NCBI RefSeq assembly: GCF_013364215.1
Contig: NZ_CP054923.1
Location: 7,068,001-7,132,000, forward strand
Direction: 5' to 3'
Length of the DNA: 64,000 nucleotides
Origin: Verrucosispora sp. NA02020
Lineage (GTDB): Bacteria; Actinomycetota; Actinomycetes; Mycobacteriales; Micromonosporaceae
A program made the translations under genes and the position numbers. Under the pieces are notes generated by a model. It did no database searches. It saw nothing but the letters and a program-made list of their open reading frames with translations, and was not told the DNA's origin. Shown piece by piece: positions 1 through 64,000 of the stretch. The number at the start of each line of letters is the position of its first letter. Position 1 is the stretch's first letter.

Positions 1-376
1 GCGGGGTCGGCGCGACCGTGATGAAGAACTGCGAACCGTTGGTGCCGGGCCCGGCGTTCGCCATCGCCAGCAGGTACGGCCGGTCGAACCGCAGCTCCGG
101 GTGGAACTCGTCGGCGAAGGTGTAACCCGGGCCACCGCGACCGGTTCCGGTCGGGTCGCCCATCTGGACCATGAAGCCGCTGATCACGCGGTGCGAGATG
201 GTGCCGTCGTAGTACGGGCTGTTGCCCGGCTTGCCGGTCCGCGGGTCGGTGTACTCACGCGTGCCCTCGGCCAGGTCGACGAAGTTACGCACCGTCTTCG
301 GCGCGTGGTTCGGGAAGAGTTCCAGCCTGATCGGGCCGGCGTTGGTGTGCAAGGTGGCGTAGACAGCCTCGGCCAC
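1..376 (-). CDS. ppiA: Peptidyl-prolyl cis-trans isomerase, cyclophilin type (3' part missing)
   Basis: Cyclophilin that interconverts cis and trans peptidyl-proline bonds, probably cytoplasmic because no signal peptide is visible. About 125 N-terminal residues are present and the C-terminus runs off the left edge. The cyclophilin core is clear: [14 protein letters not shown] near residue 24, [18 protein letters not shown] near residue 72 and the hallmark GSQFFIT close to the cut end. The start is GTG at 376, preceded by AAGGAG at good spacing. It is transcribed away from the DUF5324-like gene; the same pair of families is adjacent near oriC in Streptomyces (recalled synteny, not checked). 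Confidence 0.93.
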
Positions 377-492
377 GGGTACTCCTTACTCGTTGGTCAG
401 TTCCTTGCGGATCCTCCCATGTGCCCGATCTGGACATGCGGAGGCATCCGAAGGTGGAGGATGAGACGAAGCAACTCCCAGGAGGTGGGACC

Positions 493-1251
493 GTGTTTGG
501 AATCGGGCGCCGCAGGACTGAGGGGCAGTTGGCCCGGGCCGAGCTCAACCAGGGGATCGGTCACCTGAGGCTCGCCGCCACGCACGCGGCGAAGGGAGCC
601 GGGTCCACTGTCGGCCCGCGCGTCCAGACGGCGCGTGACGCGGTGGCACCGACCGCGATGCTGGTCCGGGACCGTGCCGCGAGTGGCCTCGCCACCACGG
701 CCGCCGCGATGGCACCGCTGGCGCTGGCCGTGCGCCACGCACAGGCCGAGGCCGCCGGTCGGGCCGCGTCGGGCAAGAAGGTCGTCGCCAAGCAGGCCGC
801 GGCCGCCAGGAAGGTCAAGGCGAAGAACATGAAGAAGATGAAGCGGAAGAAGTCCCGCCGCAGCGGGACCATGCTGGCCGGGATGCTCGCCGCCGGCGTC
901 GTGGCCGGGCTGGCCGGTGCGATCGCCCTGCGACGTCACCGCGAACAGCAGGAGTGGACCGAGTACGACGCGACCACCGCGCTGGAGCCGATGCACGAGG
1001 AGGTGGAGACCATCGAGGTGCGTACGGCCGCCCCGTCGGGCGTCGCGAAGGCGTCGACCGGAGCCGGCAGCTCGGCAGTGGTCTCCGGTGACAGCGCGTC
1101 GACCACCGCGCCGCCGAAGCCGTCCCCGGTGACGCCGACGGACAAGGTGCCGTCGGTCGCCGAGGGTGCACGGACCACCAGCGGTCGTCCCGCCGACGAC
1201 CTGACCACCGCCCTGAGCAAGGCGCCCAGCAAGTCCAACGGGCGCGCCTGA
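493..1251 (+). CDS. DUF5324-like membrane-anchored basic protein
   Basis: Protein of 252 aa of unknown function. The N-terminal half is Ala/Arg-rich and helical (RTEGQLARAELNQGIGHLRLA...), followed by a strongly basic stretch around residues 116-126 (KAKNMKKMKRKKSRR), one membrane helix (TMLAGMLAAGVVAGLAGAIAL) and a Ser/Thr/Pro-rich tail. This matches the layout of DUF5324 proteins found beside ppiA in Streptomyces; family membership is from memory. GTG 493 is chosen because GGAGG lies 7 nt upstream at 481-485; an upstream in-frame ATG at 421 has no such site. It could be a nucleoid- or envelope-associated protein, but no function is shown. Confidence 0.7.
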   Translation: MFGIGRRRTEGQLARAELNQGIGHLRLAATHAAKGAGSTVGPRVQTARDAVAPTAMLVRDRAASGLATTAAAMAPLALAVRHAQAEAAGRAASGKKVVAKQAAAARKVKAKNMKKMKRKKSRRSGTMLAGMLAAGVVAGLAGAIALRRHREQQEWTEYDATTALEPMHEEVETIEVRTAAPSGVAKASTGAGSSAVVSGDSASTTAPPKPSPVTPTDKVPSVAEGARTTSGRPADDLTTALSKAPSKSNGRA

Positions 1252-1267
1252 TTTCGCGGTCCCGCCT

Positions 1268-1292
1268 CCGCCCCGCCACCTCGGCGGGGCGG
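1268..1292. terminator. Bidirectional terminator hairpin
   Basis: Perfect 10-bp inverted repeat CCGCCCCGCC / GGCGGGGCGG with a 5-nt loop between the convergent ends of the DUF5324-like gene (1251) and corA (1306). There is no T tract, as is usual for hairpin terminators in high-GC actinomycetes. Confidence 0.7.
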
Positions 1293-1305
1293 GCGGGCTG
1301 CGGGT

Positions 1306-2487
1306 TCAGAGCCAGTCGTTACGGCGGAACCACCGGTAGAGCGTCAGCGAGATGGTGAGCATCAACGCCAGGACCACCGGATAGCCGTACACGATCTTCA
1401 ACTCGGGCATGAACTCGAAGTTCATGCCGTATATCCCGGCGATCGCCGTCCACACCGCCGCGATGGCGGCCCAGGCGGCGATCTTGCGCATGTCGTTGTT
1501 CTGGTCGACGGTCACCTGGGCCAGTCGGGCCTGCAGGATCGAGTTCAACAGGTCGTCGTACGAGTTGACCTGCTCGACGGTGCGGCTGAGGTGGTCCTGC
1601 ACGTCGCGGAAGTAGCGGCGGACCTCCTTGGGCACCTCGCGGTTCATCTGGGCGGTGAGCGCGAGCAACGGCCGCTGCAACGGCATCACCGCCCGCTTGA
1701 ACTCCACCAGCTCCCGCTTCATCTGATAGATCCGCTGGATCCGGCCGCTGGCCTGCCGGTCGAAGACCTCCGTCTCCAGCACGTCCATGTCGTCCTCAAG
1801 CTGGTCGGCGACCTCCAGATACAGGTCGACGACCCGGTCGGTGATCGCGTACGCGACCGCCCAGGGACCGTGCAGCAGCAGCTCCCGCCGGGCCTCCAAC
1901 TCCTCGCGGACCGGCGCCAGACGGCAGGCGTCCCCGTGGCGGACGCTGATCAGGAAGTGCGGGCCGATGAAGAGCATCACCTGCCCGGTCTCCACCACGT
2001 CGGTCTTCTCGGTCAGCTCGGTGTGCTCGCAGTAGCGCGCGGTGCGCAGCACCAGGAAGCTGACCTCGCCGAAGCGCTCCAGCTTGGGCCGCTGGTGCGC
2101 CTTGACCGCGTCCTCCACGGCCAGCTCGTGCAGCCCGTAGGTGGCGGCGATCTCGCTCATCTCGGCCAGCTCCGGCTCGTGCAGGCCGAGCCAGACGAAG
2201 CCGTTCTCGGCTCGCCGCGCCTCGGCGAACGCCTCGGCGTAGCCGCAGTCACCGCCCTGGCGTCGCCCGTCGAGATAGAGCGCGCAGTCGACCACCGCAC
2301 TCCGCCGGGGACCCGCCGGGGCCTCCACCCGCTGGGACCCGTCCGGGTTGAGCCGGCGGGTCACCGCGCGTACCGGCGACCAGGCGCGGGCTCGCGGCGA
2401 CCGGGCTAGCGGCGGTGGAACCGGCTGGGGGTCGGTCTGGTCGCGACCGGTGGGGGCAGTGCCCTCCCGCTGCATCCGCTCCGTCAT
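1306..2487 (-). CDS. corA: CorA-family magnesium/cobalt transporter
   Basis: Inner-membrane divalent cation channel of 393 aa. A long cytoplasmic N-terminal domain with an extended coiled stem (residues ~215-320) is followed by two membrane helices near the C-terminus. The family-defining GMN motif is present as YGMNFEFMPEL at residues ~353-363, at the end of the first helix, and the chain ends with a basic tail (YRWFRRNDWL). ATG 2487 is chosen over upstream candidates because a G-rich Shine-Dalgarno (GGACGGGGGG) sits just before it and homology-like sequence begins after it. The ~50 N-terminal residues are Pro/Arg-rich and poorly conserved in type. Confidence 0.92.
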   Translation of the reverse strand: MTERMQREGTAPTGRDQTDPQPVPPPLARSPRARAWSPVRAVTRRLNPDGSQRVEAPAGPRRSAVVDCALYLDGRRQGGDCGYAEAFAEARRAENGFVWLGLHEPELAEMSEIAATYGLHELAVEDAVKAHQRPKLERFGEVSFLVLRTARYCEHTELTEKTDVVETGQVMLFIGPHFLISVRHGDACRLAPVREELEARRELLLHGPWAVAYAITDRVVDLYLEVADQLEDDMDVLETEVFDRQASGRIQRIYQMKRELVEFKRAVMPLQRPLLALTAQMNREVPKEVRRYFRDVQDHLSRTVEQVNSYDDLLNSILQARLAQVTVDQNNDMRKIAAWAAIAAVWTAIAGIYGMNFEFMPELKIVYGYPVVLALMLTISLTLYRWFRRNDWL

Positions 2488-2837
2488 CACGCCCCCCGTC
2501 CGCGCTCGGCTGCGGCTTGCAGGGTACGCCGCCGTACCGATCATGGCGGTGGCACGGCGGCGGAGGGGTGGCGCCGGACGGACCGGATCGCATCGGGGGG
2601 GGTGAGGGGGCGATCCGGCCCGCCCGGCGCCGTTGGGGCGGGGGGTTGTGCTGGCCGCGTCACACCACACCGAGGGCGGCCGGGCCGCACCGCGACGTCG
2701 GCGTCACGCCGGCCGGAACCGGCGTGACCTGCACTACATGTGGTGTAGGACGCTCGCAGCATTGTGGGCCGCCAGTCGCCACAGCGGGAGTCCCGGGCAC
2801 GCCGGTATCGCCGTTCTGTCGGAAACCCGACAGATTT
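2488..2837. other. 350-bp intergenic region with two inverted repeats
   Basis: Non-coding gap between two minus-strand genes. It carries a perfect 10-bp inverted repeat at 2703-2728 (GTCACGCCGG, 6-nt loop, CCGGCGTGAC), a CTACA-N5-TGTAG palindrome at 2734-2748 that looks like an operator, and the hairpin at 2816-2833. The promoter of corA presumably lies here. No credible ORF was found. Confidence 0.55.
2816..2833 (-). terminator. Hairpin just after the aminotransferase stop
   Basis: CTGTCGG-AAAC-CCGACAG, a 7-bp stem followed on the minus strand by the intergenic region. It lies 5 bp past the aminotransferase stop codon, a typical terminator position. Confidence 0.5.
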
Positions 2838-3932
2838 TCACCCCCGAACGGCCTCCATCGCCTCGGCCAGCCGCCGGACGCCCTCGTCGATGCGGTCGGC
2901 GGTCACCGCCGAGTACGCCAGGCGGAGTGCGTGCCGGCCACCGTCCACCACGAAGTCGCTGCCCTTGACCACCGCGACGCCGCGCTCGGCCGCCGCCGGG
3001 GCGAGCTTGTCGACGAGGACGTCCTCGGGCAGCTCGACCCAGAGGAAGTAGCCGCCGTCCGGCTCCACGAAACGGGCCTCGGGGATGTGCCGCCGCAGCG
3101 CCTCGGCCAACGCCCCGGCCCGCTCGCCGAGCGCCGCCCGGACCGTCTCGATGGACCGGGCGATGTCGCCGGAGACGCAGAACTGGTGCACGATCGCCTG
3201 CGCCACCATGCCCGGCGAGATGTAGAGGTTGGTGGCCTTCTTCGCGATGTCGGCGATCAGGTCGGCCGGACCGACCAGGTAACCGACCCGGACGCCGGGG
3301 CAGACCGTCTTGGTGAAGCTGGAGGCGTGCACCACCACGTCCCGGGTGTCCATCGACAGCATCGACGGCAGCGGCTCGCCCCGGAACCGGACGTCCGCGT
3401 ACGGGTCGTCCTCGAAGATGGTGAAGCCGTACTCGGCCGCCAGGTCGAGCAGCTCACGCCGCTTGCCCTCGGAGAGCGTCACGCCGGCCGGGTTCTGGTA
3501 GTTCGGGATCACGTGCGCCAGGCGCGGCCGCACCCCGGACTCCAGCAGCTTGCGCAGCTCGGCGGTGTCCAGGCCGTCCGGCTGGATGGTGACGCCGTGC
3601 ACCTCGGCACCCATCTGCTGCAGGTTGAGCAGAGTCCGGTCGTAGGTCGGCCGCTCCACCACCACCGCGTCACCCGAGCGGACCAGGTGGTCGAAGAGGA
3701 AGGCGTCCGCCTGCAACGAACCGTTGGTGATCAGCACCTGCTCGGCCGTGACCCCGTGCTTCTCCGCGACCCACTGGCGCAGCGGCAGGTAGCCGACGGA
3801 GGTGCCGTACGCGGTCACCCCGGCGGGATCGGCGTCGAACGCACGGACGGCGGCGGCCTTGAGCCCTTCGACATCGACGATGTCCAGAGAGGGGGCGCCA
3901 CGGGCAAAGGAGATCAGCTGCTCGGCGGTCAT
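2838..3932 (-). CDS. PLP-dependent aminotransferase, fold type I (class I/II)
   Basis: Cytoplasmic aminotransferase of 364 aa resembling the LysN / MocR-catalytic-domain group that acts on 2-aminoadipate or branched and aromatic amino acids. Visible motifs are the cofactor loop TNGSLQADAF (~69-78), the Asn motif PNYQNPAG (143-150), the PLP-pyridine aspartate region EDDPYAD (174-180) and the Schiff-base lysine in SSFTKTV (K208). There is no N-terminal GntR domain, so it is not a full MocR regulator. Start ATG 3932 has TACGCT 8 nt upstream (3941-3946), suggesting a leaderless transcript. The substrate cannot be read from sequence. Confidence 0.85.
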   Translation of the reverse strand: MTAEQLISFARGAPSLDIVDVEGLKAAAVRAFDADPAGVTAYGTSVGYLPLRQWVAEKHGVTAEQVLITNGSLQADAFLFDHLVRSGDAVVVERPTYDRTLLNLQQMGAEVHGVTIQPDGLDTAELRKLLESGVRPRLAHVIPNYQNPAGVTLSEGKRRELLDLAAEYGFTIFEDDPYADVRFRGEPLPSMLSMDTRDVVVHASSFTKTVCPGVRVGYLVGPADLIADIAKKATNLYISPGMVAQAIVHQFCVSGDIARSIETVRAALGERAGALAEALRRHIPEARFVEPDGGYFLWVELPEDVLVDKLAPAAAERGVAVVKGSDFVVDGGRHALRLAYSAVTADRIDEGVRRLAEAMEAVRG

Positions 3933-4079
3933 GGCTGTTCAGCGTACGGGCGGCGGCCGGGTGAACGCGTACGGCACGGCGATGTCCGCATCCTGAGCTA
4001 CCGAGTCGGGTGAACCGGTGCGGACCGGGCGTCCGGCCCGCGCAGACCGACCGAGTAGCAGGTCAGGCCGGACGACGGA

Positions 4080-4574
4080 TCAGGCCGCGACCGCCTGGGG
4101 CGCGGCGGTGAAGGCGGGCTCGTCGGCGAGCGACCGGTCCGGGGCCTGCTGGCGGGACAGTCCGGCCACGTGCAGGCCGAGCAGCGCGATCAACTGTCCC
4201 CAGTCGAAGTAGGACCGCCAGGCGGCGATGCGGCCCCGGCGTACCCGGACCATGTCCACCACCTCCCAGGAGACGGTGCGTCCGGTGGGGGCCACCGTGC
4301 CGAACGGGGTGTGCAGCACACCGGTGTGAGTGCCGGTCAGCCGCTGCTCGACCGCCGCCCCGCCGGCCGTACGCACCGAACCCAGCACGTCGAGCCGCAG
4401 GTCCGGGAAGGCACCCGTCCAGGTACGCAGCAGGACGGGCAACTCCACCGGCCGGACCGTCACGCCGGGCATCGCGTAGTACCCGTCCGGGGCGTACAGG
4501 TCGGGGAGTCTGGCCACGTCCCGTCGCAGGAGCATGGCGTACTGCTGCTCGACCAACTGGTCCGCGCCGCGCAT
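4080..4574 (-). CDS. SnoaL/NTF2-like fold protein (ester cyclase-like)
   Basis: Protein of 164 aa with the cone-shaped NTF2-like layout: N-terminal helix QLVEQQYAMLLRRD, then LYAPDGYYAMPG, a central FPDLRLDVLGSVRTAGGAAVEQRLTG strand block and WEVVDMVRVRRGRIAAWRSYFD near the C-terminus. This pattern matches SnoaL-like polyketide cyclase/epoxide-hydrolase relatives, most of which have no assigned reaction. ATG 4574 is preceded by GAGGAGG. The gene stands alone and is divergent from the NUDIX gene. No active-site assignment is possible. Confidence 0.7.
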   Translation of the reverse strand: MRGADQLVEQQYAMLLRRDVARLPDLYAPDGYYAMPGVTVRPVELPVLLRTWTGAFPDLRLDVLGSVRTAGGAAVEQRLTGTHTGVLHTPFGTVAPTGRTVSWEVVDMVRVRRGRIAAWRSYFDWGQLIALLGLHVAGLSRQQAPDRSLADEPAFTAAPQAVAA

Positions 4575-4711
4575 GTCGACCTCCTCGCGTGCGCGTCTCG
4601 GCCCGCGCCCGCACCGAATCCATACCCCCGGTCCGGCCGGTCCACACCAGCGGACAAGTCCGCCCGAGCGGACATCGCCGCAGCTCGGCACCGGCGGCTA
4701 CTGTTCTTCAG

Positions 4712-5161
4712 GTGTCCACCGAGCCGCTGCGCTGCGCCGGAGCGCTGATCGTCGACCCCGCCGGGCGCATCTTCTTCCAACGCCGCTCGCCGCACCGCCG
4801 CCTGTTCCCGAACAGCTGGGACATCGTCGGCGGGCACCTCGAACCCGGCGAGACCGTCGAACAGGCACTGCGCCGGGAGGTCACCGAGGAGACCGGCTGG
4901 CGGGTCTCGGAGATCATCGCGCAGGTCGGCGAGTACCGGTACGTGGGCGACGACGGCCTGGCCCGGATCGAGAGCGACTGGCTCGTCCGGGTCGACGGCG
5001 ACCTGACGGCACCGGTCCTGGAGGTCGGCAAGCACACCGAGTACCGCTGGCTCGGCCCGGCCGACCTCGACCTGCTCGACGAGGACCGCGACGTCAACGA
5101 CGGACTGATCCGGCGGATCGCCGAACAGGCCTTCGAACTCCTGGGTCCGACCGGTTCGTGA
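4712..5161 (+). CDS. NUDIX hydrolase
   Basis: Cytoplasmic hydrolase of 149 aa acting on a nucleoside diphosphate linked to another moiety. A complete Nudix box lies at residues 41-63 (G41, E47, R55-E56, E59-E60, G62). The N-terminal CAGALIVDPAGRIFFQRRS and PNSWDIVGG resemble isopentenyl-diphosphate isomerase/8-oxo-dGTPase-like NUDIX proteins. GTG 4712 is chosen because TACTGT ends 7 nt upstream (4699-4704), the window's common leaderless arrangement. The stop overlaps the start of the next gene by 4 nt (GTGA), so the two are translationally coupled. Confidence 0.88.
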   Translation: MSTEPLRCAGALIVDPAGRIFFQRRSPHRRLFPNSWDIVGGHLEPGETVEQALRREVTEETGWRVSEIIAQVGEYRYVGDDGLARIESDWLVRVDGDLTAPVLEVGKHTEYRWLGPADLDLLDEDRDVNDGLIRRIAEQAFELLGPTGS

Positions 5162-5925
5162 GCGACAGCGTCGGGCTCGCCGCGCACCGGTACGTGGCGC
5201 TGGTCGCCCCCGTCCTCGACCGGGTCGTCCGCGCGGCGATGCAGGCCGGTCAGGACGGCGGCGGAGCGGAACTGAGCCAGCGGTACGGCGGCATGCCCGC
5301 CACCAGCTTCCTGGTGGAGATGCGGACCCGCCTGGCTGCCGGTGGCACGGTCGACGGTGCCGGATTCGCCGCGATCATCCGGTACCGGGACCCGATCGCC
5401 TGTCAACGGGCGCTGGACCGGCACGTCGCGTACGGGATGATCCACCGGCGACCGGACGGCGGACTCACCGCCACCGAACGCGGCACGGCGTTCCTGGCCG
5501 AGCTGTACCAGGTGCACGCCGAGGTGACCGAGGAACTCTGGGCCGGCCACGACGACCGGGTGCAGCGGCTGACCGAGACCGCCGGGCGGCTGCTGACGGC
5601 TGCCCTGGCGCCCCGAGGCGACGAGCCGGTGCCCAGCCCCGGCGCATTCGACGCGGTCGCCCCACCGTACGAGCCGGACGGCACCCCGTCGGGCGTGTTG
5701 CTGCTCAACCGGCTCGGCACGCTGCGGTACCACCGGGCCGACGCGCACACCGACGCCTGGACGGCCGCCGGACACACCCCGTCGAGCATCGCCGACCTGA
5801 CCGACGGGGCGCAGTGGCAGGCCATCGAGCTGGAGACCGACCGGCGGGCAGCCGGCCCGTACACGGCGCTGACCGCCGAGGAGCGACTGACCTTCCTCGC
5901 CGACCTGGCGGCCCTGCCCGGCTGA
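5158..5925 (+). CDS. Winged-helix-like protein of unknown function
   Basis: Protein of 255 aa coupled to the NUDIX gene by a GTGA overlap. Residues ~75-115 (IACQRALDRHVAYGMIHRRP...LTATERGTAFLAELYQVH) have the look of a MarR-like winged helix: recognition helix, then a wing, then the conserved 'LT..G' element. The rest is acidic/helical with no signal peptide or membrane segment. A role as regulator or as partner of the NUDIX hydrolase is inference from operon position only. I do not recognise a named family. Confidence 0.6.
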   Translation: MSDSVGLAAHRYVALVAPVLDRVVRAAMQAGQDGGGAELSQRYGGMPATSFLVEMRTRLAAGGTVDGAGFAAIIRYRDPIACQRALDRHVAYGMIHRRPDGGLTATERGTAFLAELYQVHAEVTEELWAGHDDRVQRLTETAGRLLTAALAPRGDEPVPSPGAFDAVAPPYEPDGTPSGVLLLNRLGTLRYHRADAHTDAWTAAGHTPSSIADLTDGAQWQAIELETDRRAAGPYTALTAEERLTFLADLAALPG

Positions 5926-5965
5926 CCCCCGACAGCCGGTCGACGCGCGGCGCTATCCTCCTTCG

Positions 5966-6730
5966 GTGAACGCCGTGAGAACAGGGACTGATGTCGGCAT
6001 GGTCGGGATGGTGCTGGCGGCCGGGGCCGGGCGCCGCCTGCGCCCGTACACGGACACGCTGCCCAAGGCGCTGGTCCCGGTGGACGGCGAGATCACCATC
6101 CTCGACATCGCGCTGCGCAACCTCGCCGAGGTGGGGCTGACCGACGTCGTCGTGGTGGTCGGCTACGCGGCGGACACCGTCCGCGAACGCCAGGCCGACC
6201 TGGAACGCCGCCACGGAGTGACGCTCACCCTCGTGCACAACGACAAGGCCGAGGAGTGGAACAACGCGTACTCGCTCTGGCTGGCCCGCGACTGGTTCGC
6301 CCGGGGCGTACTGCTGGTCAACGGCGACACCGTGCACCCGGTGAGCATCGAGAAGACGCTGCTGGCCGAGCGTGGGCCCGGCGTGCTGCTCGCGGTCGAC
6401 ACCCTCAAGCCGCTGGCGGAGGAGGAGATGAAGACCACCTTCGACGCCGCCGGCCAGCTCACCCGGATCACCAAGCTGATGGACCCGGCCGACGCGTACG
6501 GCGAGTACATCGGCGCGACGCTGATCGAGCCGCAGGTGGCCGGAGCGCTCGCCGACGCGCTGGAGGCGACCTGGCGACGCGACCCGAACCTGTACTACGA
6601 GGACGGATACCAGGAGTTCGCCGAGCGGGGTGGCGAGGTACGCGCCGCACCGATCGGTGACGTGTCCTGGGTGGAGGTCGACAACCACGACGACCTGGCC
6701 CGGGCGCGGGAGATCGCGTGCCGTTACTAG
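5966..6730 (+). CDS. Nucleotidyltransferase (phosphocholine/inositol-phosphate cytidylyltransferase-like)
   Basis: NTP transferase of 254 aa of the LicC/IPCT type, which activates a phosphorylated alcohol as its nucleotide (usually CDP) derivative. The signature VLAAGAGRRLRPYT is at ~16-29, followed by LPKALVPV (substrate lysine), NNAYSLW and the metal-binding NGDTVHP region. VSWVEVDNHDDLARA at the C-terminus is typical of this group. The start GTG 5966 has TATCCT 6 nt upstream (5954-5959). It begins a three-gene set; its stop overlaps the next start by 13 nt. The product is probably the CDP donor used by the phosphatidyltransferase two genes on (inference). Confidence 0.82.
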   Translation: MNAVRTGTDVGMVGMVLAAGAGRRLRPYTDTLPKALVPVDGEITILDIALRNLAEVGLTDVVVVVGYAADTVRERQADLERRHGVTLTLVHNDKAEEWNNAYSLWLARDWFARGVLLVNGDTVHPVSIEKTLLAERGPGVLLAVDTLKPLAEEEMKTTFDAAGQLTRITKLMDPADAYGEYIGATLIEPQVAGALADALEATWRRDPNLYYEDGYQEFAERGGEVRAAPIGDVSWVEVDNHDDLARAREIACRY

Positions 6731-7785
6731 CGCGCACCGTCACCACACCGCTGTCGATCGAGGTCCGCCGAGGGGCGGTGGCCAACCTCGGCGTGCTGCT
6801 GGCCGACCGGCGGATCTCCGGTGGTGGCGACGTCGCGGTGGTGGTCGGCCCCGGACAGGGCGAGAAGATCGCCGACCTGTGCCGGCCCTCACTCGGCTCG
6901 GCCGACATCTTCACGGTGACCGGCGGCACCGTCGACTCCGCGCAGGAGCTTGGCGACCAGCTCCGGCGCCGGCACTACGACGCGGTCGTCGGCATCGGCG
7001 GCGGCAAGACCATCGACACCGCCAAGTACGCCGCCACCCGTTACGCCATTCCGATGGTCACCGTGGCGACGAGCCTCGCCAACGACGGCATCGCCTCCCC
7101 GGTGGCGTCGCTGACCCACGAGGGCGGCAAGGGCTCGTACGGCGTGCACATCCCGATCGCCGTCCTGGTCGACCTCGACTTCGTGGAGAACGGGCCGGAC
7201 CGGCAGACCCAGGCCGGCATCGGCGACGCGGTGAGCAACCTGAGCGCCTGCGCCGACTGGGAACTGGCCCACCGGGTACGCGACGAGCCGATCGACGGGC
7301 TCGCCGTGACGCTCGCCCGGACCGGTGCCGAAGCCCTGGTCAACCATCCCGGCAAGATCACCGACGACGCCTTCCTGACCACGCTGGCCGAGGCACTCAT
7401 CCTCGGCGGGATCTCCATGTCGATCTGCGGCTCCAGCCGCCCGGCGAGCGGTGGCGACCACGAGATCTCGCACGCCATCGACCACCTCTACCCGGGCACC
7501 GGCTCGCACGGCGAACAGGTCGGCCTGGGCGCGTTGTTCTGCACCTTCCTCCGGGGCGACCTGGAACGCTTCGGTCAGCTCAGCACCTGCCTGCACCGGC
7601 ACGGCCTGGCCGTCCGGCCCGACGAGCTGGGCCTCACCGACGAGCAGTTCGTCGAGGCGGTCGCCTTCGCGCCGCGTACCCGACCGGACCGCTACACCAT
7701 CCTCGAACACCTCGCGTTGTCCGCTGACGACATCCGGACCCGGCTGGGAGACTACGTTGACGCCCTCCGTGAGCACCTTGGCTGA
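6718..7785 (+). CDS. sn-Glycerol-1-phosphate dehydrogenase-like (AraM/EgsA family) enzyme
   Basis: NAD(P)-dependent polyol-phosphate dehydrogenase of 355 aa in the iron-containing ADH superfamily, closest in motif pattern to glycerol-1-phosphate dehydrogenase. Seen: dinucleotide loop GIGGGKTID (92-100), ATSLANDGIASPVASL (117-132; G1PDHs have a similar AS-DG-ASP run), and metal ligands D170, H248 and H264 in GDAVSNL, GGDHEISH and GSHGEQVG. GTG 6718 has GGGAG upstream. Codon 3 is a rare TTA. In archaea this family makes the G1P backbone of membrane lipids; some bacteria use AraM. The substrate here is not proven. Confidence 0.75.
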   Translation: MPLLARTVTTPLSIEVRRGAVANLGVLLADRRISGGGDVAVVVGPGQGEKIADLCRPSLGSADIFTVTGGTVDSAQELGDQLRRRHYDAVVGIGGGKTIDTAKYAATRYAIPMVTVATSLANDGIASPVASLTHEGGKGSYGVHIPIAVLVDLDFVENGPDRQTQAGIGDAVSNLSACADWELAHRVRDEPIDGLAVTLARTGAEALVNHPGKITDDAFLTTLAEALILGGISMSICGSSRPASGGDHEISHAIDHLYPGTGSHGEQVGLGALFCTFLRGDLERFGQLSTCLHRHGLAVRPDELGLTDEQFVEAVAFAPRTRPDRYTILEHLALSADDIRTRLGDYVDALREHLG

Positions 7786-8482
7786 GCCTTCGCACCCCAC
7801 GGTCGCCGACTTCCACCGGGTGAACCGGGGTGGCGGTCTGTTCAGCGAGTCCGTGAGCCAGTGGATCGGCGCCGTCTTCGCGCTGGTCGCCCAGCGGCTC
7901 GGACTCCGCCCCACCGCGCTGACCATCACCAACCTGGTACTCGGTCTGGCCACCTCGGTCACCGTGGTCGCGCTCGCCGGTCCGGTCGCCGCCGGTGACG
8001 TACCCGCCTGGGTGGTCGGGTTGCTCGCGCTGCTCGGCTGGCAGATCGCGTACGCCCTGGACTGCGCCGACGGACAGCTCGCCCGGGTGACCGGTCAGGG
8101 CAGCGCGGCCGGGGCCCGGGTCGACGTGCTCTGCGACGTGGCGGCCCAGATCGCCCTGGTCGCCGCGCTCTCCGCGACCGCCGTGGCGCAGGTGCCGTCG
8201 ACGCCCGTGTGGTTGGTGGCGGCCTTCGCGGGCACCTGGATGGTCAACCTGGTGACCTCGGTGATGCAGTCCGGCCCGAACGCCGCCAGCATGGTCACCT
8301 CCACCAGCCTGCCGGTCCGCCTGGTGAAGCTGGTCCGCGACTACGGCGCAGTGATCTTCGTAGCCGCCCTGGTGCTGGCCTTCGCTCCGGCGCTCGTCTT
8401 CTGGGTCGTGGTCGCCTTCACCGTGGTGAACGGCGGCTTCCTGCTCGCCAGCATCGCCTTCTCCGCCCGCGCCTCCCTCTAA
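7757..8482 (+). CDS. CDP-alcohol phosphatidyltransferase family membrane enzyme
   Basis: Integral membrane enzyme of about 241 aa that transfers a phospho-alcohol from a CDP donor to an acceptor alcohol. The full signature D-x2-DG-x2-AR-x8-G-x3-D-x3-D is intact at D102, D105, G106, A109, R110, G119, D123 and D127. About five or six hydrophobic helices follow the pattern of the family. TTG 7757 is proposed since GGGAG lies 6 nt before it; GTG 7769 is the alternative. It overlaps the G1PDH-like gene by 29 nt. It is the likely last step of this gene set, producing a lipid or soluble phosphodiester. Confidence 0.85.
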   Translation: MTPSVSTLAEPSHPTVADFHRVNRGGGLFSESVSQWIGAVFALVAQRLGLRPTALTITNLVLGLATSVTVVALAGPVAAGDVPAWVVGLLALLGWQIAYALDCADGQLARVTGQGSAAGARVDVLCDVAAQIALVAALSATAVAQVPSTPVWLVAAFAGTWMVNLVTSVMQSGPNAASMVTSTSLPVRLVKLVRDYGAVIFVAALVLAFAPALVFWVVVAFTVVNGGFLLASIAFSARASL

Positions 8483-8489
8483 CCGGCAT

Positions 8490-8545
8490 GCAAGGAAGGG
8501 CACCTTATTAACGCCTCGTGCATAGCAGGGGTCCCCGATTAACGC
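8490..8545. repeat. Bipartite palindromic element, copy 1
   Basis: First of six related copies (others at 19615, 29535, 38601, 45751, 60959). Two AAGGAAGGG/CCCTT-type half palindromes flank the conserved core TTAACGCCTCGTGCATAG. This copy is the most decayed (CACCTTATT, CCCCGATT). It sits between convergent genes. Confidence 0.75.
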
Positions 8546-8698
8546 AGCCTGCCCGGATTAGCGCTGCCTGCCGACGGACCGCCTGACGGCTGCCGCCGGG
8601 CCGCTGGCGCCGGGACCCGTGCCGAGCCCACCCCGACACTGTGCCTAGCGCCCCCCGCTCCCTAGCGCCCCCCGCTCCCTGCGTGCCCCACTTCCCAA

Positions 8699-8772
8699 GA
8701 TCGTGCTCGATCCAGGATCGAGTGGCATCGAAGCACCACGGTAGGCACTCGATCCCGGATCGAGTGCCTACC
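8699..8772. repeat. CTCGATC palindrome pair, copy 1
   Basis: Two adjacent palindromes: CTCGATCCAGGATCGAG at 8706-8722 and a perfect 16-bp inverted repeat around a single C at 8740-8772 (GGTAGGCACTCGATCC and its complement). The first half matches 26282-26309 at most positions, so the family has at least two copies here. Confidence 0.7.
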
Positions 8773-8869
8773 GGGCGCTCATCACGACAGGTTCCGCTGG
8801 TCGCTGTAGAGGGGAGTCGATGAGCACGCGGCAGCACTCCATCCACTCCCGCGCTGGGCAGGCTCGACT

Positions 8870-8945
8870 CGTCGATCATGGAGTTGTGGCGCTCACAAAA
8901 GGCGCAAGACTGGATGAGTCGGAAGCCACAACTCCATGATCGACG
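8870..8945. repeat. 21-bp perfect inverted repeat with 34-nt loop
   Basis: Arms 8870-8890 and 8925-8945 are exact complements (key sequence GATCATGGAGTTGTGGC). They could be a terminator for the GT4 gene that ends at 9008 or a MITE-like palindrome; no second copy is present in the window. Confidence 0.65.
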
Positions 8946-9007
8946 CACGAGGCGCGGCGCATGCGTCGCGAGGCACGTGGGGTACGCGGGGACGGGGGTG
9001 TCGGGGG

Positions 9008-10375
9008 TCAGCGGAGGGACGCGTACACGTCGATGAGACGCTTGGTGACCACCTCGGGGTGGAAGGTGCGGTCGTAGCGGGCGCGGGCGGGCCCGGCCAG
9101 GGCGGCGGCTCCGGCGGCGGCCACCGGCAGTGCGGCTGCCAGCGCCGCCGGGTCCGGCGGCACGACCCATCCGGCCTCTCCGGCCCGGATCCCGGCCGGC
9201 AAGGCGCTCGCCCGACCGGCGGAGTCGACCTGACCGACGGATCCACCAGGCCCGACCGGGTCAACGGAACCCACGCCACCGGAGCTGACCGGGTCAGCAA
9301 GACCCACCGGGCCAGCGGGGCCGCCGGGGCTGGGCGGGGCGGCTGCCGAGGCGGCCACGGCAGGGCCGGTGCCGGCAGGTTCGCGGGGGGTGTCGGCGCC
9401 GACGAGGTACGGGATGCCGCCGAGCGCGGTGCCGAGCACCGGCCGCCCGCTGGCCAGCGCCTCGATGATCACGGTGGGGAGTACGTCGTGCCAGGTGGAG
9501 GTGGCGAGCACGACGGCGCTGGCGTTCAGCGCCTCGCGTACCCCGGCCCGGTCGAGCGGGCCGAGGAAGGTGACGTCGGCGCGTTCGGCCGCCGCCGCCT
9601 CGACCAGCGGACGCAGTTCGCCGTCACCGGCCACGCGCAGTGGGCCCAGTGCGCCGTCCGGGTGCCGGCGCCACGCCTCCAGCAGCAGGTCGAGCCCCTT
9701 CTCGGGGGAGAGCCGACCGAGGAAGAGGAAGCCCCGGCCCAGCGGCGCGGGGGTGCCCGGGTCCGGGATGGCGTTCGGCTTGACCACGATCCGCTCGTCC
9801 GGGATGCCGTAGTCACGCAGGTGGTCGGCGACCGCGCTGGTCAGCGCGATGAACCGGTCCACCGACTTCCAGGTGCCCCGGTGCACGGCCAGGGTGGTCG
9901 CCATCAGCGCGCTCTGTGCCCGCGACCCCCGGTAGCAGCGGTGTACCACCGCCGGTACGCCCAGCGTCCGGCCCCGGCAGTCCTGGCAGATCACCCCGTC
10001 GCGGAAGTACAGGCCGGAGGAGCAGACCTGGCGGTAGTTGTGCACCGTCTGCACCACCGGCACCCCGTGCCGGTGCGCGGTCCGCACCACCCAGGGCGAG
10101 AGCAGCGGGTACGGGTTGTGCAGGTGCAACACGTCCGGACGGTGCTCGGTGAGCAGCCGACTCAGCTCCTGTTGCGCCCGGGGGGCGTAGATCGGCGAGA
10201 TCGGCAGCAGTGCCTTCGCCGTCTTCGGCATCGACGGGATCTCGTCGGAGCTGCGCAGGAACGGCAGCACCTCCACGCCGGCTGCGGCGAGCTGGGAGAT
10301 CTCCACGTCGACGATGGTGTTCTCGCCGGACGGCTGGGCTTCCCGGTACCGGTTGTGCGCCACCACGATTCTCAC
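9008..10375 (-). CDS. Glycosyltransferase family 4 with low-complexity insertion
   Basis: GT-B fold glycosyltransferase of 455 aa. The N-terminal domain begins MRIVVAHNRY and contains HLHNPYPLLSP; the C-terminal donor domain has FLGRLSPEKGLDLLLEAW and the EX7E-type region VIIEALASGRPVLGTALGG. Between IPYLVG (~residue 335) and GWVVPP (~407) sits a ~70-residue Gly/Pro/Ser/Val-rich insert, unusual for the family. GTG 10375 has TAGCCT 8 nt upstream on the minus strand, whose hexamer overlaps that of the divergent Fpg gene. It may glycosylate the product of the preceding convergent cluster, but the acceptor is unknown. Confidence 0.85.
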   Translation of the reverse strand: MRIVVAHNRYREAQPSGENTIVDVEISQLAAAGVEVLPFLRSSDEIPSMPKTAKALLPISPIYAPRAQQELSRLLTEHRPDVLHLHNPYPLLSPWVVRTAHRHGVPVVQTVHNYRQVCSSGLYFRDGVICQDCRGRTLGVPAVVHRCYRGSRAQSALMATTLAVHRGTWKSVDRFIALTSAVADHLRDYGIPDERIVVKPNAIPDPGTPAPLGRGFLFLGRLSPEKGLDLLLEAWRRHPDGALGPLRVAGDGELRPLVEAAAAERADVTFLGPLDRAGVREALNASAVVLATSTWHDVLPTVIIEALASGRPVLGTALGGIPYLVGADTPREPAGTGPAVAASAAAPPSPGGPAGPVGLADPVSSGGVGSVDPVGPGGSVGQVDSAGRASALPAGIRAGEAGWVVPPDPAALAAALPVAAAGAAALAGPARARYDRTFHPEVVTKRLIDVYASLR

Positions 10376-10383
10376 GGCAAAGA

Positions 10384-10393
10384 AGGCTACCGT
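10384..10393. promoter_or_regulatory. Overlapping divergent -10 hexamers
   Basis: TAGCCT on the minus strand (10389-10384) and TACCGT on the plus strand (10388-10393) share two bases. They lie 8 and 6 nt from the GT4 and Fpg start codons, so both mRNAs would be leaderless and their polymerases mutually exclusive. Confidence 0.55.
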
Positions 10394-10399
10394 TGACCT

Positions 10400-11260
10400 G
10401 TGCCCGAACTACCGGAGGTAGAGGCGCTCGCAGGCTACCTGCGGCAGCGCGCGGTGGGCCGGCGTGTCGACCGGCTGGAGGTCGCCGCGATCAGCGCCCT
10501 GAAGACGTACGATCCGGCGCCGAGCGCGGTCGTCGGCCGGACGGTGACCGACGCCCGGCGACACGGCAAGTTCCTCGACGTCGTCTTCGACGGCGGCCTG
10601 CACCTGGTGGTACACCTGGCCCGCGCGGGCTGGCTGCACTACCGGGAGGCGTTCGCCTCGACCGTCCCGCTCCGTCCCGGAAAGGGGCCGATCGCCCTCC
10701 GGGTACGCCTCGACGACGGTTCCGGCTTCGACCTGACCGAGGCCGGTACGCAGAAGAAGCTCGCCGCCTACCTGGTGACCGACCCGCAGACGGTGCCCGG
10801 GGTGGCCAAGCTCGGGCCGGACGCGATCGCCGCCGACCTGAGCGCCTTCGCCGAGGCGCTGCGCAGCCGCCGGGGCCAGGTCAAGGGGGTGCTCACCGAC
10901 CAGTCCGTGCTGGCCGGGGTCGGTAACGCGTACTCGGACGAGATCCTGCACGCCGCGAAGCTGTCGCCGTTCGCGCTGACCGACCGGCTGAGTGACGACC
11001 AGATGGCGACGCTGCACGCGGCGACCCGGCGGGTGCTCGGCGACGCGGTGACCCGTTCGCTGGGGCAACGCGCCGCGGAACTCAAGGGTGAGAAGCGGTC
11101 CGGGCTGAAGGTGCACGCCCGCACCGGGCTGCCCTGCCCGGTCTGCGGGGACACCGTCCGGGAGGTGTCGTTCGCCGATTCGAGCCTCCAGTACTGCCCC
11201 ACCTGCCAGACCGGCGGTAAGCCGCTGGCTGACCGACGGCTGTCCAGACTTGTACGGTGA
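10400..11260 (+). CDS. Fpg/Nei-family DNA glycosylase/AP lyase
   Basis: Base-excision repair enzyme of 286 aa that removes oxidised bases. The catalytic N-terminus PELPEVE is intact (Pro2 nucleophile, Glu3), the H2TH region VLAGVGNAYSDEILHAA is at ~170-186, and the C-terminal zinc finger uses CPVCG...YCPTCQ. In place of the classical Fpg lysine loop there is KLAAYLV around residue 117, so Fpg versus Nei specificity is left open. Start GTG 10400 is leaderless-type. The gene stands alone. Confidence 0.92.
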   Translation: MPELPEVEALAGYLRQRAVGRRVDRLEVAAISALKTYDPAPSAVVGRTVTDARRHGKFLDVVFDGGLHLVVHLARAGWLHYREAFASTVPLRPGKGPIALRVRLDDGSGFDLTEAGTQKKLAAYLVTDPQTVPGVAKLGPDAIAADLSAFAEALRSRRGQVKGVLTDQSVLAGVGNAYSDEILHAAKLSPFALTDRLSDDQMATLHAATRRVLGDAVTRSLGQRAAELKGEKRSGLKVHARTGLPCPVCGDTVREVSFADSSLQYCPTCQTGGKPLADRRLSRLVR

Positions 11261-11534
11261 GTGACGTTGCTCATCGACTACGGAGCGGAATCGGACGTGG
11301 GTGTCGAACCGCCGCTCGCACGCTCTACCCGGGCCACAATCCATCGGTATAGTGGCCCGGTCCCCGGCTTCCGGACGGCGCGAAGTCGGCCAGATCCCAG
11401 GCGAACACGAGTCTGTCGCGCAATGTCCCCCGGGTCCGCGACGGGCGCGGATCCGCGTGGGAAGCTGGAACGGTGGGCGACGCGGGCCATCACGGCGAGT
11501 GAGCGGCACGTGTCATGCGGGAGGACATGGTGAG
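11261..11534 (+). promoter_or_regulatory. Leader region of the sugar transferase gene
   Basis: A strong -10-like TATAGT lies at 11348-11353, implying a 5' UTR of about 175 nt. Near its 3' end GGGAGG is followed by a three-codon ORF (ATG 11527, TGA overlapping the GTG start at 11535), compatible with coupled re-initiation. No known riboswitch fold was recognised. Confidence 0.4.
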
Positions 11535-13097
11535 GTGACGACTAGCCTCCAGCGCCCGGTGACCAACGAAGGCCGGAGCAGATTCGTGCGGCACGTCGAC
11601 AGCTTCGAGATCCAGCCGCCGACCCCACCCTCCACCAGCGGCGTACCGCGATCGGCGTGGGCGCGGGCGCGGCGACGCGTCTCCCGCTGGCACCGCCCGT
11701 ACACGGCGATCCTGCTGCTGCTGGACTTCGCCGCCGTCGCCTTCTCCAGCTACACCGCGATCCACAGCTTCGACCAGGCCACCGCCGGTTTCTACGACGC
11801 GCAGAACGACCCGACCTGGTTCTTCACGGTGGCCTTCCTGCTGTTGCCGCTGGGCTGGCTGGTGGTTCTGTGGTTCAACGGCGCCTACGACCGGCGTTGT
11901 CTCGGGCTCGGGCCGGACGAGTTCAAGCGGGTGATCCGCGCCGGGGTCACGGCCTGCGCCACGGTGTCGTTCCTCGCCTTCGCCACCAAGACCGACCTGT
12001 CCCGGTTCACCGTCGGCACCGCCCTGCTGATGGCGCTGCTGCTGATCCTGCTGGGCCGGATCCTGGCCCGCTTCGTGCTGCACGTCATCCGGCGCAACAT
12101 CCAGCAGGCGGCGCACCGGATGGTGCTGGTCGGCACGCTGCCGGACTGCCTGGAGGTCTACACCGCGGTCACCCGCAACCCCTCCGCCGGGCTGGTCCCG
12201 GTCGCCATCCACATCACCGACGGGTATGCGGCAGCACGGGGCGTGCAGACCCCGGTCCCGGTGTACGCCGGACGCGACGTACTGGCGCTGGTCCGTGAGG
12301 TCGGCGGCGACACCATCGCGGTCTGCGGCTCGGCCAGCTCCGAGCCGGGCGAGCTGCGCCGGCTGGCCTGGCAGTTGGAGGGCTCCGGGGTCGACCTGGT
12401 GGTGGCCCCGCAGTTGACCGACATCGCCGGCCCCCGGGTGCACATCCGCCCGATCGAGGGTCTGCCGCTGCTGCACGTCGAGGAGCCGACCCTCTCCGGG
12501 CCCGCGCTGCTGGCCAAGAGCATGATGGACCGGGTCGGCGCCGGTCTCGGCCTGCTGATGCTGGTGCCGGTCTTCCTCGCCGTCGCCGTCGCGATCCGGA
12601 TCTCCGACCCAGGTCCGGTCTTCTTCCGCCAGCCCCGGGTGGGGCACGAGGGACGGACGTTCCGGGTGTGGAAGTTCCGCACCATGTACGTCGACGCGGA
12701 GGACCGGCTCGCCAGCCTGACCGACCAGAACGAGACCGACGGCATGCTGTTCAAGATGAAGCAGGATCCCCGGGTCTTCCCGGTGGGCCGCTTCCTGCGT
12801 GCCTCGTCGCTGGACGAGCTGCCTCAGTTGATCAACGTACTCAAGGGTGAGATGTCGTTGGTCGGACCGCGCCCGCTGCCCGCCGACGACGGCGACTTCC
12901 TCGGTGACGTACGACGCCGACTGCTGGTCCGTCCCGGTATGACCGGCCTGTGGCAGGTCTCCGGCCGCTCGGACCTGTCCTGGGACGAGGCCGTCCGGCT
13001 GGACCTCTACTACGTCGACAACTGGTCGCTGGCGTACGACCTGAGCATCCTGTGGCGCACCGTGGGCGTCGTGCTGGCCCGCAAGGGCGCGTACTGA
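11535..13097 (+). CDS. Polyprenyl-phosphate sugar phosphotransferase (WbaP/ExoY-type)
   Basis: Membrane initiating transferase of 520 aa that moves a sugar-1-phosphate onto undecaprenyl phosphate for extracellular polysaccharide. Four N-terminal helices are seen (AILLLLDFAAVAF, FLLLPLGWLVVLW and two more), then a CoA-binding-like domain (HRMVLVGTLPD), a fifth hydrophobic segment (GAGLGLLMLVPVFLAVAVAI) and the catalytic domain with WKFRTMYVDAE, SSLDELPQLINVLKGEMSLVGPRP and RPGMTGLWQVSGR. GTG 11535 is chosen as it overlaps the mini-ORF stop and follows GGGAGG; longer starts are possible. Its sugar is unknown. The TCS that follows may be co-transcribed. Confidence 0.9.
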   Translation: MTTSLQRPVTNEGRSRFVRHVDSFEIQPPTPPSTSGVPRSAWARARRRVSRWHRPYTAILLLLDFAAVAFSSYTAIHSFDQATAGFYDAQNDPTWFFTVAFLLLPLGWLVVLWFNGAYDRRCLGLGPDEFKRVIRAGVTACATVSFLAFATKTDLSRFTVGTALLMALLLILLGRILARFVLHVIRRNIQQAAHRMVLVGTLPDCLEVYTAVTRNPSAGLVPVAIHITDGYAAARGVQTPVPVYAGRDVLALVREVGGDTIAVCGSASSEPGELRRLAWQLEGSGVDLVVAPQLTDIAGPRVHIRPIEGLPLLHVEEPTLSGPALLAKSMMDRVGAGLGLLMLVPVFLAVAVAIRISDPGPVFFRQPRVGHEGRTFRVWKFRTMYVDAEDRLASLTDQNETDGMLFKMKQDPRVFPVGRFLRASSLDELPQLINVLKGEMSLVGPRPLPADDGDFLGDVRRRLLVRPGMTGLWQVSGRSDLSWDEAVRLDLYYVDNWSLAYDLSILWRTVGVVLARKGAY

Positions 13098-13136
13098 CTC
13101 TTGGCCCGGCGGCCGGAAACGACCAGGATCGTCGGC

Positions 13137-14363
13137 GTGGGTGGCAACCTCTCCGCCGTCGTCGGCGTCATCTCCCTGGTCGCCGTACTGGCCGGGGCCC
13201 TGTACGCCGTCGGTCGGCTGCGCGGTCGACGTGGCATCGCCACCCCCGGCCAGCGGGCCACCTACGAGGTGCTGCACACCGCCGGGTTGGCCGCCGAACC
13301 GCTGCGTGCCGGGCTGAACCCGGCCGGCGCGGCGAAGGCGGCCCGCCACCTGCGCACCCTGGTCGGGGCCGAGGGGCTGGCCTTGACCGACACCGACGAC
13401 CTGCTCGCCCTGGACGGGCGGGGCGCCCACCACGGGGACCAACTACGCGCGGCGGCCCAGCGGGTGGTGGCCTCGGAGCGGTCGACGGTGCTCGGCGAGG
13501 CGGAGTTGTCCTGCGACCGCGTCGACTGTCCGGTCCGGGGTGCGGTGGTGGCTCCGCTGGCCGGCGCGGAGGGCCGGATAGCCGGTGCCCTGGTCGCCGT
13601 CACCGACGGCGTGCCCGCCCCCGGTCTGGTGCAGGCCACCCTGGAGACCGCCCACTGGGCGGGCAGCCAGCTCGCCCTCGCCGAGCTGGACTCGTCCCGG
13701 GAGCGGCTGGCCCGCGCCGAGGTACGGGCGCTGCGGGCGCAGATCAGCCCGCACTTCATCTACAACGCGCTGACCGCGATCGGCTCGTTCGTCCGGACCG
13801 ACCCGGAGCGGGCCCGGGAGCTGATCCTGGAGTTCGCCGAGTTCACCAGGTACTCCTTCCGGGCGCACGGGGAGTTCACCACGTTGGCCGAGGAGCTGCG
13901 GTCGATCGATCGCTACCTCACCATCGAACGGGCCAGGTTCGGCGACCGGCTCCAGGTCCGGCTCCAGATCGCCCCCGAGGTGCTGCCGGTGACCCTGCCG
14001 TTCCTGTGCCTGCAACCACTGGTGGAGAACGCGGTCCGGCACGGCTTGTCGCGTAAGCCCGGCACGGGCATGGTGAGCATCGAGGCCCGGGACGCGGGAG
14101 CCGAGTGCCACATCACGGTGGAGGACGACGGAGTGGGGATGGATCCGGCCACGTTAACCGCCGGGATCGCCGAGCTGGCCGGTGCCACCGGCGACCCCGG
14201 CGACGACCCGGGCCAGCACGTCGGCCTCTCGAACGTCGACGAGCGACTCCGGTCGGTCTTCGGTGACGGCTTCGGCCTCGTCGTGGAGACGGGGCTGGGC
14301 TCGGGAACGAAGGTGAGCATGCGGGTGCCCAAGTTCCATCCCGGCGTACGGGCCGGCTCGTGA
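13137..14363 (+). CDS. LytS-type sensor histidine kinase
   Basis: Membrane-anchored kinase of 408 aa. One N-terminal helix (VVGVISLVAVLAGALYAV) is followed by a GAF-like cytosolic region and the His_kinase domain: phosphoacceptor motif LRAQISPHFIYNAL near residue 210 and N/G boxes LVENAVRHGL and EDDGVGMDP, ending in GSGTKVSM. GTG 13137 has AGGA 8 nt upstream; TTG 13101 is an in-frame alternative without a ribosome site. A TTA leucine codon lies at 14154. The stop overlaps the response regulator start by 4 nt, so the two form a cognate pair. Confidence 0.88.
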   Translation: MGGNLSAVVGVISLVAVLAGALYAVGRLRGRRGIATPGQRATYEVLHTAGLAAEPLRAGLNPAGAAKAARHLRTLVGAEGLALTDTDDLLALDGRGAHHGDQLRAAAQRVVASERSTVLGEAELSCDRVDCPVRGAVVAPLAGAEGRIAGALVAVTDGVPAPGLVQATLETAHWAGSQLALAELDSSRERLARAEVRALRAQISPHFIYNALTAIGSFVRTDPERARELILEFAEFTRYSFRAHGEFTTLAEELRSIDRYLTIERARFGDRLQVRLQIAPEVLPVTLPFLCLQPLVENAVRHGLSRKPGTGMVSIEARDAGAECHITVEDDGVGMDPATLTAGIAELAGATGDPGDDPGQHVGLSNVDERLRSVFGDGFGLVVETGLGSGTKVSMRVPKFHPGVRAGS

Positions 14364-15139
14364 CCGGCAACGGCGGCCCGGCCGCTCCCGGCTTCCTGCG
14401 CGTCCTCGCGGTGGACGACGAACCGCCCGCGCTCGACGAGCTGGCGTACCACCTGCGCGCCGACCCCCGGGTGGCCCGGCTGCACACGGCCGGCGACGCC
14501 ACCGAGGCGCTGCGGGTGCTCCGCGACGGCGACATCGACGTGGTCTTCCTGGACATCCGGATGCCCGGCCTGGACGGCATGGAGCTGGCCCGGGTGCTGC
14601 GCCGGTTCGCCCGGCCACCGGCGATCGTCTTCGTCACCGCCTACGACGACGGCGCGGCCGACGCCTTCGACCTCGGCGCCACCGACTACGTCCGCAAGCC
14701 GGTCCGGTCCGAACGGCTCTCCGAGGCGCTGCGTCGGGTGGTCGGCTCCCGGGTGGTGCCCTCCCACCCGGCCGCGCTGGCCCGCGCCGAGGAGGACCCG
14801 ACCATCCCGGTCGAGTTGGCCGGCACCACCCGGATGCTGCCCCGTTCGGCGGTGCGGTGGGTGGAGGCACAGGGTGACTACGCCCGGCTGCACACCGTCG
14901 ACGGCGCCCACCTGGTCCGGGTGTCGCTGGCCACGCTCGCCGAGCGCTGGGCCGACGCCGGTTTCGTCCGGATCCACCGGTCGTACCTGGTGCAACTCCG
15001 GCTGATCGCCGAACTCCGGCTGGTCAACTCCGGGTACGTGGTGGTGGTCGACGGCACGGAACTGTCGGTGAGCCGGCGACACATCCGGGAGTTGAAGGAC
15101 AAGCTGGTCCGCGCCGCGAAGCAGGAGTGGAGCCGCTGA
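14360..15139 (+). CDS. LytTR-family response regulator
   Basis: DNA-binding regulator of 259 aa. The receiver domain (~12-130) has the acidic pocket VDDE, the phosphoacceptor in VVFLDIRMPGLDG and the KP pair in YVRKPV. The C-terminal LytTR domain (~150-255) has RWVEAQGDYARLHT and FVRIHRSYLVQL, ending SRRHIRELKDKL. It is coupled to the LytS kinase. LytS/LytTR pairs in other bacteria control pyruvate/acetate transporters or autolysis; a sodium:solute symporter pair lies 2.4 kb downstream on the same strand, so it is a candidate target. Confidence 0.92.
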   Translation: MTGNGGPAAPGFLRVLAVDDEPPALDELAYHLRADPRVARLHTAGDATEALRVLRDGDIDVVFLDIRMPGLDGMELARVLRRFARPPAIVFVTAYDDGAADAFDLGATDYVRKPVRSERLSEALRRVVGSRVVPSHPAALARAEEDPTIPVELAGTTRMLPRSAVRWVEAQGDYARLHTVDGAHLVRVSLATLAERWADAGFVRIHRSYLVQLRLIAELRLVNSGYVVVVDGTELSVSRRHIRELKDKLVRAAKQEWSR

Positions 15140-15278
15140 ACGTGCGGCGGTCCGTTTATCGGTCCACGCGAGAATCGTCGCTGCTCTATCCTCCTGCTGC
15201 CGGTCCGGTACGGGGCGCGGGACCGGCGCGGGCGCAGTGCCTGCACGGGCCGCCCCGCACCCTCACGTTTGGACGCAG

Positions 15279-17357
15279 ATGCAGCTAACCCTCATCCGCC
15301 GTGCCGTGCTGGCCGGCATCGCCGTGGTGGCCGTCGTGGCACCCGGTGCCACCCCCGCGTGGGCGGCCGACACCGGCACGATCAGCGGTCGACTCACGAC
15401 CAGTGCCGGCGCCGCCGCACCGGACGTTCCGGTGGTGGTCTACCGGACCGGCGGGTTCACCACCATCGCCGAAACCCGGACCGACGCCGACGGCACCTAC
15501 ACTCTCGCCTCGCTGCGGCCCGGCTCCTACACCGTCGGTTACCTTCCCCCCAACCGGCCGGAGCAGTACCACCGACAGAAGTTCCGGTCCTGGGAGGCGG
15601 ATCCGGTCGTGGTGACCGCAGACGCCACCACCACCGTCGACGAGCAGTTGGTGGCCACCGGCACGGTCACCGGCCGCATCGTGGACGCCGCTGGTGAGCC
15701 TCGGTCCGGGTTACGGGTCGAGGCCCGCCCGATCGGCTCCCCCAACTGGGCCAACACGGTCACCGACTCCGACGGGCGGTACGCGATGGCCGTGCTCGCC
15801 GGCGACTACCGGGTGAGTTTCCAGCCGATCGAGGGCTCCAGGCAGGCCCAGTACGTACCGGGCAAGCTCGGCCTGCGCAGCGCGGGTGTCTTCGCGGTCA
15901 CCGCCGACGCGGTGGTCGTGGCCGACGACACGGTGCTGCCGGTGGGCAACCTGTCGGGCCGGTTCACCACCGCCGCCGGGGCACCGTTGACGGAGGCTCA
16001 GGTCGACCTCTACACGCCGGACGGAGAGAACGCCGGCTGGACCGACACGGACGCCGACGGGGCCTTCGACCTGGAGGTGCTCGCCGGCGCCTACCGGGTC
16101 GGGGTGTTCAAGGACGACCGCCAGCAGTACTACCGCGGGAAGCTCGTCCCCGAGCAGGCCGACCTGGTCACCGTGCGGGGCGGGGAGCGGACCAGCATCA
16201 CCGACGCCCTGCTCGGCACCGGGACCCTGCGGGTCCGGGCGGTCGACTCGGTGACCGGTGCGCCGATCGCCCGCTTCTGCGCGATGGATGCGTGCAGCAA
16301 CGGCACCGGTTCGGTGATCATCCCCGACATCCCCGAGGGGCGGCACGACGTCTACCTCTACACGCCGGACGGCCGGTACCTCCCACGCAACCGCAGCGGT
16401 GTGCTGATCCGCGCCGACCAGACCACCGAGGTGACCGTCGCGCTGAGTCCGGGCGCGACGATCAGCACCACGGTGGTCGACCGGCAGACCGGAGCACCCC
16501 TTGCCGGCGTCTGTCTGGAGGCGTTCGCGAACAAGCGGGCGCTGCTGCTGGACAGCTACCCGAAGTGCAGCGACCACGACGGTCGGGTGGACATCGGACC
16601 GCTGCGGGCTGGCGAGCACAAGCTCTTCGCCGTGCCGCAGAACCAGACGTACGGCCGGCAGTGGGTCGGGCCGGACGGCGGCACCGGCGACGAGCGGGAG
16701 GCCGCCACGGTCACCACCAACCTGGGCCAGGTGTCCACCGGCCCGGTGGTCCGACTCGACCGTGCGGGCCGGGTGAGTGGTCGGGTGACGGACGTGCAGA
16801 CCGGCGCGGGTCTGGCGGACGTCCACGTATCGGTACTCACCGGCCACCCCGGCGTCGGCGCGGAGGACGTCCGCACCGACGATCAGGGCGGCTACACGCT
16901 GACCCGACTCGGCCCGTACGCGTGGCCCGTGGTGTTCGGCGGGGATTCGCACGCCGCCGTCTGGTCCGGTGGCGCGTCCAGCCGCTTCAAGGCCACTCCG
17001 GTGCTGGTCACCGCTGACGCCACGGCGACCCTGGACGCGACGCTCAGCCCCGGCACGCAGTTCACCGGCACGATCAAGGACGGCACGGGTAGGCCGTTCC
17101 AGTCCGGCTTGGTGATGGCGCACAGCGTCGACACCGGCGACATCGCGGGCAGCGGCTTGGTCTCCGGCGGGCAGTTCGACCTCCGACTGACCGGACGCCA
17201 GCGGGTCTTCCTCAGCTACGAGGTCTCGCTGGACGGGGTGGACATGCACTCGGGCCGGTACCGGGTCGCCGACTCCGACGGCGTCGTTCGGCTGGTCCGT
17301 TTCACGGTGCCCGCGACCGGGTCGACGAGCGTCGACGTGGTCATCCCGACGAGCTGA
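15279..17357 (+). CDS. Secreted protein with about seven carboxypeptidase-regulatory-like repeats
   Basis: Exported protein of 692 aa. The signal peptide MQLTLIRRAVLAGIAVVAVV ends at about AWA-AD. The rest consists of successive ~80-residue prealbumin-like Ig modules, recognised by repeated G-x-ISGR/VTGR openings, T-DADG-Y (TDSDGRYAM, TDADGAFDL, TDDQGGYTL) and L-x-x-G-x-Y-x-V endings (LRPGSYTVGY, VLAGDYRVSF, VLAGAYRVGV). No peptidase or anchor motif is visible. A TTA codon is at 15711. ATG 15279 is the start that gives the signal peptide. Likely an extracellular structural or binding protein. Confidence 0.8.
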   Translation: MQLTLIRRAVLAGIAVVAVVAPGATPAWAADTGTISGRLTTSAGAAAPDVPVVVYRTGGFTTIAETRTDADGTYTLASLRPGSYTVGYLPPNRPEQYHRQKFRSWEADPVVVTADATTTVDEQLVATGTVTGRIVDAAGEPRSGLRVEARPIGSPNWANTVTDSDGRYAMAVLAGDYRVSFQPIEGSRQAQYVPGKLGLRSAGVFAVTADAVVVADDTVLPVGNLSGRFTTAAGAPLTEAQVDLYTPDGENAGWTDTDADGAFDLEVLAGAYRVGVFKDDRQQYYRGKLVPEQADLVTVRGGERTSITDALLGTGTLRVRAVDSVTGAPIARFCAMDACSNGTGSVIIPDIPEGRHDVYLYTPDGRYLPRNRSGVLIRADQTTEVTVALSPGATISTTVVDRQTGAPLAGVCLEAFANKRALLLDSYPKCSDHDGRVDIGPLRAGEHKLFAVPQNQTYGRQWVGPDGGTGDEREAATVTTNLGQVSTGPVVRLDRAGRVSGRVTDVQTGAGLADVHVSVLTGHPGVGAEDVRTDDQGGYTLTRLGPYAWPVVFGGDSHAAVWSGGASSRFKATPVLVTADATATLDATLSPGTQFTGTIKDGTGRPFQSGLVMAHSVDTGDIAGSGLVSGGQFDLRLTGRQRVFLSYEVSLDGVDMHSGRYRVADSDGVVRLVRFTVPATGSTSVDVVIPTS

Positions 17358-17410
17358 ACCTGAGGTGGCGGGCGGACGGCGACGCACGACGCCGTCCCCC
17401 GTCCACCGGG

Positions 17411-17450
17411 TTATCCACAGGCTGCACGGGTTGTCCACAGGTTGTGCACA
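17411..17450 (+). promoter_or_regulatory. Cluster of three DnaA-box-like sequences
   Basis: TTATCCACA (17411-17419), TTGTCCACA (17431-17439) and TTGTGCACA (17442-17450) in the same orientation. The first is the classical DnaA box and the second the form preferred in Streptomyces; the third has one change. The cluster lies between the repeat protein and the DUF485-like gene. Confidence 0.6.
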
Positions 17451-17490
17451 GCCCTCTTGACATTCCCGTCCGGCGGACGAGACTGCCGGG

Positions 17491-17976
17491 GTGGCCGCTG
17501 CCGACGATCCCGTCCCGGCGCCCGGGGCGGCGGCAGGGCCCGGGGCGCAGCCCCGCCACGCCGACCCCGGACCGGTGCCGCCGCAGGGCGGGCGGCCGAC
17601 ACCCGAGGCGCCCACCCGCACCCGGGTGGTGCTGGCCGAGGTGTCGCAGCGGCAGCGCCCCGCCGCCGGTACGCACACCGAGCTCACCCAGCAGACCCGG
17701 GTCGGTGAGGCCCTCGTCCGTGGACTGGTCCGCGCCCAGTTGGCGCTGGCGTTGCAACTGTCGGCGGTGGTGCTGGTCGGGCTGGGCGGCCTGCCCCTGT
17801 TGTTCGCCATCGCGCCGTCGGTCGGGCGGATGACCGTGCTCGGCGTCAACCTGCCGTGGCTGGTGCTCGGCGCGCTCTCCTTCCCGTTCCTGGTCGCGGT
17901 CGGCTGGACGTACGTGCGGCTGGCCGAACGCAACGAGCAGGACTTCACCGACCTGGTCCAGCGGCCGGAGCGCTGA
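17491..17976 (+). CDS. DUF485-like small membrane protein (symporter partner)
   Basis: Protein of 161 aa: a Pro/Ala-rich N-terminal ~60 residues, then RVGEALVRGLVRAQLALALQLSAVVLVGLGGLPLLF and a second helix VLGALSFPFLVAVGWTYV, ending in a charged tail. The two-helix layout and position immediately before a sodium:solute symporter match DUF485 proteins paired with ActP; the second such pair in this window (27456) supports the assignment. GTG 17491 is the most upstream plausible start. The symporter begins at the next base after its stop. Confidence 0.7.
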   Translation: MAAADDPVPAPGAAAGPGAQPRHADPGPVPPQGGRPTPEAPTRTRVVLAEVSQRQRPAAGTHTELTQQTRVGEALVRGLVRAQLALALQLSAVVLVGLGGLPLLFAIAPSVGRMTVLGVNLPWLVLGALSFPFLVAVGWTYVRLAERNEQDFTDLVQRPER

Positions 17977-19617
17977 GTGGGCAACGACCTCGTCGTACCC
18001 GCGATCGTGGCGGTCACCCTGATCACGCTGGGGATCGGGTTCTACGGGCTGCGGCTGGCCCGCACCACCTCCGACTTCCTGGTCGCCTCACGGGTGGTCA
18101 GCCCGACCTGGAACGCCGCCGCGATCGGCGGGGAGTACCTCTCGGCGGCGAGCTTCCTCGGCGTGGCCGGGCTGGTCCTCAAGTACGGCGTCGACGTGCT
18201 CTGGTATCCGGTCGGCTTCGCCGCCGGCTACCTGGCCCTGCTGCTCTTCGTGGCGGCACCGTTGCGCCGCTCCGGGGCGTTCACCCTGCCCGACTTCTGC
18301 GAGATGCGGCTCGGTTCCCGCCGGTTGCGGACGCTCGCCACCATCTTCGTGATCTTCATCGGGTGGCTCTACCTGGTCCCGCAGTTGCAGGGCGCCGGGC
18401 TGACGCTGGCCACGCTGGCCGGTTCGCCGTACCCGGTGGGTGCCCTGGTGGTGGCCGCGGTGGTGACCGCCAACGTGGCGCTCGGCGGGATGCGCGCGGT
18501 CACCTTCGTGCAGGCGTTCCAGTACTGGCTCAAGCTGACCGCGCTCGCCGTACCCGCGATCTTCCTCGCCCTCCAGTGGCAGTCCGACGGACGTCCCCCG
18601 GTGACGCCGCCCGACGGGCCGACGTTCCGGACCGCGACCACCGTCGTGGTCGAGCACCGCGCGGTGCTCACGCTGCCCGACGGTGAGACCCGGGAGGTAC
18701 GCCCCGGCGACGAGTTGACCTTCGCAGCGGGTGAGCCGGTGCCGGAAGTCTCCGGAGTGGCGACCGGATCGGCCGAATGGCTGCTGCCCAGCACCGCGGC
18801 CGACGACGACCGGGGGCTGTTCGCCACGTACTCGCTGATCCTGGCGACCTTCCTGGGCACCATGGGGTTACCGCACGTCCTCGTCCGCTTCTACACCAAC
18901 CCGGACGGGGCCGCCGCCCGCCGGACCACGCTGGTGGTGCTGGCGCTGGTCGGGGTCTTCTACCTGCTACCCACGATCTACGGCGTGTTGGGTCGGATCT
19001 ACACCCCGCAACTGCTGGTCAGCGGGCAGACCGACGCGGTGGTGGTGCTGCTGCCCGAAGCGGCGCTCGGCGCCGGGACCACCGGCCGGCTGATGGCCGC
19101 CCTGGTCGCCGCCGGTGCGTTCGCGGCCTTCCTCTCCACCTCGTCCGGCCTGCTCACCAGCGTCGCCGGAGTGATCTCCACGGACGTGCTCGGCCGTGGC
19201 TCGGTACGCGGCTTCCGGCTGGCCACGGTGATCGCGGGCGGAATCCCGACAGTGCTCGCGTTGAACGTCTCCGGGCTGGACGTCTCGCAGGTGGTCGGGC
19301 TGGCGTTCGCCGTCGCCGCGTCCAGCTTCTGCCCACTGCTGGTACTCGGCATCTGGTGGCGCGGGCTCACCGACGCGGGCGCGGCGGCCGGCATCCTGGT
19401 CGGCGGCGGCGCGGCGATCACGGCGGTGCTGGTCACCGTGCTCGGCCCACCGCTGTCCGGCTGGCCCGCCACCCTGACCGCCCAGCCCGCCGCCTGGACG
19501 GTGCCGCTGGCCTTCACCGTGATGGTCGCCGTCTCGCTCGCCACCCGCCGCCGCGCCCCGACCGACATCGCCCGCACCATGCTGCGCCTGCACGCCCCCG
19601 ACGCCCTCCGGCGGTAA
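17977..19617 (+). CDS. Sodium:solute symporter (ActP-like) with an unusual soluble loop
   Basis: SSS-family importer of 546 aa with about 13 membrane helices. Family blocks are AAIGGEYLSAASFLGVAGL (sodium site region), TMGLPHVLVRFYTNPDG and FLSTSSGLLTSVAGVISTDVLGR. Between helices, residues ~205-285 form a hydrophilic beta-rich insert (TTVVVEHRAVLTLPDGETREVRPGDELTF) not found in the acetate-symporter-like paralogue at 27806. A TTA codon is at 18868. Likely substrates are acetate, pyruvate or another short carboxylate (family inference). The stop codon begins a palindromic repeat. Confidence 0.85.
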   Translation: MGNDLVVPAIVAVTLITLGIGFYGLRLARTTSDFLVASRVVSPTWNAAAIGGEYLSAASFLGVAGLVLKYGVDVLWYPVGFAAGYLALLLFVAAPLRRSGAFTLPDFCEMRLGSRRLRTLATIFVIFIGWLYLVPQLQGAGLTLATLAGSPYPVGALVVAAVVTANVALGGMRAVTFVQAFQYWLKLTALAVPAIFLALQWQSDGRPPVTPPDGPTFRTATTVVVEHRAVLTLPDGETREVRPGDELTFAAGEPVPEVSGVATGSAEWLLPSTAADDDRGLFATYSLILATFLGTMGLPHVLVRFYTNPDGAAARRTTLVVLALVGVFYLLPTIYGVLGRIYTPQLLVSGQTDAVVVLLPEAALGAGTTGRLMAALVAAGAFAAFLSTSSGLLTSVAGVISTDVLGRGSVRGFRLATVIAGGIPTVLALNVSGLDVSQVVGLAFAVAASSFCPLLVLGIWWRGLTDAGAAAGILVGGGAAITAVLVTVLGPPLSGWPATLTAQPAAWTVPLAFTVMVAVSLATRRRAPTDIARTMLRLHAPDALRR

Positions 19618-19670
19618 GGAAGGGCCCCCTGCTAACGCCTGCGGTATAGGAGGGGTCCCCTGCTAACGTC
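19615..19670. repeat. Bipartite palindromic element, copy 2 (IS target)
   Basis: AAGGAAGGGCCCCC-TGCTAACGCCT-GCGGTATAG-GAGGGGTCCCC-TGCTAACG. It starts inside the symporter stop codon. Its right end (CTGCTAACGTC) is the insertion site of the IS pair and is repeated at 22656-22666. Confidence 0.85.
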
Positions 19671-21161
19671 AATGCCGCTCAGTTAGGGCGGTGTGGTGGA
19701 TGTCAAGCGGGGTGTAGACGTGGACGGCGGGGTCTCGGTATAGAGGTTTGTCACTCCAAGACAGCCTCTGGACCGGGAGCCCCGCCGTTGGAACAGTCTG
19801 CCATCACGTCCACGATCAGGGTGGCTGCGGGGCGGTTCGCGCCGGGCCATCTGGGTGAGTTGACGCAGCAGGTGCCGTTCGAGATGGTCGATGCCGTTCT
19901 GGCTGAGGCCGGTGGTGTGCAGTCGCGGGTGCGGGATCTGCCGTCGCGGGTGGTGGTGTATCTGCTGCTCGCGGCGGGGCTGTTCGCTGAGGTCGGTTAC
20001 CGGCAGGTGTGGGCTCGGTTGGTCGCTGGGCTGGACGGGTTGACGGTGGCGCTGCCGACGTCTTCGGCGTTGTCGCAGGCTCGCCGTCGGGTCGGGGACA
20101 AGCCGCTGGTGGCGTTGTTCCGGTTGCTGTCGGGTCCGCCGGCGGGGGCCGCCCGGTGGCGGGGTCTGCTGGTGTGCGCGATCGACGGCACCAGCATGTT
20201 CGTGCCCGATACGGCGGCTAACCTGACGGTCTATCCGCGTCAGGCGGGCAGCCACGGTGGGTCGGGGTATCCGATGCTGCGGCTGGTCGCCGTCGTGGCG
20301 TGCGGCACCCGCGCTGTCATCGACGCGGTGTTCACCCCCATCAGCACTGGCGAACTCACGTGTGCGGGGCGTCTGTTGGGCTGCCTGCGCCCAGGCATGC
20401 TGCTGCTGGCCGACCGTGGGTTCGCCGCCCGTCAGATGATCGAACAGTTCGCCAGCACCGGCGCTGACCTGCTCATCCGCGACAAGGACGACCGGCGGCT
20501 GCCCGTCATCCGCCGCCATCGCGACGGGTCCTGGCTGTCTGTCATCGGCACGATGACGGTCCGGGTCGTTGACGCCGAGATCGTCGTGAGCATGAACGGT
20601 AAACGCCACGTCGGCCGGTACCGGCTGATCACCACCCTCACCGACCAGCGCCGCTTCCCGGCCATGGACCTGGTCACCCTCTACCACCACCGCTGGGAGA
20701 TCGAGACGACATATCTGGAGTTGAAGTCCACCCTGCGGGGCGGACGGGTCCTACGAGCCCGAACCCCGAACGGGATCAGTCAAGAGGTCCACGCCCTGCT
20801 CACCACCTACCAAGCGGTCCGGCTGGCAATGGCTGACGCCACCGCCAGCCGGCCCACGACCAACCCCGACCGGGCCAGCTTCACCATCGCCGTCCACGCC
20901 GCCCGAGACCAGATCACCCAAGCCGCTGGTGTCATCGCCGGCACCGTCATCGACCTCGTCGGCACCATCGGCCGCGCAATCCTGGCCGACCTGCTACCCC
21001 CACGCCGCACCCGAATCAGCCCCCGCGTGGTCAAACGCGCGATCTCCAAACACCGCGCCAAAGGCACCATCGACCGCACCAACTACCACGCCACCATCAA
21101 CATCAACATCCTCGAAACAGCAGCATTGACAACCCGCCCACCGCCCTAACTGAGCGGCATT
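19671..21161 (+). mobile_element. IS4-family insertion sequence, copy 1
   Basis: Element of about 1.49 kb bounded by 23-bp perfect terminal inverted repeats (AATGCCGCTCAGTTAGGGCG... and its complement). It holds one transposase. It is followed after GC by a second copy in the same orientation. An 11-bp direct repeat CTGCTAACGTC (19660-19670 and 22656-22666) flanks the pair as a whole, not each copy. Confidence 0.95.
19788..21149 (+). CDS. IS4-family transposase (copy 1)
   Basis: DDE transposase of 453 aa. Residues ~20-110 match the IS4 N-terminal domain (VDAVLAEAG...RVVVYLLLAAGLFAEVGYRQVWARL). The catalytic acids are D133 in AIDGTSMF, D209 in LLADRGF and E306 within the IS4 signature Y-x2-R-x3-E-x6-K (Y299, R302, E306, K313). 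The start is TTG 19788 with GGGAG upstream. The reading frame is intact, so the element may be active. The protein is identical to that of copy 2. Confidence 0.95.
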   Translation: MEQSAITSTIRVAAGRFAPGHLGELTQQVPFEMVDAVLAEAGGVQSRVRDLPSRVVVYLLLAAGLFAEVGYRQVWARLVAGLDGLTVALPTSSALSQARRRVGDKPLVALFRLLSGPPAGAARWRGLLVCAIDGTSMFVPDTAANLTVYPRQAGSHGGSGYPMLRLVAVVACGTRAVIDAVFTPISTGELTCAGRLLGCLRPGMLLLADRGFAARQMIEQFASTGADLLIRDKDDRRLPVIRRHRDGSWLSVIGTMTVRVVDAEIVVSMNGKRHVGRYRLITTLTDQRRFPAMDLVTLYHHRWEIETTYLELKSTLRGGRVLRARTPNGISQEVHALLTTYQAVRLAMADATASRPTTNPDRASFTIAVHAARDQITQAAGVIAGTVIDLVGTIGRAILADLLPPRRTRISPRVVKRAISKHRAKGTIDRTNYHATININILETAALTTRPPP

Positions 21162-21163
21162 GC

Positions 21164-22654
21164 AATGCCGCTCAGTTAGGGCGGTGTGGTGGATGTCAAG
21201 CGGGGTGTAGACGTGGACGGCGGGGTCTCGGTATAGAGGTTTGTCACTCCAAGACAGCCTCTGGACCGGGAGCCCCGCCGTTGGAACAGTCTGCCATCAC
21301 GTCCACGATCAGGGTGGCTGCGGGGCGGTTCGCGCCGGGCCATCTGGGTGAGTTGACGCAGCAGGTGCCGTTCGAGATGGTCGATGCCGTTCTGGCTGAG
21401 GCCGGTGGTGTGCAGTCGCGGGTGCGGGATCTGCCGTCGCGGGTGGTGGTGTATCTGCTGCTCGCGGCGGGGCTGTTCGCTGAGGTCGGTTACCGGCAGG
21501 TGTGGGCTCGGTTGGTCGCTGGGCTGGACGGGTTGACGGTGGCGCTGCCGACGTCTTCGGCGTTGTCGCAGGCTCGCCGTCGGGTCGGGGACAAGCCGCT
21601 GGTGGCGTTGTTCCGGTTGCTGTCGGGTCCGCCGGCGGGGGCCGCCCGGTGGCGGGGTCTGCTGGTGTGCGCGATCGACGGCACCAGCATGTTCGTGCCC
21701 GATACGGCGGCTAACCTGACGGTCTATCCGCGTCAGGCGGGCAGCCACGGTGGGTCGGGGTATCCGATGCTGCGGCTGGTCGCCGTCGTGGCGTGCGGCA
21801 CCCGCGCTGTCATCGACGCGGTGTTCACCCCCATCAGCACTGGCGAACTCACGTGTGCGGGGCGTCTGTTGGGCTGCCTGCGCCCAGGCATGCTGCTGCT
21901 GGCCGACCGTGGGTTCGCCGCCCGTCAGATGATCGAACAGTTCGCCAGCACCGGCGCTGACCTGCTCATCCGCGACAAGGACGACCGGCGGCTGCCCGTC
22001 ATCCGCCGCCATCGCGACGGGTCCTGGCTGTCTGTCATCGGCACGATGACGGTCCGGGTCGTTGACGCCGAGATCGTCGTGAGCATGAACGGTAAACGCC
22101 ACGTCGGCCGGTACCGGCTGATCACCACCCTCACCGACCAGCGCCGCTTCCCGGCCATGGACCTGGTCACCCTCTACCACCACCGCTGGGAGATCGAGAC
22201 GACATATCTGGAGTTGAAGTCCACCCTGCGGGGCGGACGGGTCCTACGAGCCCGAACCCCGAACGGGATCAGTCAAGAGGTCCACGCCCTGCTCACCACC
22301 TACCAAGCGGTCCGGCTGGCAATGGCTGACGCCACCGCCAGCCGGCCCACGACCAACCCCGACCGGGCCAGCTTCACCATCGCCGTCCACGCCGCCCGAG
22401 ACCAGATCACCCAAGCCGCTGGTGTCATCGCCGGCACCGTCATCGACCTCGTCGGCACCATCGGCCGCGCAATCCTGGCCGACCTGCTACCCCCACGCCG
22501 CACCCGAATCAGCCCCCGCGTGGTCAAACGCGCGATCTCCAAACACCGCGCCAAAGGCACCATCGACCGCACCAACTACCACGCCACCATCAACATCAAC
22601 ATCCTCGAAACAGCAGCATTGACAACCCGCCCACCGCCCTAACTGAGCGGCATT
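21164..22654 (+). mobile_element. IS4-family insertion sequence, copy 2
   Basis: Apparently identical to copy 1, offset by exactly 1493 bp, with the same terminal repeats. The junction reads GGCATT-GC-AATGCC. After its right end come GC and the second copy of the target direct repeat. Confidence 0.95.
21281..22642 (+). CDS. IS4-family transposase (copy 2)
   Basis: A 453-aa transposase with the same residues as copy 1 throughout, including D133, D209, E306 and K313. The lack of any difference between the two copies indicates a very recent tandem duplication, or an assembly artefact that should be excluded with long reads. Confidence 0.95.
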   Translation: MEQSAITSTIRVAAGRFAPGHLGELTQQVPFEMVDAVLAEAGGVQSRVRDLPSRVVVYLLLAAGLFAEVGYRQVWARLVAGLDGLTVALPTSSALSQARRRVGDKPLVALFRLLSGPPAGAARWRGLLVCAIDGTSMFVPDTAANLTVYPRQAGSHGGSGYPMLRLVAVVACGTRAVIDAVFTPISTGELTCAGRLLGCLRPGMLLLADRGFAARQMIEQFASTGADLLIRDKDDRRLPVIRRHRDGSWLSVIGTMTVRVVDAEIVVSMNGKRHVGRYRLITTLTDQRRFPAMDLVTLYHHRWEIETTYLELKSTLRGGRVLRARTPNGISQEVHALLTTYQAVRLAMADATASRPTTNPDRASFTIAVHAARDQITQAAGVIAGTVIDLVGTIGRAILADLLPPRRTRISPRVVKRAISKHRAKGTIDRTNYHATININILETAALTTRPPP

Positions 22655-22771
22655 GCTGCTAACGTCCGTCGGCGTGCAGGGGCGGCTGGCGCGACGTCCG
22701 ACTCGGGGATGAGCCGCGAATCGTCCTCCGGAGGGTCGGTGCACTGGTCAGGACCGGATACGGTCGGGATC

Positions 22772-23536
22772 ATGACTGGTGAGCACCCGGCGCTGGCGCT
22801 GCGCGGCCTGGCGAAGAGGTTCGACAGCAAGGTCGCGGTGGCCGGCGTGGATCTGGACGTACCCGCCGGCTCGTTCTACGGCCTGCTCGGCCCGAACGGC
22901 GCGGGCAAGACCACTACGCTGTCGATGGCGGTCGGGCTGCTGCGGCCCGACGCGGGTGGCGCCCAGGTCCTCGGGCACGACGTGTGGGCCGACCCGGTCA
23001 CCGCGAAACGGCTGCTCGGCGTGATGCCGGACGGCGTACGCCTCTTCGACCGCCTCAGCGGGTCCGAGCTGTTGGCTTACCACGGCCTGCTGCGCGGCAT
23101 GGACCCGGCGGTGGTCGACCAGCGTGCCGGGGAACTACTCGACGTGCTCGCCCTCGCCGACGCCGGCCGCACCCTGGTGGTGGACTACTCGGCGGGTATG
23201 AAGAAGAAGATCGGCCTGGCCTGCGCGCTGCTGCACGGGCCGCGACTGCTGGTGCTGGATGAGCCGTTCGAGGCGGTCGATCCGGTCTCGGCCGCGTTGA
23301 TCCGCGACATCCTCCAGCGGTACGTCACCGGCGGCGGCACGGTGGTCTTCTCCAGTCACGTGATGGAGGTCGTGCAGCGGCTCTGCACGCATGTGGCGAT
23401 CCTCGCCGAGGGCACCATCAAGCGGGTCGGCACGCTGGAGCAGGTACGCGGCGAGCGCTCGCTGGAGGAGGTCTTCGTCGAGGTGGTCGGCGGGCGTACC
23501 GCAACCGGTGAGGAGCTGGCGTGGCTGTCTCAGTGA
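22772..23536 (+). CDS. ABC transporter ATP-binding protein
   Basis: Cytoplasmic ATPase of 254 aa energising an exporter-type ABC system. Walker A GPNGAGKT (40-47), Walker B LLVLDE (159-164) and switch His in FSSHVME are intact. The signature is SAGMKKK (140-146) instead of LSGGQ, a known variant in two-component drug and lantibiotic-type exporters. ATG 22772 has TACGGT 7 nt upstream (22759-22764). It overlaps the permease by 16 nt. It is the first gene right of the IS pair, and its promoter appears intact. Confidence 0.92.
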   Translation: MTGEHPALALRGLAKRFDSKVAVAGVDLDVPAGSFYGLLGPNGAGKTTTLSMAVGLLRPDAGGAQVLGHDVWADPVTAKRLLGVMPDGVRLFDRLSGSELLAYHGLLRGMDPAVVDQRAGELLDVLALADAGRTLVVDYSAGMKKKIGLACALLHGPRLLVLDEPFEAVDPVSAALIRDILQRYVTGGGTVVFSSHVMEVVQRLCTHVAILAEGTIKRVGTLEQVRGERSLEEVFVEVVGGRTATGEELAWLSQ

Positions 23537-25209
23537 CCACCCCGGCGAAGCCGGTACGGGCCGTCTCGGCCCGGCACTTCGTCCGGCTCAAGCTGCGGGT
23601 GATGGCCAACAACTTCCGTGGTCAGGGCTGGCGGGTCGCACTGTTCCTGATCGGGTCGCTGTTCGGGCTCTGGATCGCGGTGGGCGCCTTCTTCGGCCTG
23701 GCCGCCCCCGGGCTGGCGGGCAACGACACGTACGCGCTGCTGATCGCCGCGCTCGCCGGCAGCCTCACCGTGCTCGGCTGGATGCTGCTGCCGCTGGTCT
23801 TCTTCGGCGTCGACGAGACGCTCGACCCGGCCCGCTTCGCGCTGCTGCCGTTACCCCGCCGCACCCTGGTCAAGGGGCTGTTCGCGGCGGCGCTGGTGAG
23901 CGTACCGGCGATCGCCGCCCTGGTGGCGTTCTCCGGCCTGGTGGTCACCGCCGGTGTCTTCGGTGGCTGGTCCGCCGCCGTGGTGGCCGCGATCGGCGTC
24001 GTCCTGGGGCTACTCGTCTGCGTCGCCGGTGCACGGGCGGTGACCAGCGCGTTCGCCACCATGCTCCGCTCCCGGCGGGTCCGTGACCTGGCCGCCGTCC
24101 TGCTGGCGGTGCTGGCCGCGATGCTGGGGCCGCTGCAGATCGCGGGCGTGGCCGCACTCGGCGAGGTCAACTGGGACCGGTTCGTCCCGGTGGCGACCGT
24201 GCTGGGCTGGACCCCGCTGGGCGCACCCTTCACGGCCGGCATCGACCTGGCCCAGGGCCGGGTCTGGGCCGCCCCGCTGAAGCTGGCGATCGCCGTGCTC
24301 ACCATCCTCGCGCTGTTGGCGTGGTGGTCGCGGTCGCTGGAGTCGGCGATGGTGGGTGCGGCGAGCACCGGGTCGACCCGTGTTCAGGCCGGACCCACCG
24401 GTGGCGCGGTCGCCCAACTGTTTCCCCGTGCGGCCGGCTGGCTGCGCCGGGACCAGTTCGGCGCGCTGGTCGCCCGGGAGGCCAGGTACTGGTGGCGGGA
24501 CGCCCGGAGGCGGGCCAACCTGATCACCGTCGCGGTGGTCGGTCTCTTCGTGCCGGTCATGGTCAACTTCGGCGCGCAGGGCTTCGCCTTCGACAGTGAT
24601 CAGGGCTTCAGCGTCGGCGACTCGTCACCGGTGCTGGTCAGCGTCTCCATGCTCTTCGTCGGGCTGCTCGCCGCCGTCACCCTGGCCAACCAGTTCGGCT
24701 TCGACGGCAGCGCGTACGCCGCGAACGTGGTGGCCGGCGTACCCGGTCGACAGGAACTACTCGCCCGGATGGCCGCCTTCTCGCTCTACGTCCTGCCGAT
24801 GCTGGCCGTGGTCGCGGTGGTGATCGCGCTGGTCCTCGGCGAGCCGGCGTGGATCGGGTTCATGGCCGGCGCACTGGTCGCGACGTACGGTGTCGGGCTG
24901 GCGGTCAACTCGTTCATCTCGGTGCTCGGCGCGTACTCGCTGCCGGAGACGAGCAACCCGTTCGCCATGAACAGTGGTGCCGGCGTGGCCAAGAGTCTGC
25001 TGACGCTGCTGTCGATGGTCGTCACCGCCGTGCTCGGCATACCGATGGTGGTGGCCGCCGCGCTGCTCGGCGACACCTGGCTCTGGCTCGGTCTGCCGCT
25101 CGGCGCGGTGTACGGCGTCGGTGCGGCACTGCTCGGCGCGTACCTGGCCGGCGACACGCTGGACCGCCGCCAGCCCGAACTGTTGGCCACGGTCACCCCG
25201 CGCCGCTGA
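23521..25209 (+). CDS. ABC transporter permease
   Basis: Polytopic membrane protein of 562 aa with roughly 12 hydrophobic segments (e.g. VALFLIGSLFGLWIAVGAFFGL, MLLPLVFFGVDETLDPARF) in the layout of large ABC-2 type permeases, with charged cytosolic loops such as QFGALVAREARYWWRDARRRA. It forms one transporter with the preceding ATPase. Substrate unknown. A TTA codon lies at 23851. Its last 17 bp overlap the convergent DUF559 gene. Confidence 0.88.
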   Translation: MAVSVTTPAKPVRAVSARHFVRLKLRVMANNFRGQGWRVALFLIGSLFGLWIAVGAFFGLAAPGLAGNDTYALLIAALAGSLTVLGWMLLPLVFFGVDETLDPARFALLPLPRRTLVKGLFAAALVSVPAIAALVAFSGLVVTAGVFGGWSAAVVAAIGVVLGLLVCVAGARAVTSAFATMLRSRRVRDLAAVLLAVLAAMLGPLQIAGVAALGEVNWDRFVPVATVLGWTPLGAPFTAGIDLAQGRVWAAPLKLAIAVLTILALLAWWSRSLESAMVGAASTGSTRVQAGPTGGAVAQLFPRAAGWLRRDQFGALVAREARYWWRDARRRANLITVAVVGLFVPVMVNFGAQGFAFDSDQGFSVGDSSPVLVSVSMLFVGLLAAVTLANQFGFDGSAYAANVVAGVPGRQELLARMAAFSLYVLPMLAVVAVVIALVLGEPAWIGFMAGALVATYGVGLAVNSFISVLGAYSLPETSNPFAMNSGAGVAKSLLTLLSMVVTAVLGIPMVVAAALLGDTWLWLGLPLGAVYGVGAALLGAYLAGDTLDRRQPELLATVTPRR

Positions 25210-26113
25210 ACGACGGCGGGACGGCACCCCGGGCGCGAAGCGCAGCCTGGACCTCGGCGACGAAGCCCTCGAAATCCGCACGGAGGCGCTTCGCGGTGAG
25301 GTGCAGGATGATCCAGCCCCCGGTGACCAGCCGGTTGAGCCGCCTGCGGTCCGAGTGGAACCGCTCCGGCTCGGCGTGCCAGAGACCGTCGTACTCCACC
25401 GCGACCCGATAGTCCGGCCAGGCGAGATCGAGACGAGCGACGAAACGGCCCCGATCCGACACGACCCATTGGGTACGGGGCCGGGGCAGCCCGGCCAGCA
25501 CCAGCCGTACCCGGGTCCGGGATTCCTGGGGCGACTCGGCACCGGCGTCAGCGAGATCGACTGCTCGGAGCATCGCCCGCCAGCCACGACGCCCCGCCCG
25601 CGCGAGGGCGTACCCGCGAAGCGTGGACGCGTCGGCGAGTCGGCGCGCCAACAACACGTCGATGACCACCACCGCCTCCACCAGGTCGAGCCAGAGCGCC
25701 AGGTCCCAGCAGGTACGTTCGGGGGACGTGACCGGCGTCCCCGCGCGATCGAGGATGTCACCCGGGTCGATGGGCCCGCGACGGATGCGCAGACCAGCGA
25801 TGACACCGACGCGTACGCCGCGCGGCACGACGACGTCCACCGGCTCATCGGCGGCGACCTCGGCGCACCCGTAGAGTGCCGCAGCGGATCGGCCGGCGAT
25901 CGCCCCGGCCGACGGGATCAGCCACCGACCGACAGCAGTGCACCTGATCCGGTGGGTCACCGGCAGTTGGGCGTCCGCGTACACGTCTCGGAAGAGTGAG
26001 CGCCAGGCGGAACTGCGGAGGTCGTTGCGGGTGAGCAGGCCACTGGTGACCGCGTGAGACCCACGGAAGATGCGCCCCCGCAACTGCGGAGGCCGACGAG
26101 GCGATCTGGACAT
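25193..26113 (-). CDS. DUF559 domain protein (Vsr-like nuclease fold) with AbiEi-like N-terminus
   Basis: Protein of 306 aa. The N-terminal ~200 residues (VTSGLLTRNDL..., AALYGCAEVAADEPVDVVVPRG, TSPERTCWDLALW) resemble the AbiEi-like regulator domain commonly joined to DUF559 in actinobacteria. The C-terminal domain has RLDLAWPDYRVAVEYDGLWH, then RRLNRLVTGGWIILHLTAKRL, the Vsr/PD-(D/E)XK-like core with D, E and H available for metal. ATG 26113 is chosen because conserved-type sequence starts there. Such genes occur in many copies in actinomycetes and their role is unsettled. Confidence 0.72.
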   Translation of the reverse strand: MSRSPRRPPQLRGRIFRGSHAVTSGLLTRNDLRSSAWRSLFRDVYADAQLPVTHRIRCTAVGRWLIPSAGAIAGRSAAALYGCAEVAADEPVDVVVPRGVRVGVIAGLRIRRGPIDPGDILDRAGTPVTSPERTCWDLALWLDLVEAVVVIDVLLARRLADASTLRGYALARAGRRGWRAMLRAVDLADAGAESPQESRTRVRLVLAGLPRPRTQWVVSDRGRFVARLDLAWPDYRVAVEYDGLWHAEPERFHSDRRRLNRLVTGGWIILHLTAKRLRADFEGFVAEVQAALRARGAVPPSFSGAG

Positions 26114-26154
26114 GCCACCGACGATGGCAGTCACCACGCCCCGCGCGCCGCCCC

Positions 26155-26163
26155 TGTGGATAA
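26155..26163 (-). promoter_or_regulatory. DnaA-box-like sequence upstream of the DUF559 gene
   Basis: TGTGGATAA, the exact complement of the classical DnaA box TTATCCACA. It is a single site, 42 bp upstream of the DUF559 start. Confidence 0.35.
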
Positions 26164-26281
26164 CCCGGCTTTCTGCGCCCGTGCCGCCGCCTGTCGGCAG
26201 CCCCACACGCCCACAGGCGCCCCCGCACGACGACGGGCGGCGCGCATTCACGGGCGGCGCGCATTCACGGGCGGCGCGCAT

Positions 26282-26354
26282 GATCACGCTCGATGCAGGA
26301 TCGAGTGGTTAACGAGCGACGACGAGACCACTCGATCCTAGATCGAGCGTGATC
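26282..26354. repeat. CTCGATC palindrome pair, copy 2
   Basis: 28-bp arms (26282-26309, beginning GATCACGCTCGATGCAGG, and 26327-26354) complementary at 26 of 28 positions around a 17-nt loop. Each arm is itself nearly palindromic (CTCGAT--AGGATCGAG), as in copy 1 at 8699. Confidence 0.75.
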
Positions 26355-26466
26355 TTCGGAGAGGGTCGCACCCTCGCGCAGAGCCGGCGGGCGGACGGAG
26401 ACCGCTGGTGATCCGGGCATCCGCCGCGCCGGAAGGATCAACCCGGCACGGACGGTCGGATCGACC

Positions 26467-27261
26467 GTGAGCCGCGTCGTCCCGCACGTGCCGATGCGAC
26501 CGCTCTGGCGGTGTCGATCCTGTGGAGCGCACTGGCCCTGTCAGCCCGCCCGCCTGTCGCTGCTGGTCGAGTACCGCGAGGACCGGACCGCACTCCTGGT
26601 GTATCTCGGGCTCCTGATGACGGAGGCCCACGCCCAGCTCAGCCAACTCGACGGGCGACTCGACCCGGCCAGCCTGCACGAACGGTTCCTGACCTGGGCA
26701 CGGGCCCGCGAACCCGCTGGGCGGGTCACAATGTTTCACGTGAATCATCAGCCGGGTGCCCAGATCCACCACACCGACCCGTTCGCCGTGCCGGCGAGCG
26801 ACCGTTCGCCGGCACGGCGGCTGCGAGGTCGGCTCGCCGCGCCGGTGACGCTCTGGACGGCACCCGGACCGGCCGGGCTGACCGTATCCTCCACGCTGGT
26901 GGCCGAGGGCGAGCCGGACCGTCTGCTCGGCCTGATCGACGCCGAGTCCGACCTGTGGGCGGCGGTGGAGGAGGCCGGGCGATTCGCGGTCGCGCCGCTC
27001 GGCCCGCCGCACCGGCAGCTCGCCGACCGGTTCGCCGGGCTGTTCCCGTCGCCTGGTGGCCTCTTCGCCACCGGCACCTGGACCGAGACGCCCTACGGCC
27101 CGGTGCCCGCCGACGCCGGCGGGTGGGCGGGGTGCCGGCTCGACAGCGCCCGGGAGTACGGCTGGAGCCTGCTCGTCGAGGCGACCGTCGAGCAGGTGAA
27201 GCTCGGCGACGACATCGCGCCGTTGCTGCATCATCGGGGTCGCTACCGCGAACTGGGCTGA
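26467..27261 (+). CDS. Flavin-reductase-like protein fused to a small CxxC N-terminal module
   Basis: A 264-aa frame that seems to join two modules. Residues 1-~88 (MRPLWRCRSCGAHWPCQPARLSLL..., CxxC...C) resemble a short actinobacterial protein usually encoded next to flavin reductases. From ~95 on, HHTDPFAVP, RLAAPVTLWTAPGPAGLTVSS, AGRFAV and GRYRELG match the FMN-binding split-barrel flavin reductase family. An internal ATG (26731) at the junction could start a separate 176-aa reductase. A near-perfect parS site sits exactly there. No stop separates the modules. Fusion versus two overlapping products is unresolved. Confidence 0.65.
   Translation: MSRVVPHVPMRPLWRCRSCGAHWPCQPARLSLLVEYREDRTALLVYLGLLMTEAHAQLSQLDGRLDPASLHERFLTWARAREPAGRVTMFHVNHQPGAQIHHTDPFAVPASDRSPARRLRGRLAAPVTLWTAPGPAGLTVSSTLVAEGEPDRLLGLIDAESDLWAAVEEAGRFAVAPLGPPHRQLADRFAGLFPSPGGLFATGTWTETPYGPVPADAGGWAGCRLDSAREYGWSLLVEATVEQVKLGDDIAPLLHHRGRYRELG
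26732..26747. promoter_or_regulatory. parS-like ParB binding site
   Basis: TGTTTCACGTGAATCA differs from the bacterial consensus TGTTTCACGTGAAACA at one position. It lies inside the flavin-reductase-like gene, where its translation gives MFHVNH at the module junction. Confidence 0.7.
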
Positions 27262-27319
27262 CCGCGGGGCCGGCAGCGGACGAACCTGGACGGATCTCAC
27301 CTACCGCTCAACGGAGTGA

Positions 27320-27334
27320 GCCGAGTCACTCGGC
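27320..27334. promoter_or_regulatory. Palindrome upstream of the second symporter pair
   Basis: GCCGAG-TCA-CTCGGC, a perfect 6-bp inverted repeat 120 bp upstream of the DUF485 gene and 75 bp upstream of a TACCGT -10-like hexamer. A possible operator. Confidence 0.3.
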
Positions 27335-27455
27335 GCAGCCATCCTGCCACTCGGCGCAACCGTCGACCGACACCGATATCAGCCTTCTCCGGCGGGGAGT
27401 CCGCTTCTTACCGTGCGCGGGACTCCTGACGTCTGTGAAGGTGGTGATCCACACA

Positions 27456-27809
27456 ATGTCCACGGACACACCCGCGACCGCGCCGACCGATTCGACGCCC
27501 GAGCGGTACCTCGCGGTCCAACGGTCGGACGAGTTCGCCGGGCTGCGCCGCGCGCTGCGCGGATTCGTCTTCCCGATGACCATCGCGTTCTTCCTGTGGT
27601 ACGCGCTCTACGTGATCCTCTCGGCGTACGCCCGAGACTTCATGGGCACGCGACTGTTCGGCAGCAACATCAACGTGGCGCTGGTCTTCGGCCTGCTCCA
27701 GTTCGTCACCACCTTCCTCATCGCCTGGCTCTACAGCCGGTACGCCGACCGGAAGATCGATCCGGTGGCCGACAGGATCCGTGACGAGTTGACCGGCGGT
27801 GAGTCGTGA
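27456..27809 (+). CDS. DUF485 membrane protein (symporter partner)
   Basis: Protein of 117 aa with two membrane helices: FVFPMTIAFFLWYALYVILSAYA and VALVFGLLQFVTTFLIAWLYSRYA, the standard DUF485 form. DUF485 proteins are encoded directly before ActP-type acetate symporters and may be accessory subunits. Its stop overlaps the symporter start by 4 nt. ATG 27456 follows AAGGTGG. Confidence 0.88.
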   Translation: MSTDTPATAPTDSTPERYLAVQRSDEFAGLRRALRGFVFPMTIAFFLWYALYVILSAYARDFMGTRLFGSNINVALVFGLLQFVTTFLIAWLYSRYADRKIDPVADRIRDELTGGES

Positions 27810-29482
27810 CCACGATGATCCTCGCGGTCGAGGCGGGCAACACCACGGCCCGGAACCTGACCATCGTGCTCTTCCTGACCTTCGTCGCCGCCACCCTGGG
27901 CATCACGATCTGGGCCAGCCGACAGACCAAGACCGCCACGGACTTCTACGCGGGCGGCCGGTCGTTCTCGGGCTTCCAGAACGGCATGGCGATCGGCGGC
28001 GACTACATGTCCGCCGCGTCCTTCCTGGGCATCGCCGGCATCATCGCCCTCTACGGCTACGACGGCTTCCTCTATTCGATCGGCTTCCTGGTGGCCTGGC
28101 TGGTGGCCCTGCTGCTGGTCGCGGAACTGCTGCGGAACTCCGGCCGGTACACGATGGCCGACGTACTCGCCTTCCGGATGCGGCAGCGTCCGGTGCGTAC
28201 CGCGGCGGCGGTCTCCACCATCACCGTGTCGATCTTCTATCTGCTGGCCCAGATGGTCGGCGCGGGCGCACTGGTGGCACTGCTGCTCGGCATCCGCCCC
28301 GGCACCACGTTCCTGGGCATGGACGCCAGCACCGCCAAGGTGGCGACCATCATCCTGGTCGGCGCTCTCATGATCATCTACGTCACCGTGGGCGGCATGA
28401 AGGGCACCACGTACGTGCAGATCGTCAAGGCGTTCCTGCTGATGGGCGGCGCGCTGCTGATGACCCTGCTGGTGCTGGCGAAGTACAAGTTCAACCTGTC
28501 CTCGCTGCTGGGTGACGCGGCGGCGAGTTCCGGCCAGGGCACCGCGTTCCTCGAACCTGGGCTGCGGTACGGCGTCGAAGTGGCCGGCAACGCGACACAG
28601 ACCTTCTACAACAAGGTCGACCTGCTCTCCCTCGGTATCGCCCTGGTGCTCGGCACCGCCGGTCTGCCGCACATCCTGATCCGCTTCTACACCGTGCCGA
28701 CGGCGAAGGCGGCCCGCAAGAGCGTGCTCTGGGCGATCGGCATCATCGGCTCGTTCTACCTGCTCACCCTGGCCCTCGGCTTCGGTGCGGCGGCGATGGT
28801 CGGTGGTGCGGCCATCCGGGAACAGGACGCGGCCGGCAACACCGCCGCGCCACAGCTCGCCGAGGTGCTCGGAATCGAGTTCTTCGGCGGCGACCTGGGC
28901 GGCGCGGCGATGCTGGCGGTCATCGCGGCGGTCGCTTTCGCCACCATCCTCGCGGTGGTCGCCGGGTTGACCCTGGCCTCGTCGTCCAGCCTGGCGCACG
29001 ACTTCTACGCCAACGTCATCAAGCGCGGCAACACGTCGGAGCGCCAGGAGGTACGCGTCGCCCGGATCTCCGCCCTGGTGATCGGCGCGATCGCCATCGC
29101 TCTGTCGATCTTCGCGCAGAACCTGAACGTGGCGTTCCTGGTGGCACTGGCCTTCGCGGTCGCCGCCTCCGGCAACCTGCCGGCGATCCTCTACAGCCTG
29201 TTCTGGAAGCGCTTCAACACCTCGGGCGCGGTGTGGGCGATCTACGGCGGTCTGCTGGCGGCCGTACTGCTGGTGTTCTTCTCGCCGGTGGTCTCCGGAG
29301 CACCGACGGCGATGTTCCCGGACCACGACTGGCAGTGGTTCCCCCTGTCCAACCCGGGCATCCTGTCCATCCCGTTCGGCTTCCTCTGCGGGTGGATCGG
29401 CACCCTCCTCTCCAAGGAGAGCGACGAGGACAAGTACGCCGAACTGGAGGTGCGTTCGCTGACCGGCGCCGGCGCGCACTGA
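27806..29482 (+). CDS. Cation/acetate symporter family transporter (ActP-like)
   Basis: SSS-family importer of 558 aa with about 13 helices. Motifs: FYAGGRSFSGFQNGMAIGGDYMSAASFLGIAG (first helices and Na+ site), GTAGLPHILIRFYTVPTAKAARKSV and AVVAGLTLASSSSLAHDFYANVI. The length is usual for ActP and there is no extra loop, unlike the paralogue at 17977. Coupled to the DUF485 gene. Likely substrate acetate or a similar short monocarboxylate. A hairpin and a bipartite repeat follow. Confidence 0.92.
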   Translation: MTTMILAVEAGNTTARNLTIVLFLTFVAATLGITIWASRQTKTATDFYAGGRSFSGFQNGMAIGGDYMSAASFLGIAGIIALYGYDGFLYSIGFLVAWLVALLLVAELLRNSGRYTMADVLAFRMRQRPVRTAAAVSTITVSIFYLLAQMVGAGALVALLLGIRPGTTFLGMDASTAKVATIILVGALMIIYVTVGGMKGTTYVQIVKAFLLMGGALLMTLLVLAKYKFNLSSLLGDAAASSGQGTAFLEPGLRYGVEVAGNATQTFYNKVDLLSLGIALVLGTAGLPHILIRFYTVPTAKAARKSVLWAIGIIGSFYLLTLALGFGAAAMVGGAAIREQDAAGNTAAPQLAEVLGIEFFGGDLGGAAMLAVIAAVAFATILAVVAGLTLASSSSLAHDFYANVIKRGNTSERQEVRVARISALVIGAIAIALSIFAQNLNVAFLVALAFAVAASGNLPAILYSLFWKRFNTSGAVWAIYGGLLAAVLLVFFSPVVSGAPTAMFPDHDWQWFPLSNPGILSIPFGFLCGWIGTLLSKESDEDKYAELEVRSLTGAGAH

Positions 29483-29490
29483 CGACCCAT

Positions 29491-29531
29491 CGGCGGGCAC
29501 CGAGCGTCTATCGGCACGCCGGTGCCCGCCG
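29491..29531 (+). terminator. Terminator hairpin after the acetate-type symporter
   Basis: 12-bp perfect stem CGGCGGGCACCG / CGGTGCCCGCCG with a 17-nt loop, starting 8 bp after the symporter stop codon. Confidence 0.7.
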
Positions 29532-29534
29532 AGT

Positions 29535-29589
29535 TGTTAGTAGGGGTCCCCTGTAGGACGCGAGGCGTTAGCAGGGGACCCCTCCTTTA
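29535..29589. repeat. Bipartite palindromic element, copy 3
   Basis: Inverted relative to copy 2: TTAGTAGGGGTCCCC...GAGGCGTTAGCAGGGGACCCCT. Its end overlaps the TAGTCT -10 hexamer (29588) of the downstream epimerase gene, so it could influence that promoter. Confidence 0.85.
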
Positions 29590-29600
29590 GTCTGGTCGGC

Positions 29601-30575
29601 GTGAAGGTTGAGCAGCGTTTTGGTCCCGGTCACCGCGTCCTGGTCACCGGCGGTGCCGGTTTCGTCCCGTCGCACCTGGTGGATTCCCTGATCGGTCGCG
29701 GTTGCACGGTGGTCGCACTGGACAACTTCGTCACCGGGTCGAAGGAGAACGTCGCCCATCTGCTCGACGCGCCCTCCTTCACGCTGGTGGAGGCGGACGT
29801 CTCCGACGGGCTGCCGGACCATCCCGCGCTGGCCGAACGGTTCGACGCGATCCTGCACATGGCGTCCCCGGCGAGCCCGACGGACTTCGAGAAGCTGCCG
29901 GTGGAGATCCTGCGGGTGGGTTCGGTCGCCACCCTGCACCTGCTGGAGCGCGCCGCCACCGACGGTGCCCGGTTCCTGCTGGCCTCGACCTCCGAGGCGT
30001 ACGGCGACCCGAAGGAGCACCCGCAGCGGGAGACGTACTGGGGCAACGTCAACCCGATCGGCATCCGCAGCGTGTACGACGAGGCGAAGCGCTTCTCTGA
30101 GGCCGCGACGATGGCGTACCGGCGCAGCCGGGGCGTGGACACCGCGATCGTGCGGATCTTCAACACGTACGGCCCGAGGATGCGGCCGGACGACGGGCGG
30201 GCCATCCCGACCTTCGTCTCCCAGGCGCTGCGCGGCGAGGCGATCACCGTGCACGGCACCGGCAACCAGACCCGCTCGATCTGTTACGTGGCGGATCTCG
30301 TCCGGGGCATCCTGCTGCTGCTCGACTCGACCGAGAGCGGTCCGGTCAACTGCGGCACCGAGCACGAGATGAGCATGCGGCAGCTGGCCGAGACGATCGT
30401 GTCACTCTGCGAGAGCAAGTCCGAGGTGACCTACGTCACGCGCAGTGCCGACGATCCGGAGATGCGCCGTCCCGATCTAACCCTCGCCCGTGAGGTGCTC
30501 GGCTACGAGCCCTCCGTCGCGCCCGAGGTGGGCCTGCGACGCACGATCGAGTACTTCCGCGAGCGGATCGGGTAG
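29601..30575 (+). CDS. NAD-dependent epimerase/dehydratase, UDP-glucuronate decarboxylase-like
   Basis: Extended short-chain dehydrogenase of 324 aa. The NAD loop VLVTGGAGFVPSHL is at ~12-25 (Pro in place of the usual Gly of GxxGxxG). SPASPTDFEKLPVEIL, YGDPKEHPQRETYWGNVNPIG, SVYDEAKR (catalytic Tyr/Lys) and RIFNTYGPRM match the UDP-xylose synthase subgroup. It would supply a nucleotide pentose or related sugar for envelope polymers, fitting the LCP genes that follow. GTG 29601 lies 7 nt after TAGTCT. Other sugar-nucleotide activities cannot be excluded. Confidence 0.82.
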   Translation: MKVEQRFGPGHRVLVTGGAGFVPSHLVDSLIGRGCTVVALDNFVTGSKENVAHLLDAPSFTLVEADVSDGLPDHPALAERFDAILHMASPASPTDFEKLPVEILRVGSVATLHLLERAATDGARFLLASTSEAYGDPKEHPQRETYWGNVNPIGIRSVYDEAKRFSEAATMAYRRSRGVDTAIVRIFNTYGPRMRPDDGRAIPTFVSQALRGEAITVHGTGNQTRSICYVADLVRGILLLLDSTESGPVNCGTEHEMSMRQLAETIVSLCESKSEVTYVTRSADDPEMRRPDLTLAREVLGYEPSVAPEVGLRRTIEYFRERIG

Positions 30576-30643
30576 CACCGGCACCGGCACCGGTCGGGTT
30601 TCACGACGGGCGACAGTGGCGGGGCCTGCGTACCCTGAGTTAC

Positions 30644-31864
30644 ATGTCAGCCACCAACTCCGCCGCACTGCCGGCCCTCCACCTGCACCGCGGCGCCGGG
30701 CGCGCGGCGGTTCCGGCCGGTTCGGGCCGGGGCGGACGCGCTGCCCGAGCGAACGAGACGAGCCGGTTCTCGGCGTACGACGAGGCACCCGGTGGACCGG
30801 GTGGACCGCGAGGTCCGGTGGGGCCGGGCGGACCCGGTGGTCCACCGCCGCCGCGTGGCCGCCGCCCCCGGTGGGGACGGATCGCCCTGCTGACCGGTGT
30901 CGTGGTGCTGGTGCTGGCGCTGCTCGGTGGCGTCGGCGCCTGGTTCTACGCCCGCAGCCTGGACAACAACCTGGCCCGCACCGATCCGTTCTCCGAGATC
31001 ACCGGCGGTCGGCCGGCGAAGGCGGTGGACGGCGCGCTCAACATCCTGATGGTGGGCACCGACTCGCGGGATCCGGATGCGCCGATGGACCAGGCCGGCG
31101 AGTGGCGCGCCGACACGATCATCGTCATGCACATCCCCGCCGACCACCAGCAGGCCTACCTCGTCTCCATCCCCCGGGACCTGTACGTACCCATTCCGGA
31201 GAGCGCCGGCTCCGACTGCGACTCCGGCCAGCGGCGCAAGATCAATGCGGCGTTCGCATTCGGTGGCCTGCCGCTGGCGGTACGCACCGTCGAGTGCTTC
31301 ACCGACGTGCACATCGACCACGTCATGGCGATCGACTTCGGGGGCTTCAAGCAGGTCACCGACGCGCTCGGCGGCGTCGAGCTGGAGGTCGAACGGAGCA
31401 TCACCTCGATCCACAAGCCGTACCGGAAGTTCACCAAGGGCACCAACCAGATGAACGGCACCGAGGCGCTGGACTGGATCCGGCAGCGCAAGCAGTTCCC
31501 GGACGGCGACTTCGCCCGGATGCGTCACCAGCAGGAGTTCCTGCGGGCGCTGATGGACAAGGCGGCGAGCAGCGGCACGCTGACCAACCCGAAGAAGCTC
31601 AACGCGTTCCTCCGGTCGGTCACCGACGCGGTCACCGTCGACCAGGGCTTCTCGCTGACCGACATGGCGGTGCAGTTCCGCAATCTGCGGGGCGAGAACC
31701 TCACGTTCGTCACCAGCCCGCACCTGGGTAGCCAGAACATCAACGGCGAATCGGTGGTCGTCTCCGACCGGGAGAACGCCCTGGCCATGTACCGCGCGAT
31801 GTCCGGCGACACGATGGCCGACTGGCTCAAGGCGAACAAGGAGTCGCGAGCCGGTAACGGCTGA
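30644..31864 (+). CDS. LCP-family cell-wall polymer ligase 1
   Basis: LytR-CpsA-Psr phosphotransferase of 406 aa that attaches undecaprenyl-linked glycopolymers to peptidoglycan. A Gly/Pro-rich cytosolic N-terminus (~75 aa) precedes one helix (IALLTGVVVLVLALLGGVGAW) and the extracytoplasmic LCP domain: LNILMVGTDSR, RADTIIVMHIP, SIPRDLYVPIP, RKINAAFAFGG, IDHVMAIDFGGFK and EALDWIRQRKQFPDGDFARMRHQQ, with the phosphate-binding arginines present. ATG 30644 is 7 nt after TACCCT. It is the first of three LCP genes in tandem. Confidence 0.93.
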   Translation: MSATNSAALPALHLHRGAGRAAVPAGSGRGGRAARANETSRFSAYDEAPGGPGGPRGPVGPGGPGGPPPPRGRRPRWGRIALLTGVVVLVLALLGGVGAWFYARSLDNNLARTDPFSEITGGRPAKAVDGALNILMVGTDSRDPDAPMDQAGEWRADTIIVMHIPADHQQAYLVSIPRDLYVPIPESAGSDCDSGQRRKINAAFAFGGLPLAVRTVECFTDVHIDHVMAIDFGGFKQVTDALGGVELEVERSITSIHKPYRKFTKGTNQMNGTEALDWIRQRKQFPDGDFARMRHQQEFLRALMDKAASSGTLTNPKKLNAFLRSVTDAVTVDQGFSLTDMAVQFRNLRGENLTFVTSPHLGSQNINGESVVVSDRENALAMYRAMSGDTMADWLKANKESRAGNG

Positions 31865-32099
31865 TCACACCACCGGCCGACAGTCGGACTCTCTGCTCAC
31901 CCTGCGTGAACGGAAAGTCCGACTTCTGCTGTGAAATCACTGGGAGCCAATAGTCGATCGTGCATTTCATTCTGCCCGTTCGTCCATTTCCCCAGGATGA
32001 CGTGGCGGAGAACGGTAACTGAGCGTCAGACGAACTCGCCACGACGGGATTGCGTCCGTAAAGTGTTCCCGCCCCCCACATTCACGAGCTGGAGCACGC
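31865..32099 (+). promoter_or_regulatory. AT-richer spacer before LCP gene 2
   Basis: The 235-bp gap is visibly less GC-rich than its surroundings (e.g. AATAGTCGATCGTGCATTTC). It has an 8-bp inverted repeat GTCGGACT/AGTCCGAC (31883-31923) and a GTAAAGT -10-like element near 32058. It probably holds a separately regulated promoter for LCP gene 2. Confidence 0.4.
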
Positions 32100-33293
32100 A
32101 TGCCGGTTCAGAGCCCCTCCTTGCTCGATCCGCCTGGCGCATCGAACCCCTCACCCTCCTCGGCCGGCAAGAAGAAGTCCGGCAAGGGCGGTAAGAAGGG
32201 ACGCACCCGGCGGAAGGACCCTCTCTGGGCCCGGATCACCCTGGTCTTCGGCGCCGTGCTGATGATGACCAGTGGCCTCGCCATCGTCGGCAGCAAGGCC
32301 GTGATCGGCCAGGCCACCGGCAGCATCTCGCAGCGCAACCTGCTCGGCGAGGCGGGTAAGACGGTCGACGAGGGCGGCAACAACCTGGAAGGCCCGATCG
32401 ACATGCTGCTGCTGGGCGTGGACGCCCGGGAGCGGTGGGCCGCCGACGACGTACGCGCGGACAGCATCATCGTGTTGCACATCCCGGCCACGCACGACCA
32501 GGCGTACCTGATCTCGATCCCCCGGGACACCGAGGCCCGCATTCCGGCCTTCCCGGAGACCGACTTCCCGGGCGGCGTCGACAAGATCAATGCGGCGTTC
32601 CAGGCCGGCGCCCGCAACGGCGGCGGCTGGGAGGGCGGCGCCCAGTTGATGGCGCAGACCATCAAGGGCATGACCGGCGTCGGCTTCGACGGTGCGGCGA
32701 TCATCAACTTCGGCGGATTCAAGAACGTCATCGACGCCCTCGGCTCGGTGCGGATCTGCCCGAAGCAGGAGGTCAAGTCGGCCCACATGTCGTACGTCGA
32801 CGGCAAGGTGATGTGGAACGCGGACGCCAAGAAGACCGGCAAGCAGCGGACCCCGGTGGTGCACAAGAAGGGCTGCCAGGAGATGGAGGGCTGGGCCGCG
32901 CTGGACTTCTCCCGGCAGCGGTACGGCCTGGCCAACAGCGACTACGACCGGCAGCAGAACCAGCAGCAGCTGATCAAGGCGATGGCGAAGAAGGCCAGCC
33001 AGAACGGCACGCTGACCAACCCGCTCAAGCTCAACGAGCTGATCAAGGCGGCCGGTAAGGCGTTCATCCTGGACACCGGCGGCGTGTCGGTGGAGGACTT
33101 CGTCTTCACCATGCGCGGGGTCACCGGCAACGAGCTGATCATGCTGAAGACCAACGGCGGCACCTTCAACGGCACGGACAGCGGCCGGGAGGCGCTCAGC
33201 GAGCAGACGCTGGACATGTTCCACGCGGTCAAGCAGGACAAGCTGGCCGAGTTCGTGTTCTACAACCCCGAGGTGATCTCCAGCCGGAAGTGA
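32100..33293 (+). CDS. LCP-family cell-wall polymer ligase 2
   Basis: LCP protein of 397 aa. A Lys/Gly-rich basic N-terminus (SSAGKKKSGKGGKKGRTRRK), one helix (ITLVFGAVLMMTSGLAIVG), then the LCP core: IDMLLLGVDARERW, RADSIIVLHIP, SIPRDTEARIP, DKINAAFQAGA, FDGAAIINFGGFKNVIDALG and ALDFSRQRYGLANSDYDRQQNQQ. ATG 32100 follows GGAG. It keeps all expected arginines. Sequence differs enough from the neighbours to suggest a different polymer or acceptor rather than a recent duplicate. Confidence 0.93.
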   Translation: MPVQSPSLLDPPGASNPSPSSAGKKKSGKGGKKGRTRRKDPLWARITLVFGAVLMMTSGLAIVGSKAVIGQATGSISQRNLLGEAGKTVDEGGNNLEGPIDMLLLGVDARERWAADDVRADSIIVLHIPATHDQAYLISIPRDTEARIPAFPETDFPGGVDKINAAFQAGARNGGGWEGGAQLMAQTIKGMTGVGFDGAAIINFGGFKNVIDALGSVRICPKQEVKSAHMSYVDGKVMWNADAKKTGKQRTPVVHKKGCQEMEGWAALDFSRQRYGLANSDYDRQQNQQQLIKAMAKKASQNGTLTNPLKLNELIKAAGKAFILDTGGVSVEDFVFTMRGVTGNELIMLKTNGGTFNGTDSGREALSEQTLDMFHAVKQDKLAEFVFYNPEVISSRK

Positions 33294-33340
33294 CCGGCAG
33301 GCGTATCCGCAAACCGCCGTCACGCCACCCTCACCGTCCG

Positions 33341-33370
33341 TAGCCTGACATGAAGAAGATTCATGTCAGG
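33341..33370 (+). promoter_or_regulatory. Hairpin spanning the start of LCP gene 3
   Basis: Perfect 11-bp inverted repeat CCTGACATGAA-GAAGA-TTCATGTCAGG (33344-33370), whose right arm ends at the first base of the GTG start and whose left arm overlaps a -10-like TAGCCT (33341-33346). Either an operator or a start-sequestering RNA hairpin. Confidence 0.5.
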
Positions 33371-34434
33371 TGGACGGGGAGGACGTCACGGCCAGGAGGG
33401 CACGCGACGGCGGACGACGGGCAACGGGCGGAGGCCCCGGGCGCCCGCGCTGGCCACGCGTACTGCTGGGGATCGGGCTGGCGGTGGTGCTGCTGGCCAC
33501 GGTCGCCGTGGTCGGCCTCCGGGTGCTCGCCGACCGGTACGAACGCACGATCACCCGGGCCGAACTGCTCGACCCGACCGCCCGCACCGATCGCACCGAT
33601 CGCACCGACCGCCACGGTCCGCTCAACTACCTGCTCGTCGGCTCCGACCGCCGCCCCGGCGACACCGGCCCGGAGCAACGCACCGACGCCATCCTGATGG
33701 TCCACGTGCCAGCCGGACTGCGCGAGGGCTACCTGGTCTCCGTGCCTCGTGACCTGCTGGTCGACATCCCGCCCGCAGCCGGCTATCCCGGCGGCGAGGA
33801 CAAGGTCAACGCCGCGTACGAGTACGGCGGCGGCGGCGAGGCCGGTGCCCGACTGCTCTCGGCCACCCTGTCCCGGCTCACCGGCATCCGCTTCGACGGC
33901 GCCGCCCTGGTCGACTTCGCCGGTCTGCGCAGCGTCATCGACCTGCTGGGCGGGGTGACCATGTGCGTACGCACCGAAGTGCGCTCGATCCACACCGACC
34001 GGGTCTTCTCGCCCGGCTGCCAGCGGATGGACGGCGCCCAGGCGCTGGACTACGTCCGTCAGCGTTACGACCTGCCCGGCGGCGACTACGACCGGCAGAC
34101 CCACCAGCAGCAACTGCTCGGGGCGATGCTGCAACGGGCGGGGGAGACCCGGCTCCGCGAGAACCCGGTCCAGTTGCACCGGCTCGTCCAGGCCGTCGGC
34201 GGCTCGCTGACCGTGGACACCAACGGCGTACCCGTGGAGGACCTGTTGCTGGCGCTGCGCGGCCTCTCCACCGACGCGCTGCGCGGCGTGCAGGTGCCGT
34301 CCTATCCGCAGACCATCGACCAGGTCTCCTACGTCGTGCTCGACAACGGCGGGGAGGGACTGTTCGAGGCGGTCCGGGGCACCCGGATGCCGCAGTGGGC
34401 GGGCGCCCATCCGCACTGGGTGACCCGGCTCTGA
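33370..34434 (+). CDS. LCP-family cell-wall polymer ligase 3
   Basis: LCP protein of 354 aa. A basic N-terminus, one helix (VLLGIGLAVVLLATVAVVGL) and a short spacer with tandem RTD units (33585-33613) lead to LNYLLVGSDRRPG, RTDAILMVHVP, SVPRDLLVDIP, DKVNAAYEYGG, FDGAALVDFAGLRSVIDLLGG and ALDYVRQRYDLPGGDYDRQTHQQQ. All conserved charged residues are present. GTG 33370 is at the edge of a strong hairpin. The downstream rhodanese has its own leaderless-type promoter. Confidence 0.92.
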   Translation: MDGEDVTARRARDGGRRATGGGPGRPRWPRVLLGIGLAVVLLATVAVVGLRVLADRYERTITRAELLDPTARTDRTDRTDRHGPLNYLLVGSDRRPGDTGPEQRTDAILMVHVPAGLREGYLVSVPRDLLVDIPPAAGYPGGEDKVNAAYEYGGGGEAGARLLSATLSRLTGIRFDGAALVDFAGLRSVIDLLGGVTMCVRTEVRSIHTDRVFSPGCQRMDGAQALDYVRQRYDLPGGDYDRQTHQQQLLGAMLQRAGETRLRENPVQLHRLVQAVGGSLTVDTNGVPVEDLLLALRGLSTDALRGVQVPSYPQTIDQVSYVVLDNGGEGLFEAVRGTRMPQWAGAHPHWVTRL

Positions 34435-34482
34435 CCCGCCGGTCGACGCGATCACCCCGACGGCCCTCTAGGCTTGGTAGCC

Positions 34483-34818
34483 GTGTTCGGATCCCACGTA
34501 CCCACGATGACGGTGCCCGAGATCGACGACGAGACCTACCTGCTCGATGTCCGGGAGGACGACGAGTGGGAGGCGGGTCACGCACCGACCGCCCACCACC
34601 TGCCGATGATGGAACTGCCGGCGCGCATCGCCGAGGTGCCCAACGACCGGGACGTCGCGGTCATCTGCCGCTCCGGCGGACGGTCCGCCCAGGTCGTCGC
34701 CTACCTGATGCACAACGGCTGGGACCAGGTACGCAACGTCGAGGGCGGAATGGGCGACTGGGAGGCGGCCGGACGACCGGTCGTCGACTCGGACGGCCAA
34801 CCGGGCCGGGTCCTGTAA
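34483..34818 (+). CDS. Rhodanese-like sulfurtransferase
   Basis: Single-domain rhodanese of 111 aa, probably a cytoplasmic sulfur carrier. LLDVREDDEWEAGHAP, the active-site loop CRSGGRS with the persulfide cysteine, and NVEGGMGDWEAAG at the C-terminus are all present. GTG 34483 lies 8 nt after TAGGCT (34469-34474), preferred over an upstream TTG. Five bases separate it from the phosphodiesterase gene, with which it forms an operon. Confidence 0.9.
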   Translation: MFGSHVPTMTVPEIDDETYLLDVREDDEWEAGHAPTAHHLPMMELPARIAEVPNDRDVAVICRSGGRSAQVVAYLMHNGWDQVRNVEGGMGDWEAAGRPVVDSDGQPGRVL

Positions 34819-34823
34819 CGGCC

Positions 34824-35615
34824 GTGCACACCCCGCTCGTCTTCGCGCACCGTGGCGCGTCGTACGACCTACCGGAACACACTCTCGCCGCCTACCTGCG
34901 CGCGCTCGACGAGGGCGCCGACGGGCTGGAGTGCGACGTCCGGCTGACCCGTGACGGGCACCTCGTCTGCGTGCACGACCGCCGACTGAACCGCACCAGC
35001 AACGGTCGCGGGCTGGTCAGCGCGAGTACCCTCGCCGAGCTGGAGGAGCTGGACTTCGGCTCCTGGCACCCCGGCTGCGTGCCGGCCGACGGGGACGAGG
35101 TGCTCGACGACTCGCGTACCCGGCTACTCACGCTCGAACGGCTGCTGGAGGCGGTCCTCGCCGCCGGACGGCCGGTGCGGCTGCTGGTGGAGACCAAGCA
35201 CCCGTCGCGCTACGGCGGCGACGTGGAGCGCCGGCTGGTCGCCCTGCTGCGCCGGTACGGCCTGACCGACCCGGGCCCCGACGACCCGGTCCGCGTGACC
35301 GTGATGTCCTTCTCCCCGCTTGCCGTACGCCGGATGCGGACGCTGGCTCCGGCGCTGCCGACCGTACTGCTGCTGGAGGTGCTGCCCCGCTGGCTGCGCC
35401 TGGGGCGGCTGCCGTTCGGCGTCGGCATCGCCGGCCCCGGGATCGGCCTGGTCCGGGCACGTCCGGCGCTGGTGCCGTCGTTGCGGGCCGCCGGCAACCA
35501 GGTGTACGTCTGGACCGTCAACGAGCCGACGGACCTTGATCTCGTGCTGGCCGCCGAGGTGGACGGCGTGATCACCGACCGCCCGGCACAGACGTTGGCC
35601 CGGTTGAGGGGATAA
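34824..35615 (+). CDS. Glycerophosphodiester phosphodiesterase
   Basis: TIM-barrel GDPD of 263 aa that cleaves glycerophosphodiesters to glycerol-3-phosphate and an alcohol. FAHRGASYDLPEHTLAAY (catalytic His-Arg, metal Glu), GLECDVRLTRDGHLVCVHD, LLVETKHP and VYVWTVNEP with GVITDRPA are complete. No signal peptide, so it acts in the cytoplasm. GTG 34824 is used. Its presence next to LCP ligases suggests turnover of glycerophosphate-containing envelope material (inference). Confidence 0.92.
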   Translation: MHTPLVFAHRGASYDLPEHTLAAYLRALDEGADGLECDVRLTRDGHLVCVHDRRLNRTSNGRGLVSASTLAELEELDFGSWHPGCVPADGDEVLDDSRTRLLTLERLLEAVLAAGRPVRLLVETKHPSRYGGDVERRLVALLRRYGLTDPGPDDPVRVTVMSFSPLAVRRMRTLAPALPTVLLLEVLPRWLRLGRLPFGVGIAGPGIGLVRARPALVPSLRAAGNQVYVWTVNEPTDLDLVLAAEVDGVITDRPAQTLARLRG

Positions 35616-35666
35616 CCCACCGTCGGGGGTGCCGGAGAACGCGAGCGGAGGTGCACACTCGGGGAC

Positions 35667-37124
35667 ATGACGGACCGTACCGATTACTCGGCTCTCATCG
35701 CCGGGCACACCGTCGTCATCGAGATGATCAACTCGGGGGACGCGGGCCTTCCGGTCCTGACCCAGTTACTGCGGGTGGCGCAACCGGCACTCGGTGCCGC
35801 CGGCATGGCCTTCGTCGAGTTCGCCCCCAGCGGGGGACGGGTGATCGCCGCCACCGGTGCCGCCGAGTGGACCATCGGGCGTCCCCTGCCACCCAGCGAC
35901 CCGATCACCGCCTGCCTGCTCGCCGGACCCCGGGTGCAGTGCGTCCGGACCGACCGGCTCGGCAGCCAACTCGCCGACGAGCTGACCGAGCGCGGCCTGC
36001 GCCGAATGGTCGCCTCCCGGGCGGAGATCGGCGGGCACGCGGTCGGCAGCCTCCAGGCGCTGTACCTGACCGGGGACGACGAGCCCGACCCGGAGCAGCG
36101 GGGCGTGGTCGGCTTCCTGGGCGCCTGCATCGCGCACATGTACGGCGACCAGAGCGGCTTGCCGGTGCACGGCGACGGCCCGGTGGTGGCGGCACTCGCC
36201 GACGGGCTGGCGGTCGTCGACCGGGACACCCACGTACGGCTCTGGAATCCGGCCGCCGCCGACGTCACCGGCCGGTCCGCGGCCGAGGCGATCAACGAAC
36301 CGCTGCCCTTCCCGGTGCCCCCGTCCGGGCAGGTCCTCGACCACCGCCTGCCGGACGGACGCTGGCTGCGGGTCACCTCCGGTGAGCTGCCCGGTCCGGG
36401 CGCGCTGCGGGTGGTCACCTTCCGCGACATCACCGACCAGCAACGACACGACCACGAACGGGACCTCTTCGTCGCGGTGACCAGTCACGAGCTACGCACC
36501 CCGGTGACGGTGATCAAGGGGTACGCCGACACGCTCAACGACCACTGGGAGTCGCTCAGCGACGCCGACCGGCGCCAGGCCGCGCAGGTCATCGGCCAGC
36601 GCGCCAACGAGCTGGCCCGGCTGCTCGACCGGCTGCTCTCCTCGGCCGCCGAGGCATGGCCGGACGACGGGCCGGCGGTGCCGTTCGACCTCGGCGAGAC
36701 GCTGCGTGGCGCGGTCGCCAACCTCCCCGGTGAGCTGCGCCGTCGGGCCACCCTCCAGTTCCCGGTCGACCTGCCCCGGGCGATCGGGCGCCGGCAGAGC
36801 CTGGTCACCGTGCTGACCGAGTTGGTCACCAACGCCGGGAAGTACTCCCCTCCCGGCTCGCCGATCGAGGTGAGCGCGGCCGCGGACGGACCGACCGTGT
36901 GCATCCGGGTCAGCGACCGGGGCATCGGCGTACGCCCGGAGCACGTCGAACGGGCCTTTGACCGGTTCTGGCAGGGCGACTCGGGTGACAATCGTCGCTA
37001 TCCGGGCACAGGGCTTGGTCTCTATCTCGTCCGCCGGATCGTTGAACAGCAGAATGGCTGGGTATTCCTTCGACCGAGAACCGGTGGAGGTACCGTCGCA
37101 GAGGTGCGGCTGCCCCGTAGGTGA
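35667..37124 (+). CDS. GAF/PAS sensor histidine kinase
   Basis: Soluble kinase of 485 aa with no membrane segment. Residues ~10-165 form a GAF-like domain, ~175-255 a PAS domain (VVAALADGLAVVDRDTHVRLWNPAAADVTGR), then HisKA with H-box VTSHELRTPVTVIKGY and HATPase with N-box TELVTNAGKYSP, DRGIGV, FWQGD and GTGLGLYLVRRIVEQ. A TTA codon is at 35766. No response regulator is adjacent; an RsbW-like ATPase follows 36 nt downstream, so signalling may run through that protein. Confidence 0.92.
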   Translation: MTDRTDYSALIAGHTVVIEMINSGDAGLPVLTQLLRVAQPALGAAGMAFVEFAPSGGRVIAATGAAEWTIGRPLPPSDPITACLLAGPRVQCVRTDRLGSQLADELTERGLRRMVASRAEIGGHAVGSLQALYLTGDDEPDPEQRGVVGFLGACIAHMYGDQSGLPVHGDGPVVAALADGLAVVDRDTHVRLWNPAAADVTGRSAAEAINEPLPFPVPPSGQVLDHRLPDGRWLRVTSGELPGPGALRVVTFRDITDQQRHDHERDLFVAVTSHELRTPVTVIKGYADTLNDHWESLSDADRRQAAQVIGQRANELARLLDRLLSSAAEAWPDDGPAVPFDLGETLRGAVANLPGELRRRATLQFPVDLPRAIGRRQSLVTVLTELVTNAGKYSPPGSPIEVSAAADGPTVCIRVSDRGIGVRPEHVERAFDRFWQGDSGDNRRYPGTGLGLYLVRRIVEQQNGWVFLRPRTGGGTVAEVRLPRR

Positions 37125-37160
37125 TCGTGGGGGTCACCCGGGGCGGAAGAGGGGCGGAAC

Positions 37161-37607
37161 GTGTCGACGGGAGCGGTCGAACGAGCGTGGTGTGTGGTCG
37201 TGCCGCACCACGCCAGCGGTGCGCGCGCCGCCCGGCACCGCCTCGCCGCCGAACTGGCCGAGGTCGTGTCCCCGGTGGTGCTGGCGGATCTCGTCGCGGT
37301 CCTGGCCGAGCTGGTCGGCAACGCCGTCCGGCACGCGGACCCGCTGCCCGGCGGAGTGGTCCGGGTGGCCTGGCGGCTGATGACGACCGACGACGGGGCG
37401 TGCGTCCGGCTGCGGGTCACCGACGGCGGCGCGGCCGGCACACCCCGGATCCGACCGGCGGACATCGACGCGGCCGACGGCCGGGGCCTGCACATCGTCT
37501 CCGGCCTGGCGGACCGTTGGGGGGTCGAGCGGGACGGTCTGGGGCAGAGTGTCTGGGCCGAGTTCGACCCGGTGACGGAACGACCGGGCCTGGTCGTCGC
37601 CGGCTGA
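37161..37607 (+). CDS. RsbW-like ATP-binding protein (HATPase_c_2)
   Basis: Small GHKL ATPase of 148 aa of the anti-sigma-factor kinase type. N-box VLAELVGNAVRHADP (~52-66), G1-like VTDGGAAGTPRI and G2 GRGLHIVSGLADRWGVE are present, and there is no phosphoacceptor domain. Such proteins bind sigma factors or phosphorylate anti-anti-sigma factors; many actinomycete paralogues have no known partner. GTG 37161 follows GGGGCGGAAC. Likely in one operon with the kinase before it. Confidence 0.87.
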   Translation: MSTGAVERAWCVVVPHHASGARAARHRLAAELAEVVSPVVLADLVAVLAELVGNAVRHADPLPGGVVRVAWRLMTTDDGACVRLRVTDGGAAGTPRIRPADIDAADGRGLHIVSGLADRWGVERDGLGQSVWAEFDPVTERPGLVVAG

Positions 37608-37666
37608 GTCCCCGCAGGGCGGGTCCAGCCCCCGGCGTCGCGTCCGGGCCTCTAGGCTGTGTCGCC

Positions 37667-38551
37667 GTGAGCAAGCGTCGAAAGAACCAGCGGGCCGCCA
37701 CGTCGACCCCGAAGCGGGAGAAGGTGCGGGACGTCTTCGTCCCCCGACCCTTCGAAGGGCTGACCGACGAGCCGGAATGGATCGCGCTGCGGGAACTGGT
37801 GCCCGCCGCCTCCGCACCGCTGCGGCTCACCCCCGAGCTGGTCGAGGAGTACGGTGACCGGCCGGTGACGCTGGCCACCGTGCTGCCGATGGCCGCCCCC
37901 GCGATGAGCCGCGCCGACGGGCACGTGTTCGTCGGGCTCCAGCGACACCAGCAGTCCGGTGACGTGTCCCGGGACCTGGCCGAGTCGCTGCTCTGCGCGC
38001 TGCGTACCGAGCCGGGTGACCCGGTCCAGGTGCCGCCGCTGCCCGGCCCCGGGCCACGGCTCCAGGACATCCTGGTCGACGGCCCGTTGACGGTCACCCT
38101 GCACGAGGGCTTCGACTTCTGGCTGGTCCCCGAGGCGGTCGACGACCCGACCGTGCAGGCGTCCCTGGAGCGGGCCAACGCGGCGATCTACCCGACCGTG
38201 GGTCTGGCGGCGGCGCGGTCGGCGTACTGGTGCCAGGTGCCGGAGAAGGCCCACGTGCGCTGGGTGCTGCCCGAGGCCGAGGAGGCCGCGCTGGACGCGT
38301 TGGCCCGGCTGGGCGCGGCCGGCTCGTTGACCCTCGGCGAGGGGACCAAGTTCGCCGGCATGTTCCGGGCCCACGGTCGGCTGGTGCCGGTCTGGGACCT
38401 GCCCGAGCAGACCCCGGCCGCCGAGTGGGAGGCGCCGGTCGCCGACTTCGCCAAGCGGTACGCCGAGGCGCTGACGGAGACCGAGCCGCTCGACGCCGCC
38501 GCCCGCCGGGCCCGGCAGGGCCTGCTGGGCCGCCAGCTCACGCTGCGCTGA
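37667..38551 (+). CDS. DUF5926 family protein
   Basis: Conserved actinobacterial protein of 294 aa. It begins SKRRKNQRAATSTPKREK, a very basic tail, then DVFVPRPFEGLTDEPEWIALRELVPAASAPL, VTLATVLPMAAPAMSR and the Trp-rich C-terminal part (YWCQVPEKAHVRWVLPEAEEAAL). This fits DUF5926 (from memory); function unknown, presumably cytoplasmic and nucleic-acid-binding at the basic end. GTG 37667 is 8 nt after TAGGCT. Its 3' end is partly duplicated just downstream. Confidence 0.8.
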   Translation: MSKRRKNQRAATSTPKREKVRDVFVPRPFEGLTDEPEWIALRELVPAASAPLRLTPELVEEYGDRPVTLATVLPMAAPAMSRADGHVFVGLQRHQQSGDVSRDLAESLLCALRTEPGDPVQVPPLPGPGPRLQDILVDGPLTVTLHEGFDFWLVPEAVDDPTVQASLERANAAIYPTVGLAAARSAYWCQVPEKAHVRWVLPEAEEAALDALARLGAAGSLTLGEGTKFAGMFRAHGRLVPVWDLPEQTPAAEWEAPVADFAKRYAEALTETEPLDAAARRARQGLLGRQLTLR

Positions 38552-38603
38552 GCGCGCGCTTCTGGTGTGCCGCCAGCTCACCCTGAGCGCGCGCTTCTGG
38601 TGT
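38529..38603. repeat. Tandem duplication of the DUF5926 gene end
   Basis: The last 23 bp of the gene plus 17 bp of spacer (38529-38568, GCCGCCAGCTCACGCTGCGC...) are repeated at 38569-38603 with a 5-bp deletion. The second unit abuts a bipartite palindromic element. Confidence 0.7.
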
Positions 38604-38655
38604 TAGGAAGGGACCCCTGCTCTACCTGAGGCGTTAGAAAGGGGCCCTTCCTTAC
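38601..38655. repeat. Bipartite palindromic element, copy 4
   Basis: TTAGGAAGGGACCCC-TGC...GAGGCGTTAG-AAAGGGGCCCTTCCTTA, between the convergent DUF5926 and arginine deiminase genes. Confidence 0.85.
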
Positions 38656-38675
38656 TCCCGGCACTGCTCGCGTCG

Positions 38676-39875
38676 CTACTCGCGGACCAGCGGGCAGGAC
38701 ATGCAGCGCGGGCCGCCCCGACCCGACCCCAGCTCGGAGCCGGCGATCGGGATGAGTTCGATCCCGGCCCGTTCGAGCTGGGCGTTGGTCTCCACGTTGC
38801 GTTCGTAGCCGACGCAGAGCCGGGGCGCGATCGCCAGCGTGTTGTTGCCGTCGTCCCACTGCTCCCGTTCGGCGGTCACCGGGTCGAGCCCGGTGTCGAT
38901 CACCCGGAGCTGGTCGAGGTCCATCGCGTCGGCGGCGGCCCGCAGGAACGGCGCCGGGCCGTCCACTCGTGGGTCGTCGCCGTTCGTCCCGGCGATCACC
39001 GTGTACGCCGACAGCGTGTGCGCGACGTTCGGGTACATCAGCACCGCGTCGACGTCGACCATGGTGCAGACCGTGTCCAGGTGCATGGTGGCCCGCTCCT
39101 GGGCGATCGGCACGACCAGGATCGTGTGCGCCAGCCCGGCCGCGAAGACCTGCCGGGCCAGCCGCTCGGCACCGGCCGGGGTGGTCCGCTCACCCACCCC
39201 GACGGCGAGCACCCCGGGGGCGAGCAGCAGCACGTCGCCGCCTTCGAGGTGCTCCAGGTCGGGGCGGTAGACGTACTCGGTGCCGGCGAAGCGTGGATGG
39301 TGCCGGTAGATCGCGTCGGTCAGCGTGGTCTCCCGCCGCCGGGCCGGCATCGCCAGGCTGGTCACGCCGACCCGGTCGCCGATCCACAGTGACGAGTCGC
39401 GGGTGAAGAGCAGGTTCGGCAGGGGCGCGATGACGAAGTCGTGCCGGTCCATCAACGTGTAGACCAGACCGCCGCGCCGGTCACCGCCGAGCCGTAGCTC
39501 CTCGTGGGCGAGTCCGGCGACGAGGACTCCGGCGAGCGCGGCCGGGTCGAGGTAGGTCAGGTGTGCGGCCACCCGGGCGCGCAGGGTGTCGCCGAGCCGG
39601 GGCGAGGCGAGGACCTGTTCGGTCAGTTCGGCGCGGGCCTCCGCCACGGCCAGGGTCTCGGTGAGCAGATCGGTGAGATAGAGCACCTCGACGTCGCGCT
39701 CGCGCAGCGCGGCGGCGAAGGCGTCGTGCTCCTCCTGCGCGCGGCCCACCCAGGGGATGGCGTCGAACAGCAGCGAGTCGTTGTTGCGCGGGGTCAGACG
39801 CGCGAGTTCCGGCCCCGGCCGGTGCAGCAGCACGGTGCCGAGCCGACCGACCTCACTGTCCACGTAGTGGGTCAC
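38676..39875 (-). CDS. arcA: Arginine deiminase
   Basis: Cytoplasmic enzyme of 399 aa hydrolysing L-arginine to citrulline and ammonia. Guanidino-modifying-fold motifs are complete: [58 protein letters not shown] and the catalytic cysteine C391 in [10 protein letters not shown]. Length is normal for ADI. GTG 39875 has TAGGCT 6 nt upstream. No arcB, arcC or antiporter gene is adjacent, so it is not in a classical ADI operon; a second member of the superfamily lies at 50574. Confidence 0.94.
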
Positions 39876-39918
39876 ACCCGAAGCCTAGGGCAGGGTTTGG
39901 CGGCATCCGATAAAACAG

Positions 39919-39947
39919 CTGTGGATGAATATGGCATTCATCCACAG
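39919..39947. promoter_or_regulatory. Inverted pair of DnaA-box-like sequences
   Basis: 12-bp perfect inverted repeat CTGTGGATGAAT-ATGGC-ATTCATCCACAG. Each arm contains TCATCCACA, one base from the classical DnaA box and compatible with the relaxed actinomycete form. It lies between divergent arcA and NERD-like genes. Confidence 0.45.
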
Positions 39948-40038
39948 TCATTCCGGCGTTCCGGCTTGCCGACTACCGGGACCCGCAACGTAGGGTAGTG
40001 AGAACGTAACTTCGAGGGACCTTTTGCCGGAGGTCGCG

Positions 40039-40779
40039 ATGACTGTCTTCCCCGCTCGTCGAGCCGTACCGTCCGCCCGGGCGCTGCCGCAAGCGGCGGT
40101 GCCACACCCTCGGGTCGAGGCACCGGGGGTGGTCGCGGCCCCGCGTCCGTCGCCCTTGGAGTGGGCCCGCCGACGCCGCGCCGAGCGGGGTGCTCGCCGG
40201 CTCGAGGCGGCCGGTGCCCGCGCGCTCGGCCAACTCGACCATCTCGGGCCCGCGTGGCATGTGATCGACTGGCCCCGCACGGATGCCGCCGACGCCCTCC
40301 TCGACGAGAGCGACGACAACCGGGCCGGCTTCCTCGCCATCGGCCCGAGCGGACTCTTCGCCGTCACCATCGCCGATCACGGGCGGGCCCGCGTCCTGGT
40401 CGCCGGTGACGTGGTGCAGATCAACGGGAAGCGCCCGCCGTACGTGGCCGAGGCCCGCCGCGACGCCCGACGCGCCAGCAAGGCGCTGACCAGTGCGGTC
40501 GGACACCCGATCCCGGTGACGCCGGTGCTCACCTTCGTGGGCTCCGGCGTCATCAGCGTCTACGGCCTGCCCAAGGACTGTCTGATGGCCACCCACCGGG
40601 AGCTCGACCGGCTGCTCGTCGCCGCCGGCAACCGGATCAGTCCGGCCACCGCCGAGAAGCTCTCCCGGGTCGCCCAGCACCCCGGGACGTGGATGAGTGG
40701 CGGCTATCCGCCAGCAGCCGACTACCGGTGGTACGAGGACGGCCGAATGGCCGCTGACAAGCCGGCCACCCGGCGGTAA
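40039..40779 (+). CDS. NERD-like (nuclease-related) domain protein
   Basis: Protein of 246 aa. The basic, Pro-rich N-terminal ~55 residues precede AERGARRLEAAGARALGQL, WHVIDWPRTDAADALLDE, GFLAIGPSGLFAVTIADHG and INGKRPPYVAEARRDARRASKAL, the pattern of NERD-type proteins whose fold is related to restriction nucleases. The canonical PD-(D/E)xK residues are not obvious, so catalysis is doubtful. ATG 40039 follows GGAGG. Function unknown. Confidence 0.6.
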   Translation: MTVFPARRAVPSARALPQAAVPHPRVEAPGVVAAPRPSPLEWARRRRAERGARRLEAAGARALGQLDHLGPAWHVIDWPRTDAADALLDESDDNRAGFLAIGPSGLFAVTIADHGRARVLVAGDVVQINGKRPPYVAEARRDARRASKALTSAVGHPIPVTPVLTFVGSGVISVYGLPKDCLMATHRELDRLLVAAGNRISPATAEKLSRVAQHPGTWMSGGYPPAADYRWYEDGRMAADKPATRR

Positions 40780-40945
40780 CGTCTGCGGCGACGCCACGCG
40801 GCCGGACCGCTGCACTCCGCACCCACCGGCCGCGCCGTCGCAGACCGGCAGTGATCAGCACCGATGGCGTGGATTCCAGCGCGGTCAGCGGTGGCCGAGA
40901 CGACCGGCTAGCGTGGACGTTCCGTCGGTGTGCATAGGAGGCGCG

Positions 40946-41404
40946 GTGGCCCACGTCGAACTCTCGCTCTCGGAAGTGTTCGCGCCCGACCCGGGGACAC
41001 CGACAGAGCTGGGGTACGACAACTTCGGCCGGTGGGCGGCCACTGTGTCCAGTGCCGACGAGCCCTGCCTGCTGATCGACGCCGAGACCCGGGTGGTGGC
41101 CGTCTCCGCCGCCGGCTGCGAGTTGCTCGGCCTCGGCACGCCCGAGGCCGTCATCGGGCTGCCGCTGCTCGACGGTGGCCTGCGACTGCTCGACTTCACC
41201 GCGTACCGGGGCGAGTTGGCCGAGCCGGACATCGACAAGATCCCGCCACTGCTGGCGCTCGTCTCCGGCCGGATGGCCCGCGGCCTGTTACGGATCATGG
41301 CGACCACCGAGGGTGTCTCCGACGCGACCGTCGACGCGATCTCCACACCGGTGCTCGCCGACGGGGCCGTCGCCGGTTCCCTCACCTTCTTCTCCGAGCT
41401 CTGA
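40946..41404 (+). CDS. Stand-alone PAS-like protein
   Basis: Protein of 152 aa with a single PAS-like core: CLLIDAETRVVAVSAAGCELLGL, EAVIGLPLLDGGLRLLDFT..., DAISTPVLADGAVAGSLTFF. No effector domain or membrane segment is present, so it would act as a partner of another regulator. GTG 40946 follows AGGAGG at short spacing. A TTA codon is at 41288. I do not recognise a named family. Confidence 0.65.
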   Translation: MAHVELSLSEVFAPDPGTPTELGYDNFGRWAATVSSADEPCLLIDAETRVVAVSAAGCELLGLGTPEAVIGLPLLDGGLRLLDFTAYRGELAEPDIDKIPPLLALVSGRMARGLLRIMATTEGVSDATVDAISTPVLADGAVAGSLTFFSEL

Positions 41405-41535
41405 CCGGTGGCACCCGCAGACGCTGTCGGTGGGCGCCGCGTACCCGGCTGACCTTCACCTCGGCGGCGGATCCTCCTACCATGGGCTCGGCCCTGAGCA
41501 CCCCCGACGCTCGACCCCCATCGAGGATCATCCCC

Positions 41536-42201
41536 GTGCCGTCCACCCCGATCCGTCGTGCCACTCCCGCCCGGCCGGGCGCCCGCCGGTACCGCACGCG
41601 GCTGCCCGCAGTCGCCGGACTGGCCGTACTCCTGCTTTCCGGATGCGGCGAACCGCCGGACCTGCGCGACGGGTCGGCCCGGCCGACGCCGCCACCCGCC
41701 ACGGCCGCCGCGACCGGGTCGGCCACCCCGACACCGCCGCCCTTCGGCGAGCCGCCCGGCACCGTTCCGACCGGCATGCCCACCGACGCCGGTCTGGTCG
41801 CGGTCGCCTGCCCCGGCCAGCCGTCCCGGCAACGGATCCTCGACCTCGTCCGGGGTCGCGACGGGCTGCTCCCCCGCACCGCGCGGGTGCAGGTCACCAG
41901 CGGGCCGCGATGCGCCGCCGGCTGGCACTTCACCGGCATCGACGTCACCGGGTACGAGCCGCTCCAGGTGGTCACCCGCGACCAGGCCGGCACCCTGCGG
42001 CTGGTCACCGCCGGCACCGATGTCTGCTCGGTCGAGGTACGCGTGGCCGCACCCGTCGGGATCAGGACGCTGGCCTGCGGCGACGAGGGATCCGTGCCGG
42101 TGCCGGTGCCACCCGTGCCCTCCCCGCCACCGGCACCCGCACCGACGCCGTCCGGGCAGTCACCGACGCCATCGGCGTCCACACCCTCGGCGGGTGCGTA
42201 G
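41536..42201 (+). CDS. Predicted secreted lipoprotein
   Basis: Exported protein of 221 aa with a lipoprotein signal: basic N-region (PIRRATPARPGARRYRTR), hydrophobic core LPAVAGLAVLLLSGC and lipobox LSGC with Cys36. A Pro/Thr linker precedes a ~125-aa folded part containing four cysteines (ACPGQPS, RCAAG, DVCSVEV, LACGDEG), probably two disulfides. The tail is Pro/Ser-rich. GTG 41536 has GAGGA 9 nt upstream; ATG 41482 is an alternative. Function unknown; it lies just before pheA. Confidence 0.75.
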   Translation: MPSTPIRRATPARPGARRYRTRLPAVAGLAVLLLSGCGEPPDLRDGSARPTPPPATAAATGSATPTPPPFGEPPGTVPTGMPTDAGLVAVACPGQPSRQRILDLVRGRDGLLPRTARVQVTSGPRCAAGWHFTGIDVTGYEPLQVVTRDQAGTLRLVTAGTDVCSVEVRVAAPVGIRTLACGDEGSVPVPVPPVPSPPPAPAPTPSGQSPTPSASTPSAGA

Positions 42202-42211
42202 GCTGTTCGCC

Positions 42212-43168
42212 ATGCCGGGAACGCCACCGACCCGTTTCGTCTACCTCGGGCCCGAGGGCACCTTCGCCGAACAGGCGTTGCGTACGGTGCCTGCCGCCGA
42301 GCGGGGCAGCCGCACGCCGGCCCGCAGCGTCGGCGAGGCCCTGGAGGCGGTACGCGTCGGAGAGGCCGACGCCGCGCTGGTGCCGTTGGAGAACTCGATC
42401 GGCGGCGCGGTCGGGGTCACGCTCGACGAACTGGCCGAGGGCGAACCTCTGGTGATCACCCGCGAGGTGATCCTGCCGGTGCAGTTCGTGCTCGGAGCGC
42501 GGACGGGCACCCTGCTGCCGACCATCCGCAGTGTCGCCGCCCACCCGCAGGCGTCCACCCAGTGCCGGGGTTGGCTGCGGGCCCACCTGCCCGACGCGGT
42601 CGTGGTCGACGTCCTCTCCAACGGCGCCGCGGCGGCCGGTGCCGCCACCGGTGAGTACGACGCGGCGATCTGCGCACCCATCGGCGCGGCCCGGCACCGG
42701 CTCGCCGTGCTGGCCGACAAGATCGCCGACCATCCGGACGCGGTCACCCGGTTCGCGCTGCTGTCCCGCCCCGGCCCGCCTCCGCCGCCCACCGGCGACG
42801 ACGTGACCTCGCTGGCGGTCTACATCGCCCACGACCGGGTGGGCGCGCTGTTGTCCGTGCTGATGGAACTCGCCGTACGCGGGGCGAACCTGACCCGGAT
42901 CGAGTCCCGTCCGACCGGTGAGGCGCTGGGCCGGTACGTCTTCTTCCTCGACTGCACCGGCCACGTCGCCGACAACCGGCTCGGTGAGGCCCTCCAGGGG
43001 CTGCGACGGATCTGCGCCGACGTCCGCTTCCTCGGTTCGTACCCCCGGCACCGGTGGGACGGCACGGCCGGCGACCGGCCGGTGCCGGCCCCGGCCGGTC
43101 TCTCCGACGCCGACTACACCGACGCCGCAGCCTGGCTCGCCCGGATCCGGGCGGGCGAGCTGGGCTGA
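42212..43168 (+). CDS. pheA: Prephenate dehydratase
   Basis: Cytoplasmic enzyme of 318 aa converting prephenate to phenylpyruvate in phenylalanine synthesis. The catalytic domain runs from YLGPEGTFAEQAL through VPLENSIGGAVGVTLDEL to the hallmark TRFALLSRP; the C-terminal ACT domain (~195-275) includes GALLSVLMELAVRGANLTRIESRPTGEALGRYVFFLD, which gives phenylalanine feedback control in the family. No chorismate mutase domain. ATG 42212 lies 7 nt after TAGGCT. Confidence 0.95.
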   Translation: MPGTPPTRFVYLGPEGTFAEQALRTVPAAERGSRTPARSVGEALEAVRVGEADAALVPLENSIGGAVGVTLDELAEGEPLVITREVILPVQFVLGARTGTLLPTIRSVAAHPQASTQCRGWLRAHLPDAVVVDVLSNGAAAAGAATGEYDAAICAPIGAARHRLAVLADKIADHPDAVTRFALLSRPGPPPPPTGDDVTSLAVYIAHDRVGALLSVLMELAVRGANLTRIESRPTGEALGRYVFFLDCTGHVADNRLGEALQGLRRICADVRFLGSYPRHRWDGTAGDRPVPAPAGLSDADYTDAAAWLARIRAGELG

Positions 43169-43178
43169 GTGGCCGGGC

Positions 43179-43895
43179 TCAGCGGAACAGGCCGCCGAGC
43201 ACCCCGCCCTGCTCCTGCTGGCCGCTGCCCATCACCGGCGGCTCCTCGGAGGGCTGGACGACGACGAAGCCCCGCCCGGCGAAGCTCATCGTGTACGCCT
43301 CACCGGTGGTCCGCCCCAGCAGCGTGCCGAGCCCGAGCTGATCGGCCCGGTGGTAGCCCGTCTGCAGGCCCGCCGACCAGCAGACGGCGGCCTGCGGGTC
43401 CACGTAGGTGGGGGCGTCGACGCTGAGCACGACCGGGGTGCCCCGGGTGGTCACCGCGATCCGGCCCTGACCGGAGAAGACGCAGTTGAACAGGCCGGTC
43501 GAGGCCATGCCCGCGCCGCCGACCATCTTGATGTCGTAGCTCAGCGTCGAATCGAAGGCCAGCACGCTGGACCCGTTGATGGAGAGGGCGTCCCCCGGCT
43601 CCAGGTCGATGACGTGCACGTCCTTGGCGAAGTCGGCGAGGAAGACGTCGCCCTGACCGGTCAGCTTCATCAGCGGCACACCCTCGCCGGTGAGCTTCTG
43701 CTTGATGAAGTTGCCGAGCCCGCCGGAGCCGAGCGCCTGGAACTGCACCTGCCCCTGGTACGCGACCATCGAGCCGACGCGGGCCATCGCCTCGCCGTTC
43801 AGCTCGATCTTCAACATCTTGGCGTTCTGCAGCCGCATACCGGGCTGCGCGGACTCCTTCTCCAGGTTCGCCGCTGAGAACAGCTCGCTACGCAT
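43179..43895 (-). CDS. AIM24 family protein
   Basis: Protein of 238 aa with the double beta-barrel AIM24/TIGR00266-type sequence: QNAKMLKIELNGEAMARVGSMVAYQG, FADFAKDVHVIDLEPGD..., SINGSSVLAFDSTLSYD and VDPQAAVCWSAGLQ. No signal peptide. The C-terminus is Gln/Gly-rich. Bacterial members have no settled function; a role in envelope stress has been proposed for some. ATG 43895 has GGGAGG upstream. It converges on pheA with a 10-bp gap. Confidence 0.88.
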   Translation of the reverse strand: MRSELFSAANLEKESAQPGMRLQNAKMLKIELNGEAMARVGSMVAYQGQVQFQALGSGGLGNFIKQKLTGEGVPLMKLTGQGDVFLADFAKDVHVIDLEPGDALSINGSSVLAFDSTLSYDIKMVGGAGMASTGLFNCVFSGQGRIAVTTRGTPVVLSVDAPTYVDPQAAVCWSAGLQTGYHRADQLGLGTLLGRTTGEAYTMSFAGRGFVVVQPSEEPPVMGSGQQEQGGVLGGLFR

Positions 43896-43961
43896 GGGTT
43901 CCCTCCCGTACTCGCCGTGTCTGGCCAGACGGTAGGGCAGCGCCGCAAGAGGGCCAAGCGG

Positions 43962-44330
43962 TCAGCCCCAGCCGAGTTCGTGCAGTCGCGCGTCGTCGAT
44001 GCCGAAGTGGTGGGCGATCTCGTGCACCACGGTCACCGCGACCTCGTCGATGACGTCGTCGTCGGTGTCGCAGATCCGCAGGATCGGGTTGCGGTAGATC
44101 AGGATGCGGTCCGGCAGGACTCCGGCGTAGTCCCAGCCCCGGTCGGTCAACGCGTGTCCCTCGTAGAGGCCGAGCAGGTCCTCGCCCGGGGGCGGGTCGT
44201 CCTCGACCAGGATCACCACGTTGCTCATCAGCGCCAGCAGTTCCTCCGGAACCTCGTCCAGCGCCTCCCCCACCAACTCCTCGAACCGCTCGCGCTCCAT
44301 CTCGACCGCCACACCCTCATTGTTCCTCAC
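43962..44330 (-). CDS. Zincin-like metallopeptidase family protein
   Basis: Protein of 122 aa with the motif VVHEIAHHFGIDDARL, i.e. HExxHxxGxxD as in metzincin-like mini-proteases (Zincin_1 family). The conserved DEVPEELLALMSNVVILVEDDPP and LPDRILIYRNPI are also present. Short family members are widespread in actinobacteria and no substrate is known. The start could be GTG 44330, GTG 44312 or ATG 44300; none has an ideal ribosome site. Confidence 0.82.
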   Translation of the reverse strand: MRNNEGVAVEMERERFEELVGEALDEVPEELLALMSNVVILVEDDPPPGEDLLGLYEGHALTDRGWDYAGVLPDRILIYRNPILRICDTDDDVIDEVAVTVVHEIAHHFGIDDARLHELGWG

Positions 44331-44339
44331 CCGACGCGC

Positions 44340-44395
44340 GATCTCGCGCCTCCGAGGCCCACGGACGGTCTGCGGGGTGCCGGAGGCGCGAGATC
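44340..44395 (-). terminator. Hairpin after the OsmC gene
   Basis: 15-bp perfect inverted repeat GATCTCGCGCCTCCG / CGGAGGCGCGAGATC with a 26-nt loop, between the OsmC stop (44408) and the zincin-like gene, both on the minus strand. Confidence 0.6.
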
Positions 44396-44407
44396 AGCGC
44401 AGGGCGG

Positions 44408-44839
44408 TCAGGAGGCGAGGCGGGCGGTGAGGGTGATCTCCGCACCGGGCGACAGCAGGCGCGAGATCGGGCAGTTCTGCTTCGCGGCCTCGGCCAGCTT
44501 CGCGAACTGCGCCTCGTCGATGCCGGGGACCTCACCGACGGTGTCCAGCTCGATGCGGGTCACCGTCATTCCGGCGTCGGTCTTGTCCAGGTGCACCTTG
44601 GCGGTGGTCTCCACCGACGTGGCGGTGGTCCCGGCGTCGGCGAGCGCCTTGGAGAAGGCCATCGAGAAGCAGCCGGCGTGCGCGGCGCCGATCAACTCCT
44701 CGGGGTTGGTGCCCTCTCCCTCCTCGAAACGGGACTTGAAGGAGTAGTTCCCCTGCATCCCTCCCTTGCCGGTACTGATCGTGCCGGAGCCCTCGGGAAG
44801 GTTGCCCTGCCAGCGTGCGGAAGCGGTACGGATAGGCAT
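44408..44839 (-). CDS. OsmC-family peroxiredoxin-like protein
   Basis: Cytoplasmic thiol peroxidase of 143 aa of the OsmC subgroup, reducing organic hydroperoxides. NPEELIGAAHAGCFSMAFSKAL carries the peroxidatic cysteine and QNCPISRLL the resolving one; ARWQGNLPEGSGTIS at the N-terminus is typical of OsmC rather than Ohr. ATG 44839 lies 7 nt after TAGCGT (44847-44852, minus strand). Divergent from the membrane protein gene. Confidence 0.92.
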   Translation of the reverse strand: MPIRTASARWQGNLPEGSGTISTGKGGMQGNYSFKSRFEEGEGTNPEELIGAAHAGCFSMAFSKALADAGTTATSVETTAKVHLDKTDAGMTVTRIELDTVGEVPGIDEAQFAKLAEAAKQNCPISRLLSPGAEITLTARLAS

Positions 44840-44998
44840 GCACCTGACGCTAGTCCACCGGACGCCGGCAGGCGACCGACCAGCGGGGCTCACTGCGGGG
44901 AACCGCACGTCACCGGCCTGCTGTGGAATGATTCACGCCGACCCACCGTCCTGGTCAGCGCCGCACCCGGCGTCCAGGCTCCGACGAGAGGGCGAACG

Positions 44999-45748
44999 AT
45001 GACCAACGACCTCCCCATCCCCCGGCAGGACGAACGCGCCGACGGTGCCAGCGTCCTCGAATGGGGTGCGGCGGACGAGTCGACGGGCGGGAGTCGCCTC
45101 CGGCGGGCCGTCTCCGGCCTCGGCCGGGACCACCGGGTGCCCCTGCTCCTGGCCGGGCTGGGCGCGGCCGCCGCCGTCGCCTCGCTGCTCGGCGAGTGGG
45201 TGACGATGACCATCCCCACCGGCCCCGATCCCACCGGTCCGCTGGAGGTGACCAACGGGGTCGCCGAGATCGGCGGGTTGGGCACCGGCTACCTGACCGG
45301 TCTCCTGGGGCTCGGGTGCACGGTGGCGCTCGCGCTGCGGGGCACCAGGGCCGCACAGGTCAACGCCCGGGTGGCCGGTCTGGCGCTCGCCGCCGGCATG
45401 ATCGCGCTGCTCGCGGCGACCACGTCGTCGCTCGGCGACGCGGCCCGCCGGGGGCTGATGTTCTACTCCGGCGAGGAGACCTTCCGGACCGAGCACGGAC
45501 GTGGCCTGTTCATGGCCTTCGCGGCCGTGCTGCTGTTCGCCGCCGCACTCGTCCGGATCGCGCCCGCCGGGGCCGAGGTGACGCCGAGCGGGGCACCGGC
45601 CGACCCGGACGACGCAGCCACCGATCCGACGGCACGGCGGCGCTCCCGACGGCGGGCCGCCCAGGAGGACCCGGACGAGGGGCGCCCGCCGGCCGACATC
45701 ACCGTCTCCCCGACGGTCCCGTTCGCCCGCGAGTCCCCGCCCGACTGA
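44999..45748 (+). CDS. Four-helix membrane protein of unknown function
   Basis: Protein of 249 aa with a charged N-terminus and four predicted helices: VPLLLAGLGAAAAVASLLGEW, GLGTGYLTGLLGLGCTVALAL, VAGLALAAGMIALLAATTSSL and GLFMAFAAVLLFAAALVRIAP. The C-terminal ~70 residues are hydrophilic (DDAATDPTARRRSRRRAAQEDPDE). ATG 44999 follows GAGAGGG. I do not recognise a family; a bipartite repeat follows directly. Confidence 0.7.
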   Translation: MTNDLPIPRQDERADGASVLEWGAADESTGGSRLRRAVSGLGRDHRVPLLLAGLGAAAAVASLLGEWVTMTIPTGPDPTGPLEVTNGVAEIGGLGTGYLTGLLGLGCTVALALRGTRAAQVNARVAGLALAAGMIALLAATTSSLGDAARRGLMFYSGEETFRTEHGRGLFMAFAAVLLFAAALVRIAPAGAEVTPSGAPADPDDAATDPTARRRSRRRAAQEDPDEGRPPADITVSPTVPFARESPPD

Positions 45749-45750
45749 GG

Positions 45751-45806
45751 TGTAAGGAAGGGCCCCTTCCTAACGCCTGGTGTATATAAAGGGTCCCCTC
45801 CTTACA
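45751..45806. repeat. Bipartite palindromic element, copy 5
   Basis: The best preserved copy: TGTAAGGAAGGGCCCCTTCC-TAACGCCTGGTGTATATA-AAGGGTCCCCTCCTTACA. The outer TGTAAGGA/TCCTTACA ends also pair, so it can fold as one long or two short hairpins. Confidence 0.9.
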
Positions 45807-46002
45807 TCTCAGCGGCGACCAGAGTGGCGGCGGTCCTGCCCGAAACGTCACCTCGCGGCAGCCGTCCGTTGGCATCCGATTCGCCGGGAAGCCGTGGTTG
45901 CGACCTGTTTACCGAGGTACGGTTGCTGCCCGCCGTCACGCCGGGTCGCCTACCCGGCGACCAGTACGGCTGGCCGCGACGGCGGCGGGCGAAGGAGGAA
46001 CC

Positions 46003-46824
46003 ATGACCCGCCCGGGCCTGCCCAAGCTGATCGCCACCGACCTGGACGGGACTCTCGTCCGCAGCGACGACACCGTCTCGGCGTACACCCATGAGGTTCT
46101 CGACCGGGTGCGTGCCGCCGGCATCCCCGTGGTCGGCGCCACCGGTCGCGGACCCCGGCTGACCGAGCTGACCCGAAACGACATCCGTGCCGCCGACTTC
46201 CTGGTGCTGGCCGGCGGCGGTCGGGTGGTGGACCAGAGCGACCCGGCCGGGCCGGTGGTGCTCTGTGACGAGCGCCTCGCAAGCGACGTGCTGGCCGGTC
46301 TGCTGGCCGATCTGGAGGTCGCGGTCGGCCCGCTGACGGTGATGGTCGAGGCCTCCGACGAGCACGAGGCGCCGCTCTGGGGCGACTACCACCCGGACTG
46401 GCCCTACCCGGACCGGTTCGAGGTCCGCACCCGGGACGAGTGCCTCGCCGGTGACGTGATCAAGGCGTTCGTGCGGACCGCCGACCACCATGTCGACGAG
46501 TTGCTGGCGGTCGCCCGGGAGATCGTGCCGCCGCACCTGGCCACGCTCACCCAGGCCGGGCTCGGTTTCATCGAGATCTGCCCGCCCGGGGTGGACAAGG
46601 CCTCCGGCCTGACCGTGGTCGCGCAGTCCCTCGGCGTGGATCCAGCCGAGGTGCTGGTCTTCGGCGACATGCCGAACGACCTGCCGATGTTCGAGTGGGC
46701 CGGCTGGGCGCGGGTGGCCGTCGCCAACGCGCACCCGAGCGTACGCGCCGCCGCCGACGACATCACTCTGCGTAACGACGACGACGGGGTCGCGGTCTAC
46801 CTCGACCGGCTACTGTCCAGGTGA
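46003..46824 (+). CDS. HAD-superfamily Cof-type phosphatase 1
   Basis: Cytoplasmic phosphatase of 273 aa, HAD subclass IIB. Motif I is IATDLDGTLV (nucleophile D13), motif II GATGRG, a Cof-type cap, motif III lysine DKASGLTVVAQSLGV and motif IV VFGDMPNDLPMFEWAG. Substrates in this group are sugar phosphates, PLP or flavin phosphates. ATG 46003 has the strong AAGGAGG. Its stop overlaps the start of a paralogous gene; the two form a tandem pair. Confidence 0.92.
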   Translation: MTRPGLPKLIATDLDGTLVRSDDTVSAYTHEVLDRVRAAGIPVVGATGRGPRLTELTRNDIRAADFLVLAGGGRVVDQSDPAGPVVLCDERLASDVLAGLLADLEVAVGPLTVMVEASDEHEAPLWGDYHPDWPYPDRFEVRTRDECLAGDVIKAFVRTADHHVDELLAVAREIVPPHLATLTQAGLGFIEICPPGVDKASGLTVVAQSLGVDPAEVLVFGDMPNDLPMFEWAGWARVAVANAHPSVRAAADDITLRNDDDGVAVYLDRLLSR

Positions 46825-47636
46825 TGGACGCGACGCCCGGCCTGATCGCCACCGACATCGACGGCACGCTGCTCCGCGACGACCGCACGCTGAGTGCCCA
46901 CACCGCTGCGGTGCTGGCCCGGATCTCCGCCCGGGGCACGCCGGTCGTGCTGGTCACCGGCCGTCCGATCCGTTGGCTCCGACTCGTGTACGAGCAGCTC
47001 GCCGAGCCGGTGCCGGCGGTCTGCGCCAACGGCGCGGTGGTCTACGACCCCGTCGACGACCAGGTGCTGCGTGCCGATCCCCTGGCGCCGGAGTTGCTCG
47101 CCGAGGTGGCGGAGCGCCTGCGGGCGGAGGTGCCGGGCGTGAGCCTCGCGGTGGAGATCGTCGACAGCCGGGAGATGCGGCACGAGGCGCACTATCCGGT
47201 GCGCTGGGAGGCCGGTGACGCGGCGATCAGGGTTGTGGACAAGCCGGAGGAGCTGCTGTCGGCGCCGGCGGTGAAGCTGCTGGTCCGGGCCGGTGACCAG
47301 GATCCGGACCGGTTCACCGAGATGATCTCGACCGCGTTGGCGGGGCTGGCGGAGGCCACCCACTCGTCGAACTCCGGACTGGTGGAGATCTCGGCGGCCG
47401 GGGTGACGAAGGCGGCCGGGCTGGCCTGGTACTGCCACCGGATCGGCGTCGACCCGGCCGACGTGCTGGCCTTCGGCGACATGCCGAACGACGTACCGAT
47501 GCTGACCTGGGCCGGCCGGGCGGTGGCGGTGGCCAACGCGCACCCCACCGTGCTGGCGGTCGCCGACGACGTCACCTCGACGAACTCCACCGACGGCGTG
47601 GCCGCGTACCTGGAGAAGGTCTTCGGGGCCGACTGA
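46824..47636 (+). CDS. HAD-superfamily Cof-type phosphatase 2
   Basis: HAD IIB phosphatase of 270 aa, paralogous to the preceding gene: IATDIDGTLLRDD (motif I), VTGRPIRWL, AAGVTKAAGLAWYCHRIGV (motif III lysine) and AFGDMPNDVPMLTWAG (motif IV). ATG 46824 lies 7 nt after TACTGT (46811-46816); GTG 46821 is equally in frame. A DnaA-box-like TGTGGACAA occurs inside at 47234. It may act with its neighbour on related phosphates. Confidence 0.92.
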   Translation: MDATPGLIATDIDGTLLRDDRTLSAHTAAVLARISARGTPVVLVTGRPIRWLRLVYEQLAEPVPAVCANGAVVYDPVDDQVLRADPLAPELLAEVAERLRAEVPGVSLAVEIVDSREMRHEAHYPVRWEAGDAAIRVVDKPEELLSAPAVKLLVRAGDQDPDRFTEMISTALAGLAEATHSSNSGLVEISAAGVTKAAGLAWYCHRIGVDPADVLAFGDMPNDVPMLTWAGRAVAVANAHPTVLAVADDVTSTNSTDGVAAYLEKVFGAD

Positions 47637-47643
47637 CGGCGCG

Positions 47644-47679
47644 GCGCGTCGTGCGACCCGGTGAGGTCGCACGACGCGC
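47644..47679. terminator. Strong bidirectional terminator hairpin
   Basis: 15-bp perfect stem GCGCGTCGTGCGACC / GGTCGCACGACGCGC with a 6-nt loop, centred between the convergent HAD phosphatase 2 and Bpa genes. Confidence 0.8.
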
Positions 47680-47686
47680 GCGGTGG

Positions 47687-48289
47687 TCAGAGGTACTGAC
47701 CGGTGCTGTGTCCTTCGCCACCGGCACCACCCGGCTGGCCCATGCCGGGCATCCCCGGCAGCACCGCCCCGGCGGGGCCGCTGGGCAGCGCCTGCCGGCC
47801 GGAACGCATCTGTTCGAGCTGTACCCGGGCGGCCATCTGCTGCGCCACCAGGGCGGCCTGGATGCCGTGGAACAGGCCCTCCAGCCAGCCGACGAGCTGG
47901 GCGTGGGCGATCCGCAGCTCGCCCTCGCTGGGCGCCTGGTCCTCGGCGAACGGCAGCGAGAGCCGTTCGAGTTCCTCGCGCAGCTCGGGGGCGAGGCCCT
48001 CCTTGAGCTCGACGATCGAGCGTTCGTGGATCTCCCGCATCCGGTGTCGGCTGGCGTCGTCGAGTGGGGCCGCCTTGACCTCCTCCAGGAGCTGCTTGAT
48101 CATGCTGCCGATCCGCATCACCTTGGCCGGCTGCTCGACCAGGCGCGTCGGGTCCTCGCCGGGGCCCTCGTCGGTCTGTACGGTGCCGACCGGGCGGCCG
48201 TCCGGCCCGACCACCACCACCGTGCCGGAGCGCCCGGCATCGTCCTGGCCAGGCTCGTCGTTCTGTCCAGCTGAGTGTGCTTCGGTCAT
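47687..48289 (-). CDS. bpa: Bacterial proteasome activator Bpa (DUF2587)
   Basis: ATP-independent activator of the 20S proteasome, 200 aa. A disordered N-terminus precedes the four-helix core (RLVEQPAKVMRIGSMIKQLLEEVKAAPLDD..., IHERSIVELKEGLAPELREELERLSLPF, AHAQLVGWLEGLFHGIQAALVAQQMAARVQLEQMR). The Gly/Pro-rich tail ends GHSTGQYL, the HbYX-type motif that docks into the proteasome in mycobacteria. ATG 48289 lies 8 nt after TAAAGA. It implies the organism has a Pup-proteasome system elsewhere. Confidence 0.95.
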   Translation of the reverse strand: MTEAHSAGQNDEPGQDDAGRSGTVVVVGPDGRPVGTVQTDEGPGEDPTRLVEQPAKVMRIGSMIKQLLEEVKAAPLDDASRHRMREIHERSIVELKEGLAPELREELERLSLPFAEDQAPSEGELRIAHAQLVGWLEGLFHGIQAALVAQQMAARVQLEQMRSGRQALPSGPAGAVLPGMPGMGQPGGAGGEGHSTGQYL

Positions 48290-48436
48290 GGCACCCATCT
48301 TTACCCAGTCCCCGCCGTTCCCGCCCGGCGGCCCGGTGCACGGACCCCTCGCCCGTTCTCTCCGCCCTGCGATGCACCGGTCACCGCGCGTTCCACCCGG
48401 CACCGGGCCCGGCGCGTTGCGCGCTACGGTCGGCCG

Positions 48437-49234
48437 ATGACCTCCGACCCGCGGGCCGTGCTGACCCGTCCCGCTGCCGCCCCGGACGTCACGGTCGCCT
48501 ACGGCGAGCACCCTGACCAGGTCGCCGACCTGCGCCGGCCGTCCGGCACCGGGTCCTCCCGACGGCTGGTGGTCGTGGTACACGGGGGCTTCTGGCGCCA
48601 CGAGTACGACCGGCGGCACACCGACTCGATGGCCGCCGCGCTCGCCGCGCTCGGCCATCCGGTGGCACAGGTGGAGTACCGGCGGACCGGGCAACCCGGC
48701 GGCGGCTGGCCCGGCACGACGGACGACGTCCTGGCCGCGGTGACCGCACTTCCCCGGCTGGCGGCCGAGGTGCTGCCCGGTCTGGTGACACCGACACCAG
48801 CGGTCCTGGTCGGTCATTCCGCCGGTGGCCACCTCGCCCTGCACGCGGCGCGACACGTGCCGGAGGCGGTGGCGGGAGTGCTCGCTCTCGCGCCGGTCGC
48901 CGACCTCGCCGAGGGGTACCGGCTGGACCTGGACGGGGGTGCGGTGGCGGCCCTGCTGGGTGGTGGTCCGGCCGACGTACCCGACCGGTACGCGGCTGTC
49001 GACCCGCGATCCGTGGTACCGCTCCCGACACGCACCGTAGTGATGCACGGCACGCTCGACGAACAGGTTCCGGTCGCCATGAGCAGGGCGTACGTGGCCG
49101 CAAACCAGGCAGCCGGGGCCGATATGCGCCTTGTAGAGCTTTCCGGATGCGAGCATTTCGGGCTCATCGACCCCGAGGCGCCGGCCTGGCCCAAGGTAAC
49201 CAGCGTGTTGCGGTCTCTTGGCGAAGATCATTAA
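48437..49234 (+). CDS. Alpha/beta hydrolase
   Basis: Cytoplasmic serine hydrolase of 265 aa. The oxyanion motif HGGFWRHEYD, nucleophile elbow GHSAGGHLAL, an acid in HGTLDEQVP and the catalytic His in GCEHFGLID place it in the BD-FAE/kynurenine-formamidase-like carboxylesterase group. Substrate unknown. ATG 48437 lies 6 nt after TACGGT (48425-48430). Confidence 0.9.
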   Translation: MTSDPRAVLTRPAAAPDVTVAYGEHPDQVADLRRPSGTGSSRRLVVVVHGGFWRHEYDRRHTDSMAAALAALGHPVAQVEYRRTGQPGGGWPGTTDDVLAAVTALPRLAAEVLPGLVTPTPAVLVGHSAGGHLALHAARHVPEAVAGVLALAPVADLAEGYRLDLDGGAVAALLGGGPADVPDRYAAVDPRSVVPLPTRTVVMHGTLDEQVPVAMSRAYVAANQAAGADMRLVELSGCEHFGLIDPEAPAWPKVTSVLRSLGEDH

Positions 49235-49313
49235 TCATTGACGCAGCGTCGCGAAGCAGGTAGAACGCCGATGGGGCGTACCCGCCCAGGCAACGCGTGT
49301 TGAAGGGAACCCG

Positions 49314-50519
49314 GTGTCGCAGATGAACCGCAGGCGAGCACTACAGTTGCTGGCCGCGCTCGGAACAGGGAGCCTCGTCGCCGCGTGTGGCACGGACGGC
49401 GACGAGGGGACCACCACCGTCACGGGCGGCAGTCCGATCAAAATCGGTCTGATCGCGCCGCAGGCCGGCCCGGACAAACCCATCGGCGACGAACTCACCA
49501 ACGGCTTCCAGCTCTACCTCGACCTGAACGACCGGAGTCTCGGCGGCCACCCCGTCGACCTGGTCGTCGCCGACGAGGGAGACACCGTGAAGTCCGGCCA
49601 GGCCGCCGTGAGCACCCTGCTCGAACAGAACGTGCTCGCGATGACCGGCGTCGCCAGCTCCGCCGTCATGTTCGGCATCCGGGACGCGGTCGAGCAGGCC
49701 CGGGTACCGCTGATCGGCTCCAACGCCTCACCACCGAGCCTGCAGAGCGTCGTCTACATCTGGCGGACGTCGTACGTGCTCGACGAGGCGGGCCGGGCGC
49801 TCGGCCGCTACCTCAAGGACGAGCTGGGTACGGCCGACCGGGTCGCCATCATCCTGCCCGAGGGCGGTGGCGGCGGCGAGGACGTGCTGCGCGGCTTCCG
49901 CCAGGAGTTCGGTGAGTCCGACCCGAGGATCTCCGACCCGGTGATCTGGACCACCGGCAGCCCGAGCCCCAGCAAGGCGGCGTACGCCACCGACATCAGC
50001 CAGGCGCTGAGCCGCAGTCCGTCGACGGTCTTCTGCTTCTACTCCGGTGCGGCGGCGGTCGAGTTCGTCATGCAGCTGCGGGACGCCGGATTCCGGGGCC
50101 GGATCTACGCGCCCGGGTTCCTGACCGAGGGCACGGTGCTGGAGAGCATCCGCCCGGCCAACGACGCGCTCGGCATCCGGACCGCCCTGAACTACTCCGC
50201 CGACCTGAACAACGCCGCGAACCGCCGTTTCGCGTCGGCGTACCGCAAGAAGCACAACGCCTCGCCCACCACGTACGCGATGGCCTCCTACGACGCGGCC
50301 AAGGTGCTCGACCAGGCGATCCGCCTCGCCGGTGCGACCCCGACGGCGCAGGAGGTGAATCTGGCGCTGGGTCGGATCGGGCAGATCGACAGCCCGCGCG
50401 GCGCGTGGCAGTTCAACCAGCCGCGTACCCCGCAGCAGAAGTGGTATCTGCGCGAGGTGCAGCGCGACGGCCAACTGCTGTCCAACGTGCTGGTCAGCGA
50501 GCTGGCCACGCTCGGCTGA
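49314..50519 (+). CDS. Branched-chain amino acid/amide-type substrate-binding lipoprotein
   Basis: Periplasmic-binding-protein-like lipoprotein of 401 aa (Peripla_BP_6/LivK type). The signal has a twin-arginine-like NRRRALQLL, hydrophobic ALGTGSLVAAC and lipobox Cys25. The mature part starts IKIGLIAPQAGPDKPIGDELTNGFQLYLD and has two Rossmann-like lobes. No permease or ATPase gene is nearby, so it is an orphan binding protein; a sensing role or a distant transporter are both possible. GTG 49314 follows AAGGGA. Confidence 0.88.
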   Translation: MSQMNRRRALQLLAALGTGSLVAACGTDGDEGTTTVTGGSPIKIGLIAPQAGPDKPIGDELTNGFQLYLDLNDRSLGGHPVDLVVADEGDTVKSGQAAVSTLLEQNVLAMTGVASSAVMFGIRDAVEQARVPLIGSNASPPSLQSVVYIWRTSYVLDEAGRALGRYLKDELGTADRVAIILPEGGGGGEDVLRGFRQEFGESDPRISDPVIWTTGSPSPSKAAYATDISQALSRSPSTVFCFYSGAAAVEFVMQLRDAGFRGRIYAPGFLTEGTVLESIRPANDALGIRTALNYSADLNNAANRRFASAYRKKHNASPTTYAMASYDAAKVLDQAIRLAGATPTAQEVNLALGRIGQIDSPRGAWQFNQPRTPQQKWYLREVQRDGQLLSNVLVSELATLG

Positions 50520-50535
50520 GTCGACGCAGGGTCCA

Positions 50536-50562
50536 GGGCCGGCCCGGCGCGACGGCCGGCCC
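50536..50562. terminator. Bidirectional terminator hairpin
   Basis: GGGCCGGCC / GGCCGGCCC, 9-bp stem with 9-nt loop, in the 54-bp gap between the convergent binding protein and dimethylargininase genes. Confidence 0.65.
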
Positions 50563-50573
50563 CGGGCGTCGGA

Positions 50574-51398
50574 TCAGGGCCGCAGCTCGGCGACGCAGCA
50601 CTTCACGCTGCCGCCGCCCTTCTTGAGTTCGGCCAGCTCCACCGGCACCGGCGTGTACCCGGCCGCCTTGAGCCGACCGGCCAGCCGGGTCGCCTCGCTG
50701 TTCAGCACCACGTTGGCGCCGTCGCTGACCAGGTTCAGGCCGAACGACAGCGCATCGTCGTCGTCGGCCACCACCGCGTCGGGGAAGAGTTGGGCGAGCA
50801 CCCGCTGGCTGGCGGCGGAGAACGCACCCGGGTAGTAGACGACGTTGCCGTCGTCGATCGAGGCGAGCGCCACGTCCAGGTGATAGAAGCGCGGGTCGAT
50901 CAGGTGCAACGACACCACCGGACGGCCGAGCGCCTCCTGTGCCTCGGCGTGCGCGGGCAGTTCGGTGCGGAAGCCGTACCCGGCCAGGACCAGCCCGCCG
51001 TGCGCCTCCGGCAGGTACGCGAAGTCACCCTCGCCCTCGTTGGTCTCGTTCGGCGCGATGAACCGCCAGCCCTGGGACTCGTAGAACGCCCGGTGCCCGG
51101 CGGCCTCGGCGGCCCGCTGCGGGTGCTTGAACCGCGCCCCGTAGGCCGTGCCGTCCACCGTGAACGCGCCGTTGGCGGCGTAGACCATGTCGGGCAGGCC
51201 GGGTTCGGGAACCAGCAGGTGCACGTCGTGGCCGAGGCCCACCAGCGTCTCCCGTAGGCGGGCCCACTGCTTGACCGCCAGTTCCGGGTCGACCGAGGCG
51301 GTCACGTCCATCCACGGGTTGATCGCGTACTCGACCGTGAAATGCTCGGGCGAGCACATGAGATATGTCCGCTTTCGCGGTACTCGCTGCTGGTTCAC
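50574..51398 (-). CDS. ddaH: Dimethylarginine dimethylaminohydrolase (guanidino-modifying enzyme)
   Basis: Enzyme of 274 aa in the arginine-modifying fold family. YLMCSPEHFTVEYAINPWM, LPDMVYAANGAFTVDG, ETNEGEGDFAYLP, LHLIDPRFYHLDVALASID and the C-terminal catalytic-cysteine region GGGSVKCCVAELRP match dimethylargininase/ornithine-type members often paired with an Lrp gene. GTG 51398 is proposed (TACCCT 8 nt upstream); an ATG at 51446 would overlap the regulator's leader. Divergent from Lrp. Exact substrate (dimethylarginine or arginine) is not certain. Confidence 0.85.
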   Translation of the reverse strand: MNQQRVPRKRTYLMCSPEHFTVEYAINPWMDVTASVDPELAVKQWARLRETLVGLGHDVHLLVPEPGLPDMVYAANGAFTVDGTAYGARFKHPQRAAEAAGHRAFYESQGWRFIAPNETNEGEGDFAYLPEAHGGLVLAGYGFRTELPAHAEAQEALGRPVVSLHLIDPRFYHLDVALASIDDGNVVYYPGAFSAASQRVLAQLFPDAVVADDDDALSFGLNLVSDGANVVLNSEATRLAGRLKAAGYTPVPVELAELKKGGGSVKCCVAELRP

Positions 51399-51466
51399 GG
51401 TCACCAAGGGTAGGTAGGGTGCCACTTTAGTAACAGCCGCAAACATTGCTTCTCAGGAGCAGAACA

Positions 51467-51925
51467 TTGCAGATCGACGTCGTCGACCAACGAATCATTG
51501 CGCTGCTCGTCGCGGATGCTCGCGCCTCGTACGCGGACATCGGCACCCGAGTGTCACTCTCCGCTCCGGCGGTCAAGCGACGGGTCGACCGACTGCGGGC
51601 GGCCGGGGTGATCCGGGGATTCACCGCCATCGTCGACCCGGCCGCCGTCGGCTGGACCACCGAGGCGTTCGTCGAGCTGTTCTGCGCCGGCCGCACCACT
51701 CCGGCCCAGCTCGGTGCGGCGGTACGCCGGCACCCCGAGGTGGTCGGGGCGTACACCGTCTCCGGCGAGGCGGACGCGCTCATCCACCTGCGGGCCGCCG
51801 ACATCGCCCACCTCGAAGAAGCGTTGGAGCGACTGCGGGCCGAATCGTTCGTCACCTCCAGCCGCAGCACCATCGTGCTCTCCCGACTGGTGGAGTCCCC
51901 GGGCGTCGGACCCTCCACGAACTGA
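51467..51925 (+). CDS. Lrp/AsnC-family transcriptional regulator
   Basis: Regulator of 152 aa. The N-terminal winged HTH (DVVDQRIIALLVADARASYADIGTRVSLSAPAVKRRVDRLRAAGVIRGFTAIVD) is followed by the RAM ligand domain (GRTTPAQLGAAVRRHPEVVGAYTVSGEADALIHLR). TTG 51467 has AGGAG 7 nt upstream. Divergent from the dimethylargininase, which it most likely controls in response to an amino acid. The 69-bp space between the two starts would hold the operator. Confidence 0.93.
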   Translation: MQIDVVDQRIIALLVADARASYADIGTRVSLSAPAVKRRVDRLRAAGVIRGFTAIVDPAAVGWTTEAFVELFCAGRTTPAQLGAAVRRHPEVVGAYTVSGEADALIHLRAADIAHLEEALERLRAESFVTSSRSTIVLSRLVESPGVGPSTN

Positions 51926-52111
51926 ACCAGACGGCAGATCCGCAGACGCGGCCATCGGGGCGGGCCCGGCTCCCCGCATCGTCGAAGCCGCCCCAGGCAC
52001 GGTCGCGTCTCGCCTGGATGCCGTCCACATAGCTCTCCGGTCCACCTCCGGTTCCCCGGCCGATGCCACCCGTCGGGGAACCGGAGCGCGGGACGCCGCG
52101 TCGAACCGCGC

Positions 52112-54031
52112 ATGACACGGGGAATCAAGGCCACCGCCGCCGGCGGCACACTGGTCGCGCTGACGCTGCTGGCCGGCAGCATGTCGGCGGCACCGGCCCC
52201 GGCGCCACCCGTCGGGACGGACGGGCGGATGGTGCCGGTCGGTCTGGTCTCCTTCGACTCCTGCGCGGACGCCCTCACCGAGCTGCGCGCGGCGGCCGCC
52301 GCCTCGGTCGGCCCGTACGGCTTCGGTGGGGGTTGGCGCACGTTCAGCGACCGGGGCGGCGCCCTCGGAGCCGGTGCCGTGGCGAAGGGTTCCGAGGCCC
52401 TTTCCGCGCCGACAGGAGCCGCGCCGGAGCACTCGACGACCAACAACCACGAAGTCGGCGTGGACGAGCCGGACCTGGTCAAGACCGACGGACGGCGGAT
52501 CGTCACGACCACCGGCGGCGTGCTGCGGGTGGTCGACCCGGCCAGCCGGCGGATCACCGGCGAACTCGACCTGACCGACGGCCACGAGCGCCTGCGCTGG
52601 ACGGATCAGCGACTGCTGCTGCTCGGTGACCGGGCGCTGGTCCTGACCGAGGCCACCCCGCGCGAGACGCCCACCGGTGTCGCGCGCCGGATCTGGGGTC
52701 CGCTCGGTGACACCCGGCTGGTCCTGGTCGACCTCTCCGGTGCACCACGGGTGCTGGCGACGTACCGCATCCAGGGCCGCACCGTGGACGCGCGGCTGAC
52801 CGGCACGACCGCCCGGGTGGTGGTGAACTCGTCGCCCCGTCTGGAGTTCCCGTTCGACAGGGACGGCAGCGACCGGGAACGGACCGCGCGCAACCGTGGC
52901 GTCATCGCCCGTGCGGGCATCGGGGCATGGCTGCCCGAGTACGAGTGGACGGCGGGCGGCGAACGGCACACCGGACGGGTCGGCTGCGACCGGCTGAGCC
53001 GCCCGGCACGGATGACCGGCACGTCGACGCTGACCGTGCTCAGCTTCGACCTGGCCACCGACCGTCTCGGCGACGGCGACCCGGTCGGCGTGGTCGCCGA
53101 CGCGAGCACCGTCTACGGCACCGCGACCAGTCTCTACCTCGCGGGTGCACGGCCGGTCGTGGCGACGACCCGCGGGCGACCGTCGACCGACGAGGTCACC
53201 GAGATCCACCAGTTCGACACCGCGTCGCCGGCGCGTCCCCGCTTCGTCGCCTCGGGCACCGTGCCCGGCTGGCTGATCAACCAGTACGCGCTGTCGGAGT
53301 GGAACGGGCACCTGCGGGTGGCCACCACCACCGGTGACGTCTGGGGCGGCAGGGCAGAGGGCCGGACCTCCGAATCCGCGGTACGCGTGCTGCGTCGCGA
53401 GGGCGGGTCACTCGTCTCCGCCGGGATGGTCGGCGGGCTCGGCCGGGGCGAACGGATCTATGCGGTGCGCTATCTCGGGCCGGTGGCGTACGTGGTGACC
53501 TTCCGGCAGACCGACCCGCTCTACTCACTCGACCTGACCGACCCCGGCGCGCCCCGGGTCACCGGCGAACTGAAGATCACCGGGTACTCGGGCTACCTGC
53601 ACCCGCTGCCCGAGGGCCGGCTGCTCGGGGTGGGTCAGGAGGCTGACGCGCGGGGGCGGACCCAGGGCGTACAGGTCTCCCTCTTCGACGTACGCGAGCC
53701 CGGCCGCCCGCACCGGCTGGACCAGTGGCATCTGCCCCGAGGGTGGTCCGGTGCCGAGCACGACCCGCATGCCTTCCTGTACCGGCCGGACAGCGGCCTG
53801 GTGGCCCTGCCGGTGGGCGGCGGCATCCGGCTGCTGCGCGTCGGCAGCGACACCGTCCGCGAGATCGGCGAGGTGACCCACCCGTCCACGGACCGCGAGA
53901 ACCGGCGGACGTGGTCCCCGGTACGCCGGTCGCTGGTGGTCGGTGACGTGCTCTGGACCGTCTCCGCCAGCGGCCTGCGTGCCACCGACCCGACCACCGC
54001 ACGCAGCGTCGGCTGGATCGCGACGACCTGA
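52112..54031 (+). CDS. Secreted beta-propeller domain protein
   Basis: Exported protein of 639 aa. Signal peptide ATAAGGTLVALTLLAGSMSAA-APA. The family block TNNHEVGVDEPDLVKTDGRRI (~111-131) defines the Beta_propel group of bacterial secreted C-terminal beta-propeller proteins; repeated VDLSGAPRVLATY, LFDVREPGRPHRLDQW and LYSLDLTDPGAPRVTGEL mark blades. No lipobox or anchor. Function unknown. ATG 52112 is used. No partner genes are adjacent; a terminator follows. Confidence 0.87.
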   Translation: MTRGIKATAAGGTLVALTLLAGSMSAAPAPAPPVGTDGRMVPVGLVSFDSCADALTELRAAAAASVGPYGFGGGWRTFSDRGGALGAGAVAKGSEALSAPTGAAPEHSTTNNHEVGVDEPDLVKTDGRRIVTTTGGVLRVVDPASRRITGELDLTDGHERLRWTDQRLLLLGDRALVLTEATPRETPTGVARRIWGPLGDTRLVLVDLSGAPRVLATYRIQGRTVDARLTGTTARVVVNSSPRLEFPFDRDGSDRERTARNRGVIARAGIGAWLPEYEWTAGGERHTGRVGCDRLSRPARMTGTSTLTVLSFDLATDRLGDGDPVGVVADASTVYGTATSLYLAGARPVVATTRGRPSTDEVTEIHQFDTASPARPRFVASGTVPGWLINQYALSEWNGHLRVATTTGDVWGGRAEGRTSESAVRVLRREGGSLVSAGMVGGLGRGERIYAVRYLGPVAYVVTFRQTDPLYSLDLTDPGAPRVTGELKITGYSGYLHPLPEGRLLGVGQEADARGRTQGVQVSLFDVREPGRPHRLDQWHLPRGWSGAEHDPHAFLYRPDSGLVALPVGGGIRLLRVGSDTVREIGEVTHPSTDRENRRTWSPVRRSLVVGDVLWTVSASGLRATDPTTARSVGWIATT

Positions 54032-54044
54032 ACCTTCCTCCCAC

Positions 54045-54087
54045 GCGGGTGGGGCCCGGTTTCTCGGGGTTTCCGGGTCCCACCCGC
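54045..54087. terminator. Bidirectional terminator hairpin
   Basis: 15-bp stem GCGGGTGGGGCCCGG / CCGGGTCCCACCCGC with one G-T pair and a 13-nt loop, between the convergent beta-propeller and YbjN-like genes. Confidence 0.75.
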
Positions 54088-54120
54088 CTCCACCGCACAG
54101 CGGCGCGAGGCGGTCGACGG

Positions 54121-55203
54121 TCAGAGGTACATGCCGGTGCGGTGCTCACCCCGTCCCGGCTTGTCCCCCTCGCCGAAGAAGCGCTTGCCGCCGAACTCAC
54201 CGTGCAGACGGTCGTCCAACTCGTCCGCGAGGCCGGTCATCACCTGCACGGCGAGCATCAGATGAGTGGGTTGGAAGTTCCGGCCGAAGACCGGGATCGA
54301 GGCCCACACGGTGTCGTCGGCACAGTAGAGCCGACCGATCGGCATGCGGTTGGTCAGCTCGGAGAGCTTGACGTACAGCCGCTCGGTGGGCTCGACCTCG
54401 GTGAGGACCGGGGAGAAGACGTCGACCAGCGGCGGGTTGTCCCGGACCCGGACGAAGACCATCGCCGAGCCCGCACGGATGTTGATATCGCCGTCGGAGT
54501 CGACCTGGACCCGGTCCGAGTCCGACTTGAGCATGGTGGAGACGACCGTGCGTACCCGCTCGGCCAGATCCAGCACCTCGGTCTCCGTGCCGTCCCCACC
54601 GGCGGCGGCCAGCGCCTCCTCCAGCTCGGTGCCGATCTCCCGCACCAGGCCGAACTCGCTGCGCGCCGTGCCCAGCGGCGGACCCGCAAGCGGCTCACCC
54701 TCGGCGTCCTCGATCTGATAGACCAGGAACGCGGGATGCGGGGCACCGTAGATGTCCCGCAACGTGCGGGAGAGGACCGCCGCCAGCCGGGTCGCCTCGT
54801 CGACCCCGCAGTGCAGACCGAACTGGTCACCGGAGCCTTCCACCACACCCGGCGGCGACCAGCCCAGCGCGACCATGTCGGCGACGGCCGCACGATCCAG
54901 CCGGTAGCCCTGCGGCAGGGTGGCGTTGCCGACCGCGCGCGCGTTGAGCCGGCCGTCCGCGCCCACGTCGGCCCCGACGGAGTAGACCGCGTCGTCCGTA
55001 CCCGAGGCGGTCGGGTCGAGCGTCAGTTCCACGCGCGCTCCCGCCGGCAGGTCGACCAGCCGGTCGGCCAGCGCCCTCGCGAACTCCCGCCACGCCTGGG
55101 TCACCTTCGCCCGCAGGTCGGCCGTGGTCGGCTCGTCGAGCAGGATCGACTCGTGGTGATGCGCCGGCGTGCCGGGCGGCGCCGAGGGGTGGTCTGCCGT
55201 CAT
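54121..55203 (-). CDS. YbjN/T3SS-chaperone-like protein with HbYX-like C-terminus
   Basis: Protein of 360 aa with no signal peptide. The C-terminal half (~205-330: ERVRTVVSTMLKSDSDRVQVDSDGDINIRAGSAMVFVRVRD..., LYVKLSELTNRMPIGRLYCADDTVWASIPVFG, THLMLAVQVMTGLADELDDRLHGEFGGKRFF) has the alpha/beta pattern of YbjN/T3SS-type peptide-binding chaperones. The chain ends GEHRTGMYL, closely like Bpa's GHSTGQYL tail encoded 6 kb away. ATG 55203 follows GGAGG. A link to the proteasome is inference from this tail. Confidence 0.75.
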   Translation of the reverse strand: MTADHPSAPPGTPAHHHESILLDEPTTADLRAKVTQAWREFARALADRLVDLPAGARVELTLDPTASGTDDAVYSVGADVGADGRLNARAVGNATLPQGYRLDRAAVADMVALGWSPPGVVEGSGDQFGLHCGVDEATRLAAVLSRTLRDIYGAPHPAFLVYQIEDAEGEPLAGPPLGTARSEFGLVREIGTELEEALAAAGGDGTETEVLDLAERVRTVVSTMLKSDSDRVQVDSDGDINIRAGSAMVFVRVRDNPPLVDVFSPVLTEVEPTERLYVKLSELTNRMPIGRLYCADDTVWASIPVFGRNFQPTHLMLAVQVMTGLADELDDRLHGEFGGKRFFGEGDKPGRGEHRTGMYL

Positions 55204-55291
55204 GATCGCCTCCGTCCGTTCCGGTCACCCTACCCAGCCGCCGTGTCGGTCGGCGCGGCCCGGACCGTGATCGGACAACCCTCGCTCGTGG

Positions 55292-55549
55292 TCAGTCGGC
55301 CGGCTGGTCGCCGCCCAACTCCACCGGCCAGGTGCCGGCCAGGTCGGCGAGCCGGGCCGCCGCCGCGACGGGGTCGGCGCCACGTCCCACGGCCAGGCCG
55401 AGCAGGTACGCGGTGACCGGGGCACCCGGACGCACCACCTGGTGGGCGACGTCGCGGGCCAGGTCGAGCACGGTCGACACCGGCACCTGAGCCGGTTCCA
55501 GTCCCAGTTCCGCGCAGGCCGCCGTGACCCAGTCGTCCAGCACCGTCAT
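55292..55549 (-). CDS. DUF6457-like small protein
   Basis: Protein of 85 aa: TVLDDWVTAACAELGLEPAQVPVSTVLDLARDVAHQVVRPGAPVTAYLLGLAVGRG. It fits DUF6457, small helical proteins encoded directly after mobA in actinobacteria, presumably linked to molybdenum cofactor synthesis (family context from memory). ATG 55549 overlaps the mobA stop by 4 nt, so it is translationally coupled to it. Confidence 0.78.
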   Translation of the reverse strand: MTVLDDWVTAACAELGLEPAQVPVSTVLDLARDVAHQVVRPGAPVTAYLLGLAVGRGADPVAAAARLADLAGTWPVELGGDQPAD

Positions 55550-56130
55550 CGCGCCCACTCCTCCGCCCGGCGTACGTCACCGTCAGTGTCGCAGTCGAAC
55601 CACGGCGGCGGGCCGCCACCTGACCAGCTCACCTCGCGCACGGTGAGCCCGGCGAGCAGATCCCGCAGCGGCGCTCCGGCGTGCCGTCCGGCGAGCCGGT
55701 CCAGCGCCGCGCGCAGGGCAGCGGTACGCCACACGCCACACAACGTCTGTCGCCGTCCCGAGGCGTCCACGAAACACACCCCGTCCACCGGCGGTGTGTC
55801 CAGCTGACGCAGCAGGTCACCGACGGCAGGTCGGGTCAGCAACGGCAGGTCGGCGGCGAGCAGCGCGACGACCGGTACACCCGGTTCGAGCAGGGCCATC
55901 CCGGCTGCGGTGGCGGCGACCGGACCACCACCGGGCGGTGACTCCCGGGTCGGGAGCACCCCCGCCGGGGCCGGCCCCGGACCGACCAGGATGCGGGGCG
56001 TCGCGTCGGCGACAGCAGCGAGCACGCGTTCGCGCATCGGTACGCCGCCGACGGGCAGCGCCGGCTTGTCCCGCCCGCCCATCCGGCGCGCGGACCCACC
56101 CGCGAGCACGATCGCCGCGTACACCGTCAC
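55546..56130 (-). CDS. mobA: Molybdenum cofactor guanylyltransferase-like NTP transferase
   Basis: Cytoplasmic nucleotidyltransferase of 194 aa, probably adding GMP to molybdopterin. The signature AIVLAGGSARRMGGRDKPALPVGG has the GGxSxRMGxxK-like P-loop, and ALLAADLPLL carries the metal Asp. The C-terminus FDCDTDGDVRRAEEW is typical. GTG 56130 lies 6 nt after TACCGT (56137-56142, minus strand). Divergent from fdhD, another molybdoenzyme maturation gene. MobA and MocA-like specificities cannot be separated by eye. Confidence 0.85.
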   Translation of the reverse strand: MTVYAAIVLAGGSARRMGGRDKPALPVGGVPMRERVLAAVADATPRILVGPGPAPAGVLPTRESPPGGGPVAATAAGMALLEPGVPVVALLAADLPLLTRPAVGDLLRQLDTPPVDGVCFVDASGRRQTLCGVWRTAALRAALDRLAGRHAGAPLRDLLAGLTVREVSWSGGGPPPWFDCDTDGDVRRAEEWAR

Positions 56131-56276
56131 CGGATCACGGTAACCCGCAGGGGATCGGCCGTTTCCGACCCTGCAACCGGCCCGAGGCGGCTCTCGGCCG
56201 GGCGGTCCAGCCGGACAGGGTGGCCGGGGTGAGCGGTCGGATGCGGTGGGGTGAGCGGGCGGGGCAGGATGGCGGG

Positions 56277-57131
56277 ATGGGACGGGCCAGTGAGCGACGC
56301 GGGGTGCTCCGCATCGACCTCGACGCGACGGACGCCGGACGGATCCGGGTCCGCCGGCCGGACGCGCTCGCCGCCGAGGAGCCGCTGGAGATCCGGGTCG
56401 GGCCGGCCGGGCCGGACCGACGTCGTCCCCTCTCGGTGACCATGCGGACTCCCGGCGCCGACCTGGATCTGGCGCTCGGCTTCCTGCTCACCGAGGGGCT
56501 GATCGGCTCGGCGGACGACGTGTCCACCGCGCAGCTCTGCGCCGGCACCGAGACGCCGAACACCTACAACGTGGTCGACGTGACGCTGGCTCCGGGCGTA
56601 CCGTCGCCCGGCACCGACACGACCCGGCACTTCCACACCACCAGCGCCTGCGGGGTCTGCGGCAAGGCGAGCATCGACGCGGTCCGTACCCGGTCCCGGT
56701 TCGACGTGGCCGCCGACCCACTCGCCGTCCCCGCCGAGGTGCTGGCCGAGCTTCCCGAGCGGCTGCGGGCCGGACAGCGGGGCTTCGACCGCACCGGCGG
56801 GTCGCACGCGGCGGGACTGTTCTCCGCCGACGGCGAGTTGCTGGTGCTGCGCGAGGACGTCGGCCGGCACAACGCGGTGGACAAGGTGATCGGCTGGGCG
56901 GTCCGCGAACGGCGGCTGCCGCTGGCCGGGCACCTGTTGCTGGTCTCCGGCCGGGCCAGTTTCGAGCTGACCCAGAAGGCGTGGATGGCCGGGCTGCCGC
57001 TGCTCGCGGCGGTGTCGGCGCCGAGCACGCTCGCGGTCGACCTGGCGGCCGAGGCCGGGCTCACCCTGGTCGGCTTCCTGCGCGGCCGGACGATGAACGT
57101 CTACACCGGCGCCCAGCGGGTGACCGGCTGA
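56277..57131 (+). CDS. fdhD: Formate dehydrogenase sulfurtransferase FdhD
   Basis: Protein of 284 aa that delivers sulfur to the molybdenum cofactor of formate dehydrogenase. EEPLEIRVG, TMRTPGADLDLALGFLLTEGLI, the two-cysteine loop TSACGVCGKASID, LREDVGRHNAVDKVIGWA and VSGRASFELTQKAWMAG are all intact. ATG 56277 is chosen because family sequence begins soon after and CAGGAT lies 6 nt upstream. No formate dehydrogenase gene is in the window. It converges on the GAP-like gene with a 7-bp gap. Confidence 0.95.
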   Translation: MGRASERRGVLRIDLDATDAGRIRVRRPDALAAEEPLEIRVGPAGPDRRRPLSVTMRTPGADLDLALGFLLTEGLIGSADDVSTAQLCAGTETPNTYNVVDVTLAPGVPSPGTDTTRHFHTTSACGVCGKASIDAVRTRSRFDVAADPLAVPAEVLAELPERLRAGQRGFDRTGGSHAAGLFSADGELLVLREDVGRHNAVDKVIGWAVRERRLPLAGHLLLVSGRASFELTQKAWMAGLPLLAAVSAPSTLAVDLAAEAGLTLVGFLRGRTMNVYTGAQRVTG

Positions 57132-57138
57132 CCGTTGC

Positions 57139-57849
57139 TCAGCGGTTGGCCAGCAGGTCGAACAGCTCCAACCGAACTGCGGCGTCCCGGGCGATGAGGA
57201 AGCCCGCGATGCCCAGGACCCAGCCCAGCATGCTGCCGGACGACCGCACGATCCACGCGTTGAGGCGGGCGAGCAGCGGCTCGATCCGCCTCGGCCAGGC
57301 CACCCGTGCGCCCAGCAGCACCACCGCCGGCAGGATCATGACCAGGCAGTATCCCGCCAGCAACGCGATCACCTGCGGCACGCCCAGGCCCGAGGTGGTG
57401 AGCAGGCCCAGTGCACCGAGGTACGGCAGCATGGTCGCCACCTCGGCCAACGCGGCGAACACCGCCAACCCGACCAGCCAACGCGCCGACGCGTCACCAG
57501 ACGTCGCGCGGTCGCGCCAGCGCAGCACCCGACCGCCACCGCCCCCGCGCTTGCCGTCGTACCGGAAGCTCAACACGAACAACCCGACACCGAGCGCGAG
57601 TTGCCCCCACAGCACCGGTCGGTTGTCCAGCGCACCGCCCCACATCTCGGCCAACCCGCTGCCGCCGAAGTAGAGCAGCAGCCCGACCACGAAATAGAAG
57701 CCGGCGATGGTGCCCAGATAGGTCGACACCCGTCCGAGGCGAACCGGACCCGGGGCGAGCAGCAGCCAGACCGGGATGAACAGGGTGCCGATGCTGGTGC
57801 TGTCGACGAGTGCCAGTCCCACGAGGGACAGCAGCAGCGCGACACTCAT
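57139..57849 (-). CDS. GAP/Sap-family membrane protein
   Basis: Membrane protein of 236 aa with six predicted helices (VALLLSLVGLALVDSTSIGTLFIPVWLL, YLGTIAGFYFVVGLLLYFGG, LWGQLALGVGLFVLSF, WLVGLAVFAALAEVATMLPYLGAL, VIALLAGYCLVMILPAVVLLG and a C-terminal one). The DSTSIGT start and LAEVATMLPYLGAL match GAP-like proteins, which are linked to glycopeptidolipid or sulfolipid export in mycobacteria. Start ATG 57849, or GTG 57867. Substrate unknown. Confidence 0.78.
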   Translation of the reverse strand: MSVALLLSLVGLALVDSTSIGTLFIPVWLLLAPGPVRLGRVSTYLGTIAGFYFVVGLLLYFGGSGLAEMWGGALDNRPVLWGQLALGVGLFVLSFRYDGKRGGGGGRVLRWRDRATSGDASARWLVGLAVFAALAEVATMLPYLGALGLLTTSGLGVPQVIALLAGYCLVMILPAVVLLGARVAWPRRIEPLLARLNAWIVRSSGSMLGWVLGIAGFLIARDAAVRLELFDLLANR

Positions 57850-57871
57850 ACCGGACCACCCGGGCACTCGC

Positions 57872-59188
57872 TCATCCGGTGATTATCCGTGTCTCCCGGT
57901 CCGACTGCGGCGCTGGTGCCGTGGCCTGTCGAGCCCCCGGGACGGTTTTCCTAGTCGGGGTCGGTAGCCGACCCATGGTCCGCCACGGGCCACCGAGGAG
58001 TGGGGTGAGGACCACCAGGAGGTAGCCGGCGCCGACCGCGACGAGAGTGGTCGTGGTGCCGAGGTGTTCGCTGGCGAAGCCCGCGCCGAGTGCGCCGAGC
58101 GGGATGGCGGCCCAGGCTCCTGCGCCGATCACGCCGTACACCCGGGCACGCATCCGGACCGGCACGCGTTCGAGCTTGATCGCGCCGATCATGGGGTTGA
58201 TCGCCCCGGCGGCGAAGCCGGCGGTCGCGAACACGGCGAGCAGACCGGGCAACGGCAGCCCGGCGGCCATCGCCAGGAACGGTGGTGGACCGGCCACCGC
58301 GAAGGCCACCACGAAGGTGGCCCGGCGGGGTAGCCGGTGACCGACGGCGCTGAACAGCAACGAGCCGGCCAGTGCCCCGCCGCCCATGGCGCCGACGAGC
58401 AGCCCGAGGGCCGCCGCTCCGCCGAGATCACGATGGGCGACCACGGGCAGCAGCACGTTGGTCTTGGTCGCGTCGAAGAAGTTGGTCACCAGCACCAACA
58501 GGACCAGCATCCGCAACAGGGGCTCGGTGAGCAGGAACCGGACGCCGGCGACGAACTGGCGCCAGTAGCCGGTGGCGTCGCCGGTCGCGGGCTCGTCGGC
58601 GCCGGGCTGGAGGTTCGCCGGCACCAGTACGGCGACGACCACGGCGGACAGCACGAACGTGGCCGCGTCGAGCACCAGCACAGGCAACGCCCCCAGGGTG
58701 GCGACCAGCAGACCCGCCACCGGCGCACCGAGCAGCCGGGCACCGCGCTCGGTCGCCTCGAACCAGCCGATCGCCCGTTCGGTGGGCAGGCCGGCGGCGA
58801 TGGCCGCCTCGGGCAGCAGGGCGACCCGGGCCGTCTGGCCCGGCGTGTCGAGCAGACCACTGAGGAAGACCAGCGCGAGCAGCGCCCAGAACGGGAGTCC
58901 GACCGTGGCGTGCAGGAGGGGGATCGCGGCGACCGTCAGGCAGGAGACCAGATCGGCGAGCACGCTCGCGCGGCGGTAGCCGATCCGGTCGACCAGGACG
59001 CCGCCCAATGCGCCACCGAGCACGATCGGCGCGGTCGCGACAGCACCGGTGATGCCGGTGGCGACCGGCGAACCGGTCTCGGCGAGTACGTAGAAGGGCA
59101 GCGCGATGATCGTGAGCATGTTGCCGGTCAGCGAGACCGTGTGTCCGACCAGCAGACCGACCAACGGCACACGGGTCGGGCGACTCAT
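57872..59188 (-). CDS. MFS transporter (DHA3-type)
   Basis: Twelve-helix major facilitator of 438 aa, proton-driven efflux type. VLVDRIGYRRASVLADL is the loop 2-3 motif A and LLDTPGQTARVALLPEAA resembles motif C-side sequence of MFS_3/DHA3 exporters. ATG 59188 overlaps the ArsR stop by 4 nt (ATGA). Because the repressor and pump form one operon, the pump is probably induced by its toxic substrate. Confidence 0.9.
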   Translation of the reverse strand: MSRPTRVPLVGLLVGHTVSLTGNMLTIIALPFYVLAETGSPVATGITGAVATAPIVLGGALGGVLVDRIGYRRASVLADLVSCLTVAAIPLLHATVGLPFWALLALVFLSGLLDTPGQTARVALLPEAAIAAGLPTERAIGWFEATERGARLLGAPVAGLLVATLGALPVLVLDAATFVLSAVVVAVLVPANLQPGADEPATGDATGYWRQFVAGVRFLLTEPLLRMLVLLVLVTNFFDATKTNVLLPVVAHRDLGGAAALGLLVGAMGGGALAGSLLFSAVGHRLPRRATFVVAFAVAGPPPFLAMAAGLPLPGLLAVFATAGFAAGAINPMIGAIKLERVPVRMRARVYGVIGAGAWAAIPLGALGAGFASEHLGTTTTLVAVGAGYLLVVLTPLLGGPWRTMGRLPTPTRKTVPGARQATAPAPQSDRETRIITG

Positions 59189-59760
59189 TCCGGCCGCCGG
59201 AAAGCGTGATAGATCATCGTGACCCGGCGGGCGTCGGCGCGATCCGGGTCGCTGCGCTTCTGCCAGCGCACGGCCAGCGCCTCCAGGTCGGTCCGCAGTT
59301 CCCGTAGTTCCGCAGCAGTCAGGTGGTAGGCGTTGTCGCTGCTGGCGGTGCCGCGTACCCATTCGGGCTCGAAGGTCGCCTCGGCGGCGAGGTAGCTGTT
59401 CAGGGCCTCCTGGTACCGCTCCAGCACGGCGCGTCGCAGCAGGTCCGAGGCGACCTTCCGCTCCGGGTCGTCGAGTGCCTCCAGCGGTTCCCACGAGGTG
59501 GTGGTGTGCGCAGCGCGCCACCACCTCTCCCGACGGTTGCGCGCACACTCCGGAGCCTCCCGCACGAAGCCGTGCTCGGCGAGTTTGCCCAGGTGGTAGC
59601 TGACCGAACCGACCGCCTCGTCGACGACGTCGCTGAGCATCCCGACGCTCTGCGGCCCCCGCAGCCGCAGTTCGCCGAGGAGCCGGAGCCGGGTGGGGTG
59701 GGCGAGCGCCCGCATGGCACGGGGGTCGGTCAGGTGCAGCACGTTCTCGTCGTTCGGCAT
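59185..59760 (-). CDS. ArsR-family winged-helix regulator
   Basis: Regulator of 191 aa. The HTH region HLTDPRAMRALAHPTRLRLLGELRLRGPQSVGMLSDVVDEAVGSVSYHLGKLAEHGFVRE is clearly HTH_20/ArsR; the C-terminal ~100 residues are helical, with no metal-binding cysteine pair, so it is likely a ligand- rather than metal-responsive member. ATG 59760 lies 6 nt after TAGGGT (59767-59772). A palindromic operator overlaps its promoter, suggesting autorepression together with the MFS gene. Confidence 0.93.
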   Translation of the reverse strand: MPNDENVLHLTDPRAMRALAHPTRLRLLGELRLRGPQSVGMLSDVVDEAVGSVSYHLGKLAEHGFVREAPECARNRRERWWRAAHTTTSWEPLEALDDPERKVASDLLRRAVLERYQEALNSYLAAEATFEPEWVRGTASSDNAYHLTAAELRELRTDLEALAVRWQKRSDPDRADARRVTMIYHAFRRPE

Positions 59761-59777
59761 GTCGCCACCCTAGACAT

Positions 59778-59805
59778 ACAAGAAGTGACGTACAAGACTT
59801 CTTGT
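59778..59805. promoter_or_regulatory. Operator of the ArsR-MFS operon
   Basis: Perfect inverted repeat ACAAGAAGT-N10-ACTTCTTGT (with inner GTAC) located just upstream of the TAGGGT -10 element, i.e. over the -35 region. Distinctly AT-rich against its surroundings. Confidence 0.7.
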
Positions 59806-59808
59806 TAA

Positions 59809-60831
59809 TCATCGCGGGCGACGGCCGGGCCGACGCCCGCCCCGCCGCAGCGCCTTCGGCCAGCCGTCCAGGCGTGACGGCGGCACTCCCCGGCGGAGCA
59901 GGTCGTCCACGATCAGGGCGAGCGAGTAGTCCGGATGCTCGGCCAACACCCGCTCCAACGCCACCGCCGCCAGTGCGCCCTGCCCCGCCCGCCAGGCGGC
60001 GAACGCCAACAGGGCTCCGGGCGCGGCGGACAGGTCCGGCTCGGCCCGGCGCACCATCTCGGTCCAGAACGCCACGTCCTCGTCCCGGCCGTCGGTGCGT
60101 TCCCAGGCGTGGTCCCGCACCGGCAGGTGGGTCAGCAGCAGGCAGAGCCACGCCACCTCGTCGTCGGCCAATGGCGTCCCGTCACGGTGACGGCGTCGGG
60201 TGGCCCGCAGCACCGACACCCCGGCCGTCCGCAGCGCCCGACCGCCGAGAAGGCCGGCCGGGGGCGCCTCCGCCAGCAGGTCGGCGAGTCGCCGATCGGC
60301 CCGCTCGGCGGCGCGCCGCATCTCCGACCCGCCGACCGGGGCCACCGCAGCGGCGAGAGCGGCCCGGTCAGGCAACGCGACCTGGCCGGCGAAGACCGCC
60401 GCCGCCGGCACCGCGCTGGCCCTCGGGTCGTACGGGGTGCCCTCGGGCGGGCAGCACTCCGGCTCCTGACAGACGTACGACCACCACCGGTCACCGGTCA
60501 CCCGTAACGCGTCCACCACGGTGAGCCCGGCGTCGGCAAGCGCCACCCGGACCGCGTCCACGGCCGGAGTGACCCGCTCGGGCGGGCCGTACCCGATCGC
60601 CGTGGCCGAGTCGGCGCCCTGCCGCCCGGTCACCGTGGCGATGTGCTCCGCCGACTCCCGAGGATCACCCTCGCCGGGCAGGTCCGCCCGGGCGGCGAAG
60701 ACGATCCGGGAGCCCGCCAGCGCCACCACCACGACGCTGTCCGTGGGGTGGAAGCCGAGCAGGTACGGCACGGCCGCGATGAGGTCGGCGGGGGATCTGA
60801 CGGTGAGGCGGGGCAGGTCCGTGGAGTTCAT
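59809..60831 (-). CDS. DUF4192 family protein
   Basis: Conserved actinobacterial protein of 340 aa. LPRLTVRSPADLIAAVPYLLGFHPTDSVVVVAL at the N-terminus is the DUF4192 opening; RWWSYVCQEPECCPPEGTPYD and the C-terminal ALVAFAAWRAGQGALAAVALERVLAEHPDYSLALIVDDLL-type block are also standard. Cytoplasmic, function unknown. ATG 60831; a CAGGCT hexamer lies 6 nt upstream. The last residues (RRGGRRPGRRPR) are basic. Confidence 0.88.
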   Translation of the reverse strand: MNSTDLPRLTVRSPADLIAAVPYLLGFHPTDSVVVVALAGSRIVFAARADLPGEGDPRESAEHIATVTGRQGADSATAIGYGPPERVTPAVDAVRVALADAGLTVVDALRVTGDRWWSYVCQEPECCPPEGTPYDPRASAVPAAAVFAGQVALPDRAALAAAVAPVGGSEMRRAAERADRRLADLLAEAPPAGLLGGRALRTAGVSVLRATRRRHRDGTPLADDEVAWLCLLLTHLPVRDHAWERTDGRDEDVAFWTEMVRRAEPDLSAAPGALLAFAAWRAGQGALAAVALERVLAEHPDYSLALIVDDLLRRGVPPSRLDGWPKALRRGGRRPGRRPR

Positions 60832-60871
60832 GAGGCCAGCCTGCGAGCGGCCCCCTTCCCGCCGCCGCCCC

Positions 60872-60897
60872 TGTGGACGACACGCGGGTTATCCACA
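60872..60897. promoter_or_regulatory. Inverted pair of DnaA-box-like sequences
   Basis: TGTGGACGA (60872-60880, complement TCGTCCACA) and TTATCCACA (60889-60897) face each other 8 bp apart, upstream of the DUF4192 gene. Confidence 0.45.
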
Positions 60898-60958
60898 GTC
60901 ACCCTAGGTATTCACCCAGTTCAGCGCGGTTCACCCGACCTCGGCGCCCGGCGTACGG

Positions 60959-61016
60959 ATGTAAGGAGGGGACCCTTCCTATACACGAGGCGTTAGTAGG
61001 GGGCCCTTCCTTGCAT
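60959..61016. repeat. Bipartite palindromic element, copy 6
   Basis: ATGTAAGGAGGGGACCC...TATACACGAGGCGTTAG...GGGGGCCCTTCCTTGCAT, between divergent genes. This placement, unlike copies 1 and 4, argues against a purely terminator role. Confidence 0.85.
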
Positions 61017-61037
61017 CCGAAGGGATACCTTGCGGGG

Positions 61038-61952
61038 ATGGATCTGGCGTACCTGCGGGCGCATCCGGAGCAGTTGCCGACCTTCCTGACCCATCAGCGG
61101 ATCCGGGAGACGCCGGTGGGTGGCGGCGACATCTGTGCCGCCAGCCGGTTGACCCTGGACGACGGGCACTCGGTGTTCGCCAAGACCTGGCCGGAGCACG
61201 CCGACCGAGAGGTGCCGGAGGGCTTCTTCGCCACCGAGGCGGCCGGGCTGCGCTGGTTGCGGGAGGCCGGTGCGGTCGGCGTACCGGAGGTGCTGGTGGC
61301 GCTGCCCGACCTGCTCGCGCTGGAATGGGTGCAGCCGGGCGAGCCTCGACGGACGGCGGCCGACCGTTTCGGCCGTGAGCTGGCCGAGTTGCACCGGGCC
61401 GGGGCACCCGCCTTCGGGGCACCCTGGCCGGGCTTCATCGGCGCGCTGCCGGCGGACAACACTCCGCACGCCGGTCCATGGCCGGTCTGGTTCGCGCAGT
61501 TCCGGATCGTGCCCTACCTGCGTCGCTCGGTCGACGGTGGCGCCCTGGATGCCACCGCCGCCGCGCTCGTCGAGCAGGTCGTGGCCCGCATCGAGGAGTT
61601 CGGCGGCGACGAGCCGCCCGCCCGCATCCACGGTGACCTCTGGCCGGGCAACCTGCTCTGGGGCGCCGACGACCGGGTCTGGTTGGTCGACCCGGCCGCG
61701 CACGGTGGACACCGGGAGACCGACCTCGCCCAGCTCGCGCTCTTCGGCGGGGCACCCCACGCGGACCGGATCCTGGCCGCGTACGACGAGTCCTGGCCGT
61801 TGGCCGACGGATGGCGGGACCGGGTCCCGTTGCACCAGTTGCACCTGCTGTTGGTGCACACCGCCCTGTTCGGCGGCGCGTACCGGGATTCGGTCGTCCA
61901 CGCCGCCCGGGCCACCCTGAGCGGGGCCGAGCGCGCTACGGTCGACGGGTGA
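61038..61952 (+). CDS. Fructosamine kinase family protein
   Basis: Kinase of 304 aa with the aminoglycoside-phosphotransferase fold. The ATP lysine is in FAKTW, ATEAAGLRWLREAG follows, and IHGDLWPGNLLWG with LVDPAAHGGHRETDLA gives the catalytic and metal residues. Family members phosphorylate protein-bound ketosamines to reverse glycation. ATG 61038 lies 6 nt after TACCTT. Its stop overlaps the moaA start by 4 nt. Confidence 0.9.
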   Translation: MDLAYLRAHPEQLPTFLTHQRIRETPVGGGDICAASRLTLDDGHSVFAKTWPEHADREVPEGFFATEAAGLRWLREAGAVGVPEVLVALPDLLALEWVQPGEPRRTAADRFGRELAELHRAGAPAFGAPWPGFIGALPADNTPHAGPWPVWFAQFRIVPYLRRSVDGGALDATAAALVEQVVARIEEFGGDEPPARIHGDLWPGNLLWGADDRVWLVDPAAHGGHRETDLAQLALFGGAPHADRILAAYDESWPLADGWRDRVPLHQLHLLLVHTALFGGAYRDSVVHAARATLSGAERATVDG

Positions 61953-62962
61953 GCGTCGCCCCGCCGACCGCCGGCGCCCTCGTCGACCGGTACGGCCGCG
62001 TCGCCCGGGACCTGCGTGTCTCCCTGACCGACAAGTGCAACCTGCGCTGCACCTACTGCATGCCCGCCGAGGGACTGCCCTGGCTGGCCGGGCCGAAGCT
62101 GCTCACCGACGACGAGGTGATCCGGCTGATCCGGGTGGCGGTGTGCCGACTCGGCGTGACCGAGGTCCGCTTCACCGGCGGCGAGCCACTGATCCGTCCG
62201 GGTCTGGTCGACATCGTCTCGGCCGCTGCCGCACTCGAACCCCGCCCCCGGCTGTCGTTGACCACGAACGGCATCGGACTGCACCGGCTGGCTCCGGCGC
62301 TGCGGGCGGCCGGGCTGGACCGGGTGAACGTCTCGCTGGACACCCTGGACCGCGAACGCTTCACCCGGCTCACCCGACGTGACAGGCTGTCGGACGTCCT
62401 GGCCGGTCTGGCCGGTGCCGCCGAGGCCGGGTTGGTTCCGGTCAAGGTCAACGCGGTGCTGATGCGGGGCGTCAACGACGACGAGGCACCGGCACTACTC
62501 CGCTTCGCCCTCGACCACGGCTACGAGCTGCGGTTCATCGAGCAGATGCCGCTGGACGCCCAGCACGGTTGGGACCGCGCCGCCATGGTCACCGCCGAGG
62601 AGATCCTGACGACGCTGCGTTCGGCGTACGCGCTGAGCCCGGACCCGACCGCGCGCGGCACCGCACCCGCCGAGACCTGGCTGGTCGACGGCGGCCCGGC
62701 GCGGGTGGGCGTGATCGGCACGGTGACCCGGCCCTTCTGCGGCGACTGCGACCGGACCCGGCTCACCGCCGACGGCCAGATCCGCAACTGCCTCTTCGCC
62801 ACCGAGGAGTCGAACCTGCGCGACGCGATGCGGGCCGGGGCCGACGACGACGAGGTGGCCCGCCGCTGGACGGCGGCGACCTGGGGCAAGCGGGCCGGGC
62901 ACGGCATCGACGACCCGACCTTCCTGCAACCGACCCGGCCCATGTCGGCCATCGGAGGGTGA
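61949..62962 (+). CDS. moaA: GTP 3',8-cyclase MoaA
   Basis: Radical SAM enzyme of 337 aa for the first step of molybdenum cofactor synthesis (GTP to 3',8-cyclo-7,8-dihydro-GTP). The N-terminal cluster motif is CNLRCTYC, with FTGGEPLIRPGL; the C-terminal second cluster uses CGDCDRTRLTADGQIRNCLF. The terminal Gly-Gly needed for activity is present (SAIGG). GTG 61949 lies 6 nt after TACGGT inside the previous gene. It overlaps moaD by 4 nt. Confidence 0.96.
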   Translation: MSVAPPTAGALVDRYGRVARDLRVSLTDKCNLRCTYCMPAEGLPWLAGPKLLTDDEVIRLIRVAVCRLGVTEVRFTGGEPLIRPGLVDIVSAAAALEPRPRLSLTTNGIGLHRLAPALRAAGLDRVNVSLDTLDRERFTRLTRRDRLSDVLAGLAGAAEAGLVPVKVNAVLMRGVNDDEAPALLRFALDHGYELRFIEQMPLDAQHGWDRAAMVTAEEILTTLRSAYALSPDPTARGTAPAETWLVDGGPARVGVIGTVTRPFCGDCDRTRLTADGQIRNCLFATEESNLRDAMRAGADDDEVARRWTAATWGKRAGHGIDDPTFLQPTRPMSAIGG

Positions 62963-63213
62963 CCGTGGCGACCGTCACCGTCCGTTACTTCGCCGGGGCC
63001 CGCGCTGCCGCCGGTCGCGCCGAGGAGACCACCACCGCCGGGCGATCGCTGGAAGAGGTGCTGGCGGAGCTCTCCGACCGGCACGGCGCGCGACTGGTGC
63101 CGGTGCTCAAGGTGGCGAGTTTTCTGGTCGACGGTGTCACCTGTCATGATCGGAAGCAGCCGCTGCCGGCCGGAGCGACGATCGACGTCCTGCCTCCCTT
63201 CGCCGGTGGCTGA
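62959..63213 (+). CDS. moaD: Molybdopterin synthase sulfur carrier MoaD
   Basis: Ubiquitin-like protein of 84 aa. TVRYFAGARAAAGRAEE at the N-terminus, DGVTCHDRKQPLPAGATIDVLPPFAGG at the C-terminus; the terminal Gly-Gly that is thiocarboxylated is intact. GTG 62959 overlaps the moaA stop; GTG 62965 is an alternative. Co-transcribed with moaA. moaE is not in the window. Confidence 0.93.
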   Translation: MTVATVTVRYFAGARAAAGRAEETTTAGRSLEEVLAELSDRHGARLVPVLKVASFLVDGVTCHDRKQPLPAGATIDVLPPFAGG

Positions 63214-63228
63214 GGGGGATCCACACAC

Positions 63229-64000
63229 GTGTTCGCGGTACTCGGCTTCGTGGCCACGCTTGCCCTGATCACCGGGCTGATCCACCTCTACCTCTGGAAG
63301 CGGCTGGTCAAGGACACCACCACCGCCGGGCGCTGGCGGCGGATCGGCACCGTCAGCGCGGTGGTGCTGGCACTGCTCGTACCGTCGACCATGATCGGCA
63401 CCCGGTCCGGGATGTACTGGCTCGCCTGGCCGGGATACCTCTGGCTCGCGGTGATGTTCTACCTGCTGGTGATCCTCGTCGTGCTGGAAGTGCCGATGCT
63501 GGTGACGCGGCGGGTGCTGCGCCGCCGGGCGGCGACCGCCGCACCGGAGCCGGCGATGGTCGGCAGCGCCACCCCGGCGGATCCGCCGAGCACCGACGAC
63601 GCCGAGGCGAACGCCCCGGCAGCCGACGACGCGGGTGCCGGGGCGACCGACCGGCCGGTCGTCGGCGCGGTCGGCCCGGACCACGACCCGTCCCGCCGGT
63701 TGCTGCTCGCCCGTGGCGCCGCGATCTTCGCCGGGCTCACCGCCACCGGCCTGGTCGGGTACGGGGTGCGGACCGCGATGGGTCCGCCCCGACTGGACCG
63801 GGTGCAGATTCCGCTGGCGAAGTTGCCGCGCAGCATGGACGGCCTGCGCATCGCCACCGTCTCCGACATCCACATCGGGCCGCTGACCGGTCGGGCGCAC
63901 ACCGAGCGCATCGTCGCCGCGATCAACCGCCTGGACGCCGACATCGTGGCCGTGGTCGGTGACCTGGTCGACGGCACGGTGGCCGAGTTGGGCGAGGACG
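63229..64000 (+). CDS. Membrane-anchored metallophosphoesterase (3' end missing)
   Basis: The first 257 residues are present; the rest is beyond the right edge. Three N-terminal helices (VFAVLGFVATLALITGLIHLYLW, IGTVSAVVLALLVPSTMIG, WLAVMFYLLVILVVLEVPML), an acidic Ala-rich linker, a fourth hydrophobic segment and then the phosphoesterase domain with metal motifs SDIHIG and VVGDLVDG. This is the YkuE/YaeI-like layout, whose members can hydrolyse lipid-linked phosphates. GTG 63229 follows GAGGGGG. Confidence 0.88.
   Translation, partial: MFAVLGFVATLALITGLIHLYLWKRLVKDTTTAGRWRRIGTVSAVVLALLVPSTMIGTRSGMYWLAWPGYLWLAVMFYLLVILVVLEVPMLVTRRVLRRRAATAAPEPAMVGSATPADPPSTDDAEANAPAADDAGAGATDRPVVGAVGPDHDPSRRLLLARGAAIFAGLTATGLVGYGVRTAMGPPRLDRVQIPLAKLPRSMDGLRIATVSDIHIGPLTGRAHTERIVAAINRLDADIVAVVGDLVDGTVAELGED

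Follow-up and report, generated by a model that had tools for sequence, protein, structure and literature searches.

Why would a soil actinomycete keep an enzyme that resembles the glycerol-1-phosphate dehydrogenase (G1PDH) of archaea, and what would become of its product? Bacterial G1PDH homologues, including actinobacterial ones, are known from phylogenies, and in the passages concerned the tested use of bacterial sn-glycerol-1-phosphate is the ether lipid of Bacillus subtilis, with no tested use found for actinobacteria (PMC6431249, PMC5059525). The question is raised by the window analysed here, a stretch of 64,000 nucleotides of the genome of Verrucosispora sp. NA02020 (contig NZ_CP054923.1, positions 7,068,001 to 7,132,000), in which three open frames overlap head to tail on the plus strand between positions 5966 and 8482:

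5999-6730, plus strand: gene 1, a nucleotidyltransferase of the LicC/IPCT type (COG1213-like; Pfam NTP_transferase), the frame being open from 5966
6718-7785, plus strand: gene 2, a dehydrogenase of the G1PDH/AraM type (NF002022, tree, AlphaFold2 fold, metal ligands)
7769-8482, plus strand: gene 3, a CDP-alcohol phosphatidyltransferase (PF01066, full CDP-OH motif)

The GTG start of gene 2 (6718) lies inside gene 1, which ends at 6730, and that of gene 3 (GTG 7769, alternatively TTG 7757) lies inside gene 2, which ends at 7785. For gene 1, ATG 5999 is the more likely start as compared to GTG 5966, since the aligned homologues mostly begin with M-x-G-x-V-L-A-A-G. The original prediction of three overlapping genes of these families agrees with the open frames, with Pfam matches above their cut-offs and with the intact metal ligands of the dehydrogenase, and the order of steps that it envisaged, namely reduction, activation with CTP and transfer, is consistent with the families of all three genes.

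The dehydrogenase matches Pfam Fe-ADH_2 with 108.7 bits (cut-off 28) and the NCBI equivalog model for G1PDH, NF002022, with 254.3 bits, which is below the cut-off of 413. Residues D170, H248 and H264, which we take to be the metal ligands (Asp/His/His), are invariant in a 27-row alignment that includes archaeal G1PDHs, to which the protein is 29-34% identical. The AlphaFold2 model (pLDDT 91.9) has as best fold matches 3ce9 and the G1PDH of Methanocaldococcus jannaschii with NADPH and dihydroxyacetone phosphate, 4rgq; 3ce9, which is also the best PDB sequence match, is a glycerol dehydrogenase according to its deposition, and by fold B. subtilis AraM (9h4x) comes only in 17th place, directly behind a glycerol dehydrogenase. 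In the tree, which was midpoint-rooted and has several long branches, 54 rows on the G1PDH side, including the dehydrogenase, are split from five GldA/Fe-ADH rows with support 100/100. In an earlier tree, the only one with B. subtilis AraM, two rows resembling DHQ synthase fell within the actinobacterial side, their branch having a length of 5.3; these were removed from the later tree and glycerol dehydrogenases were added as outgroup. The miscut sequence act_L077_7 was left out of both trees, and three PDB pieces (among them B. subtilis AraM), AraM_Rubrobacter and six rows that were redundant or almost duplicates were left out of the later one. The outgroup sequences came from a plasmid search for dehydrogenase homologues, in which 40 of 128 records were listed and most of those listed were glycerol dehydrogenases. 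One of the listed records is an actinomycete chromosome filed as a plasmid.

The phylogenetic comparison that had been suggested thus groups the dehydrogenase with G1PDH and AraM, apart from the five rows of glycerol-dehydrogenase type, so that the firm grouping with non-phosphate alcohol dehydrogenases that was to count against the idea is not what the tree gives. By tree and predicted fold the enzyme sides with the G1PDHs, and its predicted activity, the reduction of dihydroxyacetone phosphate to sn-glycerol-1-phosphate, is in our opinion quite probable. The fold, metal ligands and side of the tree are shared with archaeal EgsA and B. subtilis AraM, as is the motif S-R-P-x-S-G, which is kept in most rows (Leu replaces Arg in G455, G496, G516 and G533) and for which a role in binding is a guess.

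In contrast to EgsA and AraM, the residue beside the second metal ligand is Asp or Cys instead of Glu. Asp247 of the dehydrogenase corresponds to Glu in all eight named archaeal rows, in the AraM proteins of Priestia and B. subtilis and in a distant actinobacterial clade; across 68 family genomes the position is Cys in 60 and Asp in one, the motif not being read in seven. Two forms even occur in one genus, with 26 fixed differences that include D247/C, S251/M and Q267/L, close to the metal ligands in sequence. These changes would fit an enzyme that has come to use a different ketose or aldehyde phosphate, in which case the operon would activate another polyol phosphate, and enzymes of family PF04464 handle ribitol phosphate too. 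Since the clade nevertheless remains on the G1PDH side of the tree, and most rows keep S-R-P-x-S-G, we consider such a shift unlikely.

For the survey of cluster conservation in relatives, genes were called by a GC-frame heuristic, by which some were missed or miscut, such as the dehydrogenase of L079. The dehydrogenase is present in 37 of 37 genomes of the genus, at 69-95% identity in the 36 others. In G014 the copy is split by an in-frame TGA. The nucleotidyltransferase adjoins the dehydrogenase in 67 of the 68 family genomes that have the latter, and a canonical CDP-OH gene, recognized by its motif, is next in 54. A chance arrangement of the trio can be excluded because the dehydrogenase and the adjacent nucleotidyltransferase are conserved in relatives. 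In 13 of the 14 genomes without a canonical CDP-OH gene at this place, an ABC-2 permease gene of the same orientation follows downstream, at a distance of 33-845 bases from the match to the dehydrogenase; the permease is 47-59% identical to that of the host itself. In Streptomyces the pair is accompanied by two CDP-OH genes, a GT2 gene and exporter genes: 80 such loci were named (79 Streptomyces, one Kitasatospora), and the 68 that were long enough to judge all combine a CDP-OH domain of the DUF5941-fusion type, the nucleotidyltransferase, the dehydrogenase, a small CDP-OH gene and GT2, with a permease in 67. The nearby GT4 gene (9008-10375), for which a sugar-adding role had been suggested as a possibility, is not supported as a partner of the trio. 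Its orientation is opposite to that of the trio, GT4 genes of this family are seen in 9 of 41 compared loci, some relatives have the trio without it, other genes occupy its place in the same-genus genome L071, and Streptomyces has GT2 instead.

The gene set of the Streptomyces loci is the same as that of an araM/tagG/tagH/crtB synteny block which a passage of PMC13118837 lists as associated with teichoic acid biosynthesis; that passage, from a synteny survey, contains no functional test and does not mention TagD, and the link to Micromonosporaceae is drawn in the present analysis. A search of the open-licence literature returned no functional test of this gene set. The present analysis ties one large actinobacterial clade of G1PDH-like proteins, by gene order, to a nucleotidyltransferase, envelope transferases and exporters.

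The nucleotidyltransferase matches Pfam NTP_transferase with 46.9 bits (cut-off 21.2), and the best PDB matches of its profile are LicC (98 bits), 6pd1 (79 bits), which we take to be PntC, and Thermotoga maritima IPCT (4jd0, 73 bits). Three active-site residues of this IPCT, an Arg, a Lys and an Asp, are named in a section of PMC12275187, and R13, K23 and D110 match them in alignments compared by eye. According to the same paper, CpgD, a COG1213 enzyme, makes CDP-glycerate, which implies that COG1213 enzymes are able to activate a C3 phosphate, whereas glycerol-1-phosphate is not used by CpgD (PMC12275187). The protein of gene 1 thus shares the fold family and the three residues with CpgD, LicC and IPCT, and would differ from CpgD in its putative substrate. 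We propose that it is a CTP:glycerol-1-phosphate cytidylyltransferase, and it is likely, though somewhat less so than the predicted reduction, that it yields CDP-glycerol bonded through the sn-1 phosphate.

A cytidylyltransferase together with a CDP-OH enzyme is also found in the archaeal IPCT-DIPPS, which makes di-myo-inositol phosphate, and the trio could likewise produce a compatible solute in the form of a small soluble phosphodiester, such as diglycerol phosphate or glycero-phospho-inositol. This idea draws on the match of the profile to T. maritima IPCT, on the similarity of the CDP-OH model to Archaeoglobus fulgidus IPCT-DIPPS (4mnd), its nearest structure at a weak E value of 0.003, and on the fact that both proteins touch the IPCT/DIPPS model NF041135. 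However, NF041135 has a cut-off of 580, far above the scores obtained (49.3 bits for the nucleotidyltransferase, 27.5 bits for the CDP-OH enzyme), the structural model of the CDP-OH enzyme is of poor quality (pLDDT 67), and the exporter genes and GT2 beside the pair in other lineages would be needless for a cytosolic solute. The two activities are moreover fused in the archaeal enzyme and separate here, with a G1PDH-like gene added to the operon. We regard a soluble product as rather improbable.

For the CDP-OH enzyme, the match to Pfam CDP-OH_P_transf (PF01066) is 34.6 bits (cut-off 22), and the motif DxxDGxxARx8GxxxDxxxD is complete (D102, D105-G106, A109-R110, G119, D123, D127); its invariance in 26 rows, all 85-94% identical, carries little weight beyond the genus. 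Since the model is so poor, with IPCT-DIPPS, AF2299 and PIP synthases as nearest structures and none at E ≤ 0.001, the acceptor cannot be named from structure. We propose that CDP-glycerol serves the enzyme as donor of an sn-glycerol-1-phosphoryl group, and a membrane alcohol or lipid as acceptor. If the acceptor were diacylglycerol, ordinary phosphatidylglycerol would be made by way of CDP-glycerol, and no polymer would come into play. In the PDB, the enzyme matches by sequence only CEPT1/CHPT1 (best E 1.7e-7), which use a CDP-alcohol and diacylglycerol, and five genomes of group g261 (G457, G497, G517, G534, G548) have the full trio without a match to Glyphos_transf, the TagF-like domain. 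Since the head groups of phosphatidylglycerol are sn-1 according to a passage of PMC7086022, CDP-glycerol made from glycerol-1-phosphate would give the natural isomer. On the other hand, the standard route to phosphatidylglycerol is probably among the eight CDP-OH matches of the host genome, and the exporter and GT2 genes of the other versions would be left unexplained, which makes this route an improbable one.

It is also highly unlikely that the product goes into a prenylglyceryl ether lipid of the archaeal type, as it does in B. subtilis, where PcrB is the user of glycerol-1-phosphate. The AraM-like enzyme itself fits such a role, and one of 101 family genomes, G516, is narrowly above the PcrB cut-off (24.1 versus 23.9 bits). 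In the host, however, the PcrB/GGGPS profile finds no match and the operon is without a prenyltransferase, and the five family genomes with any PcrB match reach only 35-46 residues and 20.7-23.3 bits. Ether lipid synthesis is thus disfavoured, and the dehydrogenase differs from EgsA and AraM also in being tied to a nucleotidyltransferase in a host without a PcrB match.

A different use is suggested by a locus elsewhere in the host genome, unlinked to the trio, that encodes an ABC-2 permease, an ATPase, a DUF5941-CDP-OH protein and a GT2 protein with a Glyphos_transf domain (405 bits). TagF-like and TagGH-like genes are thus present, as in the TagD-TagF pathway of wall teichoic acid, but TagD (TIGR01518) is not found above cut-off in the host (best 41 bits, over positions 1-92), and the donor here is expected to be sn-1. 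In the proposed scheme, the trio would stand in for TagD in the supply of CDP-glycerol. In teichoic acid synthesis, TarJ and TarI similarly reduce a ketose phosphate and activate it with CTP, as a supply of CDP-ribitol. The pairing of a reductase and a cytidylyltransferase as a supply module is alike, although presumably neither enzyme here is of the same family. That the operon is a TagD-independent supply of sn-1 (archaeal) CDP-glycerol, for an envelope glycerophospholipid or a glycerol-phosphate polymer, has in our estimate an even chance of being correct. Slightly below even we place the combination of transfer to a membrane alcohol or lipid by the CDP-OH enzyme with possible use of the same donor by TagF-like enzymes, for a polymer exported by the TagGH-like transporter. 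More tentatively, such a pathway may be a standing one in Streptomyces and Micromonosporaceae, giving an envelope polymer or lipid with glycerol that is the mirror image of that in wall teichoic acid; sn-1 is the stereochemistry of lipoteichoic acid, and the enzyme GlpQ cleaves glycerol-phosphate ends of the sn-3 but not of the sn-1 form (PMC7086022, in the passages concerned). If such a pathway is a standing one, archaeal-type glycerol phosphate would be commonplace in a large group of bacteria, beyond membrane ether lipids. The link of the dehydrogenase clade to a nucleotidyltransferase and to envelope genes in itself allows a direct test of what glycerol-1-phosphate is for in bacteria and of which stereochemistry the glycerol teichoic acids of actinomycetes have.

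The distribution of these genes can be compared, with the assumption, suggested by the handles but unproven for unlisted rows, that the repeated samples of 101 family and 396 phylum genomes are the same genomes. TagD is above the TIGR01518 cut-off in none of the 101 family genomes (scores reach 81 bits). Glyphos_transf is matched in 54 of them, twice weakly (G465, G470); 21 of the 68 with the dehydrogenase are without such a match, and seven have Glyphos_transf without the dehydrogenase. The more distant dehydrogenase clade (36-42% identical) has no TagF association (2/22). In the phylum sample (n=396), Glyphos_transf occurs in 16 of 21 genomes with the core dehydrogenase (at least 50% identical) versus 17 of 375 without; this co-occurrence is inflated by kinship, as 11 of the 18 phylum genomes with both a dehydrogenase and Glyphos_transf belong to one genus (g27), and by genus it amounts to 5/8 versus 13/228 (hand count). 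Among the 33 phylum genomes with Glyphos_transf, 18 have the dehydrogenase (four of them, G165, G186, G229 and G409, with weak TIGR01518 matches of 63-66 bits), six have TagD (at least 97 bits, a threshold set after the scores were seen), nine have neither and none has both.

Three genes on the + strand, overlapping one another and each with a product over its Pfam cut-off, are involved:

5999–6730, + strand: nucleotidyltransferase
6718–7785, + strand: dehydrogenase
7769–8482, + strand: CDP-alcohol phosphatidyltransferase (CDP-OH enzyme)

The dehydrogenase, of which the nearest named relatives among the 120 best-listed ones are from Verrucosispora and Micromonospora, has as top NCBI model the NAD(P)-dependent glycerol-1-phosphate dehydrogenase (G1PDH; 254 bits, under the cut-off of 413). 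In a 59-row tree it sides with archaeal G1PDHs, AraM and 3ce9, split from five glycerol-dehydrogenase-type (GldA/Fe-ADH) rows with support 100/100, and the 31 actinobacterial rows form a single clade (100/99). The best fold match of its AlphaFold2 model (pLDDT 91.9) is 3ce9, deposited as a glycerol dehydrogenase but grouped with G1PDHs in the tree, followed by M. jannaschii G1PDH bound to NADPH and DHAP and by another archaeal G1PDH; B. subtilis AraM (9h4x) ranks 17th, directly after one glycerol dehydrogenase. The enzyme retains the metal ligands as well as the S-R-P-x-S-G motif, but the residue preceding the second metal ligand, which is Glu in verified G1PDHs, is Asp in the host enzyme and Cys in 60 of the 68 Micromonosporaceae genomes that have it. 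Judged from tree, fold and retained residues, with the Glu changed, the dehydrogenase is G1PDH-like by descent, and G1PDH activity is what we infer for it. Five more distant actinobacterial relatives (L063, L066, L087, L088, L089) have Glu before the metal His, and their loci combine the same nucleotidyltransferase/dehydrogenase pair with a DUF4012 protein, a type I phosphodiesterase and a sugar-transferase-like protein.

A profile search with the nucleotidyltransferase returned LicC first, 6pd1 (which we take to be PntC) second, and then T. maritima IPCT. That its family can activate a C3 phosphate is shown by CpgD, but this enzyme did not use glycerol-1-phosphate (PMC12275187). The motif of the CDP-OH enzyme is complete; its model (pLDDT 67) is too poor to read the acceptor from.

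The dehydrogenase is present in 37/37 same-genus genomes, in 68 of 101 family genomes (E <= 1e-30) and in 43 of 396 phylum genomes; the other 24 members of the 61-genome sample that includes those 37, from other families of the order, gave no close match (best E 1.3e-9). A nucleotidyltransferase match occurs in 44 of the first 48 loci (DHQ-synthase-like L002 excluded), the exceptions being L026, L032, L036 and L041, the last at a contig end. Within the family this gene adjoins the dehydrogenase in 67 of the 68 genomes, and a canonical CDP-OH motif follows downstream in 54. In 13 of the remaining 14 the same strand carries, 33–845 bases downstream, an ABC-2 permease with 47–59% identity to that of the host; G474 has neither neighbour. 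The nucleotidyltransferase/dehydrogenase pair is the constant core, and the output gene is variable. Upstream of the trio, a 255-aa protein (5158–5925) matches no Pfam or NCBIfam model; its family and that of the adjacent NUDIX protein each occur in 8/41 loci. Further along, a 453-aa ORF (19788–21149) looks transposase-like, by eye only.

Two forms of the dehydrogenase exist within the genus, 69–74% identical to that of the window in 27 genomes versus 85–100% in 10, host included (loci concerned: window 6718–7785; L003–L014, L120–L122, L173). Across 12 further loci of the genus that were compared, identity stays at 80–95% for both flanking genes. In a 32-taxon test the flanking genes recover a monophyletic genus (100/100), and the dehydrogenase rejects this grouping (log-likelihood 145.7 lower, p-AU 0.0009). 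Between the two forms 26 sites are fixed (10 vs 7 rows), including D247/C, S251/M and Q267/L, which are close to the metal ligands in sequence. On the simplest reading, the middle gene appears to have been exchanged within a fixed, otherwise stable operon of one genus.

Unlinked to the trio, at about 661.5–667.3 kb of the main contig of the 7.28-Mb host genome, lies a locus with an ABC-2 permease, an ABC ATPase, a CDP-OH/DUF5941 gene and a GT2–Glyphos_transf fusion. Its TagF-like Glyphos_transf domain (PF04464) scores 405 bits; a second match elsewhere in the host is weaker (120 bits). By resemblance, the exporter genes may be labelled TagGH, after the usage in PMC13118837. Glyphos_transf was found in 54/101 family genomes (E <= 1e-10; two weak), whereas TagD, the CDP-glycerol-making enzyme (TIGR01518), was over its cut-off in 0/101, with weak matches up to 81 bits. 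Dehydrogenase and Glyphos_transf occur together in 47 family genomes, the dehydrogenase alone in 21, Glyphos_transf alone in 7 and neither in 26 (p = 6e-6, inflated by kinship). In the phylum sample Glyphos_transf is present in 33 of 396 genomes. The dehydrogenase accompanies it in 18, a figure likewise inflated by kinship since 11 of them belong to genus g27; TagD (at least 97 bits) does so in 6, neither in 9, and both in none. By genus, Glyphos_transf occurs in 5/8 genera with the core dehydrogenase (g119 weak) versus 13/228 others. It lies within 1 kb of the dehydrogenase in G179 and within 5 kb in G443. The distant dehydrogenase clade has no overall link to it (2/22).

In the proposed pathway, DHAP would be converted to sn-glycerol-1-phosphate, this to a CDP-glycerol of sn-1 type, and the latter would serve an envelope acceptor. 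In B. subtilis, sn-3 glycerol phosphate makes up the wall teichoic acid and sn-1 glycerol phosphate the lipoteichoic acid (PMC7086022); a product with lipoteichoic stereochemistry, yet derived from a soluble CDP donor, would therefore be expected. Since 21 of the 68 genomes with the dehydrogenase lack Glyphos_transf, the pathway does not always feed a polymerase of this type, and therefore a lipid made by the CDP-OH enzyme is a live rival product.

We equate genus g27 with Streptomyces, given that the dehydrogenase of its locus L050 is 90–99% identical to those of named Streptomyces loci. The order there is DUF5941–CDP-OH, nucleotidyltransferase, dehydrogenase, small CDP-OH, GT2, ABC-2 permease, ABC ATPase and, finally, genes presumably of hopanoid type. 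Named loci were fetched (the best 80 of 551 found); in all 68 of sufficient length to judge the first five genes are present, the DUF5941 fusion being sought via its CDP-OH domain only, and the permease is present in 67. The DUF5941 domain itself was Pfam-confirmed in L050 and the host, and was absent from all 14 control genomes searched. Its fusion to CDP-OH (L114:11103–13091; L050:5951–7810) lies inside the cluster in Streptomyces-type loci and apart from the trio in the host. Among the loci compared, 12 have a short CDP-OH gene after the dehydrogenase in this order (L050, L052–L059, L061, L085, L086), and its protein fails the strict motif, Ala or His replacing the fourth Asp; the rows read for this had been selected by that failure. 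In a synteny survey of 929 Streptomyces genomes the block is linked, on the basis of synteny, to teichoic acid biosynthesis (PMC13118837). A Streptomyces-type cluster, from the DUF5941-type CDP-OH gene through GT2, is also borne by NZ_LT559118.1, an 11.85-Mb Nonomuraea record filed as a plasmid.
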